A DNA stretch of 64,000 nt, from positions 29,683 through 93,682 of the forward strand of contig NW_025955116.1 in the NCBI RefSeq assembly GCF_022376445.1. The letters run 5' to 3'. Below, piece after piece: positions 1 through 64,000 of this stretch (positions within the stretch are counted from its first letter, which is position 1; each line of letters starts with the position of its first letter). The DNA comes from Fomitopsis serialis. Lineage: Eukaryota; Basidiomycota; Agaricomycetes; Polyporales; Fomitopsidaceae. Position numbers and translations under genes: made by a program. A model generated the notes under the pieces. It saw only the letters and a program-made list of their open reading frames with translations. It searched no databases and was not told the DNA's origin.

Positions 1-587
1 GTGCAGTGAACCCATGATTGCAGAACACATACCTCACAACCTCATACTCCTCATCACTCACCCCTTGAGATATTTCTCCCTCATGCTCAACTTCTGTATC
101 ACTGACAGTGATATGGGTTGCACCCTCCTCATCCTCATCATCACTCAAAGGTACATTCTTTGCTGACTTGCCACCCTTCACTACACCAGCCCTAGAAGAC
201 TTGACATGAGTTATGTTGATAATTGTGTGTCAAATAGGTACTAGCCTTATTTTTGCAGCTGTTCTACCAGCTGGCAATGATGAGTGCTTCTGGCTGGGAG
301 GGGTTATCCTGATACTATATCAGTATATGTAGTAGTGTGATATGATAAACATACACAACATCATCAGAGTCTGTTCCACCTTCCATTCTCAGAGAGGGCT
401 TCTTGGGAACCTTTTTCCTGAATTATAACTATGAGTAAAACTATCATTGGGAAAAGTCAAAACTGACACTATTGTCTGAGACTTGGCAACAGCAACTGCA
501 GCTTTCTTCTGAGAACGTGTAGACCTGCAGTATGAAAGTTTCAGTGAAAATGGACAAATAAAACACTCAATGAACTTACAGAGACAT
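1..587 (-). CDS. 5' part of an acidic, possibly chromodomain-type nuclear protein
   Basis: Partial gene that runs off the left edge. Reading leftward from an ATG at 587-585, five exons join in one open frame: a tiny first exon (580-587) with a GTAAG donor, then exons near 524-435, 420-360, 310-230 and 205-20, separated by short introns. The protein starts basic (RSQKKAAVAVAK, KKVPKKPSLR) and becomes acidic (LSDDEDEEG, DTEVEHEGEI). It ends at the edge with DEEYEV just before another donor. EYEV is how many chromodomains begin, so an HP1/chromo-type protein is possible, but too little is visible to claim it. The region is CpG-poor like its surroundings. The clean splice phases support a real gene; the function is a guess. 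Confidence 0.5.
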
Positions 588-1329
588 GACAGAGACTGCA
601 CAATAATTACAGCAACAGTGTAGGTCCAATGAGCAGTGTTTCTGGCAGCAGGGTAGAAGTGTCAGGGAGGAATCTGATGGAGAAATCACCCTATTTATAC
701 TGTGGGCACTTCACAACATGTGACTGATTACACCATCAGTCATACAGTCATGTGACTCTGTAACACATCAGTCAGCATATGCTTGGCATCATCAATAGGT
801 GTGTTCTATCAGAAGCTTGGTTAGGACTGATCCTTATCAGATATTGTTGCATGCTTGTCTCAACTGTTTTTCAGTGCAGTAAATTGCACTATTGCATGTC
901 ATCTATGAGAGAACCAAGAGACAATATATGACATTCACCAGTAATAATAAGATACAGCAATATACCAGGGGAGACACTTGTCATTACTCATATAGCAATC
1001 ATTGATGGTTGCATCAAAATATGATTGCACCATGTGGAAGTAGATATTGGAACACATGAACACCCTGATCGCCAAGCATGTTTGTTGATCTGTTGTAACA
1101 GAAAAGCAGTGTCTGCTACTTGCACCAGCCTCAGTCCTCCCTCCCTGTTAGACATAAGTTGAAATGGCACTGGCAAAGTTGTACAATGCTCCAGAGAAGT
1201 ACAGTATGTGACTGACTCATCAATACCCATACCAGTGACTAATGTCATTTGGCATATGTAGGGCTGGTTCTTGATGGAGAATTGGCATTAGCAGCCCATA
1301 GCAAAAAAGCAGCAGTGCAACTCACTGCT
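588..1329. other. AT-rich, CpG-poor intergenic DNA
   Basis: No convincing gene, RNA or repeat was recognised. It lies between the 5' ends of two divergently transcribed genes, so promoters for both must lie here. Very few CG dinucleotides are present. Confidence 0.4.
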
Positions 1330-2383
1330 ATGTCTAATGTGAGATTTGTCCCAGCAATCTGTGATTGCATCTCACATTTGCATAAAACAGGCAGATGATG
1401 TCCAGAGAGCAATGAACATCCTAGACCATGGTGAAGGAAAGGAGAAACTGCTGGTCTACTATGCAGAAGATGACAGCACTCCTGAGGAAGTGGTGCTCAG
1501 CATCCAGGGATACTTGGTCAAAAGCAAGTTACCACCAATAACCCGCGAGGCAGAGTATGTCATTACCACTTTTCTACATATAATTGTACCTACTAACAAA
1601 CAAATGTTAGCATTGCCCGTACAAGGGCTGTTCATACAGAGCAGTACTTGCGTATCACTGGACTTGGCAGTGCCCAGTTCAGTGAAGCTGCTGTGGCACT
1701 GATGTCTATCCATCAGCTGTTTGAGAGAAGGCTTGGCCAAGGAAGCCTTCATCAGTGGGATGTAAAGAAAGAGCAAGGACATATTGCTCTTGACTTCCAC
1801 AATCAATATCTCACCACACGAGAGAACACCTCTGCTGCCAACATCATTGACATCCCTGATGACATGGACCCTTTCCACATCCTCCGCCGTCACATCACAG
1901 ATGAAGTTTTCACTATGGATGGTCTAGTCAAATACTATGAGAGGGTGAAACCTGACAATGTTGCCAAGTAAGTCATGAGTCACAGTAACAACATTGATTA
2001 CTGACACAGTAATGTATATAAGGCCTCAATTCAAGAAGTCTCATTCAACAGCTATCAGTGTTGGTCAATTAGTGGAAATCCAAACTTCATTTGTGGCTGT
2101 TCCTAGGGGAAAGGGGAAATACAAGATGGTGTGTAAGTTGCGCTCCATCTGTGTCCTTGATCGCAGCATAGAAAATGTAAGCCTATTTTTGTATTTGAAA
2201 CAAACTACTAAACTATGGACAGGCATTAACCGAGAGCGAGTTGAGCAAGCACTGAAACAGGGGTCTCCAACACGGAAGGTCAAACGTGTTGTTGGATATG
2301 ATGATGACAGTGATGTGGAGGACACCAGGACAGATATCAAGCGCATGCGCATTGATACACCTGAAGGGCACACAATGGATTGA
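1330..2383 (+). CDS. Conserved-looking unnamed protein, five exons
   Basis: Splicing by eye gives one continuous frame: ATG at 1330 with a 9-bp first exon, then exons near 1391-1554, 1611-1967, 2023-2177 and 2230-2383, the introns having GTATGT/GTAAGT donors and YAG acceptors. The N-terminal half has helical segments (ADDVQRAMNILDHGEG, YLVKSKLPP). The middle carries FTMDGLVKYYERV, followed by VGQLVEIQTSFVAVP and KYKMVCKLRSICVLDRS. The C-terminus is basic and acidic (RKVKRVVGYDDDSDVED). I know this general pattern from repeat-rich agaricomycete genomes, where such proteins often sit near transposons, but I cannot name a domain. It converges on the zinc-finger gene ending at 2523. A mobile-element cargo protein is a plausible reading. 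Confidence 0.6.
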
Positions 2384-2522
2384 TCCTTGCTTTCAATAGT
2401 GTCATTTGTAATCTCCATGCAATGCCTAGATCATAACAAAGAAGCTCTACACATAGCATTGGGGTACAGTTGAATATACCAAACAGAGAGGAGTTGAATC
2501 CCTAATACACCACACTATTCAA

Positions 2523-4098
2523 CTACAACAGATGAGCTACTGACAAAGGCCGCATGCGCCAACCACCATCATATGCATCCAGTTCTGCCTCAGCATCATA
2601 GTCAACTTCCCATTCCGCCTCGAAAGAACAATCCTTCATCATACACACATACCCAGCATGGGCATCAGTGTAGAATGTCTTGAGAGTGTGAAGATGCTTG
2701 CACTCCGGGCATTGCAAGGGAGTTGGGTGACCAGCAGGTGCAAGCTTACGGTGATGCCACACGTACTCCTCACGTGCAATCCACCGCATACCAGCCTCGT
2801 TATCGCAGAGGCGGAACAGCACAATTGATCCATGCCGCCGAAGAGACCAGGACAGTTGGAGTAATTTGCGGAGGGTTTTGGAAGTGAGGCGAGCGCGTTC
2901 AATGAGAACACGGGAACCAAAAGCGATGATGAAGTCGGCAGCAAGGTGTGCATTCAGTGAACTGGCTGTGAAGCCAATGCAGAAGGGGACTCGGTGTTTC
3001 AGGAGCTCGTTGTCCAGTGTGTCGAGGGCCTTGGGACTGGTGATGATGGCGCCACAGGCTAGGATGAACATCCAATGTGAGGTTTCACCGTACTGCTTGG
3101 TGTACTCAAGATACGGAGGTGTGAGCACCCGGAAGAAGAACTATGCACTTGTCAATATAGCAGTCACTGGCTAATGAGGTTATTGACATACCTTGTCAAT
3201 TGAGGATGTAGCATCCCATGCATGATAGAGGTCACCACGGAGGATGTTGCTATGCGTGTAGACAAATGTCACAACACGTCGACATTCCACACTAGGTGTG
3301 AATGGATGCATCAGTACTGTGTTGTTTACCTAGACTAAGTAGTTTGACATACTCAATAAGCTTGTCAATAACAGCCCGAACACGTTGTGCATGGCGGTCA
3401 GCATCTTGGAGGTCTTGCAGATCAAATGGTATGTCATAGTAGTGGAGCGTGTTGGTTTGCCAGAACCAGCTCTCAAGGTGCGCCTTGAGGAGCTCCGGAA
3501 TACTGCCCTTTCGCTCCAGAGACTTGAGGCGGAACACAACAATAGCTAGATGCCTTGTGTTAACATGCGCATGCTGCGGGCCAACCAGACCACCAGAGAT
3601 GATGGTCGGCTCGTCCATGACACGTTCACCATTGAGCTGGAAGGCCTGTGCAAATGTTATAAATGATATTCACTGATCATAGTACTAGTAAAACGTACAT
3701 AGTATTTGTCTTTATCCTTCCAGTCCTTGTAGTAACACGTAGGGCATTTGAAATCCCACTTCTGTGGCACTTTGGTGATGTCGATCTTGTTCAAGCATTC
3801 AGAGCACATGGCACGCAAACACCAGTCACAGATGAGCATGTCACCACCATTGTGGCACATGTAACAGTACTGTGATAGATGTTAACCACAAAATTAAATA
3901 GCATATAAGAAACATTACGATTTCGTGCCACGCCTCTCCACCATCGTCTGCTTCAATGCTCTGAGGAGCTGGCGGAGCGTCATCCATATTGACATCGCTG
4001 ATCTCTGCAGGTACAGCATGGCCATCATCAAGGTCGTTGTGTCTTGCACTTGTCAATAAGCCAACAGCCTTCTTTGCAGTAGCCTTTGTACGTGCCAT
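2523..4098 (-). CDS. PHD-like zinc-finger protein, multi-exon
   Basis: The start ATG at 4098 gives a basic N-terminus (MARTKATAKKA) followed by an acidic linker. After an intron comes a cysteine-rich finger, CHNGGDMLICDWCLRAMCSECL, then CPTCYYKDW, spaced like a PHD or related treble-clef finger (about 3660-3870). Later exons encode NTRHLAIVVFRLKSLERKGS and HYYDIPFDL (3300-3640), a short exon near 3190-3290, and a last exon (2523-3135) with a second CxxC...C set (LQCPECKHLHTLKTFY, CMMKDCSFEAEWEVDY). All junctions have normal splice signals and no break was seen. Nuclear chromatin reading is inferred from the finger alone. It converges with the unnamed gene ending at 2383, only about 140 bp away; the two may be cargo of one element. 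Confidence 0.62.
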
Positions 4099-4840
4099 TG
4101 CTTGGGCAAGGCGTGAGAACAGCAAAATCAATATCAAATCAACCCACTCACTGATATGGGGTTGACAATGGCGAGGGCAAGCGCATCTGATCTGTCTGCA
4201 AAGTCAGGCTCAATATATGTCATTCCATCAGCTTGGCGGTTTCACATTCATATATCTGATTGTGATGCCAAGTGAACCACTACACAGCTTGATCTTCATC
4301 GCCATGTGGTGCAGTGCTGATAGTTGATAAGCATTATTCACACAGTCATGTGACTAAAGGGGATCGCAAACAGGTCATTACATAATTCATTACATCACAG
4401 CACTTGTGTTCAAGTCAAATAAAGTAAAGAATGAGAAAAGGCGAAGTCATCCAAGGCTACACAAAGACTGGCCACGTCTTTGTGCAGCCCTGAATGATAA
4501 GGAATGGGGGTGAAAGGAAACCAGCAGAGCCGTGCCTGTTACACAGTGTTATATTTTCACAGCCATGAGATAATGGGAAATAAGTACCAATGGTCGTCAA
4601 CACACATCCTGCTCAATGCAATGCATGAGCACAAGCAGATATCGCTACACGAAGGCAATCAGTGATGACCATGACATACTCCATGGAAGAAACATACCAG
4701 AATCATCAGTAAGCGGTGACGGTACAACCACACACACCAACAGTAGTACAAAGCCTGAAAATACATCAGTGCAGTGATCGGAACAAGCATCATCACGTAC
4801 CAGACAATGTAACCCGTGGGCCGACAACAAAGGAAGGCAC
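4099..4840. other. Intergenic, nothing recognised
   Basis: No reading frame with splice support and no clear repeat was seen. It contains the presumptive promoter of the zinc-finger gene and leads into the 102-bp repeats. Confidence 0.35.
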
Positions 4841-5135
4841 AACACCAACCAACTATTGACACGACAACCATCCATATATCCAACACAACGTACTCTGCCA
4901 GTAACAATTGCCCCCAGAACCCATTGGCAAGCGGAGGTGCAGCACCAACCAATGTGTTGGTACCGCAACCACCAAGACGTCCAATACAACGTACTCTCGC
5001 CAGTAACAAATGCCCCCAGAACCCACAGACAAGCAGAGGCGCAACACCAACCAATATGTCAGTACTGCAACCCCCAATACACCCAATGTGATGTACTCTC
5101 GCCAACAAAAAGTGCCCCCAGAACCGCATAAGCCC
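4841..5135. repeat. 102-bp minisatellite, about three copies
   Basis: The phrase caccaaccaa recurs at about 4842, 4943 and 5045, and cccccagaac at 4911, 5013 and 5115, giving a period of 102 bp. Copies differ by scattered substitutions. Because 102 is a multiple of three, open frames persist on both strands by chance, and I do not treat them as genes. No gene is apparent between here and the GC-rich array near 5,840. Confidence 0.8.
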
Positions 5136-5839
5136 CCAGAACCCAATATCTCAGACATGATCATACAGAGACCGTATACTAGAGCAAAGTAATTCAGCAA
5201 GATGAACGGATGCATGACAACTCACAATTGCCGCAAGACAAAGCCAGGCAACCTGCATGCCCATGGCAACATGCAGGAAGTCTCGCTGAGCCTACGGACA
5301 ACATATCATGCTGGATACAGCGGGTACGGAAGGGAGCATCAGTGACATGGCGGTGAGGAAACAAGAGGGACATCAACCTGTGAGCTCCGTATATGTGAGC
5401 GGTGACATTGGTCTTGGCATCAGAGCATATATCAGTTGCTGATCAGGCGCAGCAAACACACACGCTGACATCAGATCTGATTGATTAGACGTGCAACATG
5501 AGATAACACAATATTGGAATTTTCAATATATAGAACTCACTCATCTCATTATTATGTGAATACAGGTGGGCCCATTCAGAGATTCAGTCATTCGATGAGA
5601 TGCAATGAAATATACGTACCCACAGTATCACAGGACCAGTGACTTGGCATGCCCAGCCAATGCTCCCAGAAAATCACAAGACCGGCTATGAGCCTCACAA
5701 CATAACCGGATACTCGCCAAGGCCTACCTGTACCAGGACGGTGGGCCGGTGATGGTGGGTAACCGGAGCGGCACTGCCACGAAGCCCATGCGCACTGTGG
5801 CAACACAAACAGAATTGTCCAGCACCCCAAAACAGTAAC

Positions 5840-8350
5840 GCTTGACTCGCCCAGGCAGGGCGAGTCGAACGCCACCGCTACCGGGTGGTAGCGGTGTGGG
5901 AGGGAGCCGGGAGTCCAGGACAGCAGGTCGGGAGGCGCCTGCAGCAGTGGGGCCGCATAGACGGTCGCTGAGCACCCGAAAACGGTCACGCATGACTCGC
6001 CCAGCCTGATCTAGTCGTACGGGACCGCTACCGGGTGGTAGCGGTGCAGGAGGGACACTGGAGGCAGGGGTTGGTGGCGACCAGGTCGGGAAGCACCGGC
6101 GGGCGGTGCTGACGCGTACACCGCCGCCCAGCACCCGGAAACGGTTGTGAACGACTCGCCCACGCTGGGCGAGTCGAACGCCACCACTACCGGGTGGTAG
6201 CGGCGCGGGAGGGAGGCGGGAGGCGGGGGTCCAGGGCGAGCAGGGCGGGAGGCGCCGGCGGGCAATGGTGACGCGTACACCGCCGCCCAGCACCCGAAAA
6301 CGGTGACGCCCGACTCGCTCAGGCTGGGCGACTCGAACGCCACCGCTACCGGGTGGTAGCGGCGCGGGAGGGAGGCTGGAGGCGGGGGTCCAGGGCGAGC
6401 AGGGCGGGAGGCGCCGGCGGGCAATGGTGACGCGTACACCGCCGCCCAGCACCCGAAAACGGTGACGCCCGACTCGCCCAGGCTGGGCGAGTCGAACGCC
6501 ACCGCTACCGGGTGGTAGCGGCGCGGGAGGGAGGCTGGAGGCGGGGTCCAGGGCGAGCAGGGCGGGAGGCGCCGGCGGGCAATGGTGACGCGTACACCGC
6601 CGCCCAGCACCCGAAAACGGTGACGCCCGACTCGCCCAGGCTGGGCGAGTCGAACGCCACCGCTACCGGGTGGTAGCGGCGCGGGAGGGAGGCTGGAGGC
6701 GGGGGTCCAGGGCGAGCAGGGCGGGAGGCGCCGGCTGGTGGTGGCGACGCGTACACCGCCGCCCAGCACCCGAAAACGGTGACGCCCGACTCGCCCAGGC
6801 TGGGCGAGTCGAACGCCACCGCTACCGGGTGGTAGCGGCGCGGGAGGGAGGCTGGAGGCGGGGGTCCAGGGCGAGCAGGGCGGGAGGCGCCGGCGGGCAA
6901 TGGTGACGCGTACACCGCCGCCCAGCACCCGAAAACGGTGACGCCCGACTCGCCCAGGCTGGGCGAGTCGAACGCCACCGCTACCGGGTGGTAGCGGCGC
7001 GGGAGGGAGGCTGGAGGCGGGGTCCAGGGCGAGCAGGGCGGGAGGCGCCGGCTGGTGGTGGTGACGCGTACACCGCCGCCCAGCACCCGAAAACGGTGAC
7101 GCCCGACTCGCCCAGGCTGGGCGAGTCGAACGCCACCGCTACCGGGTGGTAGCGGCGCGGGAGGGAGGCTGGAGGCGGGGGTCCAGGGCGAGCAGGGCGG
7201 GAGGCGCCGGCTGGTGGTGGTGACGCGTACACCGCCGCCCAGCACCCGAAAACGGTGACGCCCGACTCGCCCAGGCTGGGCGAGTCGAACGCCACCGCTA
7301 CCGGGTGGTAGCGGCGCGGGAGGGAGGCTGGAGGCGGGGGTCCAGGGCGAGCAGGGCGGGAGGCGCCGGCTGGTGGTGGTGACGCGTACACCGCCGCCCA
7401 GCACCCGAAAACGGTGACGCCCGACTCGCCCAGGCTGGGCGAGTCGAACGCCACCGCTACCGGGTGGTAGCGGCGCGGGAGGGAGGCTGGAGGCGGGGGT
7501 CCAGGGCGAGCAGGGCGGGAGGCGCCGGCTGGTGGTGGTGACGCGTACACCGCCGCCCAGCACCCGAAAACGGTGACGCCCGACTCGCCCAGGCTGGGCG
7601 AGTCGAACGCCACCGCTACCGGGTGGTAGCGGCGCGGGAGGGAGGCGGGGAGGTGGAGTCCACGGCGGGCAGGTCGACGGGTACGGGCGGGCTGTGGCGA
7701 GGCGTGCACGGCCGTCATGCACCTGGAGACGGTGACGCACGACTCGCCCAGCCTGGGCGAGTCGTACGAGACCGCCACCGGGTGGTAGCGGCACACGAGG
7801 GAGGCGGGAGGCGGGGGTCCGTGGGCACCAGGTCGGGAGGTGCAGTCGGGCGGTGGGGACACGTAGCCGGTTGCCCAGCACCCGAAAACGGTCACGCACG
7901 ACTCGCCCAGCCTGGGCGAGTCGAACGCGACCGCTACCGGGTGGTAGCGGCGCGGGAGGGAGGCGGGCAGGTCGGGTCCACGGCGGGCAGGTCGGCTGGC
8001 GCCGGCGGGCTGTGGCGAGGCGTGCACCGCCGTCGTGCACCTGGAGACGGTGACGCCCGACTCGCCCAGGCTGGGCGAGTCGAACGCTACCGCTACCGGG
8101 TGGTAGCGGCGCGGGAGGGAGGCGGGAGGTGGGGTCCACGGCGGGCAGGTCGACAGGCGCCGGCGGGCTGTGGGGACACGTAGACGGTCGCCAAGCACCC
8201 GGAAACGGTGGCACTCGACTCGCCCAGGCTGGGCGAGTCGAACGCCGCAGCTACCGAGTGGTAGCGGCGCAGTAGAGAGGCGGGAGGCGGGGGTCCGGGG
8301 CGAGCAGGTCGGGGAACGCTGTCGGGCGGTGGGGACACGTACACCGGAGT
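5840..8350. repeat. GC-rich 159-bp tandem array (about 16 units)
   Basis: The phrase cacccgaaaa recurs at 6291, 6450, 6608, 6767, 6926, 7084, 7243, 7402 and 7561, so the unit is 158-159 bp. Central units (6.29-7.6 kb) are nearly identical, while units at both edges (5.84-6.29 and 7.64-8.35 kb) are strongly diverged, as expected if unequal exchange homogenises the middle. Each unit carries two potential hairpins: gactcgcccag/ctgggcgagtc with a one-base centre, and cgctacc/ggtagcg around gggt. Two variants of a short segment (ggcgggcaatgg or ggctggtggtgg) alternate along the array. The array is extremely rich in GC and CpG. Long open frames on both strands follow from the 3n period and are not called as genes. 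Confidence 0.93.
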
Positions 8351-8638
8351 GCAGCGTCGGGATTGGCAGACACACCTTATTCGGAGTCTTCCCTCACCCC
8401 TTGCGCTGCGCTCCGCTCACCCCTTCGTGGTCCATCTCTGCTCTCGACGTACGAGACGTACGGAGTGCGTTGTCGATCTGCTAATGAGGTGAGTTAGTCG
8501 TCGTCAGTTCCCTGACTTCGTTGACGGGTGGCGTGCGGTCCACGGGGCTAGACAACCGGTCCACGAGGTGAGACGATAAGGGGTGGCGCGGCAGGAGATG
8601 GTGGTCGGAGAGAGAAGGTGCAAGCGCGCACGATCAAT

Positions 8639-8707
8639 CGATGACGTGCGGTCGCAGCACTCGCAGCGGTACTGTACCGCTGCGAGTGCTGCGACCGCAC
8701 GTCATCG
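8639..8707. repeat. Perfect 33-bp inverted repeat with 3-base loop
   Basis: Bases 8639-8671 and 8675-8707 are exact reverse complements around ctg. The arm starts cgatgacgtgcggtcgcagc. It lies about 290 bp beyond the 159-bp array, in GC-rich DNA with no gene. It could be a cruciform or the tip of a foldback element; no function can be assigned. Confidence 0.9.
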
Positions 8708-8839
8708 GTCACATGCTCGCACAGCCCGTAGACAGCGCTCGCACAGCCTGCGAAAGATGGGTACTCGGGTCTGCTCGAATCCCCTCTCTCTCTTCTTCCC
8801 CTCACTCTCTCCCCCCTTCCGAGTTTGCATTCTAGTGTG

Positions 8840-9708
8840 TAGCCCAAGCAAGACTGCTAATGTAAGTGATCTGGAGTCTCTGGAAGTGTTCTAGATTAGT
8901 TCTAATGTGTTCATGGTATCTACAGCCTCTGTATACCTCAAGGTGAGTATAGTACCTGTTGCTGCTGAATAACTATCATACTAACTTGAGATCCTGCAGC
9001 ATCCAAGGACAAGAACTGTGGCCATATAGTAGCAGAGGTACTGTACTCTGTGCATAGTGAGTAATCTTGTGATCATTGCAATCAGCTTGGCAATGCTGTT
9101 CTCATAACAGTATTACTGAATATCATTCTCAGTAACAACAATCCCAATTGACAGCCATTGTAGGCTGTTACTGTCCTTAGTACTCAAACAAGGTGAGCTC
9201 ATTGTTTCTTTTGATATGATTGGTGACTCATTGATATGTATAGTCATTCTACAGCTCAAGCCATACAATGTGAGTCTATGAATGAGTACTGCATGTATAT
9301 ACTGATCTGATGGAATGCTCAGTCAAGCACATAGTACACAGTGAGTAATTCTGTCAAATTGACATGAGTTATTGATGCTTATACATATGTAGAGAGGTAT
9401 ATGATCTCAGCATAATTATCCTCAGTGATTAATGCTGAGTCTACTACAGTGTATTGGATTGCATAGTGTGCAGTGAGGAATCTGTTCTAAATTATATGAC
9501 ATTGAGTACTGCTGATTTAAATATTTCTACAGAGGTAAAGGCCATTAAGATTATCCAAAAGGTGGTGATACTGAGTAACTGTCCATAGAGTTTCAGATCA
9601 CACAGTGAGTAATGCTCAATTACAGCATGTTCATTACTGACACTCACAATATGAACAGACAGGTAGGGAGCCTGATGGGGATAATCCTCATAGTTCAGTC
9701 TACTGACC
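8840..9708 (+). repeat. CpG-free leader with periodic splice-donor-like motif
   Basis: Variants of cacagtgagtaat recur at about 9052, 9337, 9468 and 9601, the last three about 132 bp apart, with pyrimidine-plus-AG acceptor-like sites between them (ttctacag, tcctcag). The stretch ends at the start codon of the large gene at 9709. It may be an intron-rich 5' untranslated region made of degenerate tandem copies, or simply decayed repeat DNA. I saw essentially no CG dinucleotide here. Confidence 0.45.
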
Positions 9709-12700
9709 ATGGCCATGAGCAGTAACATGAGTGAACCACAAGCCCCCTTACATTCAACTGAAGGGAGGCCCTTGGATATGGACTCAGAAGCCTCAGTTCT
9801 GCATGAGAGGCCAAACCCCACTGGGGAGCAGTTTTTAAGTGAAAACTGCCTAAGAGATGAGGAATACCTTGATGTATTCAAAGACCTTGAATCTCTTGAA
9901 CTGCCCCAGAGGCCTAAACACTTGCCTCCCTTGTTCCTATACAAGGGCAATGATATGCATCCTTTGAGACAACATAGGATGAATGGACACATAGGCAATA
10001 CCTATGTGTATGTAATGGATACAAGCCAATCTGGGCTGGAAAATGCCATGACTTGTGGAGAGAAAGACAAGGTCCCTCATATGCCCAAGGCAGAAATTGA
10101 GAAGCTAGGTAAGATGGTTTATTCAATCAATCTGACTTGATGACTGACAAAAAAATAGGATTGGTGGAAATGAAGCCAGGAGACTGGATCATGGCTAGAT
10201 CCCTATGTAATGGAGGAGATCCATTGAAGGATGTAGTTCAAGGCTTTGTTCCTGGAAGGTAAGCTTGAAGAATTGTTATTATCATGCTCTGCTAATATTT
10301 TATTCAGTGATCTCATGAACAGTGATAAATGGGCTGCATGGCTTGACTGCTGTAAGACAATGCTAGGGCCTAAGGAAAACAGGTCACCTGAGGCTGGGAG
10401 CACTCCTTTTGAGCAGTACAGTGATGGCACCAGAATTAAACCAGTTAAAGATGGAACTAGGTGTTACCAGACTGGTTTCACCTATGAGAAGCCCACACTG
10501 AATTGTGCTCCCAATGCCAATTCTAAATTAGGCTCAAATGGCAAAGTTGATGAATTAACTCATATGAGATCAGTGTTGAACAATGTAAGTGTTGTCATAA
10601 AATGTGATATGCATATGTACTGAACTTGTTGCTTCACAGCTTGGAATTGACATAGCCCTTGATGGGTTTGCTGAGTGCCCACCATACATGAGGGATACAT
10701 ATCATGAGTTGGCAGAGGCAGTCAACATGCCTAGATTAGCCCACCCAGGCAATTGTGTGTGGCCAAGCTCCCAGGTCAACATGGCTGTACCACAGCGTTT
10801 TGAGTCTAGTAAGTTAAATTCAGTAATCATTGGAGATATGAACTGATTAGTTATCAATCATTAGAAAATGGCCTCACTGAGATGGGATTTTTTGGTGGAG
10901 ACCATACAGATGATATGGATCTTGCTGCAGGTCTCTCAGCCATGGTGGTAGGCAGTCATCTGCCTGAGAATTATGAGGCTGGCAGATTCCACCTCTTGTC
11001 CCTAGGAGTCTATGTGGATTTAGCAAACATCCATGTAGTTTTCTTTAGTGGGCGCTTGCGCCACTCTGGGACACCACCACTAGCACCATCTGGTGTTGAG
11101 GACATTGAGACATGGGCGTACCGCTTTGTCTTGATTCTGTACCCTGCATCAAGAATTATGCTGGGTACCAACAAGACTGTACTGGCTGCTTCCAGTACAA
11201 AAGAGCCAGTCACTGTACCCCCTGAGATGTTTCATCCTGAGTGAGTTTTATATAAGTTTTATCATTTGGAAAATGTGTAAGTTGACAGATTGAAAGGCCT
11301 CCTTTCCCAGATTGCACCCATGCAACTTTGATCAGGGATGCAAGCATTATCATGCCACCTGAGGAACACTTTACATGCTCTAAGCGCATGCTAGTGACAT
11401 CACTCTATCAGAGCCTAAGGCAACTGCCCTATACTGTGAATGTTGATGTCCAGCAAATCATGGACAGTATCACTGCTGAGATACCAGATATCAACAATGG
11501 CCAACCCTTCAAAGGAAGGGACTGGAAGTACTCTCCAGGCCATAGAATCACTTGGCAGCCAGAGGCTTCCAATGCTGAGAGAGCTCAAGAGCTGTTCCCA
11601 GGTAGAAAGGCAGTTTTGAGAAGTTCTACAATGAACTGCATGTGCCTCATGCACAGGCTGTACCTGAGATTGCATTGAAGGGTGTAGACTTGGATCTTCC
11701 AAGTGCACTGAGATTTCTGGGGCATGCCCAGCCTTTAGGTGAGAGAGATACACTGGACCAATACTATATTGGCTAACAAATTGATAGACAAGCCACAGAA
11801 GCTACCAAGGACTGGAGCCTCAACCAGTAAGTCATTTTTGAATCTTATGAACTCATAGTTTGATATATCATCTGCAGAGCCTAAGACTAAGAAGAACAAG
11901 GCCACACATGTGTTGCCTTTGGGAAATACTGGCTATCTGCACATGCATTCCAGGTCCCAAAATGGTTGGCAGGTGCCAGAAGGCTTGCTATCTTCTTCTG
12001 AAGATGAAGATGATGTGGATATGGAGAATGGTGAGTGATTTTCTCTATAAAGATGCAAGACTTGTTAATTGATATTTGTTATCAAGTTGAGAATGTTCCT
12101 CAAGACCATGCTAGTAAGTGATCACAACTTTCTGTATTATGCACTGTTCTGACACATAATCCAGTGCTTGCTGAGCATGAGAATGAGCCTGAGATTGAGA
12201 TTGAGATTGAGCCTGAGATTGATCTTGAGAATAGGCCTAAGCCTAGTGTTGAGCATGAGCATGAGAATGATAGTGAGGATAACTATGAACATGAGCTGGA
12301 AGCAAGGGGCATAATGAGAGATGAAGGTGAGAAACTCTCACTGCACTTAACTCTCAACTAACATATCCATTCAGTTGATCTAGCCATTGAGGCTCTCCTT
12401 GATGAACCTGAGGCAAATTCTGCACAGACTAGAGCCATGGAGTCCCAGCCCCAAAGTGAGTATTTCATGCATCACACATAGTATATTGTGGTACTAAATA
12501 TACAACTATGATAGTGAAAGCATTGCTGAAGATCTTCAACAAGTCACAGTTGTCTCAGTCCCTGGGTGATGCCCAGTCTGCCCTTGAACTGCTGAAATTC
12601 AAACCTCAGCAGTTAAGTGAAATCATTCAGTCATTGGATGATTTTGAGAGTCAAGCTGAAAAACTGCCAAAGTACTCAGCTGACATTGTCAAGGCTATTG

Positions 12701-14658
12701 GGAGATACTGGCATGATCTGTCAGTCTTGGGCAGTGCAAGTGAGCTCCAGTCTGTCTGGCTCAACATCAGCCATCAGAGGATCATGGTGTCCAAGACATG
12801 GGTTATTCAGTTCCTGTATCAGGATTGTAAGAGTGTGATACAGACTATCTCATCTCAACATAGACCCCATGTCTTTGTGATGCACAATGACTCTGAACAA
12901 TCAGAACCCTGCAATTGTAGGCAGCTCTGGGAAGATCAACAAAGAGATGTCTTATGGCTGGTAGACCTTACCTTAGCCTTCATTGACAAGTTCAGAGACT
13001 ATGCACAAGATGCAACATGGTCTGTGTCATCTGCTCCATATATTCCAGCTCTAGATCCACCAAAGAGAGTCAACCATAAGCTGGAGTACTACAGGAACAG
13101 ATTACCAGCAGATGATGCTAGATTTGATGGAGATGTGACCTGGAATATCTTGCAAATAATCTCTGCATGGCTTGGTATCACTGAGGTCAACATGAAGGAC
13201 CTGATCAGACAAGCAGGTCTTGTCACTAGCCTCAGGGAGGTACTGGACATTGGTGCACTTTTACTGCCAGCTGTTTGGGAGATATATAAAGCAGTTCCTC
13301 ACTGGATCACTGAGAGATACCAGATCACACAGCCTCATCTCATGACAAGAGATATTTTCCATGAGTTTAAGACAGCTTTGAAAACTACTCCTGCAGCCAA
13401 CCTAGACACTGCAGAGAGGAAGTTACTCAAGTCCATTCAAGATGCTCATGAGAAGTTCATTAGGATGTCTAAGAGCACCAGTTCTCAAGTTGATAAGGTT
13501 GCTCAAATTCCTGAGCCTGTGCCACCCCAAGTAGATGCTGTTTCTCCTGAGAAAGCTGTCAATTTTGTCATAGCCATTCTCCAGGATGCATTGAGATCAC
13601 AAGAGTCCACAGACAGTCAGAGTGAAGATAAACCATTCCAATTGATACATAATGACTCTGACAACTTCTTGGCCTTGAGGGAGCAGGGTGCATCCAGGAA
13701 GAGGTTGATGGACTCTCCTAAGAACCCATTTGATGATGAAAACATTGTCACAAATGCTGGTCTATTCAGTGCTTTCTATTTCAGATTGCGTGCATTCAGA
13801 AGTCCTGCTCTTCTGCATACTCCAAAGGAACATGTGCAAACCATGTTCAAAGGCCCACAGGAGTTGAGGAACTATGAGCAAGGACTTAAGGATCTCCTGA
13901 ACAAGAGCCCTAATTTGTTTGGCAATCTAAGTGAGGCTGAGAAGAGAAACTTTCTCATGCACCATGCCACCTATGGACAAGTGAATAAGCTGGATGATGG
14001 CTGGGAATATGAGCTGTGGGAAGCTGTTAAGCTCACAGATTGGGAAACTCTGATGTCCAAGAAGCCAGTGGATTTCCAAGAGATCTACAAGAAATGGCTT
14101 AAGAAGTCCTGGAGATCCAGTAGTGAAAATGAGCCCAGTCAACATCTACAGAAGATGGGCAAATTGACACTATATCTCCTCTGTGCAGACCTCTCTTATA
14201 CTTGTGCTGTGAAAAAGCCTAGCACTGCAGAAGTGGGAGACATGATTGCAAGGATAGACTCAGGAGCTGTAGCTGGACTGAAGACTCTGGGGCTTGTACC
14301 TACACAGGGACTCACTGCTCAGATGCTGAGAGACAAAGTCACAGAGCAGTTTAGTTGGCTCTTTGAGGAGATAACTGCCAGAGTTTCCAAAGAGGAACTT
14401 GACAAGATGCAATTTGATGAGATTGTCTTGGAACACACTCTCTGCAAAGTTGTGAGGTTCTTGAAACAAGGGGCATATGGTGAATGGGGTATCAGCATGA
14501 TTGAGAAGAAGAAGAAGAAGAAGAAGACCAAGAAGACCAAGAAGAGAGGGCTTGAAGAGGCTGAGGAGGGATCTGATGGGGAGGAGAGACCTAGCACTAA
14601 AAAGAGTAAGACTGCAAGTGACAAGAGCAAGGGTAAAGGGAAAGCAGTAGCTAGATGA
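9709..14658 (+). CDS. Large protein with 2OG-Fe(II)-oxygenase-like domain and basic tail
   Basis: About ten exons join from ATG 9709. Exon joins were checked at 10109/10159, 10259/about 10307, 10583/about 10640 and 10809/about 10866. The segment at 10,866-11,240 has the pattern of a fungal 2OG-Fe(II) oxygenase (double-stranded beta-helix): GGDHTDDMD, a candidate HxD iron pair; GRFHLLSLGVYVDL; then VVFFSGRLRHSGTPP with a distal His, and WAYRFVLILYP. Next come an acidic repeat EIEIEIEPEIDLE (about 12,190) and a last exon (12,508-14,658) with about 716 open codons, mostly helical, ending in a lysine-rich nuclear-type tail. One join near 11,605 is uncertain and may be a small frameshift. The gene has almost no CpG and uses AGA/AGG for arginine. 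Relation to TET/JBP enzymes is possible but not shown. Confidence 0.68.
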
Positions 14659-14984
14659 TTGTGTCTGTACTGTGCTGTGTCATCATGTAACAACATCCCA
14701 ATTGGCAATGTAATTCACAGCTGTTATTGATGCTATATCAGTATGCCATGAAGAGCATGGCAACATCATGTAATTGTACTCAACAAGATCTGTTATATAT
14801 TATCCAAATTTCATTCCTCTGGTGGAAATAGGTCTGTACACAAAATCATTATCAACAGACCATGAAGTCGGAGGTAAGTAACATTACTATGCTAAATGGG
14901 TAGTCATGATGAGCTTTGTACTGCCACTACAACAAAATTTGCTGATCTCTATTATGGATGGTTGTACTGAATGGGACATATGCA

Positions 14985-15160
14985 ACATATCTAGATTAGA
15001 AACAAGTATAAATGCTACAGAGTCATTTGTAATTTTTGCATTTTGCATTTTCTGGCCTGACTGGTCACTACTAGGGGTGAACCAAATTACTGCAGACTAC
15101 CTGAAACAAGAGGTTCAGGTGACTGAGTATATGGTTGGTATGTCATGGATCATGTGACTG
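14985..15160 (+). repeat. AT-rich dispersed repeat, partial copy 1
   Basis: It contains gcattttctggcctgactgg and attactgcagactacctg, which realign with the longer copy starting near 15,590 about 620 bp downstream. It is CpG-poor. Flanking bases 14,660-14,985 and 15,160-15,590 hold no recognised gene. Confidence 0.65.
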
Positions 15161-15589
15161 GCTACACACAGTGCCCACTGCCCCTTTCTTTGGTGCAACA
15201 GAGGCATATATACAAACTCAGTGATCTGTAACTAATATTATCCAGGAAAATACTCATTCCAGGCAAGTTGTGGGAGGGCTATGGCACATGCAGCATCACA
15301 AAGCTCACATTGCCCTAAATGGTGAGAAACCTTCCATATCCAATAAAGTGGATGTCCAGTGCTTCATAAATTGCAGATAAATCAGAAGATATTCATAGAG
15401 CAGTATGGCATGTTGATGAGGCCTGTGATGTTTACAACAGATTACCATATATGGAAGATGAGCGATAATACCATGTACAAGCATTAAATGAGCAGTCCTT
15501 GCCCATTCTGAGCTCTGTTGTGGTATCATAAAGCATTTTCATGATGTCTGACACACATGGCTATACTGTATGGGTTGTGTGCTACATAT

Positions 15590-16112
15590 CTAGGGTGAAA
15601 ATGAGCAGTTTGAATTCTGCAAAGTCTCTTGTGTTTTTTTTGTATTTTGCATTTTCTGGCATAACTAGCCACTATTGGGGCACAACAAAATTACTGTAGA
15701 CTCTATGAAACAAGGGCTACAAGTTGACTATATACTTGCCATATCTATTTGTGAGTGCTTACTATTCCAAAAAGTGATTGATTATATTGGAGTGCAGTGC
15801 TGCTGGTTAGGTCACATGCCATGTTCACCACTTTCCATATTGGGCTCCAAGCTAGACGTTACAGGAGCCCCAAGTCCATGGGGAATTGTCAGCCACTGCA
15901 TTTGTTTGGGTGTGTTGGTGCAAGTCGCGTCATCTGGGAGTCTGAAATTTGAAACTCAGGTAATGATAGCATAGTAAATGTTACTTATGTCTGCTTATCT
16001 GGCCTACAAACAGTCACATGCACTGTGGGAAAAACCTGCCACATTGGGCTCCATGCTAAGCGTTACATTCTCTCCAGTCATAAGAACGATTCCTTCGTAC
16101 CTCAGGGATCGT
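15590..16112 (+). repeat. AT-rich dispersed repeat, copy 2 (truncates the TET/JBP gene)
   Basis: Shared along its length with the inverted copy at about 45,645-46,210. Landmarks here are gcattttctggcataactag, cagccactgcatttgtttg, ttggtgcaagtcgcgtcatc and, at its right end, the reverse complement of tacgatccctgaggtacgaa. Similarity stops at about 16,112, inside the TET/JBP reading frame. It encodes no protein that I can see, so it is probably a non-autonomous element. Confidence 0.8.
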
Positions 16113-19090
16113 AAAAATCACAAAATGGCCGTGACGTAGCGGTATGACCAAGCCCGCTTCGTGCAGGCACAACTCGCCGCCCTCAAAATTGCCAACAGCA
16201 AGGACGACACAGACAGTGTCGTCCTTGCTGTCTCTGTGGGCGTAGGTTGCGACATTGATGTTGATGACCAAACCCACAAACGGGTTGACCAGCGACTGCT
16301 GGTGGTTAGGGAGGATGCTGGCCGTTGCCTCGAGATGACGGTATACGCCTGGAAGAATTGTCTGGACCTACTCAGACAATATTAGCACATTGACAATAAT
16401 AGTACCGTACTGTACTGAGATTGAGCTTACCTTGGTGTCCATCCAGCTGAACACGTCGCCAAGAATACACTCCATTGCCTGATAGATGGGCTCATGGACC
16501 ACCATATCCTTGGACGGATATGGTATCATTTGACGGTAGTTGGTCCTTGAGCGTCCAAACTTGCTCATCATTTGCGGCGGTACATCTGAAGGTGCGTCAT
16601 GACCCTGTACAGAAGGCAATGTCAGTTGAGGTCAAGGTCAAACACAGTACGAGTATTCCAGACCTTCGTGGCGTGGTGGTTGTACCACAAGAAATGAATG
16701 GCTTGGAACTCGTGCTGTGTTTGTGTCGCAGTGTCCACGTCATTCAAAGGATCGGTATTGAAGCACACGACCAGCCGCTCCGTCAGATCGGCTGCCATAG
16801 CTTCCGACATCGAGGTGCAGACCGACGCTACGAGACCGTTGTTCGCGCCTCTGAATGTCAGCACGTCTCTGTGTGTCATACGTTGTGAGTAATTGCGGCA
16901 TCGTTGGAGGTAGATAGGACAATACAAGTACCACTGACCTTACAAGTTCGAGGGGTACTCGCACGTACAAGTCGTCCCTGATTCGCTTTCCTTCAGAGTA
17001 CAAACCATCAAGCTGTAAAAGTAAAGTTTAACTCCATAATTGAGAAGTGATTTGCCTCGTACCTCACTCTGGAGACCCTCCAGGGTTGCAGGCCGAGCGG
17101 AGTTGGACGCATGTTGACGGGCTTGTTCTGTCCAGACAACGTTCTTGTCTCTGTCACCGCACGGTCCCGGATAGCGCTGGTTATCCTCCTGCTGCTCGTC
17201 GTACTGGAGGCGAATCACTACTTCCTCGTGCGGCGGGACAGGGGATGACCTGAGCGGGGAGGAAATGACGACATCGTCTGGTAAGTCGAACTCTGGAGGG
17301 ACGGGAGAGTCAATTGGTGTCAGCGGTGATAACGGCCCTAGTTCGTCTATCAAGGCATTTGTGAATGTGTTGCTGGTGTCGCACTCATCGTAGCACGATC
17401 TCCAGACGTCTCTGTTTCGTGGCACCAGAGAAAAGGAGCTATAAACAATTAGTGTGCCATAACGTGGGGGCAATATTGAACTTGACGCTCACTTCAATTT
17501 CCAGGATTCAAATACGCAATCAGATGCGTCAAGATGGCCGCACAGATCAGGCGGAAAATGCGATCTTGACACTCCAGGTTGGGGAGCTGCCGGCAGGATA
17601 CAGTCAAGATGAATCGGGCACAGTTCTCGCAGACGAGCTACTGCGGGGATTATGACATCTTTGACGAGCCGTCCCGTTCTTGAATCTGAGTCGGCTTAGA
17701 ACAGTCAGATGTCAATAAGAAAATCAGCCTACCGTCAGGCCACCTCAGGAGATTACTGAAGTCTTGTGCGATGTGTGCGTTGGCGGTAGCCAGAGGTACT
17801 CGGAGATTCTGGGCTGCTACTAGCACCAGAAGATAGATAGAGCCTGGACGTGAATTTTGAGATCAATATATATTTTGGGAACATGCACGCTAGACGTACC
17901 TCCTCCGGCAAGTCGCGCGAACTTCACGCCGGTAGTGTTCCAGTCCTGAAACGTCCTCTTCTCTGGGGCACCCTCAACGCCTTCAAATTCTCTCCGCCAA
18001 ATTCCCGCCACGGTGAGTTTGCCTTCATCAGATTTCCCGTTATCTAACTCAAGTATCCTAGTCATGCCAGCCATTCAACACTAGGAGATATTCAAAGGAA
18101 AAGCTACGTACCTTGCCACTCTAAAGGCGAGCCTTATGTGACTGATCATCAGCCAGAAGCTGGCGGCAGCATCCAACTTCAGGCTGCAGGCGCATCTGGC
18201 TACCAGAGAGCGCAGTGATTCGTCCTGGCGAACCAGCGCCCCCTGCAGCTCCGTCACACTTGCCTGTACTGCTCTGCACACGTCAAGGAGCCTCCTGTGG
18301 CTGAGATCTGACGTGAGGAGGGATGTGTACTTATGCACAGCGGCCCCTGTGGTAAGAGCCGGTTCAGAGGTGTTTTCCCACTGCCGTGTCTGCGCTTCCT
18401 CGGACTCCGTCGCAGAGTTATTGGCATCCATCGCAGAATTGATCGGGATGAACTGGATACCACCTCGGGGGCAAGGTGGGAGGCGATGCTGCAGTCGCTG
18501 ATGTAGCAGTCTTCGAGCATGTTTGTGACCATCAGGCTTTTCAAGCCGGTTTGCTACAACAGTATTTGCCTCGAGCTGAGGGGCATACGGGTGAGCTTCC
18601 TCGCGGGCACGACGAGAGGATCTTGTTTGCCGCTGGGGGCCACAAACAGTCCCATTAGAAAGAACTTGATCCCCTACAATAATCATTGGACTCTGTCTAG
18701 CAAGCAATAAGGGTAGTACGTACCTTCCGACTCGTCCAGATTTTGGCAGTGGGTCTGGGCCTGAGCAAGCTCTGCGTCGTCAAGGTACTGTGACGTGTTC
18801 TCCTGACTCACTGTAAAAATTGATTGTTCAGCGAGAACGGTAGAACTGGCATTAAACTCACGCGCAACGTCAGCCAGCCTGTCAAGACTTGACCGTCTTT
18901 CCTGACAGTCAGTCAGGTGTTCAGCAAGCTGTGCGGTGGGTTGCTGGTCTTGAAGTCTTCGTAGCAGAGACGTGAGATTCTTGTTGAGACTAGGGGTGCG
19001 TGACAACAACTCCTCTAGATCCCTTTGTTCTTCCGGAGTGAGCTGCATAACGGACGGACAGAGGAATGTTAAGGCGTCAACTACATCCAC
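16056..19090 (-). pseudogene. TET/JBP-type 2OG dioxygenase, 3'-truncated
   Basis: Multi-exon gene starting at ATG 19090. N-terminal exons encode helical sequence (LTPEEQRDLEELLSRTPSLN, SLLRRLQDQQPT). Middle exons include VCFNTDPLNDVDTAT with HFLWYNHHATKVWN (16.6-16.9 kb) and a segment ending ILGDVFSWMDTK. The last exon has the catalytic core of fungal TET/JBP (2OGFeDO) enzymes: ININVATYAHRDSKDDTVC with the HxD iron ligands, then FEGGELCLHEAGLVIPL and GHFVIF. Such proteins normally continue into a strand with the distal His and a 2OG-binding Arg. Here the frame instead enters the dispersed repeat at about 16,112 and stops at 16,056, so both residues are missing. The product, oxidation of 5-methylcytosine, is known for the family; this copy should be inactive. 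Exon joins in 17.4-18.1 kb are uncertain. Confidence 0.72.
16195..16231. repeat. 16-bp perfect inverted repeat inside the HxD motif
   Basis: Arms 16195-16210 and 16216-16231 around agaca. The arm is acagcaaggacgacac. On the minus strand it encodes the residues just after HRD in the TET/JBP gene. Confidence 0.85.
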
Positions 19091-19199
19091 TGCAGTCTGC
19101 CGAGGTAAGCCACCGGACGACGGCTGTCCTAATTTAGGCGGGCCAGCGAATTAGCACCTTGGCGTGCAAGTGCCCCCTGGGCTCAGACAGTGCAGGATG

Positions 19200-19545
19200 G
19201 CATGTAGTCTCAAGAATCTCCATATATTATGAATGTGCGAAGGACGGGGCTGAAGGGGCGAGAGTAGAGATGAGAGAGTAGCTAAAATTACAATTACAAC
19301 GATGCGACGAGCAGCAATGCACAGCGAATACGATTGCGCAGCGAATACAACACGCAGCAACGAGCAGCAAACACAACGGGCAGCGAATAAGCGAATATGA
19401 CGGGCAGCGAATACGACGTACGACGGGCAGCGAATACAATGAGCGGCAAACACAACGAGCAGCGAGCAGCGAACACAGCGAATACAATGAGCAAACGGGA
19501 CGACAACACGAGGATGAGCCAACTGCCAGGATCTATGTTCTTCAG
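19200..19545. repeat. Low-complexity gcagcgaata-type repeat
   Basis: Degenerate short repeats such as gggcagcgaatacga and gagcagcaaacacaacg fill the gap between the stop of one minus-strand gene (19,561) and the start of the next (19,090). Pseudo-frames with many Cys/Leu/Ser codons arise here and were not called. Confidence 0.6.
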
Positions 19546-19560
19546 CGGCAAGTAGTACGC

Positions 19561-21964
19561 TCATTCAGAACCAGTGCTGGCCTGTGAGTCAGCGTCAAGC
19601 TGTGAGGAGTTCAATTCACCCTGCGACGATGATTCCGCGTCATTCTCATCCTGCGATGATTCATCGGCATCCTGGGATGAGTCGTCGGCATCCTGCGACG
19701 ATTCGTCGTCATCCTGCGACGAGTCGTTACCCCGCGATGACTCCTGCTGCGACGACCCCTGCTGTGACCCCTGAGACGACTCGCCGTAGTTGCTGTCTTG
19801 AGAGTAATGGCCGTCGTCCACGTCGGGATTGAACGACGGATCACGGAGGGGGTCACTCGGTATCGGGTCGCTCGAGCCGTCAGCAGAGCCCAGGTAGTCG
19901 GAGTCCGTCAAAGAACTTTTCTTGTCGACGAGCGCGGTGTCGAGGTGACGCCGTTTGAGAGCCCTTCTAGCCCGTCCAATGTCACCCTCGTCAAGGGCCC
20001 TCTTGAGAGACGCCCCTGCCTTGAACGCCTCTTTCCGGCTTCCGACAATTCCGTCGAACGAGTACTGGGTAGTCGTGTTCGTGGCCTTGGCGTACCGTTC
20101 CTCCGCCAATCGCCAGCTCCCGGAGCCGACCAGGGCCCTAACTACTCCCACCGGGCTCTTGATGGGCGGCAGGCTGAGGTCCGGTAGCTTGTCGATCTTC
20201 TCCTCGAACGCCACGAGTTCCACGGGGGTGCATTGGCTTGACTTTGCGATGATGAGGTTGTGGAGGACCTTGTGTCGTACAGACAGCATACACTCTCGCC
20301 ATCTCGCTTCCCACTGCCTGAGCGCCTGCTTCTGCTCATCAGTGGCGTACCTCCTGCGAAGAAGCTGGTGCAAGTAAGCACTTTTCATCTGAGAAGGGAC
20401 TATGAGCACTTACTAGGGCCTTCCCGCTTCTAACCCACTCCTCCAGGTCATCCTTCCAGTGCTTCGCGAGGTACGCGTGGTCCTCTGCGCCCTGTAAAAC
20501 CCACATGTACGCACGTATTTCCCCTACGTATATCCTACCTCCATAAGCGATGCCTCCCGTGATGCAGTCGTCGTCCGGGCAGGGTAATTCGACCCAGTCT
20601 TGTTTGTTGATGTCCACACCGGGGGGAGCTTTCTTGACGGCCTTCTCCTGCGTGGAGACGACCACGAAGACAACGGACGAGATCTTCTGGCCTCGCTGGG
20701 GGGGGAGAGGCGCCACGGGGGGTGGCAGGGGAGGGGGAGATGGAAAGGATGCGTCGGAGAGGGGCGATAGGGGCGAGGACACGTCCGGTAGAGGAGTGAG
20801 AGGAGAGGACGGTTCCTCGCCTGCGTGCTCCGTCTCAGGGCCTGCCGGTGTCTGTGTCCCGTTGTTGTCCCCGTCCTCCGTCTGAGTCTGGGTCCCGTCA
20901 TCGTCATCCGTCTGCATCTGCGTCCCGTCTTCATCGTCCGTCTGCGTCTGCATCCCGTCCTCCGTCTCTTCACCTTCCGATCCTGCCACCGATGCCATCT
21001 GACGCACGTAGGTGTGTCCCGCCACGCTTTCCGAGGTATTGGACGCCGTCATGTTGTCTGTGACCTGCAGGCTGGTTAGACGGTAGGGTTACCGGTGGAG
21101 ATGAAGCTCACCTTTGCAAGCACATGCGGTGCGCTTTGTGTTCTCACCGACTCAATGAGTACGCAGTCACTGTTCAGGTTGATGCAGAGCTTGTTCTTTT
21201 TCGCCTGGTTGAAGAGTCCTACCATGCAGTCAGGGACCTCTATGTGGTCCTCCCTAACTAGCAGCCTTGCGCCGTTCTGCGTCACCAACGTCCCAGGTAC
21301 GCGCACCTGATCAACCACCGGCTTGATGATGTCCTCGACTACGGTGCTGGCGCATCCCAGCACGACGTCTTGATGCAGACCGCTTGCAGAACCAGCCACA
21401 ATGGTCGCCATCTTACGGTCGTAACGGAACCTAGAGTATCAGGATTGTAGTGAGAATGACATACACGATAGCATACATGTAACTCACCAAAAATGACGCA
21501 GAATCTCAGGTTTGTCTCGCAATTTTGAGCGAAGAAGATCCCAATCTTCCGGCTGGAAATTGGGAGTCTGAAAATCGTCAGCTAGGTACGGTTGGTGTCA
21601 CCGTATGCAAGTACCTCTATTAAAACGTCGGACAACGCCGGGAAGTCCCTGTCTTCCAAGAGGTTGCCGAATATTCGTCTGGCAAAAGGCCAGCGCCGCA
21701 CAGCCTTCACGTAGTCCTCGTCGTCAACACTGGTGGGGGGAGAGGACGGCGGTGCTAGAGGAGGTCATGAGTTAGTACAACGAAAAGATAAGTAGAATCA
21801 CACTTACCTAAGTCGCTGAAGTTCCAGGTATGATTCGTCGGTGACACGCCAGACGAGTACTTGTTGGAGAGGTGGCGACTGTCCCCCAAGTTGGACCAGT
21901 CGTCGATAGTGAGGTCCCTGAAGCTGCCTAGGGGCTGGAAGGTAGGAGAGTGAGGGGGAGGCAT
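19561..21964 (-). CDS. Unnamed acidic protein with SSQD repeats
   Basis: Six or more exons read from ATG 21964: 21,964-21,808, 21,754-21,615, 21,567-21,488, 21,430-21,112, 21,064 to about 20,538, then exons down to 19,561, each with normal splice sites. N-terminal exons give APPSSPPTSVDDEDYVKAVR and FARRIFGNLLEDRDFPAL. The central exon has acidic Q/T/D repeats (MQTQTDDEDGTQMQTDDDDG) and a Pro-rich stretch, followed by VVFVVVSTQEKAVKK. The final exon has a helical LHQLLRRRYATDEQKQALRQ region and ends in an array of SSQDADDSSQDADESSQDE. I do not recognise a domain. It is CpG-rich, in contrast to the block to its left. It lies head-to-head with the Plavaka transposase about 0.9 kb away and could be part of the same or another element. 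Confidence 0.6.
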
Positions 21965-22214
21965 GAGGACAGAAGCACGAGAGACCCTGCAGCACGAGGG
22001 ATAGGGCATGGGAAGGAGAATCACTACTATTAAACCTCGCGTCAAGTGACCGGAGTTGAACGGGACTGTCGGGACGGGCAGATAGGTATTCCGACACGTA
22101 CTTTGGCTGCCGAGGCACTCCTCCAGGACCGCGCAGACCAGTACTCAGTATCTTAACCACCCATACTGTATACCGTCTGCGCCGGCGCCTACAAGACCCA
22201 CCGAATCTCAAGGG

Positions 22215-22297
22215 TCAGGGCCGGCCCTGAGCGTTAAGTCTGTTAAGTCCCCGTTGCCTTATCGGGGCGCGCGGTCAGGCCGCGCGCCCCGATAAGG
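22215..22297. repeat. 16-bp palindrome plus 18-bp hairpin
   Basis: tcagggccggccctga (22215-22230) is a perfect palindrome. Just to its right, ccttatcggggcgcgcgg (22257-22274) and its exact complement (22280-22297) enclose tcagg. Palindrome plus sub-terminal hairpin is a layout seen at DNA transposon ends, so this could be an end of the neighbouring Plavaka or another element. No partner end was found. Bases 22,300-22,857 hold no recognised gene. Confidence 0.75.
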
Positions 22298-22857
22298 AAG
22301 TCTCCTAGCTCGGAACGCCCCGAAGGCAAAGCGGGCGCAGAGGTTGGGTGGATGGGAACAGGTAAGAGAAGAGCACTCACCTTTGTAAACACTACTTGAC
22401 GTCGCTCAAACAGGTTCACAAGCCGTAGCACAGCAATTTACTGGAATCAAGCAGATCTTATTAACGTAACCAGACGGACCGACAAACTGAACAACTTACT
22501 GGGTAGGTATAGTGAGAGAGCACCAGTAAGAGTATGTGTGTTGCGTGCAAAGTGCGTGAGCCACTCGAGAAGCGCGCTGGACAGCCAGATCCGCGGGAGC
22601 CATCAATCTGGCGCTGTCAGTGCGGACTTGCCGCCAAGGCAGGGAAGTCCCCGCGACAACGTAACGTAACGGCGCGCAGGGTCGGCGTGCAGGGTCGGTG
22701 GCCATGAAGTGTTGTGTCCTGCAGTAACCTTCTGAGTCATTTCCTGAGAGACACCGACTTTGATGAATTTTGCTGTGGCTTCAGTGTCGTTCGGTGAGTT
22801 TTTGAAGCTTGTCTGGCTGAGAATCACGTACTGAAAGACCGTAGAGACTCATAAGAC

Positions 22858-25800
22858 ATGGTAAAGCAATCAAGACACTTGTACGCCGTGCTGGCAGAGA
22901 CATGCGACGCATGCGGCGGTGGGTTCGACACCGTGCAAGGGCTAATGGCTCACCAATCTACGAGCCGGGAATGCACCTGGTATAAGAAGGGAAAACTGAG
23001 GGAGTGTCTTCAGGAAACGGACATAATGGACTCCTCAGATGAGGAGGCTGAGGCTGGTGATGCGGTGAACAGGTGAGATTCCATAATTCTGGCAGCACTT
23101 CATTATAATTTCTGACGATATGTACAGAGATGCAGATGCGGATAGCAGTGAAGAGTCCGAGGAAGAGGATGAGCGAGACCAACAGTACCAATTCATTCCG
23201 TTACCTGATCCCAGCCAGCCTGTAGCATCGACATCGTCAGCACCGGCGCCCGCTCGACGTACCGCCCTTTCGCTTGACGAAGATGACGACGAAAGGGTAG
23301 AGGATATCGATAGGAGTGCTGGAAAGGTTATAGGGACTGCAGAAACAATAAGAGAGTCGTGGAGAGAGCATTTCAATAGCTTGGGAGGGCAGGGACACAG
23401 TGAGTTTCGACTTATTCTGCACCGTGCTAACCTGACAAATCAATATTAGGCGATGAAGATGTACTAGCACGGGTCAATGCAGTGTGGGCCCCGTTTGAGT
23501 CCGAGATGGACTGGCAGATCACGAAGTGGTTCGTCAAGGAAGGGATTGGGCAGGGCGCGGTAGACCGCTTTCTACGAATACCAGAAGTAAGTGCAGTTCC
23601 ATCGGGTTGGTAAGATAAACTGAATTAAATAACAGGTGCAAGAGAGGCTCGGACTCACATATCACAACAACCGAGCCTTGCTTCAGAAGGTCGACTCCAT
23701 CCCTGAGAGGTTGTCCTGGAAGGAATGCTGGCTGACCTTCAAGGATCGTCCGGGCGAACACCATTTGGTGCAATACCACGACATCATCGAGGCAATCAAG
23801 GCTTTGTTAGGAAACCCAGCTCATGCGAATCAAATCGTGTATCGACCTAGCCATATCTTCTCAAACTCTGCGCGCACTAACCGGATTTACACGGAGATGT
23901 GGACCGGTCAATGGTGGCACGCAATCCAGGTAAGCACTACCAACACAGAAATCCTACGGGGTGCTGAAGAAGATTCTAGAGTATCTTACCAGCAGGCACT
24001 GCGGTGCGCCAGTCATTATCTCGACTGACAAGACACAACTCACGCAGTTCTCAGGGAACAAATCCGCCTACCCTGTTTACATGACCCTGGGCAACATCCC
24101 CAAGGAGCTTCGTCGTAAGCCTTCCGAACATGCCTGCATACTCATCGGTACCTTTCCGTGGATAAGGTCGACTCCGCCGGCATCACCGAGAACAAGCGGA
24201 GAGTGTTGGTCCAACAGCTCTTCCACGCTTCGGTGCGCACCATCCTCCAGCCTCTCGTCGACGCAGGCAAGGAGGGAATTGATGTGACGGGTGGCGACGG
24301 AAATGTGCGCAGGGTTCATCCGATCCTGGCGTCTTACGTCGCGGACTACCCGGAGCAGTGCTTGGTCAGTTGTACCAAGTACGGGACTTGCCCCATCTGC
24401 CAGTGCCCAGAGAGCGGCCTTGGGGACGCGTCTGCGAAGACGCCTCGCGCCCAGCTCTGGACCCTGGACGTGCTACGGAAAGCTCGTCAGCAAGGCGAGA
24501 GAGGCTCCACAGCCTTCTCCAAGTCTTGCAAGCAGTTCAACGTCTCCGGTTACTGCATCAAACCTTTCTGGAGGGACTACCGTACACCGACATCCACTCC
24601 TGCATCACGCCTGACGTCCTTCACCAGCTCTATCAAGGCGTATTCACGCATATAGTGGAGTGGTCCACCGAACTCATCGGAGAGAAGGAACTCGACCGTC
24701 GCATTCGCTGCCTCCCTCCGGCGTACGGCACCCGTCATTTCAAGACCGGGATATCCGCCCTCTCTCAGGTTTCCGGTAGCGAGCGGAAGGACATCGCACG
24801 CATTCTCCTCAGATGCCTCGTTGGCCGTATACCCAGGGCTGCAATGCTCACCTTCCGTTCGCTGCTCAATTTCATATACCTTTCCCAGTATCCCACTCAC
24901 GACGAGTCTACCCTCGGATACATGGAAGACGCCCTCAAAATGTTCCACGACAACAAGCATATACTGGAGGAACTCGGCGTTCGGGAGCACCTGAACATAC
25001 CGAAAGTTCATTCCCTTCTACACTACGTAGATTCTATCCGCAGGCTCGGCATGACCGACAACTTCAACACCGAGATGTTTGAGCGGTTGCACATTGATTG
25101 TGCGAAGAAGGCGTGGAGAGTCTCGAACCACCGCAACGCTCGCCCGCAGATGATCAAGTGGCTCGACAGGAGGGAGAAGTTTTCTATGTACGACACCCTT
25201 CGCGGCAGACTTAGTACGGACCAGTCTGCAGACCCGCAAGCAGTGTCTGCCTCGGAGAGTACTACTGGCACCGCAAACTCTGAAGACGACAGTACGCACC
25301 TCCCTCGCAGCAGCAAAACACGCATCAAATTAGCCAAACATCCGTCGTTAGCTCAACAATCCTTACCTTCCATCGAGGAACAACACGCGGCACCGGGCTT
25401 CACCGACGCCGTCTCGCAGTACGTCTATACTATGAAACTACAGCGCAGACTCCGCCCTAGAGAGCAGGACCGGGCGAACCGTCACCTACCATTCGGCCGA
25501 GTGGACGTCTTCCACGGGTTCAAGTTCAACAACATTCCACTCAACGACAACGCCGAAGAGAAGGATGGCGTCAAGGCCAGGCCTTCTTCAGCAGACAAGC
25601 CAGCAAGATTCGATACTGTTGTTGTATTGCGCAGCGACGAGGCTGAAGCCACAGGATTACAAGGTAGGACTCACTAGTTTTCTGACCGCCGTAGAACCCT
25701 AACTAACAGTTGTACAATACAGGGACTCGCGTCGGAAGACTGAGAGTTATTTTTCAGCTTCCCAAAACCATACGCGATCCTACCACAAACCTGGATATGG

Positions 25801-26128
25801 AAGCACCGGAGGAGTGGGCCCAGGAGGGGCCTTTAGCCTACGTGGAGTGGTACGGGAAGCTGGGTTCAATGGCAAACCCAGTACACATGATGTACGACGT
25901 GAACAAGCTTCCTCTGCCATCCAACGGCAAACCACAAGGAGACGTCATACCCTTGAGTTCCATTCGCCAATCGTGCCAGTTAATTCCCCGCTTCCCCAGC
26001 CCATCGTCATCGGATTCCCTCAGCGTTCAGTTCCTGATGACTGGAAATCAGACACGGTTCTTGACTGCACCTCAAAATTCGTATTGAACAACTGGTCTAG
26101 TAAGTATGCTTACCAGACTATATGGTGA
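22858..26128 (+). pseudogene. Plavaka-type (CACTA-like) DDE transposase, frameshifted
   Basis: The N-terminal exon encodes a C2H2-like finger (CDACGGGFDTVQGLMAHQS then C). Exons at 23,111-23,400 (acidic) and 23,452-23,590 follow. The next parts show hallmarks of fungal Plavaka transposases: HHLVQYHDIIEAIKALLGNP, EMWTGQWWHAIQ, APVIISTDKTQLTQFSGNK, AYPVYMTLGNIPKELRRKPS, then KRRVLVQQLFHASVRTILQP, ITPDVLHQLYQGVFTHIVEW and a C-terminal PLSSIRQSCQLIPRFP...NNWSSKYAYQTIW. The frame shifts near 24,150, near 24,570 and near 26,000, none explained by an intron, so the copy is probably dead. A complete one cuts and pastes the element by DDE chemistry. Terminal repeats were not identified. Confidence 0.85.
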
Positions 26129-26473
26129 TACGGTTTCTGTGGAAAGGAAATACGAGGCGGCACAGCAACGTAGTTTATTGAACGAACTACTTGGAAATAA
26201 TACATACGCGGCGCGAGCCCAAACTAGTGTGGTTGTACAACGATGTGCAGGCACAAGAAGGCGGACGGGTGGTGAAAGTTGACTGACGGCCCACTGACAG
26301 TGACAGGTGAGGTCATGCATGCGATCGAGATCGAGATCTAGATCTGAAAGCTCAACTCGACCAGAGGAGTGCCGCATCCTCTGTCTCCTGCACACATCGA
26401 CGTGAACCTCTGACACCGGTGCGTCACCATTTTCTTCTATGCTTCTGGGCTTTCTACATGACTTACACTAGAT
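26129..26473. other. Post-transposase region, nothing recognised
   Basis: About 340 bp after the transposase stop. It contains gatcgagatcgagatctagatc near 26,320 and no gene. The right end of the Plavaka element should lie here or just beyond. Confidence 0.35.
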
Positions 26474-26881
26474 ATGCCTGGGGCTCACCCCCAGCCTGCT
26501 GAGACGACGTTCAGTACGTTGGCTTCTTCCGCGCCGACGTCAATAAGAGCAAGGTGCATAGCACCAAGCTCGAAGAAGACGGTCTAGTATATTGCGGATA
26601 CAAGAACACGATGGATTTTTCACACTTCCCTCCTCCCCCCATCCAGCGACGTGCCGCATGTCGCGTCGTCATTGAGGTGCCGTCGGACAGCGAAGACGAT
26701 GAGGCGCGTAGTAACGGGGCGTCCAGTTCGAGCACGGTCACGGTGAGTACTGAGTATTCGCAAAGGACCATCTTCTAACACCTTACAGCCTACCGTCGCA
26801 AAACGCGCCGCTCGGCAGACGACCCTGTCCCTCGTACCAGCAAGCGGTGCAAGAAGGACAAGGAGGACGGTGGGCGGGTGA
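26474..26881 (+). CDS. Small unnamed protein, uncertain 5' end
   Basis: The main exon reads RADVNKSKVHSTKLEEDGLV and YCGYKNTMDFSHFPPPP, then a basic and acidic stretch (EVPSDSEDDEARSNG) up to a GTGAGT donor at about 26,742. After a TTACAG acceptor it continues PTVAKRAARQTTLSLVP and stops near 26,881. An ATG at 26474 opens a different frame for about 40 bp, so the first exon is unclear or frameshifted. The length would be about 110-130 residues. No domain recognised. Confidence 0.4.
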
Positions 26882-27039
26882 GCGACGCCCGGAAAGAGAA
26901 AGCGAAGCAGAGGGCAGGCAAGGCGGAGGGCAAAGGGGACAGTGGGCGGCCAGCACGTCCCACTGCAGGGAAGTCGAAAAGTCGCAGGCGGGGAGCGCAG
27001 CCTAGGTAGAGTGTAGGCAACGTTGAGTAACCAATCTAT

Positions 27040-27235
27040 TGTATGCCCTCTCCTTCATGCCCACACACCCTCATCGGTCTGCCCGCTCGCTTGCGCCCTC
27101 GCTCTGACTCTGCCGCCCTTGCCTGACGTCCCTCTCGCCCTGTCTGCCCTCTGTCTCGCGTCATCTCACTCGCCGTCTGTCTCTCTCGCCCTCTCACTCG
27201 CCCTCTCGGTCGCCCTTCGGCTCGGTCGCGGCCGT
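27040..27235 (+). repeat. CT-rich low-complexity tract (ctcgccctct...)
   Basis: Repeats of ctcgccctctcactcgccc. It is the complement of the gcgggcgag-type tracts at 41, 45 and 47 kb. It lies directly in front of the GT2 remnant. No gene. Confidence 0.6.
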
Positions 27236-27241
27236 CCACAT

Positions 27242-28990
27242 ACTTATACTTCCACTAGCACCGGGCACACCGGCGTCCCTGGTACCCACGGTCCCATTGC
27301 GCAGTACCACGAACACTCAAGGTACTATTCCGCCATCAAGCCCTGGCCGAACAAGATCGTGGAGAACGGCCTGCCGATTGAGATGCCGGTGTACAAGGAG
27401 TCTCTGGAAACTGTCTTGTGAGTTCCCATTCGGGCTTATGAGCTGTGCGATTGTTGACCGCGATGCAGACGTATGCCCGGCAAGGTGATGCGTCCATGAT
27501 ACTCGTCAACGACGATGGTCTCAGGGTGAGTTCCGACGTACGCTTGCTGTGCGGGTCGCTGATGCCTGCGTGACAGTTGCTCTCGGTCGAGGAGCGTGAC
27601 ACACGCATAGCATTCTACGCCAACCACGGCATTGGCTGGGTCGCGCGGCCGAAGCTTGATGATGCGCCGGACGGTTCCAGCGTGCGGGTCGGTTCAAGAA
27701 AGCCTCGAACATGAACTACGGTTTGAGGCTCTCACTCATTGCGGAGACGAGCGCGGCCCCAGAAGAGGACTCACTCGGTCATGAGGCAGAGCAGTGTTAC
27801 GGCATGCAGTACCAGCACTGGGACGGCAGTAACGCCAGCGTCGTCGGCTTCGAGGACGACGAGAAGATGAACTCGGAAGGGAGCACGCGCTGCAGATTGC
27901 CATCAACAAGGTGTACAAGTCGAGCGGCCGCAAGTTCCGCCCCTGGGCCGCTAACGGACGTGGGGACGTGCGTGCCGTGTTGGCGAGATCATCCTGATCG
28001 TCAACTCGGACATGTCGGTGTCATCCAGCACGAGTCGGACATCATGCAGGTCGCGCATCACTGCTTCGCGTACTTCACCGGCGTATCAACAAATGTATCT
28101 CGTACGCATGCGCGAACGTGCACGCGTACGGCGAGGTCGCGCCGTTCGTCGGGCACAACGTGTTCCTCTGCTGGAGGGCCGTCCAGGACGCCGGTTCATT
28201 CAAGACCATGCGGACAAGATCCTGTAACGAACTGCCAATCAACCCCATAGCTCGGTGGTGTGGCGCCAGGGCCCAATCGCGAGGGAGATCCACTCGTTCC
28301 TCTGGTCGCGCTGCTGCACTACAAGTTCTCGATGATGTCGTACATGTTCTCGTACTACGGTATCGCGTGTTCGATCACGATCAGTGTCATCAACTACATC
28401 TGCCTCGGCTTCGAGCTTCCCGTTGACGGCTACTACATGCACTCGGTTCGAGATTTGGCTGGCGACGACGGTAGTCTTCATCGGCTCCGGCGGCTACACT
28501 CTACTCCAGTACCGTCTGGGTGAGGAACCGCTGATCAAGTCTTTCCTCATCAACGTTATGTGGATTCCATACTTGTAAGTCCATAGTGATTGTGTCGTGG
28601 CTGAGGACTGACGTATTGTGCAGCTTCTTCTTTGGTGGTCTGTCGATCCCTGTCAGCCAGGCGATTATCGCCCACCTGTTCTCACACAACATCTCATGGG
28701 GTGCGAAGAAGGAGGTCAAGCGGTCGATCTTCTTCGAGGACATCCCGAAGATCCTCAAGAGGTTCTGGGTACCGTGGACGATCTGCATTGTGCTCACGGC
28801 GGGCCTGATCATCCTGTCGACGTCATTAGTGCCCGTGCAGTGGCGCATCGACGGGTCAGCATGGGCTGTCATCCTCCTGTTGTCAATCCTGATCGGTCTG
28901 CAGTGGAAAGAAGCATGCGCGCTGCATCACGGTATGTACTTGCGTTGTCCGACTCACCGTGCGCCGCAGAGATCATCTCCGCCGGGATGC
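27242..28990 (+). pseudogene. GT2 membrane glycosyltransferase remnant
   Basis: Recognisable pieces of a fungal family-2 glycosyltransferase (chitin/cellulose-synthase-like) appear in order but in different frames: GLPIEMPVYKESLETVL (27.37-27.42 kb), AFYANHGIGWVARPKL (27.6 kb), KKASNMNYGLRLSL (27.7 kb), LQIAINKVYKSSGRKFRPWA (27.9 kb), then EVAPFVGHNVFL (28.15 kb). The membrane part follows: FSMMSYMFSYYGIACSITIS, WLATTVVFIGSGGYTLLQYR, an intron at about 28,577-28,621, FFFGGLSIPVSQAIIAHLFS and IPKILKRFWVPWTICIVLTA. At least four frame changes occur, and the catalytic EDxxxQxxRW region appears to be missing between about 28.2 and 28.3 kb. Intact relatives polymerise a cell-surface polysaccharide at a membrane. 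This copy cannot be functional. Confidence 0.8.
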
Positions 28991-30404
28991 GGGGCTCTTG
29001 TTGAACTTCCGACTTTCCAGTGTTATCTTATCTTATCAGTTACGTACATATATGGACTTGTGTTCTGCGATGTAGTATTACATACATTCTTTTGATGGAC
29101 TCTGTCTGGACTCATCTTGTGACTCACTCCAGACCGATCTACACTGTTCCAGACTTATTCTGGATCATTCCACTCCCTTCCGGCATGTTCCATGACCTTC
29201 CAGTACATTCCTTGATCACATGGATGCTTATGCATATCCCTATCTCTGGAGTTAAGGCTTACTCATTTCCCTAAAACTCGGACTTAGTGATTACTGATCT
29301 GCTTACTGATGTAGCATGTGATCAGTCCCAGACATGTATATATACTGGGGTGATTCCCCCTAATGGATAACGATCTCTCCTCTTTTCTGCCTGCCTAGCA
29401 TCAGAGTCTTCCCTCTGGGATAGGTCTGTTCACTCCACTCTACTGTCCTTCACTTCCACTGGCCTAACAAGCCCTTCTAAACCTCTTCACTTCAACAGCT
29501 CTGTGTTGTACATCAGCATTGGCTGGGCTCGGTACGTGGCGGTGTTGACATGACCGTAGCGGTGCTCACCTACGCCCACGGTGCCGGACATCCCACGTTC
29601 GGGCAGCAGTGGTGAATGGGATAGGATTGGGACTGAGAGGGGAGTAGACGGCGGGCAGACAGAGAAATCAAGAGCCACATTCTCTAGGTGAGTGAAGGCT
29701 AGACGATGGGCGGAGGTGCACTGACCATTGTCCAGCTCAAGTATGTCCGGACACAGGGACGTCGACGCGCGCGCAGAGTCATGGGCCGGCTGACCCGTTG
29801 TCTCTCCGTGCGCCATCTTTGCTGTCCCACCTTCTAGCTCGCCCGTTGTCTCACCCGCTCACCCGCTCACCCGCGTGCTCGGCTACGTTCTCTCGCCTGC
29901 ACTCTTGCGTGCGCCCTCCCCCTGCTCGGCCGGCTAGTAGCGACCGGCTCACCCACGCAAACAATCACTCATCTGCGCACCCACTTCAAGTTGGCAATGG
30001 ACCAAGTTTGATGGCCGTCATGGACCTGTGGACTCGGCATGGATGAGCAATCACTTGTCATGCCAACCACCAGGCACTCATCCACAGAGTGAGTGGCCAC
30101 GAGCTATGTGTGACTAGATACAGTTGCAGGAGCCTCACTACAGATGATTGTATTGTACCGTAGTATTCTTTATTGAATCAGACTTGTGAGGAGTGAAAAT
30201 GCAAAAGTGAGGGCATATAAGTGTATTGGTCATTAGTCAAAGGTAATTGTACTACAAGTAACTGCGCCTCAAGTCAGACATGATGAAATTGATGGCTTCT
30301 TGTCTTAACTGCCTCTCAAGTTAGCCCGACGTCTTGAAGGCCTTTCACGTGACTGATATCTCTTGTAATGCCGCCCAAGACAGATCCGTTTTTCCTGATG
30401 TACA
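28991..30404. other. AT-rich then CT-rich DNA without a gene
   Basis: Bases 28,991-29,520 are AT-rich with repeated tccagac/ttccac words and could be a decayed LTR, but I could not find both ends. Bases 29,820-29,960 are a CT/GC low-complexity tract (ctcacccgctcacccgc). Nothing was recognised from 30,000 to 30,400. Confidence 0.35.
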
Positions 30405-30599
30405 ATGCGGGCGAGCATACCAAAGGATGCGATGAAGTGGTTGCAGCAATTGGGCAAGGCGATGCAAGTCATGGATATTTATATCCAGGCCGAGCTGAAC
30501 TTTTGGCATGCTGCCACACGAGCGAATGCCGCCGAGTTGGAAGCATGGCAGTGCGGTGAGACTCCAAGGGCCCCGGCCACTGCGTCTGCGCCGAAGTAG
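30405..30599 (+). CDS. Small unnamed reading frame
   Basis: A 64-codon frame, MRASIPKDAMKWLQQLGKA then MDIYIQAELNFWHAATRANA, ending in an Ala/Pro-rich tail. Composition is protein-like and amphipathic, but no family is recognised and it could be a fragment. It is about 270 bp beyond the 3' end of the broken TET/JBP-type gene, on the opposite strand. Confidence 0.3.
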   Translation: MRASIPKDAMKWLQQLGKAMQVMDIYIQAELNFWHAATRANAAELEAWQCGETPRAPATASAPK

Positions 30600-30866
30600 T
30601 GTCCAATGTGGTATCATATGAGACTGTCATGTACTGATATGTTAATGTTGTGTTGCTGCACCACTGCGATGTTGATGTTACCGAGTTGTGCCTGTGTTTC
30701 CCCGGTCGAACCTACGGAATGTCTCGGTGTGGGTTATGCGCATTGGAGCATATTGCGATGAGCAAAGAACATAGATTGGTTATGGACCCGGAAACGTATA
30801 GCTACGGAGTGCCAAATTTCCAGCCATTTCCCGTGCCTAACGACACCCCCCGCCTCCCAGTCCTGC

Positions 30867-31289
30867 TCATTCTCCAGTGCTGTGCCAACCGGCAGAAGGC
30901 ACATTTGCCCAGCGATGTACATTCCGTTGCATAAAATATGCTACACACAACCGCTCTGCAGATGACAGCGGAACCTCATGGGGGAGCCGAGTGCCCGAAA
31001 ACACTGTCACTGTACCACTGTGATAGGGAAGCCTGAGATGCAATGTCGGGAACTGGATGACCTGCTCGCGATCACCCCTGATGGTCATCAAAATGTTGTA
31101 GACATTCAGAGGAGTCATCTTGTCGCGATGAACCGGGCTTGCGCGGTTTGTCACCACCAAGAGCGCATTGAATGGGTTTTGCCACATATCCACAACGCTG
31201 GCCCAGTCTGGATCGCTTCGCAAGGCTTCAACCAAGGCAATACCGGCATCATATAAATCCCACATAATGGGGTCAAAATGTCGGTTTGT
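30867..31289 (-). pseudogene. Second TET/JBP-type 2OG oxygenase, 3' fragment
   Basis: Catalytic half of a fungal TET/JBP-like gene. After FDPIMWDLYDAGIALVEALR come NRASPVHRDKMTPLNVYNIL with the HxD pair, FPTLHLRLPYHSGTVTVFSG, TRLPHEVP with the distal His, and ERLCVAYFMQRNVHRWANVP up to a stop. The core motifs are therefore intact, unlike the copy at 16 kb. The 5' exons lie 3.8 kb away at 35.1-36.1 kb on the same strand, separated by a large inverted-repeat element that starts within a few bases of the end of homology here. Confidence 0.75.
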
Positions 31290-32632
31290 TACCCGGCCAC
31301 CCAACATGAGATTCACCTATTGTTGCCCGGCCACCCGACGTCGGCCGACGGTCTGACTCGGCTTTGTTGTCCGGTCGGCCGAGGCATCAAACAATCAAAA
31401 TCCGCCTGGGCGGCCGACAAGGTGCCATTATCCCCCCGGATTATCCAGCAGGTGATGCTTGCATTGTTCCCGGAGCGGCCGACACTGGACAAATGGTATC
31501 CTCCCCGGGCGGCCGAGGGTCAGAAATACCAATCCTGCTGGGTCGGCCGATGGTCATACAATGCAATCCTGTCCGCCCGGCCGACATCAGAAATCTGCAT
31601 ACACAGCGGGTCGGCCGACAGGCTGTGTTCACTCAGGAATTGCATCCATAGCAGGTCGGCCGGCCACAGGATTTTGGCTTCTGAGGACAACAGGTTTCCG
31701 AGGTCGGGCTTCCCAGACTGGGCTTCCGAGCCCGGACATCCGACACCGGACATCCGACACCGGACGCCCGCCACTGGACGCCCGCCACCGGAAGCCCGCC
31801 ACCGGACATCCCGGGTCAGGCATCTGGGACCGGGTGACTGTGCTTTTAGGATGCTCTTCAGTGGATTCATTAATCAAGCAGTCCCTATGTGCAGAACAAT
31901 GTAAATGTGATGCACTGATTGATTTCCGAGTATTTCCTTCCCAATCTGGATACCTCCTTCCTAATCCGGACTGGGTAGACCATCCGGATGTGCATAGCTA
32001 CCACCGGAAGTCTGAAAACATTTTTTGAACACTTCCTGTGTACAGGACAGTGCAAATGCACTCTGATTGGCAAAGTGAATGATTTCCGGACACTGCCTGC
32101 CAATTCCGGACACCTCCTTCCTAATCCGGACCGGATGGTTCTGTCCGGCTTCGGACGCCCGCCATCGGACGCCCGACACCGGACGTCCGAGCTCGGAAGT
32201 CCAGATTTATTAACTACATACTTCATGTGTGCAGAAATCATTTTCCGGTGTGTAAGTGGTCAAGTAATCATTTGCTGAACATTGCCTTCCAAATCCGGAC
32301 TGTCCGCTTCGGGCGCCCGAGCTCGGACACCCGACGTCGGACGCCCGAGCTCGGACACCCGACATCGGACACCCGACATCGGACACCCAAGCTCGGAAGC
32401 CTGAGAAGTCCGGATTTATTGACCACACACTTCCTGTGTGTAGAAATCATTTTCCAGTGTACAAATGCATTCCTGTGGTCAAGGAATTGTTTGCTGACCA
32501 TCTCCTTCCTAATCCGGACCATCCGGATTCGGACACCCGAGCTCGGACACCCGACATCGGACGTCCGAGAGCGGAAGTCCGGATTTATTCAGTAATCACT
32601 TCTGTTGTGCAGAAGTTGTTTTCTGGTGTGTA
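31290..32632 (+). repeat. Inverted-repeat element, left arm (about 1.34 kb)
   Basis: Reverse complement of 33,750-35,098 with only a few differences. The outer half is studded with cggccgac-type motifs about every 50 bp (for example gggcggccgacaaggtg and gtcggccgacagg). The inner half has dense tccgga, cggacgcccgac and cgagctcggac palindromic words. Open frames appear on both strands of both arms, but they look like by-products of the repeats. Confidence 0.93.
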
Positions 32633-33749
32633 AAAGTGTTTCATTCATAGACTCTAGTATTGAGTTCCTAATGTCTAAGGATCTTTACTTTGGCTACAAC
32701 ATGCAATGCAAGATTTACTCACAGGCTTGTTTCCAAACATACTATTCAACTTCTGAAGCCAATATTGTTTGCCCACAATATCTGACTATCTAGAATGTGT
32801 TCTTTCAAAGTATCGAGCAAATCCCCAACAGGAATAGTCTTATTCTTTGAAGCTGAATGCAGGAGCAGAGATAAGGAATTGTGTAGTGTATGGAATATGT
32901 GCCATAACATGTTCACTGCCTGCAGCCAAACTACATTCAAAACAATGTTTGACTATCTAGAATGGGTCATTTACACACAAGGAGTGAGTCTTCCAAAGGA
33001 ATAGTCTTATTCACCCAAGCTGAAAGCTAGGCAAAGATAAGAGGAATGTGAGTGCATTGTGAAGCATACAAAACAATGCTACAACATCAATCTTGAAGTT
33101 ACTGCAACACCACAAGCAAAATAGCATACACATCACACTACTGTATTACTCCAATGAACTACTCATACTAGAGTCTACATGGTGCTGTTCTTAACAGTCA
33201 ATGAAAGTGAACTGTCATTGACAGCCTGATACACATTGGGTACTACAGGGTCAATATGAAGCACTACACATCCACTTTATGAAGGATTACTGGATTTGGA
33301 AGGTTACTCACCATTTAAGGCAATGCAAACTTTTGTGAACCTTCTCATGCAATAGCCCTCCCATATACCTTGGGTACTACAGGGTCATTATTCCATGTAG
33401 CATTATTCTAATACATGACTATATTTCATTTTCTTTGTCATGTTACTGATGAACTGTATACCTATTACCTAAGTCCATATTCAAATCACACACACTAACT
33501 CATCCATAGTTCTGTTGTTCCCTCATGACATAGTGTTGCTAGTCTTATATTGACAACAGACAAGGGTACACACTACTGAATCCAGATAGCATCTTGTATC
33601 AAGGGAACTACATTACAACCTCTGATTCAACAACTCACAGTAGCAGACACACTGGCATGCTGCCAGTAACAGCTCACTGGTAAAAGTCAATAGACAGTCT
33701 GAATTGAAAGGACACACAAGAATGTCACTACATTGACAATAGGAAAGCC
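32633..33749. mobile_element. AT-rich core of the inverted-repeat element
   Basis: About 1.1 kb between two nearly identical arms, very low in CpG. It contains two diverged internal duplicates (gactatctagaatg near 32,783 and 32,950, each followed by nearby agtcttattc) and a repeated ttgggtactacagggtca near 33,236 and 33,371. No gene. The whole element (31,290-35,098) looks like a non-autonomous long-arm foldback transposon. Confidence 0.6.
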
Positions 33750-35098
33750 ATTACACACCAGAAAGTGATAAACAAACAGCAGAAGTGATTAATGAATAAA
33801 TCCGGACTTCCGCTCTCGGACGTCCGATGTCGGGTGTCCGAGCTCGGGTGTCCGAATCCGGATGGTCCGGATTAGGAAGGAGATGGTCAGCAAACAATTC
33901 CTTGACCACAGGAATGCATTTGTACACTGGAAAATGATTTCTACACACAGGAAGTGTGTGGTCAATAAATCCGGACTTCTCAGGCTTCCGAGCTCGGGTG
34001 TCCGATGTCGGGTGTCCGATGTCGGGTGTCCGAGCTCGGGCGTCCGACGTCGGGTGTCCGAGCTCGGGCGCCCGAAGCGGACAGTCCGGATTTGGAAGGC
34101 AATGTTCAGCAAATGATTACTTGACCACTTACACACCGGAAAATGATTTCTGCACACATGAAGTATGTAGTTAATAAATCTGGACTTCCGAGCTCGGACG
34201 TCCGGTGTCGGGCGTCCGATGGCGGGCGTCCGAAGCCGGACAGAACCATCCGGTCCGGATTAGGAAGGAGGTGTCCGGAATTGGCAGGCAGTGTCCGGAA
34301 ATCATTCACTTTGCCAATCAGAGTGCATTTGCACTGTCCTGTACACAGGAAGTGTTCAAAAAATGTTTTCAGACTTCCGGTGGTAGCTATGCACATCCGG
34401 ATGGTCTACCCAGTCCGGATTAGGAAGGAGGTATCCAGATTGGGAAGGAAATACTCGGAAATCAATCAGTGCATCACATTTACATTGTTCTGCACATAGG
34501 GACTGCTTGATTAATGAATCCACTGAAGAGCATCCTAAAAGCACAGTCACCCGGTCCCAGATGCCTGACCCGGGATGTCCGGTGGCGGGCTTCCGGTGGC
34601 GGGCGTCCAGTGGCGGGCGTCCGGTGTCGGATGTCCGGTGTCGGATGTCCGGGCTCGGAAGCCCAGTCTGGGAAGCCCGACCTCGGAAACCTGTTGTCCT
34701 CAGAAGCCAAAATCCTGTGGCCGGCCGACCTGCTATGGATGCAATTCCTGAGTGAACACAGCCTGTCGGCCGACCCGCTGTGTATGCAGATTTCTGATGT
34801 CGGCCGGGCGGACAGGATTGCATTGTATGACCATCGGCCGACCCAGCAGGATTGGTATTTCTGACCCTCGGCCGCCCGGGGAGGATACCATTTGTCCAGT
34901 GTCGGCCGCTCCGGGAACAATGCAAGCATCACCTGCTGGATAATCCGGGGGGATAATGGCACCTTGTCGGCCGCCCAGGCGGATTTTGATTGTTTGATGC
35001 CTCGGCCGACCGGACAACAAAGCCGAGTCAGACCGTCGGCCGACGTCGGGTGGCCGGGCAACAATAGGTGAATCTCATGTTGGGTGGCCGGGCAACAA
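33750..35098 (-). repeat. Inverted-repeat element, right arm (about 1.35 kb)
   Basis: Mirror of 31,290-32,632. Landmarks in reverse order include gtcggccgacgtcgggtgg near 35,036 at the outer end and ggtgtgtaatggc (minus strand) at the inner end. Identity with the left arm is very high, which argues for a recent insertion or gene conversion between arms. Confidence 0.93.
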
Positions 35099-36110
35099 TG
35101 GATAGTTTAGCTAGATGGGCTCTAAATCCGGGTGCATAATGTGCAGCATACCGGAGATGATGATATGCAGATAGATCATCTCGGCCAACCACGCCCGGCC
35201 AGCGAGGGCAGTGTTTGGATCTGCGAGCAGCCGAGAGACACTTGGCACATTGTCCGCGCCCTGCTCTTTGTGAGAGAAATAATGTCAAAAGCCTATTGCA
35301 ATACGTACGTCGTGTCCCAGCTGGAACCATCCCGGTGAAAACGACACACATGCCGGGACGAGCTCGTCCCCCTCCTGCGGCTGCCGGAAGTTCGCAATAT
35401 TTTCCCTCCAGCCCGCGCTAGCCTTCGGGCGGTTCCGGGCCAAGAGTGGGTTGAGGTCCATCGTCGCATCCCATATTACACCCTTGTATTTATGTATTGT
35501 TTTAGAGACAGTCGGCAAAAGCCCTCTGGATTACGGCGTACCTCAAAGGGCTCTATGATCACACCGGGAAGATGCCACAACAGCATCCAGCCCTTACTGT
35601 CTTCGATGGTGAGCGGATCTGCACAATCATTGTATTGCACCGTGGCCAATTCATCATCGTCCGGGACGGCACATGGATGAGTTGTTGCATCCCACAGCAA
35701 AGTAACTGCTCGTGAATGAGTAAATGACGATGGAAGCTGACAGCTTATGGGCACATACGTCTATTATTGAACACCTTTGCAAGCATCTCAGCTGCACGCC
35801 GGGCCTGGCGGACGAGATACACGTCAAGGAGTAGTCCGGGGAGTGGAGCACGTGGGGCGCGTGATTCCGGTGCCGAGAGGAAGCGAAGATACATTGCGTC
35901 CAAATACGACAAGTACTGGATGCGCACCTGCTCCGGTGTGATCATCGTATGAACAAGGCAGAGGCAGGGGAATGAGCAGTGTCGCAAGGGTTCAAGGCAA
36001 CACAGAGATATATCAGCCAGACATCCCCGCACAAAACTGGCCTCGTGGGTACTGACGCCAGCTGGGATCTCGGCCACCTAAGGAGTCGATGCGGGCCTTC
36101 GGGTCCATGT
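35099..36110 (-). pseudogene. Second TET/JBP-type 2OG oxygenase, 5' fragment
   Basis: The upstream exons of the gene whose catalytic end is at 30.9-31.3 kb. In order on the minus strand: QVRIQYLSYLDAMYLRFLSA and LLLDVYLVRQARRAAEMLAK (about 35.77-35.94 kb); LPSSFTHSRAVTLLWDATTH, then an exon ending LPGVIIEPFE with a GTACG donor (35.55-35.75 kb); WDATMDLNPLLARNRPKAS; FSPGWFQLGHDV before another GTACG donor at about 35,310; then LLADPNTALAGRAWLAEMIY and SGMLHIMHPDLEP (35.11-35.27 kb). A stop follows just before the inverted-repeat element. The likely start is MDPKARIDS near 36,110. The order and motifs match the fungal TET/JBP-like family as I know it. Confidence 0.68.
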
Positions 36111-36782
36111 TTACTTCGACCGCTTGGGTGAGTATCTGGGACCACGTTAGAACATCCTATGTATGCAGGAGAATTGCTAGAAGAATTTATTGACCACTGG
36201 GTCGAAGGTAGTAAGCACTTTCGTGACAAGAATCCTGGGAACCAGATTGACTACGAAGTCGGCCATGCAGCCAGAGCTGGCCCGCTACAAGGCTTAATAT
36301 TATCCGAATCAGCATATATGTACTCCAGAATGTCAATAGATATATCCCCAGTAGTTCAGCAGCTGTTCAGCCCGAGATACAAGCACAATGGCTGAATACT
36401 GTCGATGGGTTGAGAATATGCACTCGGCACTTACCATATATGGACAGCATCGTACAGACTGATTTTTTCTACCTTCAGTTCGTACTGTATTGGCTTGAGG
36501 TAGTGTATATACATTGTACAGATGGATAGCTTGACCCTAGTATTTTTTTCGTGGCTAGAGGACAGGTTGCAGTAGACTAGGAGTGCAATGACCGACTGCC
36601 TAGGGTGGCCGAGATCCTGGCCGGTGTCAGTACCTTCCGTTTGCCATGAGGCTACCTCATGCCCTGGATAAGATCACGAGTGGATGCCTCCACCCGCAGC
36701 ATAGATCAATAGTTATCCATATTGATGTGAAATCACAATATGATGTCCTATCACCAAAATTTGCGTAGCCCCTTGGACAATG
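36111..36782. other. Intergenic, nothing firm
   Basis: A plus-strand frame at 36,159-36,395 (ELLEEFIDHWVEGSKHFRDK) looks mildly protein-like but has no context, start signal or family that I recognise. The rest is unremarkable. Confidence 0.25.
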
Positions 36783-37749
36783 TACAGTGCCGGACAACCA
36801 AAGGCAACAAATTTTGTAGCGCCCGATCGGAATAAATTTGGGGCAAACTGACTGCAGGAATGGACTCAGGGAGGCGAAATACACACAAAAATGGTCTTCC
36901 GAAGTTTTTCCCACGAAAAATTGGGTTGGCCAATATTTTGAGGTCGTTCATCGGCATATTAGGCGCCCTACAGGGTCCCATATCGCGATGTTTGGGGCAG
37001 CCTGACCACGCAGCAAGTCCGTAAGTGACCTGAGAACGCATATCTTGTGTAGACAACTTAGTTAGCAGCAGCAGTAAGTAGCATGAATCAAGAGGTTGGT
37101 GGCCTGGTCGAATCGACAGTAAATAGTTGATAACTTGACTGACCTGCTATAAATGGAGACACTATCATTCGCTTATTGACATACTGCAAACATACCAGTT
37201 TCGCCGCGGCACGAAATCACTCAGATCAGATATGTCCGTTCGGGCTTGGGTACAACTTCAAGCATATGCCAATAGTGCCAATACCAGTACTTACAAGTAA
37301 TCCGGTGCAACAACATCGTGATTGTGAAGTGTTAAGCACTATAGAACGAAGCAAATGCTATCTGAAAACGGTCTAAGTGTGAATACAGCATGCCAAGACG
37401 AAGCGAACTAATCATATCCCACGAGCGGCAAGTCACTAGCACCGAGACTTCAGGAATTTATTGAAGCACCGGAACTTTTGGTATTGCCACGATAATATGG
37501 GATCATACTCCTCTCATCAAAAGGAGTCGATTGGCGGTTTTTTGGCGGTTTTTGGACGAGATTTAGGGGTTGGCCAATATCTTGGGGGTCAAAACTAGTA
37601 TATTGACTTTTATGGGACAACAGCTCGATGTATTTTGCTCGGAGGTAGCTCAAAATGTTCCTTGAGCATATCTGCATCGTTTCCGATGACTCCGGTGTGC
37701 GGGCAAAATGGTCGACAAAATTTGTTGCCTTTGGTTGTCCGGCACTGTA
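36783..37749. mobile_element. Possible MITE-like unit with 35-bp perfect inverted repeats
   Basis: Bases 36783-36817 (starting tacagtgccggacaaccaaa) and 37715-37749 are exact reverse complements, 897 bp apart. Inside, ggttggccaatattttgagg near 36,922 and ggttggccaatatcttgggg near 37,568 are in direct orientation. No gene lies between. It could be a non-autonomous transposon or two oppositely oriented fragments of one repeat. Confidence 0.5.
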
Positions 37750-38099
37750 TCACCCGAGTGGCCGATGTAATCTCGGGGTGCCGGTTTTGCTGACAGGCAA
37801 GGCCGGGCGGAGCATTGAGCAGTGAGGGGTGGGCTGGGACGTGCTCCAGCCAGAGCGTTAGAACACTCGGGGAAAGAGGCCAGGTGAAGCGTTCAGGATG
37901 GGATTTGAGGAGGGGAGGGCCGGCCGCAACGTTGCCGACGAGGCCGAACCGGCCGGCATGCTCTCCGGCCGGACTGCTGGCAACGATCACGTCTGCAACG
38001 TGGACCCAGACCCCTCCGGCCAGCGCCGGCCGCCACGTTCTAGACGGGCGAATCTCACTCCGGGTTTAACGTTCGGAACGTTAAATCTTACTCAGTAGG

Positions 38100-39043
38100 G
38101 AGCCTAATGAGTGGGAAATCACGTTTCGAATGGTCCACCCGGAGTGCATTTGGCCCGTTTCGAACGGTGGACCCGGGCTCGGCCGGAGCACTCCGGGTCT
38201 ACCGTTTGGAGCAGCCGCCGCCAGCAACGAACCGGCCGGAGGAAGGGTGGTGGTTTGGAATGGTCCGGCCGGAGTGTTGGGTAACGTTCCGGCCAGAGCT
38301 CTGGTGAACGTACCGGCCGGAGGCCTTGAGAAATATGGGTTTCCTACGGTCCGGCCGGACTGTTATCCAACGTCCCGGCCGGAGCTCTGGTCAACGGTCC
38401 GGCCGGAGGCCTCGAAAGATTTAGGCTTCCTACGGTCCGGCTGGACACATACCCAACGTTTCGGCCGGACCTTTGATCAGTGTCCCAGCCGGAGGCCTCA
38501 AAAATTTGGGCTCTCAACGGTCCGGCCGGGCTCATCACTAACGGTCCGGCCGGAGCACTCAGCAATGATTCAGCCTGGCCAGGGGTTGGTTTTGGACGTC
38601 TGGCCGGCCCCCAGGTGAAACGGTCCGGCCGGGCAAAATCCCAACTTCCAATGTGAACAGGCCGGCCGGCCGGAAGCCTTGCAAAATCTGGGCTGTAAAT
38701 GGTCCGGCCGGGCTAGTTTCTAACCATCCAGCCAGACCCCAGATGAACCAACCGGCCAGGCTTCTCCCAGCCAGACCCCTGATACACTAGTAATATAACA
38801 ACAAGAATTGTTAGTTGTACCAACCAAGCTCAATATTTAACCACCAAGCCCAGAGATGAGCCACCAAGCTCGGTATCAAACCACCGAGCTCAATAGTGAG
38901 CCACTGAGCACAGTATTGAACCACCGAGGTTAAACAGCTAGGCTCGGTGGCCGAGAAAAATTGGCCGGGCTCGGCGCCGAGGATAAATGGCCGAGGCTCG
39001 GGCCGAGGTTTTGAGCGCCGAGCTCGGTGAAAACCGAGATAGT
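38100..39043 (+). repeat. Second foldback element, left arm
   Basis: Pairs with 39,372-40,325 in inverse orientation, with mismatches and small gaps. The outer part is an array of ggtccggccgga motifs about every 40-60 bp. The inner part is an array of ccaccgagctc/gagctcggtgg words. Frames crossing the arrays are not called as genes. Related ccggccgg-rich sequence extends left to about 37,750. Confidence 0.85.
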
Positions 39044-39371
39044 CAAACATTGTGGGAAAAGAAAACTGGCCTCAGGAGTTGAATAGTACGTTCTCAGAGA
39101 AGCCTGTGAGCATTTTTTATTTTGTATTCTCTGACCTAACTAGGCATCTCTGTACACTAGGGAACATATACTGTACTCTGTGAATGAAGGGCTACCAGAT
39201 GATACCAAATTTCCTTATATGGCAATCTGACGGCCCGGCCGTTTTTCACCGAGCTCGGTGGTTTAACCTCGGCCATTTCCGAGCTCAGTGCTTCAACAAC
39301 AAACTCGGTCATTGAACACTCAGCTCGGCCCTTTAACTGGGCCCCTTAACACTGAGCTCAATGCTTTGATA
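39044..39371. mobile_element. Loop of the second foldback element
   Basis: Contains an AT-rich stretch (39,090-39,225) with gaatgaagggctaccagatg, matching the dispersed AT-rich repeat copies at 15.6 and 46 kb. It then continues into unpaired cgagctcggtggtttaacc words (39,237-39,371). Confidence 0.6.
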
Positions 39372-40325
39372 CTGACCTCGGCGGTTTTCACCGAGCTCGG
39401 CGCTCAAAACCTCGGCCCGAGCCTCGGCCATTTATCCTCGGCGCCGAGCCCGGCCAATTTTTCTCGGCCACCGAGCCTAGCTGTTTAACCTCGGTGGTTC
39501 AATACTGTGCTCAGTGGCTCACTACTGAGCTCGGTGGTTTGATACCGAGCTTGGTGGCTCATCTCTGGGCTCGGTGGTTCAACTCTGAGCTCGGTGGGTG
39601 GTTAAATATTGAGCTTGGTTGATACAACCTTGGTCATTTTCCAGCTGAGCTTGGGGGTTAACAATTCTTGTTGTTATATCACCGGCAGATCAATTCTGAG
39701 GGGTCTGGCTGGTTTTGGAGAAGCCCGGCCGGTCTGTTCATCTGGGGTCTGGCCGGAAGGTTAGAAACCAACCCCCAGTCCCGGCCGGAACATTGAGAAT
39801 CCAAATCTTTGGAGGCCTCCAGCCGGATCATTGCTGAGTGCGCCGGCCGGACCATTGCTGAGTGCTCCGGCCAGACCATTGCTGAGTGCTCCGGCTGGAC
39901 CGTTGAGAGCCCAAATTTTTGAGGCCTCCGGCTGGGACACTGATCAAAGGTCCGGCCGAAACGTTGGGTATGTGTCCAGCCGGACCGTAGGAAGCCTAAA
40001 TCTTTCGAGGCCTCCGGCCGGACCGTTGACCAGAGCTCCGGCCGGGACGTTGGATAACAGTCCGGCCGGACCGTAGGAAACCCATATTTCTCAAGGCCTC
40101 CGGCCGGTACGTTCACCAGAGCTCTGGCTGGAACGTTACCCAACACTCCGGCCGGACCATTCCAAACCACCACCCTCCCTCCGGCTGGTTCGTTGCTGGC
40201 GGCGGCCGCTCCAAACGGTAGACCCGGAGTGCTCCGGCCGAGCCCGGGTACACTGTTAGAAACGGGCCAAATGCACTCCGGGTGGACCGTTCGAAACGGT
40301 CAAGTTCCACTCAGTAATGTGCAGT
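39372..40325 (-). repeat. Second foldback element, right arm
   Basis: Mirror of 38,100-39,043. The outer end carries cactccgggtggaccgttcg (40,275-40,294) opposite the left arm's cacccggagtgcatttggcc. Arms differ more than in the 31-35 kb element, so this one looks older. It is followed by cgggtacgggtacgggtcac, which forms a small hairpin with gtgacccgtgacccg (40,330-40,376). Confidence 0.85.
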
Positions 40326-40394
40326 AGGCTCACCCGGGTACGGGTACGGGTCACGTTTTTGTGACCCGTGACCCGGACTGTACCTGCCACTTGC

Positions 40395-40606
40395 ACAACC
40401 GCCGGGACGGGCTGCATTGGGACACTAAGTTCCCACCGTGCTCGTGCCATCCCACCGCCTGAACGCAAGAAGCCCAAACACGCGACTTTGCCAGGCCATA
40501 TAGGCATATCTTTGTATAAGATCCCTGTAGTTAGTGCAAAGTCATCATGCATAAATCCCTGTACCCACCGTGGCCTGCTCTCATACATGAGCTGCCACTC
40601 GCTCAT
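40395..40606 (-). CDS. Protein-like fragment interrupted by the foldback element
   Basis: The minus-strand frame reads SRPRWVQGFMHDDFALTTGI, LYKDMPIWPGKVACLGFLRS and ELSVPMQPVPAVVQVAGTVR. It then runs into the GC-rich hairpin beside the foldback arm. The composition is convincingly protein-like, but I do not recognise the family. Its continuation may lie beyond the foldback at about 37.6-38.0 kb, but that could not be shown. Confidence 0.35.
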
Positions 40607-41035
40607 GTATGAGCGAGGCGCCGTCGGTCGTTACCCGTTATAGCAGCCACGCCGGGGCAGCCCGGTCCTGGCCCGGTCTCTTCGTCCGCGGCGGGGCAGC
40701 TGATGCGAGGCTGCCCCATATGGATGCTCATCGGGGTTACTCATCTGAGATTAGGTACGATCTCGATTCCCTTGCGCCGCCGCCCTGCCCGCTGTGTGGC
40801 GTCGGCTTCGGCCAAACCCGGGAGCTCGCAACGAGCCGAGTGAGCGGCGAGCGCTTGCACCTGCCATTTACGACCTCCACCATCCCGCGTCGGTGACCGA
40901 CGGTCGTTAGAGCACAGCGGACACGAGGTCAGCATGTAGCCGACGCTCATATCGAGGTGAGCGCAGATGCACATGAGCGAGCGAGCTGACCGTAGCCACA
41001 GGACGCGGCGACCTGCGGTACAGCACACTCGTCGA

Positions 41036-41735
41036 CCGCGAGCGCGTAGGGCTAATGCCCCGCGTGGAAACACAGCCGACGGATAGACAACGTGCACGGG
41101 TGCGAGCACGAGCGGACAAGCGGACTGGTGGACTCGCGGATGGACAGGCAGGCGGACTGGCGGGCAGGAAGACGGATGGGCAGACCGGCGGGCAGGAAGA
41201 CGGGCGGGTAAGAAGACGGGCGGTTAGGAAGACGGACAGACGAGCGGACGGTTGGGCGACTGAAGCAGACGGGTAGGAGGGCGAGCAAAAAGGCAAGTGA
41301 CTCGGAACTCCGAACAGGCAACAGCCCACGCCCACCGCGAGCGCGCCGGGCGAATGCCCGGCACGCAGACACAGCCGACGATGCACACGCAGACGGGTGA
41401 GCAGGCGGGGAGGTCGGCGCATAGGCAGGTGAGTAGACGGGTGAGCGGGAGGGCAGGCGGGCGAGCGGGAGAGTAGGCAGACGAGCGGGAGGGTAGGCGG
41501 ACGAGCGGGAGGGCAAGCGGACGAGCCAGTGGGCAGTGCAGAACGAGCAGGCAAGCGGACAAGGAGGTGAGCGGACAAGGAGGTGAGCGGGTAGGCAATG
41601 GCACCAGCAGGTGCGCGCAAAAGCAGGTGAATGGGTGGGCGAGAGGGCAGGCGGGCGAGAGGGAGAGCGAGCGAGAGGGAGAGCGAGCGAGAGGGAAAGC
41701 GAGCGAGAGGGAAAGCGAGCGGGCCCAGAGTGCAG
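41036..41735 (-). repeat. gcgggcgag-type GC-rich low-complexity tract with hairpin motifs
   Basis: Irregular repeats of gcgggcgagcgggagggc. Three hairpin motifs of the form gcgtgccgggc-gaat-gcccggcacgc followed by acacagccgacg are embedded here or just downstream (about 41,043, 41,341 and 41,764). Long Pro/Ser/Leu/Arg/Cys-rich frames on the minus strand are compositional artefacts. The stretch 40,610-41,035 before it holds no recognised gene. Confidence 0.7.
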
Positions 41736-41989
41736 CTGAGCACTACACGCACGACAACCGCGAGCGTGCCGGGCGAATGCCCAGCACGCAAGCACGGCCG
41801 ACGAACGGAAGGCCGATGCGTGAGCGAAAAGCGGGTGACCGCAATGGCGGTGACGCGACCGAAAAGAACGCTAAAGCCACACAAAAACCCAACCGTGAGG
41901 TCGAGCAGTGGTATGCGAGGCCTCTGCGTCTATGAGATGTACGGGGGACTGTACAGTGGTCTAGGTAAGAAGGAGGAGGACGGACAAGA

Positions 41990-42620
41990 CTCCGAACGAC
42001 GTGGGAGAGCTTCGAAGATGTCGAAGACTGTTCGAAGACGAGGGCTAAGCCTCGAAGGTAGGAGGGAGGGTTTCGACAGACGTGTCGAACGAACGGTGAC
42101 AAGGAAGGCGAGCGACGGCAGGAGAAGAAGTGTAGAGCCTCTCGGGGCAACTACGAGCTGGTGAACGTACTGGCGAACTGACTGACTGGCTTCGAACGTA
42201 CTGACTGACTGGCGAACTTGCTGACTTCGAACGTACTGGCTGACTGACGAACCTCGCCGGTGCGAGGTGAGATTGAGAGGGTAAGGGGGTCTCTGAGATT
42301 CGAAGGGAACCAGTCCCAGAGTATATACAGGGAAACACGGCTATTACCACTACGGAGCTCCGACGGCCCCAAACATCCGGCTATGGCTTCTAACACGTGA
42401 CAACTGCTCTCGGGCTCGCTAACCAGTGGTCCGAAGGCCGACCGGCTATCACATGACACCGGAAACCGAGACCACTCGTCGAGGATGTGAGACGACCTGC
42501 AAGGACTCACTGGACATCCTGTAGCATCCTATGGTCTCGCAGGAGATCTTCTAACACCGTAGCACGTCTTCTAACATGTTCGAGTGTCTTCTAACACATA
42601 GTGCATCTTCGAGTGACCTG
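41990..42620. repeat. ttcgaag and cttctaacac short-word repeats
   Basis: ttcgaag/gtcgaa words cluster at 41,995-42,100. Variants of cgaacgtactgactgactgg recur at 42,160-42,245. cttctaacac recurs at about 42,550, 42,570 and 42,588. This is low-copy tandem decay with no gene. Bases 42,620-43,370 hold nothing that I recognise. Confidence 0.5.
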
Positions 42621-43374
42621 CGTGCTCTGGGGTTGTCTAGATAGGTGGGTAGGTGCTCCTATAGCGTCACTGAGGTGCCGGAAGGTCGTGGATAGTCTTC
42701 CAAGGTGAGCCAGGGTTGGCTACGAACTTCGAAATCTTCGAACAGTTGTAGTGGATCTTCTAAGAGCTTCAGAGCATCATAGAGGCCTAGATCGCATTTT
42801 CGGGGCTTAGATAGCCTAGAGGCGTATCAGCGGGCAGAGCAGGGGCGCAACGTGCAGCAATCGCAAGCTTCGAGCGCACAGCGTGACTGCCCTGCTGCCC
42901 CTGCATGTAGACACGACCGACGTGTTTGTAGGTATAGAATATGTAATGGGAGTAAGAATGTATTTCGTAAACATGAGACCAGTATATATCAAGCTAGTAC
43001 GCTCCGTATGACCGCCGAGACTCAGAGAACCAGTATACAGTACTACAGTAGTAGTAGTGCAGGCACCCTACTGTACACGATAACTTGGGGTTATGTTGTA
43101 CTAGTGCATCGACACATCTGTTGTAACATATGCAATTGAACACGTATCTGATACTTAAGACATGCATACACAGTGCGAAAACGCTCAGAGGGCGAGTCGT
43201 ACGTATGTTGCAGGCCTAAGTAGGACCGTTAAACGCGTTGTGATTGGCTGAGAACAGCCCGAGCACATCGGACTTGCCCAATTTAGTGAGGCGACAAATA
43301 GAGACAAACGTTCGGTTTACGGGCGCCCGCACAAGTGCTACCATACATACTGTAACTCTACCATCTACCCGCCT

Positions 43375-44217
43375 CAGACCGATCCTCAGACCAGCAAGGA
43401 CGGTGGTGCATCGACCAGCACAAACAGCGGCGCGTTTACCAGCACGAACAGTGCGTCAATGGGGCTGCGTCGGTGGACACAAACGACAGCGGAGTGTCAA
43501 CAAAACACAAACGGTGTGTCACCGGGTACAAACAGCAGCGCGTCGACCAGTAGAGGTCGCGCGGACTACACGGGCGGTGTCATGCATACCGTGATCATCG
43601 ATGGCATCGACTGTAGCTCGTACGCCCCCTCTTCCTCTTCCCAAATGCCATCGCTAACATGTCGATTCATCGCAAAGACGAGTGTGTCGACATCCATGGG
43701 AAGCTGCACGAGGGCTGCATCCGGTGCCCCGGGAGCCTGTGAGCCGTCGTCCACGCCCGGGAGCCGCCATCCATGCCTGGGAGCTGTTGTTCACGCCTGC
43801 GAGCCTGAGCCTGAGCTTGGCGAGCACAGCGTGGAGCTTGTCAGATACGGCCTGCATCAGCGTGGGCGCACGGGCTTGACGGAGTCGATCTCGCGCAGGC
43901 GGATGAGGCCTACCCCACATCCTAGCTGCTGCGGTATGTCCATGCCCATGCACACGATCCACTACATCCAGCCCTTTGTCGTCCTGCACAGAGAGTCGCA
44001 TGATCTCCGCTACTCCTTCGCGGGCCCGCGGCTGCTGCACCCCCTCGCCATCATGCACGCTCCTTCCGCAAGCCACGGGAATGCTCAGCTGCGGGCCACT
44101 GCAGGTTCCTGAGTGCGCCATACAGGTCGTAAAGGAGCACAAGCGCGGGACGAAGCACACGGAGGACGTCGAGGCCGAGCTGGTGGCGCTGCTCACGAGG
44201 GATATTGTTGGCATCTG
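43375..44217 (+). other. Uncertain coding-like region, probably decayed
   Basis: Begins with degenerate 24-27 bp repeats (gcatcgaccagcacaaacag and similar, 43,400-43,540). Protein-like pieces follow in different plus-strand frames: GVMHTVIIDGIDCSSYAPSS; MHTIHYIQPFVVLHRESHDL with RYSFAGPRLLHPLAIMHA; then, after a frame change, HTEDVEAELVALLTRDIVGI and a stop at 44,217. No family recognised; a pseudogene is the simplest reading. Confidence 0.3.
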
Positions 44218-44939
44218 AGCTTACTGTACATTGTCGATACCTGTACGAATACATATGATCACTACAACCGCAGTGTTTGTCAGCGCGTAACAAATTGTCG
44301 GGTCCTCAAACATACCCAATTGGGAAGGCCTTCGCGCAAGCTTCAGCAAGACTTGAATCAATAAATGGCATTGTAGAGAACAGAGTCCCAAATGTATGTC
44401 ACGGAGCGCGACACACAGTGCATATGTCATGGAGCACAACATACGTGCTATATACGGCACCATGCCTAGCCCTAGAATGCGTGAGATCTTGCAGATCACA
44501 AATCACGATCGTGCTCGCCCGATCCGGGCCTGCAGCGGCGTTAAAATTGGAAGAGCGCGCGATAGGACCTATTTTGGGTAGGTGCCGCCACCGCGAGCTC
44601 ATCCCGGCGCCGGGTGAGCTAGGCTGTCCCTAAAGGGCAGCTGCCCATTCGGGTAGCGAGCGGGGCGCCCGCCTACAGTCATTACAGTGCCTTTATACAT
44701 AAAGGCTCACTGTAAGCTCTGGCGTTTATGTATGATCCATTTGTGCTAAGCACAGGGATTCATACATGAGTCTGCCAGCATCTGGTGACTTTGCGGCCAA
44801 CAAACGCACGGTGGGCATACAAGTGATGCGTGGGCAAGGTGAGTGAGTGCCGACACCAGCGGTCAGGTACGCTAATAGCAAGCACAGGGCACAGCAACGT
44901 GCAGCACCAGTCTGCTGCACGACGTGTATGATGACCGAC

Positions 44940-45326
44940 CGATGGACAGGCGACGGGCGAGCGCGGGCGGACGAGCGGCTCGGAGTGAGCAGCCTACCGG
45001 GCAGGAAAGCGGGCTGGCAAACGTGCAGGCAGGCAGGCGCAGGCGGGAGAGCAGGCGCACAAATGGGCGGGCGGAGAGCGGGTACCGGCAGGTGGGCGGG
45101 CGGATAAGCTGGCAACAACGCGCACAGCGACTGCGAGCGTGCGGGGCAAATGCCGAACGGACCGCATGCCTGAGAACACGATGCACACAACAATGGCAAG
45201 CACGCAGGGTGAATGCCCTGCGTGCAAACACAGCCGACGGGTGCATGCCCTGCAGGCACACGCAGCGGGCGGGCGGACTGCGGGCATGGGCGCAAGGGCG
45301 GGCGAGTGAGTGGGCGGGAAGGCAGG
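44940..45326 (-). repeat. GC-rich low-complexity tract with two hairpin motifs
   Basis: The same gcgggcg/gcaggcag style as the 41-kb tract. It carries hairpin copies at about 45,133 (degenerate) and 45,200-45,225 (perfect 10-bp arms gcacgcaggg / ccctgcgtgc), the latter followed by aaacacagccgacgg. Bases 44,220-44,940 to the left show no gene. Confidence 0.65.
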
Positions 45327-45327
45327 C

Positions 45328-45645
45328 TGTCACGTTCCGTGCCACCAAGGTCATTCCCGAATTCCGATTCCGTTCCTCCATCTCCGTTCTCCGATTTCCG
45401 CTCTTATTGTCTTCGTCTATCTTATCTTCTCCCGCACTACAATTAGCGTACCGCATGGTCTCTGACTCGTACGAACAATTAGCTTATTGTATTCGCTCCG
45501 GTTACTAATATCTCCGGACCTCCGTTATTGTTCTCCGTACCATTTCCTCCGACTTATTGTCTTCCGTTCACAATTAGGACTCTTAGTATAAAAGACCGAA
45601 CTGTAGCACTGTTGTACTCCAGTTCAAATATCTCGTTTAACCAAT
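45328..45645 (+). mobile_element. Solo-LTR-like segment
   Basis: Begins tgtcacgttccgtgccacc, is rich in ccgttctccg words, and has a TATA-box-like tataaaagac near 45,590 followed by a pyrimidine-rich stretch. These are features of fungal Ty3-type LTRs. It stops where the dispersed AT-rich repeat begins (45,645), and no matching LTR end was found. Confidence 0.35.
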
Positions 45646-46210
45646 TACGATCCCTGAGGTACGAAGGTATCGTTCTTATGATGGACCACCATGAAACGCC
45701 TTAGTGATTCCTCCGGAATGGCAGTTTGTTCCCACAGTGCACGTGACTTGCAGCCACCCTGATAAGCAGAGATAAGTAACTGTTAGTATGGGTTGCTTAT
45801 CTGAGCCTGAATTTTCAGACTCCCAGACGATGCGACTTGCACCAACAGATACAAACAAATGCAGTGGCTAAGCGCTCAGTTATGGATATGAGGCCCATGA
45901 AACGCCTTAGCAGTTCCCCCAATAAGGAAATTGGTAAACATATCATGTGACTGGCAGCTTGGTGGGTCATTGCTCCAAGCGCTCACACACTGTAGGGCCT
46001 ATATAGCTCAGCCAGTAACAAATCATAGTATACATAGTATGCTCATCTGATAGCCCTTCATTCAGAGAGTATACAGAAATTCTATTCAGTGTATACAGTG
46101 GCTGGCTAACCCAGGAAATGCAAAGCAAAAAATGCACATGTGCCTCTGCAGATTCAATCTGCTTGTTTATGACTCAAATATGATCTATATGTACACTGCA
46201 ATGTATATGT
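45645..46210 (-). repeat. AT-rich dispersed repeat, copy 3 (inverted relative to copy 2)
   Basis: The reverse complement aligns with 15,590-16,112 over most of its length. tacgatccctgaggtacgaa sits at its left edge, and gatgcgacttgcaccaacag and the complement of cattttctggcataactag-like sequence follow. Divergence is considerable but order is preserved. A short unique region to about 46,610 follows, with no gene seen. Confidence 0.78.
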
Positions 46211-46614
46211 GTAGTTCAGACACTGTGGACTACTCAGTAGCTTCAATAATACAGGTAACAAGGACTACATCAGGAAAAAAATTCTGGGCCCATTGCACCC
46301 ACTCACAACAACATAGCCAATATAGGCACTCAGAGCCGGTATAGATTCAGGTGACCGCAACAGTGCAAGCCATAGCCCGCCATTGCATGCCTAGGCGCGT
46401 GCGAGCGCCACAGTAGCAGTTAGCCTGGTTGTTGTAGTCATTCATTGTATGTACTCGTCAATTGAAGATATGATAGTAACAGCTTCTGCAATAGACATCA
46501 GTAGTTCATCATAACTTAATTCACTATGTCGAACTTGAAGTAGTGCCCAGAGGTTCGTGACAGTCGTGTGTCAATATTACTTGACTAATCCGAGCGACTT
46601 GTAATTGTGTACTG

Positions 46615-46925
46615 TTATTCTGGTAATGTCCTATGGTCTACGGATATGTACAAGTTCACACATAAGTCGGTCGCAGTATCGAGCGCGTTATCCTTCGTAA
46701 GTCGTCTGTCTACTGCCCTGTCATACTTCGGGACCGGATGACAAGCACGGCGAATCTTGTCAACACTAACGATGCTTGCATTAGGCTTCCCGCCGCGCGT
46801 TGACCGAGAGACTAGGTAAACCGGGTCTTGACAGCGGCCATCGATCGCAAGCTCTGGATCGACGATGAAGGCGGTGTCGAAGTGGGCGCCCTTCATCGTA
46901 CGCTTGCCGATGTATTTGCAAGTCT
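46615..46925 (-). pseudogene. Fragment of a transposase-type C-terminal region
   Basis: The minus-strand frame reads YIGKRTMKGAHFDTAFIVDP, ARREA-side variants aside, then VSVDKIRRACHPVPKYDRAV and TATDLCVNLYISVDHRTL before a stop. The layout (a strand, then a VSxxxIRRxCHxxPK motif, then LD...NLYI) resembles the C-terminal region of Plavaka-like transposases (compare PLSSIRQSCQLIP at 26 kb). The rest of the gene is absent, with GC-rich low-complexity sequence upstream. Confidence 0.45.
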
Positions 46926-47039
46926 GTTGCGACGTGTGCGGGACCCTGATCTACGTGTAACGCATCCCCCGCGGGCGTCCTGACACCTGCCGTTCCTGCT
47001 CTTGCTTCGTATCCGCGGGTATGGGCTCTGCGCGGGTGA

Positions 47040-47430
47040 CTTGGAGTGCGCGAGAAGCCGATGCCGGGTGGACGAAAAGTGGGCGGGCGAGGAGTGGACG
47101 CGCGAAGGAACAAGTGAGCGGACGAGTGGGTGGACACATGAGCAAGTGGACGGACAAGGCGCTAGAAGCGCGAGCGAGCGGGTGTGTGAGTGAGCGGGCA
47201 AGCAAGTCAACAGGAGAGCAAGCGCGAGACGGATGAGTGCCGAGTGAGCGAACAAAGAGACAGGCGGGCGTCCGGATGAGTGGGAAAGGGGATAGGCGAG
47301 TCGGTAGATGGGCAGAGCGAGTGAACAGATGCCAGCGGGCGAGTGAATGGACGCCTGTGCAGAAGGTCGATGTGGATGACCAGGCGAACAGGTACGCCGG
47401 TGAGTGGCCGATCGGCCATGACGAGCTGAT
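47040..47430. repeat. gagcgggcga-type low-complexity tract
   Basis: Irregular gtgagcgggcaagcaag and gagtgggcggac repeats, like those at 41 and 45 kb. The Cys/Leu/Ser/Pro-rich frames on the minus strand are compositional. Bases 47,430-48,278 hold no gene that I can support. Confidence 0.5.
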
Positions 47431-48278
47431 ATGCCTGCGCATACAGGCAGTCAGTAACCAGATAGGCGCATGATACAGAGCGAGCAGAACCCGATAACGC
47501 GAGCAAAGCATCCGGGCAGTATAGTCCTAGTCGCCCGAAAGTCAAATGCGGTGTCTTCGTTTGATCGTCTCTTCAGCAGTCGCTCGCCGGATGTCGATAC
47601 GTGGTGACAACATGAACAGGACAGCAAGGACACGAGCTGCATCCTGGGCTAATCAGAACGCCGACACGTCGCGTCGTTGGTAGTCGGCACTACCGGGGAC
47701 GCAAGCGTTTTATACACGCACTGGCAGCAGTAGACACGTTCAACAAGTGCGTACCTCTCACTCTCGAGCCTTTGTGCTCGCCTTCTTGACCCCGCCCCAG
47801 CATCCCCCCTCCTCGTCCTTTGCCTTGCCCTCAGCTCCTTGTCCCGAGCTCGTCGTGTTTAGGCTGGTCTTGTCGCTCGGTTGGCACGCCCGTCCTGTTC
47901 GTCCGAGTTTGCGTGGCCAGATTGCGTGGCACAGAGGCATGCGCGGCTGAAGAGAGACCGCCAGACTTCCTGAAAGGGCTGTGAGCATCTTGACAGCGAG
48001 TGCGCAAAGAAATAGAGGTCGAGAGTACGACTTCAAACTCAAGGTGTCGACTTGGAACAAAAACGCGCGTCGTCGGGAAACACCGAGGCAGGCACTTGTC
48101 TCCCACTCTGCTCGGGCATCAAGTGCGTGACGTGTCCTCTCCTCCTACCACCTCTGCACTGCAATGCCTCTCAGCCCACGTCTCATTTCCTATCGCTTTA
48201 CCGTGTATCAATGCTATACCACCTCACCCAACAGTGCCAACAACATGCTGAATGGTCACAGTGAGATGCTATCGCACA

Positions 48279-48981
48279 ATGCCAGCAAGCCAGCAACGTG
48301 GTCGTCGACTCGTCATTCCTGACGAGCTCGGAAGATACCAACGCAACAGCAAGAACTTTGTGAGTAAACCTACTTGAGGCGGCTTCGCCATGTGGTTAAA
48401 GCATAACTAGCAGGAGGAGATTGGGTAGGGTGTATCCAAGCCCTCGTACAACAGCGAACGCGCTCAACAACACGTCGGTCAGTTTGCAGTTACGTTTTCA
48501 CTAATATTAGTCTTATCTGATGTGTAGACTATGGAACACCCTCGTGTATTGTACAGACAGTACAGCGGCGAGGAGTGTACTGTACGACCTCGGTCCTCGC
48601 TTGCACACGCCCAAAAGATGAGTCTGTTACATTGTGAGTGACTACATGCACTAACTTCGTGATGTCAGTTGTTTCGCGCAGTCAATAACTGATACATATT
48701 TGGATGGTAAGATTGTTCATCCGTAATCAGTGATTTATGCTGATATGTCATCGAGCAGCGGGGGTCCTGCGTCTTCACCCATCCACAATGAATGATCATG
48801 CCAGATATTGCTGGTGCGTTCTCGTGTCTGCGTTCATGTTGCTTACCTGCATAGTAGGTCTCAACATCAGCAAGTGTTGGGGTTGAGGCCAGCCGAGAGG
48901 GGTCTCACTGCTCTGGACGTTGCGCGTGCCGACGACACCATTAGTATTATGTTTACCCGTAGTGTATTGCATACAGTGTGA
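48279..48981 (+). CDS. Small intron-rich unnamed gene
   Basis: ATG 48279 opens an exon reading MPASQQRGRRLVIPDELGRY then QRNSKNF, ending at a GTGAGT donor near 48,360. After an intron ending GTGTAG comes EHPRVLYRQYSGEECTVRPR with SSLAHAQKMSLLH and another donor (about 48,530-48,636). Later exons give VLRLHPSTMNDHARYCW (to about 48,811) and AERGLTALDVARADDTISIM with a stop at 48,979-48,981. One small exon near 48,690 is uncertain. LTALDVAR has the flavour of an ankyrin helix, but one turn is not enough to call it. Five or six exons in 0.7 kb is typical of these fungi. Confidence 0.5.
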
Positions 48982-48999
48982 TATGTACTAGAATCTTGA

Positions 49000-50940
49000 A
49001 TAATAACATCTCATTTACGAAATCTCGTTGTGCCCATTGTGAACTGTAGTAGTTGCATCAAAATCTGCAGTGTATCTACGACTGTCTATTGCCCAAGTAT
49101 GGTGTGCTATGGCCCGATTATGATGGACTATGGAGTCCAGGCATGGTGCTACAGGATGCTATGGGGTGCTATATGGCCAGATGCCAGAGCTATCGTGTAC
49201 AATATAAAGGGGGGTATGCATTAGGGGCTATGGACACTATGTAGGCTACATGGTATCATGTGGCAATTCTCTTTTTTCCTGATGTATACTGGGTAATCTG
49301 AGCATCTTTTGCCATCTTATGGCCCTTGCATACAATGTAATGGTAACCATTGCAGCTCAAGGCAATCATACACTTGTCTTTGATGTGTCTGTATATTTCA
49401 TAGATTTTCTGCATTTTTCTGAGCCCTACATGCCCCTGTTTGTGTATGATTCCTCTTTGGGAAGGTCACATACTCCATATGGTAATTATGCATCCACTGC
49501 TGGCTTTGTCTTGCTCACAGACACAATCTAGGGATACATACCTGAATGTGTACTTACACTATCATCTTATGGCAATGTCCACTAAATGAATAGTTCCTAG
49601 AGTGGTGTGGCAGGCTATATGAACTGGGGCCACAGCAACCAACCATCTTACCAGGTTATTGAGGATGGTATCTTATCTGATGTCAAACCCATGCCATATA
49701 CAGCTTTATTCACATTGCCTGGATCATTTTGAATATTGTCTCAATTTTCCGCTTTTTTCTGAGTCTAAACAAACTCTCTTAAGCACAGTAACAGTCCGCA
49801 CCTACATCGCTTACTAAGCGCCCACCAAGCGCCCAGATGCCGTTCGGAGGTGCAACCGTGCGGAAATTTGGCACGGTTGCACCTCCGAACGGCACGAGAG
49901 GGATGCCGAGCTGCTCTGATTGGTGCAACAAGCCCTTTTCTGCCCTAATCAGGCAGGCTGCCGAGGTTTTGAGCTGAGTTTGAATCTCAGCCACAGGCTC
50001 CTTAGTGGCACTGTACCTGCTGTACTGTGGCCTCACTAAAATGCGGAAAATTCCCAAAATAATCTCTGTGATAGGTATGATGTCATAGAGTCTATAGCTG
50101 CTGTGACTTGCCCATTACCTTCACTGGTCACGGCACAATTCACAAAACAAAAAAACATGCAAATGCCTCTGTGCACATGAGTGCATCCCTTTTCACCTCA
50201 AAAGTCTCTCTTTTGAAGCCTATATGCTGCCCACAGATTCTCTGACATCTCAAACCTGCTAAATAGGGTAGCTGACCTTCCTAAAATGGTAATTTTGCTT
50301 AACCTGCTCAGTCTGGGCTCACAAAATGCAGAAAATCAGGGAATATTATGTGTAATCAGACTCATCTGTATTGCCTTGTTTATGAAGGCAATTCATCTTG
50401 TATGGAGGCCCCCACAATATATCACTAGTATGACTTGCCCAGTTGTTTGAAATTCAGGAAACAGAGAAACACATGCATGAATGTGGCATTTGACTGGGAT
50501 ACACTGACTGAAATCTAATCAACTCTTATAGAGGTTATAGAGATGATAAACTCATTTGATAGCCCATCATTTCAAGGGTTAATCATACATTGGAGGAATG
50601 AAGAACAAAGGACAACATTTAGAGAATCACAAGTGACTGTGCAGATATGAATGGCTTGTTGTCTCTGAAACACATTGCCTATGACCTGTATGGATATGTG
50701 CATAGTTTACAATGCATGGATGTGTCTGGAAGTTGCACAGCACAGCTATTGGTGGGGAAAAATGGTAATAACATGCATGTTTTGATGTCTCAGCACTGAA
50801 TGAGCATATAGGGCAATCCTCTCCACTTGTAAATATGCTCAGGGATGCTCCACATATATCCTGGAATATGTTCTGATTAATCCGCATTTTCTTGACCCCA
50901 AAACAAGTGAATTGTGCTCCAGTACCAGCATGCACTTACA
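49000..50940 (+). repeat. CpG-poor repeat block, left of the RecQ/DUF6589 unit
   Basis: The segment 49,975-50,380 aligns in the same orientation with 59,225-59,640. Shared order: tttgaatctcagccacaggc; aaaatgcggaaaattcccaa; a tcacaaaac/cacaaagc word; then tcagtctgggctcacaaaat and agggaatatt. No gene. Few CpGs outside the hairpin insert at 49.8 kb. Confidence 0.75.
49809..49925 (+). mobile_element. Short hairpin insert related to the RecQ/DUF6589 unit ends
   Basis: Perfect 23-bp arms at 49839-49861 and 49871-49893 enclose ggaaatttg. The left side reads tacatcgcttactaagcgcc, the same as the left outer flank of the RecQ/DUF6589 unit at 50,940. The right side (agggat..gagc..ctc..attgg) resembles the right outer flank at 58,550-58,574. 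This is a CpG-rich islet in CpG-poor DNA, probably a non-autonomous relative. Confidence 0.55.
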
Positions 50941-50979
50941 TCGCTTACTAAGCGCTCAATTAAGCGCCCGTTGCCGAAG

Positions 50980-51196
50980 CGGAGTCGTCGACAGGCCGGA
51001 ATTCCGGCCTGTTAGACTCGCAAGCCAGTCGTTGAGTCCCGCCACCACCTTTTCCGGCACTCCTCTTTTGGAAACAATAAAAGCCAGGAAAGGAATCGGA
51101 GTGCGAAAAGGAGGTGGGGGCCTCTAACGACTGGTGCAATTGGACGCCGTTTACCCCAGTACCCCCGTAGCGCCCGGGACTTAGAGATATCGCGGA
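50980..51196 (+). repeat. Left terminal inverted repeat of the RecQ/DUF6589 unit
   Basis: The outer 20 bases cggagtcgtcgacaggccgg are the exact complement of 58521-58540. A 22-bp palindrome (50991-51012) overlaps the end. Next is an imperfect stem of about 40 bp (arms about 51,022-51,065 and 51,090-51,135). The inner block from caattggacg (51137) through acccccgtag and gggacttagagatatcgcgg (51,175-51,194) matches the right end in inverse orientation at about three bases in four. Confidence 0.85.
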
Positions 51197-51338
51197 TTGT
51201 GCTCTGCCGCCCTCAGCAGCAAGTACTGCGCTCGCGAGTTGTCGCATTCGCCATCCCATGCACATATGACATTGTAATTGCCAGAATACATTCTCGTATC
51301 AATGGACATCAGTCCATGGCAGCATACAAGCCCAGTCG

Positions 51339-54300
51339 TCATTCACCGCCTCCTCCGAGCCCTCTGCCTCGCCCTGCCGTTCCTGCGCCGCGCGCGTGTG
51401 CCCGTCCGCGACCGCGACCGCGACCTCGACCCCTGGTAGCTTGGAATGCAAGATAGTTATCAGAGGTAAGTTGGGTGCTGAAGATTTCCGCGTGCGATGC
51501 AGTCGCGCCGCCATGCTGGGACGTCGAGCTCGGCCCAGCCTGAAGACTGTATGGGTCAGGTTGCGGCGATGGCCATTGACGGTATGGTGTTATCGGCAGT
51601 GGGTGGGGATGGTACTGCACCTGGTGAGTGGCCAGGTCGTGTGGATTCGGTATGCTGGCATGGAAGGGAAATGACGGCAGCAATGGCCCGGGCGCATGAG
51701 ATAGGGACGGGAACGGTGATGGTGGTAGAGATGGGTATGGCGAGAACGGTACAGGCGGGAACGGTGAGGGCGGTAGAGACGGGTGTGGCGACGGGGGTAC
51801 AGATGGGTACCGTGAAGGCGGTAGAGATGGAAAAGGCGATGGTGGTAAGAATGAAAACGGTGACGGGGTTACAGATGGGTAGGGCACTCCCTGAGATGGA
51901 CCCGCGCTGCTCGACTGGGTAGTTGGCGTGTGCGTGTGTACGGAGACGACATTCTGTGAGGTCCCTATAAGGCTACCCAAAGATTCCGATGTCTATTCAA
52001 TGTGTGTCAATGCGAGCAGCGAGTGTAATGTCCAGCTACTAGTAGCAGTCAGGCCTCGACGTACCTCAGACGGCTTGTTGGAATCAGTGTGCCGTGCGCG
52101 TTTGTGTGAGTGAAGAGGCTCATGTCCGTCCTCGGTAACATTGGTGTCATCGGTGTTGCCACGTTTACCCGCATGGCCCTTGCGAGCGGATGCTTTCTTC
52201 GTGCCATCATTCCTACTCGCGGCCTTCTTGGCCTTTGGAATCGAACGGATAGGCAGCGACAGCAGGAGATCTGTCAATTCGGCCTCATACCTGTCACGCC
52301 ATAGCCACGTCTTGAGCATTGCTGCAGCCACGGCACGCGTGATGGGTCCGACAGAGGCCAGGCGTTCGACCCGTGTGTCGCTGAGGATCGCAGTGGCACC
52401 AAACAGTGCATGTGTGTGATCTTCCTCAAGCTTCCTCTCGCGCCAGTCTTCGAGGGCGGTCTGCGTGGCAGGGTCGGGGAGACCTACTTTCTGTTTTGCA
52501 TTCTTCTGGGCAAGTTGGCCCAAGAGAGGCGGGCGTGCTCGATTCAATAGTGATGGGTGGCATACATCGCAACATGGGACTTCGGAAGATGGGTTGCGCT
52601 CTGATGAACAGTGGGTCAGCTCGATTTCATGTCTGGTGAGTATGATTTCGGCACTTTACCAGATGCTGGGCACTCATAGATGGACCTCCAGACTTTCCGA
52701 CGACACTGAGTGCTTTGTACAAAAGCGAGAAGACCTTCATCGTCAGTGTCGTGGTCAAGCTTCGGGTGGTCCGCCGGGTCGAGGGTATTGTCCCCAGCAA
52801 CACCCGCACTACCTCCGCGATTGACGCCATGTCGCTTGGCGTAGTCTTTTGGTGTCTTCTCGCGACTGTCCTTCGGAGGTCCGCGAGCTTTGCGTCTGTG
52901 GCGTTTGGTGGATGGTTTTGTGGTCGAGTTGGATTCGTGGGTCGGCGATGTCGATGCTAAGTTGATTGAATAAGCCGACCGCTCCACAAGGAGGATCGCA
53001 ATCCCGGTCCTATTACGCGCGCGTGCGGCACGTCCAGCTCGCTGGATGAAATTTGACAAGGTGGCAGGCAGCTTCCATTGCACGACGACATCTACGTCAG
53101 GAACATTGCATCCCTGGGATGACCATGACGTGAGTAAACTACCGTGTCATGGCACTGCAATGGAATCTCGCTTACCATCCCAGCAGCGTCCGTACACACC
53201 AGAATACGGATCGGACCGATCTTCAGGTTATCTGCAGTGACGTCCGCACTGCTGTATTCATGATTGTTGCGGAAGGCCGCCATGGCATGCGTGCGGTATC
53301 CAGCGGACATCGTAGCATTGAAAGGGCGGATGACACCCAATTCGTACAAGGCAGGGTTGCGCTGTCGAAGGAGAGTCCCGAGGTGATCGATGATGTCGTT
53401 ACCAGTATCAATGTTGTCGACGTAGAGATATGTCTTTGGGATGTCATTTGCTGTCTCGATCTTCTCTGGTAGCACGAAGTCTAAATCAGCAAGCGTGTTT
53501 TGAGGGTGCTCACATGCGCGAACAACGATCGAGACATTGGGGCGATCATTTCCGGCATTGACAAACTGGCTGCCAGTCTTGGGGAAGTGGAGCTTGTTAT
53601 GAAGATCACGGCGGACACGCGCGGTCAGCGTTGCCGTTACAGCAATGATAGGTGTACCCGGTGCAAGGAACACTCGTACAGTTCCGAGGCTCGCATATTT
53701 CTTACGGAAGTCTGCTCCCCAGTGGGACAGACAGTGTGCTTCGTCAACAACAATGCTGATGACTCGGCGCATGAATCGGGTGTTCCGTAGAATGCGGTCC
53801 TTGAACGTGCTTGACTGGAGCATTTCGGGCGAGATCAAGATGATGCGATATTGACCCTGCAGAATTTCCTATACATAGAGTCAACATGACCCCGAGGGCG
53901 CAGATCGTAAATGGTGTTTACCTGCATAATCTGTCGATTCTGTGAAAGTGTGTTCTGACCGTTGACAGCAATGGCAGTCAGGCCAAACTCGGTCTTGAAT
54001 GTCTCGACCTAGTGAGCAGAAATAAGTGTACATGTTCACATTCAAGTTGGGCATGAGGACCAACTCGAGTCTCGACATACCATTTCTTCCTCCAAAGCCA
54101 GTAGCGGACAGACCATAATGGTCGTCTTCCCTTCGTTGGTCGGCCAGAGATGAGGGCCTGCAGCAATGGCTGTTTTCCCGGAGCCGGTTGGGGCTTGAAT
54201 AATGGCATCAACGCCTTCGAGCTGCGCCTTTACGCCTTCGAGTTGGAAAAATAGCGGCTCACTGCTCCAGCGAAACCGTGTCTGCATGAGCCGGGCGAGC

Positions 54301-54405
54301 TCCTTCACCTCCTCTGCGGTGAGCTTTTGTTGTTGGTGCTGTTGTAGAGTTTTCCTACTAGGGCGGCGTAATTTATAGGCATACTTCGCAGGTCCGCGAG
54401 CCATG
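51339..54405 (-). CDS. RecQ-type DEAH helicase
   Basis: Multi-exon gene from ATG 54405. The N-terminus is basic, followed by Walker A APTGSGKT (about 54,190), VDEAHCLSHWGADFR with the DEAH box and the motif after it (about 53,720), AVTATLTARVRR (motif III), and a second RecA lobe with RILVCTDAAGM. After a short intron (about 53,120-53,180) come CNVPDVDVVVQWKLP and FIQRAGRAARARN (motif VI). Motif order and DEAH-CLSHWG mark the RecQ family (3'-5' DNA helicase). No RQC or HRDC domain is evident. Instead there is a basic linker, a helical C-terminal region, then, across a last intron, a tail of PPSPFPSLPPS repeats and an RGRGRGRGR end, which suggests nucleic-acid binding. It is divergent from the DUF6589 gene with 169 bp between start codons, inside the same inverted repeats. 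No break was seen. Confidence 0.85.
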
Positions 54406-54574
54406 GAGTTCTCAGTGCAGTGAGTGTAGTGAAAAGCGAGAGTGATCGACAGGCAAGCCGCGATCAACTGCGCGCCTGTCAGCCCTTCGAGTGTTGTCGG
54501 TCATGAACTCAACTCCAATCGCTGCTCACCCTCTCTCACTTCGACACTAGGTCGTCCGCCGAGTGGTCTGCACA
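54406..54574. promoter_or_regulatory. Bidirectional promoter between the RecQ and DUF6589 genes
   Basis: A 169-bp gap between divergent start codons must hold both promoters. No clear TATA box was seen. Shared control of the two genes is inferred from spacing only. Confidence 0.5.
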
Positions 54575-57500
54575 ATGTCACAGGATCAAGTACATCCATT
54601 CAGTCCACTGCCCCGGTCTTCACCACTCACGGAACTATCATCGGATGTCGACGAGCCCCGGGCCCCTTTGCCCTCTCTATTCTCTGCACTCTATCAAATC
54701 CCTGCATCAAGCGACCATGTCATCTCGGACACGTCCATGCTCCCCAAGTCCCCTGCACGAACTGTTGCAGATTGTCGTCGCAAGGACAAAGCTGATCGTG
54801 ATCGGGCTCGTCGCCTCGAGGAAGAAGCTGCAGAACAGGAGCGTTCAGCAATCTGTCAAGCCGCATGCGAACAGGCCCTTGCAATACTCGAGGAGGCGAA
54901 CGTACCTTTTATTGAACTCCTTCGCCTCATGTCTGACCCCAGTGGTTATCGCGGAAAGGAAAGGTACTGGGGTCTATTCCGGGACCGAGTCGGTGTTGTC
55001 GAGGTGCTGGATATGTGGGTCTCTTCGCAAAATAGCGCAACAGGAAGAGAGACCGTTCGCGAGTGGGCCTCTGCATACATCGCTCGACTGGTAGCTCGCG
55101 AAGGTCATGCAGTGTGCAAGGACGGCTTCCTGCGTACCGAAAAAAAGGAGATCAACGAACACTTTGCATTGGACTTCAGCCTCGAGGCATTAGCCGGAGA
55201 TCTCGAGTTTATTTGTCCATTGATGATGGATCTGTTGTCCGCCTTCAGTACATCCACAAGGCAGAAACAAAAGAGCACCGCGACGAGTCTGCAACGGCAC
55301 CAAAATGTGAGTACATACTGAAGCTCAGCACGCCGGATGTGTACTCACAATCGGCTTTAGTATCTCACCACGAGCGCACTCATCTGTCTCAGTGCACGCA
55401 GTCAGAAGAATAACTACGCGCGCAATGTCTTTGGGCTGTACGCGTACACTTTGGGGGCGAAACGCCAGATGATCGAGCTGCTGTCACATCTTGGGTTGTG
55501 CAGTAGCTACAATACCCTCACCGGAAACCTCGGTGATGACACCCTGGACCCGGAGGATCCCACGGAACTTGCACAGTCAGAGACTACACCTGCTAGCGAC
55601 ACAGAAAGCTCAGAATCCGAGCTATCGGACAGTGACAATGACGACTCACCTAACCGCCCGCGCCCTTCAAATCCAGAACCCGATTCCCCTGCACCATCGA
55701 CTCTTCCGAGGCAACCTCATACAACTGTTCCACCAGGCGGTCTCATCAATCCACCCGACGGACCCGTCGATCCACTAGATCCACCACCCCTTCACAATCC
55801 ACCATCGCATAGACCCTCTCCGATTCACGCGCAAGAGCCGTCACCTGCAAACTCGGACGATCTTCTCTGGGCCCAGGTCGATGAGCTTCGAGGTACTGAG
55901 CAAGGAGATAGAGGTGCCGAAATCCTGGCCGCCCTTGATGACCTTCGTGCTGAGAGTCGAGGTAGTGGCCAGCAAGAAGATGGCGGGAAGGACAACTCCA
56001 AGAATACGGTGAAGAAGAAGCGAGTCGAGGGCATTCTCAAGCGCCTCTCGGATGCGTGTCGACGCGCTGCACGTGCTAACGCATCGACACGTCTCGTCGC
56101 GTTTGTATACGACAATATCAACATGGTCTTCCGCGTCGCTGAGCAGACGATTGGTCGAAAGGACACACAGGAGAACGGCACATGCGCCACGGCATTTGAG
56201 CTATACGGTGCGACTGAAGATGCCATGCAGTGTGCGGACCTCATGGCAGGGATTGTCAATGCGCCGCCACTCGGTCGTAATGATGTGCTCTTCACGCCTC
56301 AGGAGAGCCTCGACTTCAAAAGGATTCTCCAACACACTGTTCTCCAAATCATCGTGACACACGGCGGTGACAATTTTTCACGCTTCACGAAGGATGTCGA
56401 GGGCTTTGGCCCACTGCTTGAGACGCGCATCCCTCTTCATCAGACCCGAATCTTTCCACTGCCATCCATGAAGATCGACGAATCGACCATCGTTGGCAAT
56501 GCAGACCTGACGAAGACTATCCTTGCAGAACTGGGGCAGGACATGGGGGCAGACGGTTTTGGTGATGTTGTCCGGGTCATTGCTGGCGACCAGCTATCCA
56601 TTGCACGTCTTCGTTCACTCGCGAAGAATCGTGCTGGCCATGACAACTTCACGAACTCTTACCTCTGGGCTGTCACAATGCCTGGACTGTTCCACTATAA
56701 GATGGCAGGCTCACATGGTGTTATGGAGCTACACTACGGCAAGACCACGAGTCATCGTAACCCCGGTTCACTGGCCTTCCACAACACTGTACTCGACCGC
56801 AAGCCGATCACCCTCACAAGCCTCCCACCCTTCCGCGTCTGTCAAGATCTCATCTACGTCTCGTTGTATGCACGGGTCCTCGTATGCCTAGAGGCAGTCA
56901 GTGCATGCGAGTCTCTCGATGACTACGCGACGCATGTGTCATGGACGCGGCTCCAGGAACACACAGCCGAGATCGTCGACCACTACACAGACGGCCGTAC
57001 AGTGGGCCGCCTACGCACGGCTCGTGCGGCCGAAGCACGTCGCATGGCCACCGAGGCTGTTGAGGGTGGGTCCAGCAACGAGCCATCCTCGTCAGGTGAA
57101 GGTGTCCGTCGTAGTACTGTGACAGAGGCGGCGACAGCAAGCGGTCAGCCAAATAACCACGAGGCTGAACAGCACATACCGAGGGAAGGTGATATGGTGT
57201 ACGAGAATGCATTGCTCTTCATGCGTGATTCTCTAGTTCTGCGTGCCTTGACAAATGCAATCAAAATGGGTGTATCGGGACGCATAGTGTTAATACTCAA
57301 GGCGTTGGCGTTGATCTATCGCGGATCTGGACGAACAAAGTATGCTCAGGAGGTATTATTCTTGATACACAACTTAACTCACGTCTGGCCGGAGGGACTA
57401 CGGTGCGTCTATCGACCTCATCAATCACAGTCACTCACCTGATCAGATATGCTGCCCAGGAAAATTGTCTTGAACAACTGGCTCGTGAACCCGACGGGCA

Positions 57501-58286
57501 AACCAGATTCGTGGGTCGAAGTCGACCTCTTGCAGGAGCATATGAATTTCTGGATTAAGGTGAGTTTTACAAAGCTAGGCATGAGAGCACGAAGAGCTGA
57601 CTGTTGTGACACGACTCACCGTCTAACAGACGATTTATAGGGCGCACGGGAGCAACGCATCTTGGGAATGGCTTGCGATGATCTCACCGTGTATCGACAT
57701 CCTTCGCCGCCTATCTACACAAATGAATGCGTCCCTCGGTGCAAAGCTAGGGTCAAAGCACACAAGTCCGAGCATCAAGAAGGATATCGACATACTCATG
57801 AATTCCTTGCGGCACCATCGTGTTTACGAGGTCATTCCCGGCCGCACAATTGACGATGATCGACCTGTCGTCCCCGACGCATTGACACTTGGGCTAGAGA
57901 ATCTTGAAGGGCCACTCGAAGACTTCAATCAGACCTTTTCCAAGCTCCAAGCCCGCTGTCGGACCACGCCTCTTGTGGGCGGCAAGTATCCGGGTCAGAC
58001 AGTCGCGTCGAGTCTGGCCTCGGAGACTGTTTCACGGACTGCTGGGCCGAGCGATGTAGGTCGAGCAGTGCCGAGCAGCTCGGAGCTTCGTGGTGGTGCG
58101 CTGGATGGCATGCAACGCGGCGACGAGAACAGAGATAGTGACATCGAAGAAGACGACAACGACGAGGATAGCGATGAAGAGGAAGAAGAAGACGCACAGC
58201 CCCAGGACATCATGTTCTCGCTTGACACCGCGGGCGATGTAGCACTCGATCCTGACCGTGTTGGCGACTTCGAGTTTGGTTCCTGA
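54575..58286 (+). CDS. DUF6589-type protein
   Basis: Start ATG 54575. Exon 1 (to about 55,302) has a Ser/Pro-rich head, a charged coil (KDKADRDRARRLEEEAAEQE) and a helical region. After a 60-bp intron comes TSALICLSARSQKNNYARNV with LGAKRQMIELLSHLGLCSSY, then a disordered Pro/Asp/Ser segment (55.55-55.99 kb). The large exon holds family hallmarks: FVYDNINMVFRVAEQTIGRK, DTQENGTCATAFELY, IVTHGGDNFSRF, PLPSMKIDESTIVGNADLTK, VRVIAGDQLSIARLRSLAKN, WAVTMPGLFHYKMAGSHGVM and NPGSLAFHNTVLDRKPITLT. Later exons give LNNWLVNPTGKPDSWVEVDL, LQEHMNFWIK and YRAHGSNASWEWLAM, then an acidic tail to 58,286. The join near 57,432-57,450 is off by one base as I read it and may be a frameshift. The biochemical role of DUF6589 is unknown; pairing with RecQ inside inverted repeats suggests a role in mobility. 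Confidence 0.85.
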
Positions 58287-58382
58287 TACTATTATGCAAA
58301 ATAAAACCACTTTCCTCCGTACGGACAGCGACTTGGGCCGCTGGACGAGCTCTCGGTGCTCTGTGCTCAGTAGACGATGTGC

Positions 58383-58540
58383 GCGATTTCTCTAAGTCCC
58401 GTTTCCCACGGGGGTACTCAGGTAAAGCGCGCCCAATTGGACCAGCCGTTCTGGCGAACGTGAGGAGTGCCACGACTGAGTTTGAAATTTCTTACGCCAG
58501 AACGGCTGGGAACGAGCCTACCGGCCTGTCGACGACTCCG
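58383..58540 (-). repeat. Right terminal inverted repeat of the RecQ/DUF6589 unit
   Basis: Inner block (58,383-58,440: gcgatttctctaagtcccg then gggggtactcagg and cccaattgg) matches the left block in inverse orientation. A perfect 15-bp hairpin, ccagccgttctggcg at 58442-58456 with its complement at 58495-58509, takes the place of the left end's longer stem. The outer 20 bases (58521-58540) are the exact complement of 50980-50999. Confidence 0.85.
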
Positions 58541-58599
58541 GTCACTCAAAAGGGATTTTGGAGCACTCCCATTGGCTGGAATGCTGACAAATGTTACCT

Positions 58600-61500
58600 T
58601 TTAAAGTAATCTTTCAATCTCAGCTCTTCATGCCGAGTTTTTTGATGGCTTCAAGCCACACTAACTGAGCTCTTACTAGAACCCCATTAAATGCAGAAAA
58701 CTCCCAAAATATTGCTTCTTCATGGAATGCCCCTTGAGTACTGACAAGGGTGCCAGATTAGGTGTTCTTGTTGTTTTTCACAGAGTACTGACCTTGGCAA
58801 GTGATACTGGGGATATAAGCAAAATGCTTGTACAAGACAGTTCCACATGTATGGGCTATGTGGGGTGGAGGATATCAAACATACAAAACTGCCATATATG
58901 GTTAGTCCCCTGCCCATTTGGGAAGTTGGCCATGCATGGCCTCTGCAGGACTGGATAAATAGCAGGAAAATAAGAGAAAAATTAGATAGTACTATGAATT
59001 TGTATTGGGTTGACTGTTGAGGCCATATGGCAGAAAACATATAATAATGCAGAGTTTCCCATGCATAGCCTGATACAAGCCACTCTTTCAATGAGTCTTG
59101 GTCCATCTTGTAAGCACCATTATCACCTGGAATTCTCAGGGACTGGCAGCTCCAGACAGGATCCCAGGCTATTCTGTTCAGTTCAACTCTTGAATAGGCC
59201 CTGCAAAGGCAGGCTATTGGGCTGAGTTTGAAAGCAAGCCACAAGCTCATTAGTGACACTGTATTTGCTGTGCTATGGTCTCCCAAAAAACAGTTGGGAA
59301 TATTCCCAGTCATGTATATGATGTCAGAGAGGCTGTACATAGTATGCCTTCCCATGGATTCATATAAACATGGCACCCACCATTCACAAAGCAAAATAAA
59401 ATACATATTCCTCTGTACACACTGGTTCTTTCACTTTGTTTGTGTTTCCTGTGATGCTCGCCAACTGCCTATGGATTGTGTGGCTATATGAGACCTGAAT
59501 GAAACCTGCCATATGTGGTACCTGACCTTCTCAAAATGGAAAGTCCGAGTTATCTGCTGTGTCTGGGCTCAGAAAATGCGGATTAAACAAGGGAATATTC
59601 TGTATGATTCCACTCACCTTGTACTGCTTGCTATAAGTATTGATTGGCTCATGTCTAAACCCATTGGCAGGCAATGCATATGCAGAAAATGGTGAACACC
59701 TGTGGCACAAAGGCCATAGTTAATGCTGAGTATGTTCATAATATTGGCTCTGTCTCACATGTGAATGGCATAGCTATCAATATTATGGGTTCACAGAGCT
59801 TTATGACACTGTACTGATCCTAGAAAGTGATAGAAAGACATTGTACAAGTTGTGTTGTGCATCTACTACTGTTGCTAGAAAGTCTATAGGCTAGCAATGT
59901 CATAAAGTGGGGACACCACACATAGGTGATCAAATGCTTTGATGGTCTCTGCAATGCTAGATAAATGGTAGGAAATGAGATAAAATCAGCTGACTGTTGT
60001 AGGCCAATGCATGACAGTACATCTCAGATGTGCTCATGCAGAGTTCACAGCCTGATGTCTGCAGCTCTATTGTCCCAGTCCAGTATAAGCATGTCTTTGA
60101 CTGATTGTATCAATATGAAGCAGTGCCAATTATACAGTATGATGGTGCTATGCTTGGTTGTTAATTGCTCATATAATTTTTGCCTGGAGCATATTCAATG
60201 TCTGTATGCACTACCATCATCCTATTCTCATGCAACGGCCCTTGGTATGTGAAGATAGAATAGGCAGCTCTTGGCTTGTTCATATGGGCAAAAATGTATT
60301 GACAGTGGTGTCTGTTTGTGCAATGTCTACTATCACTCATATTGCAGTGTATGCTGTGATTTCTTCCTGATTGGGCTCAGAAGAAGTCATGGTTGCCATG
60401 GAAATAATGCAGACTTGCATTGCTTACTAAGCAACAGTGAAGAGGCCATATTACAATGGACTTCTGAGCCAATATATGGCTGTCCTTTTATGGATCTCTA
60501 GTCAACAATATGACTTTGGGAGTACTCTCATTTGCTGCAACTGTTTCCTTTTACATGTGATGATAAAATATCAGCTACTCATGTTGGGTCCTTTCATGTT
60601 ATATGGAAAGTGGAAATATAACACTTTAGACCCAGGTGTGAACATGTGTGATATTTGAACAGCATTGGAAATTTGTGGCAGCGTGCCTACCAGTACACCA
60701 TTTGGCAGTTGATCCTGGGTGGTATCTGCCATGCCCAAGGAATGTCAACATGAAAAATATAGTGTCTAATCCAAATATAGTACCATACATTGTATGTGCA
60801 CACAAAATGAACAGTCAGCCAGAAAATGACACTGGTGATTATCGTGGGAGTATGTCTGAAGATATAGAAATCCCTGGACTTATGATCAGAGAGCATGACC
60901 ATTGATAGTATGCATTACTAGAATACCCAGGAAAGGCCCATGTGCAAGTCTTAGTATGCAGTCTGTTGTTAGGACAAGGCATTGAAAACCCTTTTCTTTT
61001 ACAAGAAATTCCATAGATATGGTCTTTGACTAGGGTAGGCAGCAGGAATTGTTATCACTCCTGGGCTTTGTTATCTTTATTCTAGATTCTTTTAATGGAC
61101 TTCATTTGGGGTTCACAATGCCTTCTGACCAGATTTAAGTGATCTTTTTTTCCCACATTGTTATTCTTTGTGGCACCTATTGGTGTATGTTCTGACTGGA
61201 CTATTACCAAGTTTCTAGTGCTCTCCTTAGACCCCTTGTGACCAGATGCTTTGAAAGATATTACTGGGGTTCTATTAGCTCAGACTATGTTATCTATTGA
61301 TATATTATCCCAGCTGGCAGGCAATCTATGGGTGACTTGTCAAGCTGTACACTATTTCTGAGTGTTCATAAGGCTGTGCTAGTGTTTCAGGACAACATGC
61401 AAGTGGTGTGTCATGAATCACAGAGCACATCCTTGATGATCAGTGAGAATTATTGGCACATCTACCCTTGCCTTACAATGAGCCTGTGAGCTTATTGTGC

Positions 61501-62465
61501 ATCTTGAATGGCCTTGGAAAGTGGTGTACTGAGTCTTCTACTATTTTGTAGTATTTTATCAAGTATTTTATGTAGCTAAAAGGCTGTGCATGAATGCACA
61601 AAAGGAGCATCCCTATGAGCAAGTCCAAACATACATCTCATCTACCACTTGCTTCTGTACTCTTATGCCAGTGTACCTTCAATTCATCAGTGATCAATCC
61701 TGCCCATGACTCTATCAGTCTTGATGGCACTTACTATGGTGATACATTGCTTCACATTGTACTACATGAGCCCATTACTATTGACTCAGAAGCTGAGCTC
61801 CAATCCAGTAACATACCTTAGTATGGCTTTGTACTACTGGTCAGTGTTTGGTAACTGTTCACTTATGGTGAGAGCAAACTGCACATTCTTTGGTTGTATT
61901 CCTTGTATAACACATCAATTCTTGACAGGCCTTTTTCAGAATTCCTTACTGGTATACTTCTCCTCTGTATATTGGTTCCATCCTCCACTGTTGATTGGTT
62001 TGGACTTGGGGAAGTACTGTTAACAATCTACTGAAAGACATCCTTTGGTATCAGAATTTCTCTGATCAAGGGCTAATACTTGTACAACAGCACTGACAGC
62101 AAGTCCCAACTGAGTAGTGGTTACTGTAGTCAACCCCCCAGATTCCCCTTCCTTGAGTTCTAGTTGATCTAGAGGCTCTCCTTACTGATTTGCAACATTC
62201 CCAAGCTATTTGCTCTATGTTACTATCAATGCAAACCAGTAACACTGCTCATTAGTATTCAGATCATATTGATAAGCAACTTGGCAATTTACCAAGTAAG
62301 AAACAGATCCATAATGTCTGTTGCTCATGATTGCAAGCTATGATCCTCATATTACAACAACCTAATAAATTAGCAGGCTACTCTGAAGTGCAAAATGTGG
62401 AAGATATGTCAGTACTCTATGCATAGACAATATACTAGCAGTCTTGCCAACCATGACTTCTGATG
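58600..62465 (+). repeat. CpG-poor repeat block, right of the RecQ/DUF6589 unit
   Basis: About 3.9 kb with almost no CG dinucleotides. 59,225-59,640 aligns with 49,975-50,380, and a shorter similar copy starts near 58,640 (aagccacactaactgagctc and atgcagaaaactcccaaaat). Near 60,413, cattgcttactaagcaacag resembles the left flank of the RecQ/DUF6589 unit without an insert. Short frames exist but none has splice or family support, so no gene is called. Confidence 0.65.
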
Positions 62466-62499
62466 CGGGCAGCATGAAGTTGTTCATAAATTGACATAT

Positions 62500-62866
62500 C
62501 TCCTACCAAAGGGATCGTACTGCCAGCTATGGCCCTCTCCCCAGCAAGTCCGAATTCCTTTCCTCCGAACTCCTGTCTGAACTCCGGACTTCCGTCCGAC
62601 CTCTGTCTAGCTTCTCTCTTCTCTCTCTCGCTCTCGTCTTCTCCTCCTCCTTCCTCCGACTCTATCTCCGGACTCCGTCATAGTCCACCTCCGTCCAAGT
62701 CCAAATAGAGGACCTCGTCGAGTTCTCCCAGGGGCATTGTTAATAGCTTTGCCAAGTCCTCACTCCACTGCGCTCCGAAACTCCGGACTTCGTAACTCTG
62801 ACCTCGGACTTCGTCTCAAGCGCACGATCCTAACAGTATATTCGAACTGACTCTTGGGATCTCGAC
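62500..62866 (+). mobile_element. Probable LTR end and leader of a Ty3/gypsy element
   Basis: The sequence changes sharply from AT-rich to ccgaactccggac-rich at about 62,500, with a tct/ctc-rich block (62,590-62,660). A cgatcctaaca end near 62,837 would suit an LTR terminus, about 30 bp before the Gag ATG. The LTR start and primer-binding site were not pinned down. Confidence 0.45.
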
Positions 62867-64000
62867 ATGACCGACAATTTCCGCGGGTTCTCCGCCCGAC
62901 GTTATAATGTTCCGTTGGTCAACAATCCGACTCTGGTTACGCCCACTCGAGCTGCACCCGTTACGCCCACAGTTAGGGGTACCGCTGTGATACTCCCACC
63001 GGACACTGTTTCACGTTCTCCGGTTCCTTCTTCCCGTCGCACCAGCCACAATCCGTTTGAGGATCCTGCCTTCCGTGAAGGAGGAGCAAACCCGGTCTAT
63101 AGTCTGGGCGGGCCAATCAACTGGCCTCCACAACCGATTCCAGATCGTTCTCCAATTCTTCCGGAGTTGGTTCCGCTACCTCCTTCCATCTGTTCGTCAC
63201 CTCGTCGTGACCCGCCTCCAACGGGTCAGGATGTCAACCACGAGCTCGCCGGAGCTATTTCGCTCCTGGCTACCACCCTCCAGTGACAGTCTGCCGCTCC
63301 GACGCAACCCTCTTCGCGCGAGCGGAACAACGTCCGGGAGCCGGACCAGTTCGACGGTTCGGACTCGACCAAACTCCGGTCGTTCTTCACCCAGCTGGAG
63401 CTCGTTTTCAAAGCTCGCCCCCAGACATTCGACTCCGACGAGAAGAAGGTCACGTACACCGTCTCCTATCTCAAGGGTACCGCTCTGCAATGGTTCGAGC
63501 CGTACCTATTGGAGCAAGTGTCGTCTACCCCTCCCTTGTTCCTGACGGACTACGAGGAGTTCCAGCAGGAACTCCGAATCAACTTCGGTCCGTACGACGC
63601 CACCGGACAAGCGGAGCACGATCTCGTAAACCTGTCCATGTCCGAGAATCAACGGATTGCGAAGTACATCACCAACTTCAGCTGTCTCGCGACACAGGTT
63701 CGTTGGGGCACTTCCGCCCTCTGCTACCAGTTCTACAAAGGTCTTCCGGCGCATCTGAAGGACCGCATCTCCGAAGTCGGGAAGCCCTCCACTCTGGAGG
63801 AGCTCCAAAACCTGGCCCAAGCGCTCGACCATCGTTACTGGGAGCGCAAGGCTGAGCAGTCTAGGGAATCCCCCAGCTCGCACAAGTCCGGCCAGAAGTC
63901 AGCCGACTCCAAGTCCGACTCCAAAATGTCGCAGCCTGCGAAGTCCGGTTCCTCCGGCTCGCAGAACACGTCCTCCTCTACTCCGTCCAAGTCGTTGACT
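62867..64000 (+). CDS. gag: Ty3/gypsy Gag, interrupted by one TGA, runs off the window
   Basis: Starts MTDNFRGFSARRYN. The first 139 codons are Pro/Ser-rich and end at an in-frame TGA (63284-63286). The same frame continues with NVREPDQFDGSDSTKLRSFF, TQLELVFKARPQTF, KKVTYTVSYLKGTALQWFEP, DYEEFQQELRINFGPYDATG, AEHDLVNLSMSENQRIAKYI and QFYKGLPAHLKDRISEVGKP, typical of the retrotransposon Gag capsid domain. It ends in a Ser/Lys-rich linker at the window edge, so the zinc knuckle and pol would lie beyond. The TGA is either a point mutation (dead copy) or a readthrough stop. Gag packages the element's RNA into intracellular particles. CpG-rich, so probably young. Confidence 0.82.

Follow-up and report, generated by a model that had tools for sequence, protein, structure and literature searches.

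A DNA transposon of Fomitopsis serialis encoding a RecQ-type helicase and a likely DUF6589 transposase, most likely of the AcademH kind

Results

Genes and features of the locus

The window analyzed here is a stretch of 64,000 nucleotides from the genome of Fomitopsis serialis (contig NW_025955116.1), and all coordinates refer to it. It contains two divergent genes, as an earlier note on this DNA had described: a RecQ-type helicase gene starting at 54404 on the minus strand, and a DUF6589 gene starting at 54575 on the plus strand, with 170 bp between them. Once spliced, both reading frames are open up to their stop. The features of the locus are the following:

51013..58520, no strand: transposon, 7,508 bp; limits from empty copies and 9-bp target duplication
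51004..51012, plus: target duplication CCGGCCTGT, left copy
58521..58529, plus: target duplication CCGGCCTGT, right copy
51013..51020, plus: left terminal repeat TAGACTCG
58513..58520, minus: right terminal repeat TAGGCTCG, matching the left repeat at 7/8 bases
50980..51012, plus: split target palindrome, left part, outside the element (outer repeat of the earlier note)
58521..58540, plus: split target palindrome, right part, outside the element
51025..51134, no strand: left subterminal hairpin (z -6.10; 0/200 shuffles)
58442..58509, no strand: right subterminal hairpin, 15-bp stem (z -5.27; 0/200 shuffles)
51126..51194, plus: inner inverted block, left
58382..58450, minus: inner inverted block, right
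51339..54404, minus: RecQ-type helicase gene, 921 aa, 6 exons, spliced by hand
54404-54081, 54008-53922, 53868-53176, 53113-52674, 52632-52065, 51992-51339, minus: RecQ exons
54575..58286, plus: DUF6589 gene, predicted transposase, 1,176 aa, 4 exons; PF20231
54575-55306, 55361-57402, 57460-57559, 57630-58286, plus: DUF6589 exons
56111..56113, plus: first conserved D codon (VYDNIN), 224/225 relatives
56588..56590, plus: second conserved D codon (AGDQLS), 239/239
56693..56695, plus: conserved H codon (PGLFH), 237/239
57536..57538, plus: conserved E codon (VDLLQEHMN), 204/205

The stretch from 51013 to 58520 is a real mobile element, a DNA transposon. It starts with TAGACTCG and ends with CGAGCCTA, and the 9-bp sequence CCGGCCTGT is duplicated on its two sides. 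The limits were placed at 51013 and 58520 because of this duplication and because the insert is absent from all 20 genome copies of the flanking repeat that were fetched (20/20). The earlier note had taken a 20-bp outer inverted repeat as the end of the unit. The identical inverse bases are there (50980-50999 and 58521-58540), but they are not the end of the element: they are the two arms of a palindrome of the target repeat, which is found elsewhere in the genome free of the element, and we rejected them as a transposon end. The contrast in CpG content between the unit and its surroundings was confirmed, with an observed/expected ratio of 1.01 for the element itself, compared with 0.35 for the adjacent 2 kb on its left and 0.10 for those on its right.

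Other copies and their ends

Exact 9-bp duplications were found at 11 of the 19 copies examined in the genome (5/10 copies of group A and 6/9 end pairs of group B), and their sequence varies among copies. The remaining 8 have no exact 9-bp duplication; an 8-bp duplication was seen in 1/19. Across DUF6589 elements the ends are not identical and fall into three related types. One end type has 155 matches in the genome, and derivatives of 998, 162 and 151 bp retain the same ends, representing deleted and MITE-like copies. For one sister copy, a filled and an empty site (C156 and C224) could be paired at 99% identity over 400/400 bases. For the 998-bp copy (C34), a search with its joined flanks found no clean empty site; the matches were its own two halves and diverged sequences (70-86%), a few of which (72-73%) cross the joint. 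At the 13 sites compared, between 1 and 4 positions out of 10 or 11 were complementary about the duplication centre, and therefore a preference for palindromic targets was not seen with this duplication-centred procedure, which would miss off-centre palindromes such as the target of the 51013-58520 element.

The hairpins that had been noticed just inside each end were recovered, with arms at 51025-51054 and 51105-51134 on the left and at 58442-58456 and 58495-58509 on the right, and both are stronger than chance. Two-sided changes occur at 5 of the 40 predicted pairs of the left hairpin (6 copies compared), and the right stem is nearly invariant across 7 sequences. No strong hairpin was obtained from the single group B end folded (z -0.99). 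The inner inverted block held up as well, and spans 69 nt with 81% matching (51126-51194 and 58382-58450).

The two proteins

The RecQ-type protein has Pfam DEAD and Helicase_C matches, and matches RecQ, RecQ1, RecQ5, BLM and WRN in PDB. In the scanned DUF6589 proteins no Pfam family other than PF20231 was above the cut-off, and the DUF6589 profile gave 3 weak matches against PDB sequences (best E 4.3); thus neither Pfam nor PDB ties DUF6589 to a known transposase. A literature search for DUF6589 or its Pfam number returned nothing relevant. Counted over 240 DUF6589 relatives, the residues D, D, H and E are conserved with hardly an exception (codons listed above). Among 11 divergent members, the only invariant columns are D-N, G-D and H. 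E689 of protein P0003 was considered as the third catalytic residue and discarded, since it is replaced in three loci (L052, L055 and L056) that keep the later E. From this residue pattern DUF6589 is a likely DDE transposase; together with the pairing with RecQ and the target duplications, it is the best candidate for the recombinase, a role that the earlier note had suggested it could have.

Pairing of RecQ and DUF6589

Of the 45 DUF6589 loci, 32 have a RecQ exon no more than 10 kb away, against 1 of 74 loci of KDZ transposases; the 45 loci were merged by hand from 93 matches, and the near-identical C390/C523, C235/C556 and C4/C573 are not independent. The helicase is on the opposite strand in all 32 pairs, 9 of them divergent and 23 convergent. 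DUF6589 copies with neither a RecQ neighbour nor shared ends had been named as evidence against a joint unit: at 13/45 loci no RecQ match was detected within 10 kb, and the ends fall into related types. Five of these 13 loci are about 2.3 kb or less from the end of their contig, on the flank expected to carry RecQ in the convergent layout; the other 8 are not. When a group B RecQ was used as query, only its own close family was retrieved (8 matches), with no further DUF6589 pairing.

The association extends to other species. Among the matches listed, 40 contigs are common to the 120 DUF6589 entries and 119 of the 120 RecQ entries (contigs of equal size being taken as the same), and five DUF6589/RecQ pairs have consecutive locus tags. 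DUF6589 and RecQ protein distances correlate across species (rho 0.69; 0/2,000 permutations). Duplications, pairing and correlated divergence together agree with a self-contained mobile unit in which the two genes move together, as first suggested from the window.

Discussion

We consider it probable that the 7,508-bp element is a DNA transposon with DUF6589 as predicted DDE-type transposase and RecQ as accessory helicase, most likely of the AcademH kind. We base this placement on the helicase, the length of the duplications and the group of hosts, compared with published descriptions of AcademH. AcademH elements are described as encoding a helicase and generating 9 or 10-bp duplications (PMC10045372), and as occurring in Basidiomycota (PMC10045372, PMC10799480); the helicase gene, the 9-bp duplications and the basidiomycete host are common to the element reported here. 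The helicase expected of AcademH is of superfamily II, and the RecQ-type protein is such a helicase. Fungal “Academ” copies are described with DEAD-helicase and recQ_fam domains and as often annotated as host genes (PMC6416283), and the DUF6589 element resembles them in both respects. The title of Kojima (2020, Mobile DNA 11:15) places AcademH in animals and fungi, whereas the names attached to DUF6589 look all fungal in the named entries among the best 120 of 356 and best 120 of 181 matches. Since helicase-carrying elements with 9 or 10-bp duplications had already been described as AcademH, the proposal of a new transposon type is unsupported.

The helicase and the 9-bp duplications could also resemble AcademH by convergence in a separate, undescribed superfamily. 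We find this unlikely: it would suit a family with PF20231 as its only domain above the cut-off, a helicase on the opposite strand in all 32 pairs and in two layouts, and a name not found in the literature search, but what is described of AcademH and of fungal Academ copies fits the type of helicase, the length of the duplications and the group of hosts found here. A broader version, in which DUF6589 is a distinct mushroom-wide superfamily, with RecQ as a standing partner that opens the end hairpins and with large MITE-like families left behind, seems to us quite unlikely. KolobokH, in which a Kolobok-type transposase is combined with a RecQ helicase, is likewise a DNA transposon of fungi, and is reported from fungi only (PMC9587614). 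Kolobok elements are nevertheless described there with 4-bp TTAA duplications and RR..YY ends, and KolobokH with RecQ downstream of the transposase domain; the varied 9-bp duplications, the TAG..CTA or CAG..CTG ends and the separate opposite-strand RecQ gene (32/32) led us to reject this very improbable assignment. KDZ elements (Kyakuja, Dileera, Zisupton), whose large transposases are abundant in mushrooms and associated with 7 or 8-bp duplications (PMC12730594), are present in the F. serialis genome too. They were rejected on the absence of PF18758 from the scanned DUF6589 proteins and on duplications of 9 bp in 11/19 copies and 8 bp in 1/19.

That RecQ itself drives the movement, in a Helitron-like or replicative manner with DUF6589 as passenger or regulator, is highly improbable, even though multicopy, mobile-looking RecQ-like genes are described at some fungal chromosome ends (PMC4522978, PMC7473861). 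Inverted ends with 9-bp duplications require a staggered-cutting enzyme, and helicases are not known to cut DNA. DUF6589 retains the acidic residues required for such cutting, and its divergence parallels that of RecQ. Helitrons have a HUH Rep domain and are not known to leave a target duplication; here target duplications are present and no Helitron domain was matched, and a Helitron was rejected. MuDR/MULE elements make a target duplication of about 9 bp, and are described as belonging to a common C/DxxH group of superfamilies; these are points of likeness, but no MULE transposase domain was matched (Pfam) in the scanned DUF6589 proteins, and this assignment was rejected too. Finally, public records list the products of both genes as ordinary host proteins, as would be expected of two host genes that happen to lie in old repeats. 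This explanation is hardly credible: it is contradicted by the target duplications, by the empty sites, by the deleted derivatives and by the many copies dispersed in the genome.

In the transposon model favoured here, DUF6589 would bind the subterminal blocks, cut the element ends with its D-D-E residues, and join them to a target cut at positions 9 bp apart. RecQ may unwind the hairpin-rich ends or the strand-transfer product, so that repair could finish.

In public mushroom genomes, many genes have no other label than “DUF6589 domain-containing”, “P-loop NTPase” or “DNA 3'-5' helicase”. Our results suggest that DUF6589/RecQ pairs are transposon genes, which should be left out when host genes or host RecQ expansions are counted, and DUF6589 as a likely transposase provides a useful link. 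An intact copy whose ends are clean, together with its empty sites and very short derivatives, makes the role of a helicase in DNA transposition testable. The same material makes it testable why the duplications of helicase-bearing Academ elements are longer than those of nuclease-bearing ones, as described in PMC10045372.

Limits and genes of the element

The element carrying RecQ and DUF6589 is a DNA transposon with both genes open, and it has probably been mobile in recent times. An earlier note had placed its ends at a 20-bp inverted repeat (50980-50999 and 58521-58540) and suggested a new transposon type. The repeat is present; however, empty copies of the surrounding sequence show that it does not constitute the element ends. 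Among the genome matches listed, other copies of the element align with the window only inward of about 51011-51013, and the outermost 33 bases are found without the element at at least 25 other loci. Twenty of those 25 loci were extracted and compared with the joined flanks of the window: the joined flanks cross the joint without an insert in all 20 (79-98% identity), and 17 of them keep the palindrome core unchanged. The left flank extends up to 51012 and the right flank begins at 58521, with a nine-base overlap, CCGGCCTGT. The element therefore occupies 51013-58520; its insertion split a palindrome of the target, whose two parts make up the 20-bp repeat. The flanking repeat (50000-51012 and 58521-59800) is CpG-poor and longer than 2 kb; its central palindrome spans about 44 bp, and at least 25 other copies were among the matches listed.

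Ends of the element in the window
Left end, starting at 51013: TAGACTCG
Right end, turned, from 58520: TAGGCTCG

Gene models were built by hand splicing at GT-AG introns. In these models neither gene is interrupted before its stop codon, RecQ encoding 921 aa in 6 exons and DUF6589 1,176 aa in 4 exons; the two starts are 170 bp apart. The RecQ protein has DEAD and Helicase_C domain matches, and its closest solved structures are RecQ, RecQ1, RecQ5, BLM and WRN; the best NCBIfam model, recQ_fam, scored 152.7 bits, under its cut-off of 219.8. Past the helicase part, the C-terminus (51339-51992) carries a long proline/serine-rich tail of repeat units and a glycine/arginine stretch. In the DUF6589 protein, PF20231 is the sole domain above a cut-off.

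Copies, target duplications and empty sites

Copies like that in the window (group A) include four further two-ended ones, of 7,454, 7,559, 7,596 and 8,992 bp, as well as one of 998 bp and short copies of 162 and 151 bp. An exact 9-bp duplication was found at 5 of the 10 two-ended group A copies and none at the other 5; the four short copies form two pairs sharing flanks, and are therefore not independent. A left half (locus L009, contig C254) and a right half (L017, C279), both >99% identical to the element in the window, have a common flanking 9-mer, GAGTGGAGC, as if a single insertion had been split through rearrangement or assembly.

A second end type (group B), CAGGCTCCTCCCCATCCGCC, had 76 matches in the genome at up to 3 mismatches, versus 15 for the reversed control. 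The nine pairs of group B ends examined showed an exact 9-bp duplication (six pairs), one of 8 bp (one), one of 9 bp with a mismatch (one) or none (one). Contig C113 (269037-281941) bears two group B DUF6589/RecQ pairs that are placed back to back, inverted relative to each other, and have end sequences in the space separating them, possibly an inverted duplication or a tandem insertion.

At two loci the DUF6589 domain is preceded, at a distance of about 1.4 kb, by a third end type, TAGTCTCCGTAGCTGACC. It had 155 genome matches at up to 3 mismatches versus 0 for the control, and thus probably represents a large MITE family. A hairpin-like stretch lies directly inside it.

Sites of the third end type
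C49:3010-3030, at locus L062
C23:73978-73998, at locus L064

The joined flanks of the copy on contig C156 match C224:140200-140594 with 99% identity (400/400 bases); these are a filled and an empty site, representing two haplotypes or a duplicated segment. At L011, 8384-8430, the C156 copy has the duplication AGTATCCGT and directly adjoins a sequence much like the third end type. A search of the genome with the joined flanks of the C34 copy found no clean empty site.

Both ends of the element in the window form strong hairpins (z -6.10 and -5.27), as do those of the group A copy on C1 (z -7.91 and -5.79); the single group B end folded gave no strong hairpin (z -0.99). Across six copies, the left hairpin has two-sided changes in 5 of 40 predicted pairs, with other pairs broken in some copies; the right stem is near-invariant and therefore little informative. 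Our guess would be that the transposase or RecQ makes use of these hairpins.

Linkage of RecQ and DUF6589

We merged 93 DUF6589 genome matches by hand into 45 loci. A RecQ exon lies within 10 kb at 32 of them, versus a chance expectation of about 1.4% of genome places, and the two genes are on opposite strands in every pair (9 divergent, 23 convergent). The other 13 loci had no RecQ match within 10 kb; a contig end is no more than about 2.3 kb away at 5 of them, but not at the other 8. Since the RecQ query was taken from group A, distant RecQ genes can have escaped detection. As a control, one of 74 loci of KDZ (Kyakuja, Dileera, Zisupton) transposases had RecQ within that distance, at a place that also has a DUF6589/RecQ pair.

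In public records, at least 40 contigs, equated by length, were common to the DUF6589 (120) and RecQ (119 of 120) rows listed. Consecutive locus tags mark five of the gene pairs (EVJ58_g5477/g5478, EVJ58_g10739/g10740, NM688_g6046/g6047, GSI_01526/GSI_01525 and VTO73DRAFT_10518/10517). Protein distances of DUF6589 and RecQ correlated across 40 contig-matched pairs (rho 0.69; 0 of 2,000 permutations as high). The result was weaker with partners shuffled inside genomes only (17 pairs), the observed value being met in 148 of 3,000 trials. Target duplications, empty sites and linkage together support the proposal that RecQ and DUF6589 move as a pair.

DUF6589 as a predicted transposase

Among 240 DUF6589 sequences, considering those with a residue at the respective place, the first D is conserved in 224/225, the second D in 239/239, an H (mostly within a GxxH motif) in 237/239, and an E in 204/205. 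In 11 very divergent members (16-24% identity to the first), D-N, G-D and H are the sole invariant columns. The E is encoded by a later exon. Pattern matching recovered it at 15 of 30 DUF6589 loci and inspection by eye at four more (L050, L052, L055 and L056); it was not located at the remaining 11, some of them truncated or intron-split. These conserved residues support the earlier suggestion of a recombinase, and we infer from sequence conservation that DUF6589 is probably the transposase.

No mention of DUF6589 by name was found in the literature searched. KolobokH is, like the element, fungal and RecQ-bearing, but Kolobok transposons have TTAA duplications, unlike the 9 bp found here, and RR..YY ends (PMC9587614). 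Duplications are of 8 bp in Zisupton and 7 bp in two Kyakuja families (PMC12730594), and of 9 or 10 bp in AcademH versus 3 or 4 in AcademX, a difference that seems tied to the encoded helicase and nuclease (PMC10045372). AcademH is described, at low copy numbers, from the Basidiomycota, Ascomycota and Mucoromycota (PMC10799480), and Academ copies are said to have DEAD-helicase and recQ_fam domains and often to be annotated as host genes (PMC6416283). Judged by these descriptions, the element agrees with AcademH in the features compared, namely helicase, duplication length and host group. Since these features fit AcademH, the idea of a new transposon type finds no support. The main use of these data lies in a likely role for DUF6589, as transposase in a family that resembles AcademH and is common in mushrooms.
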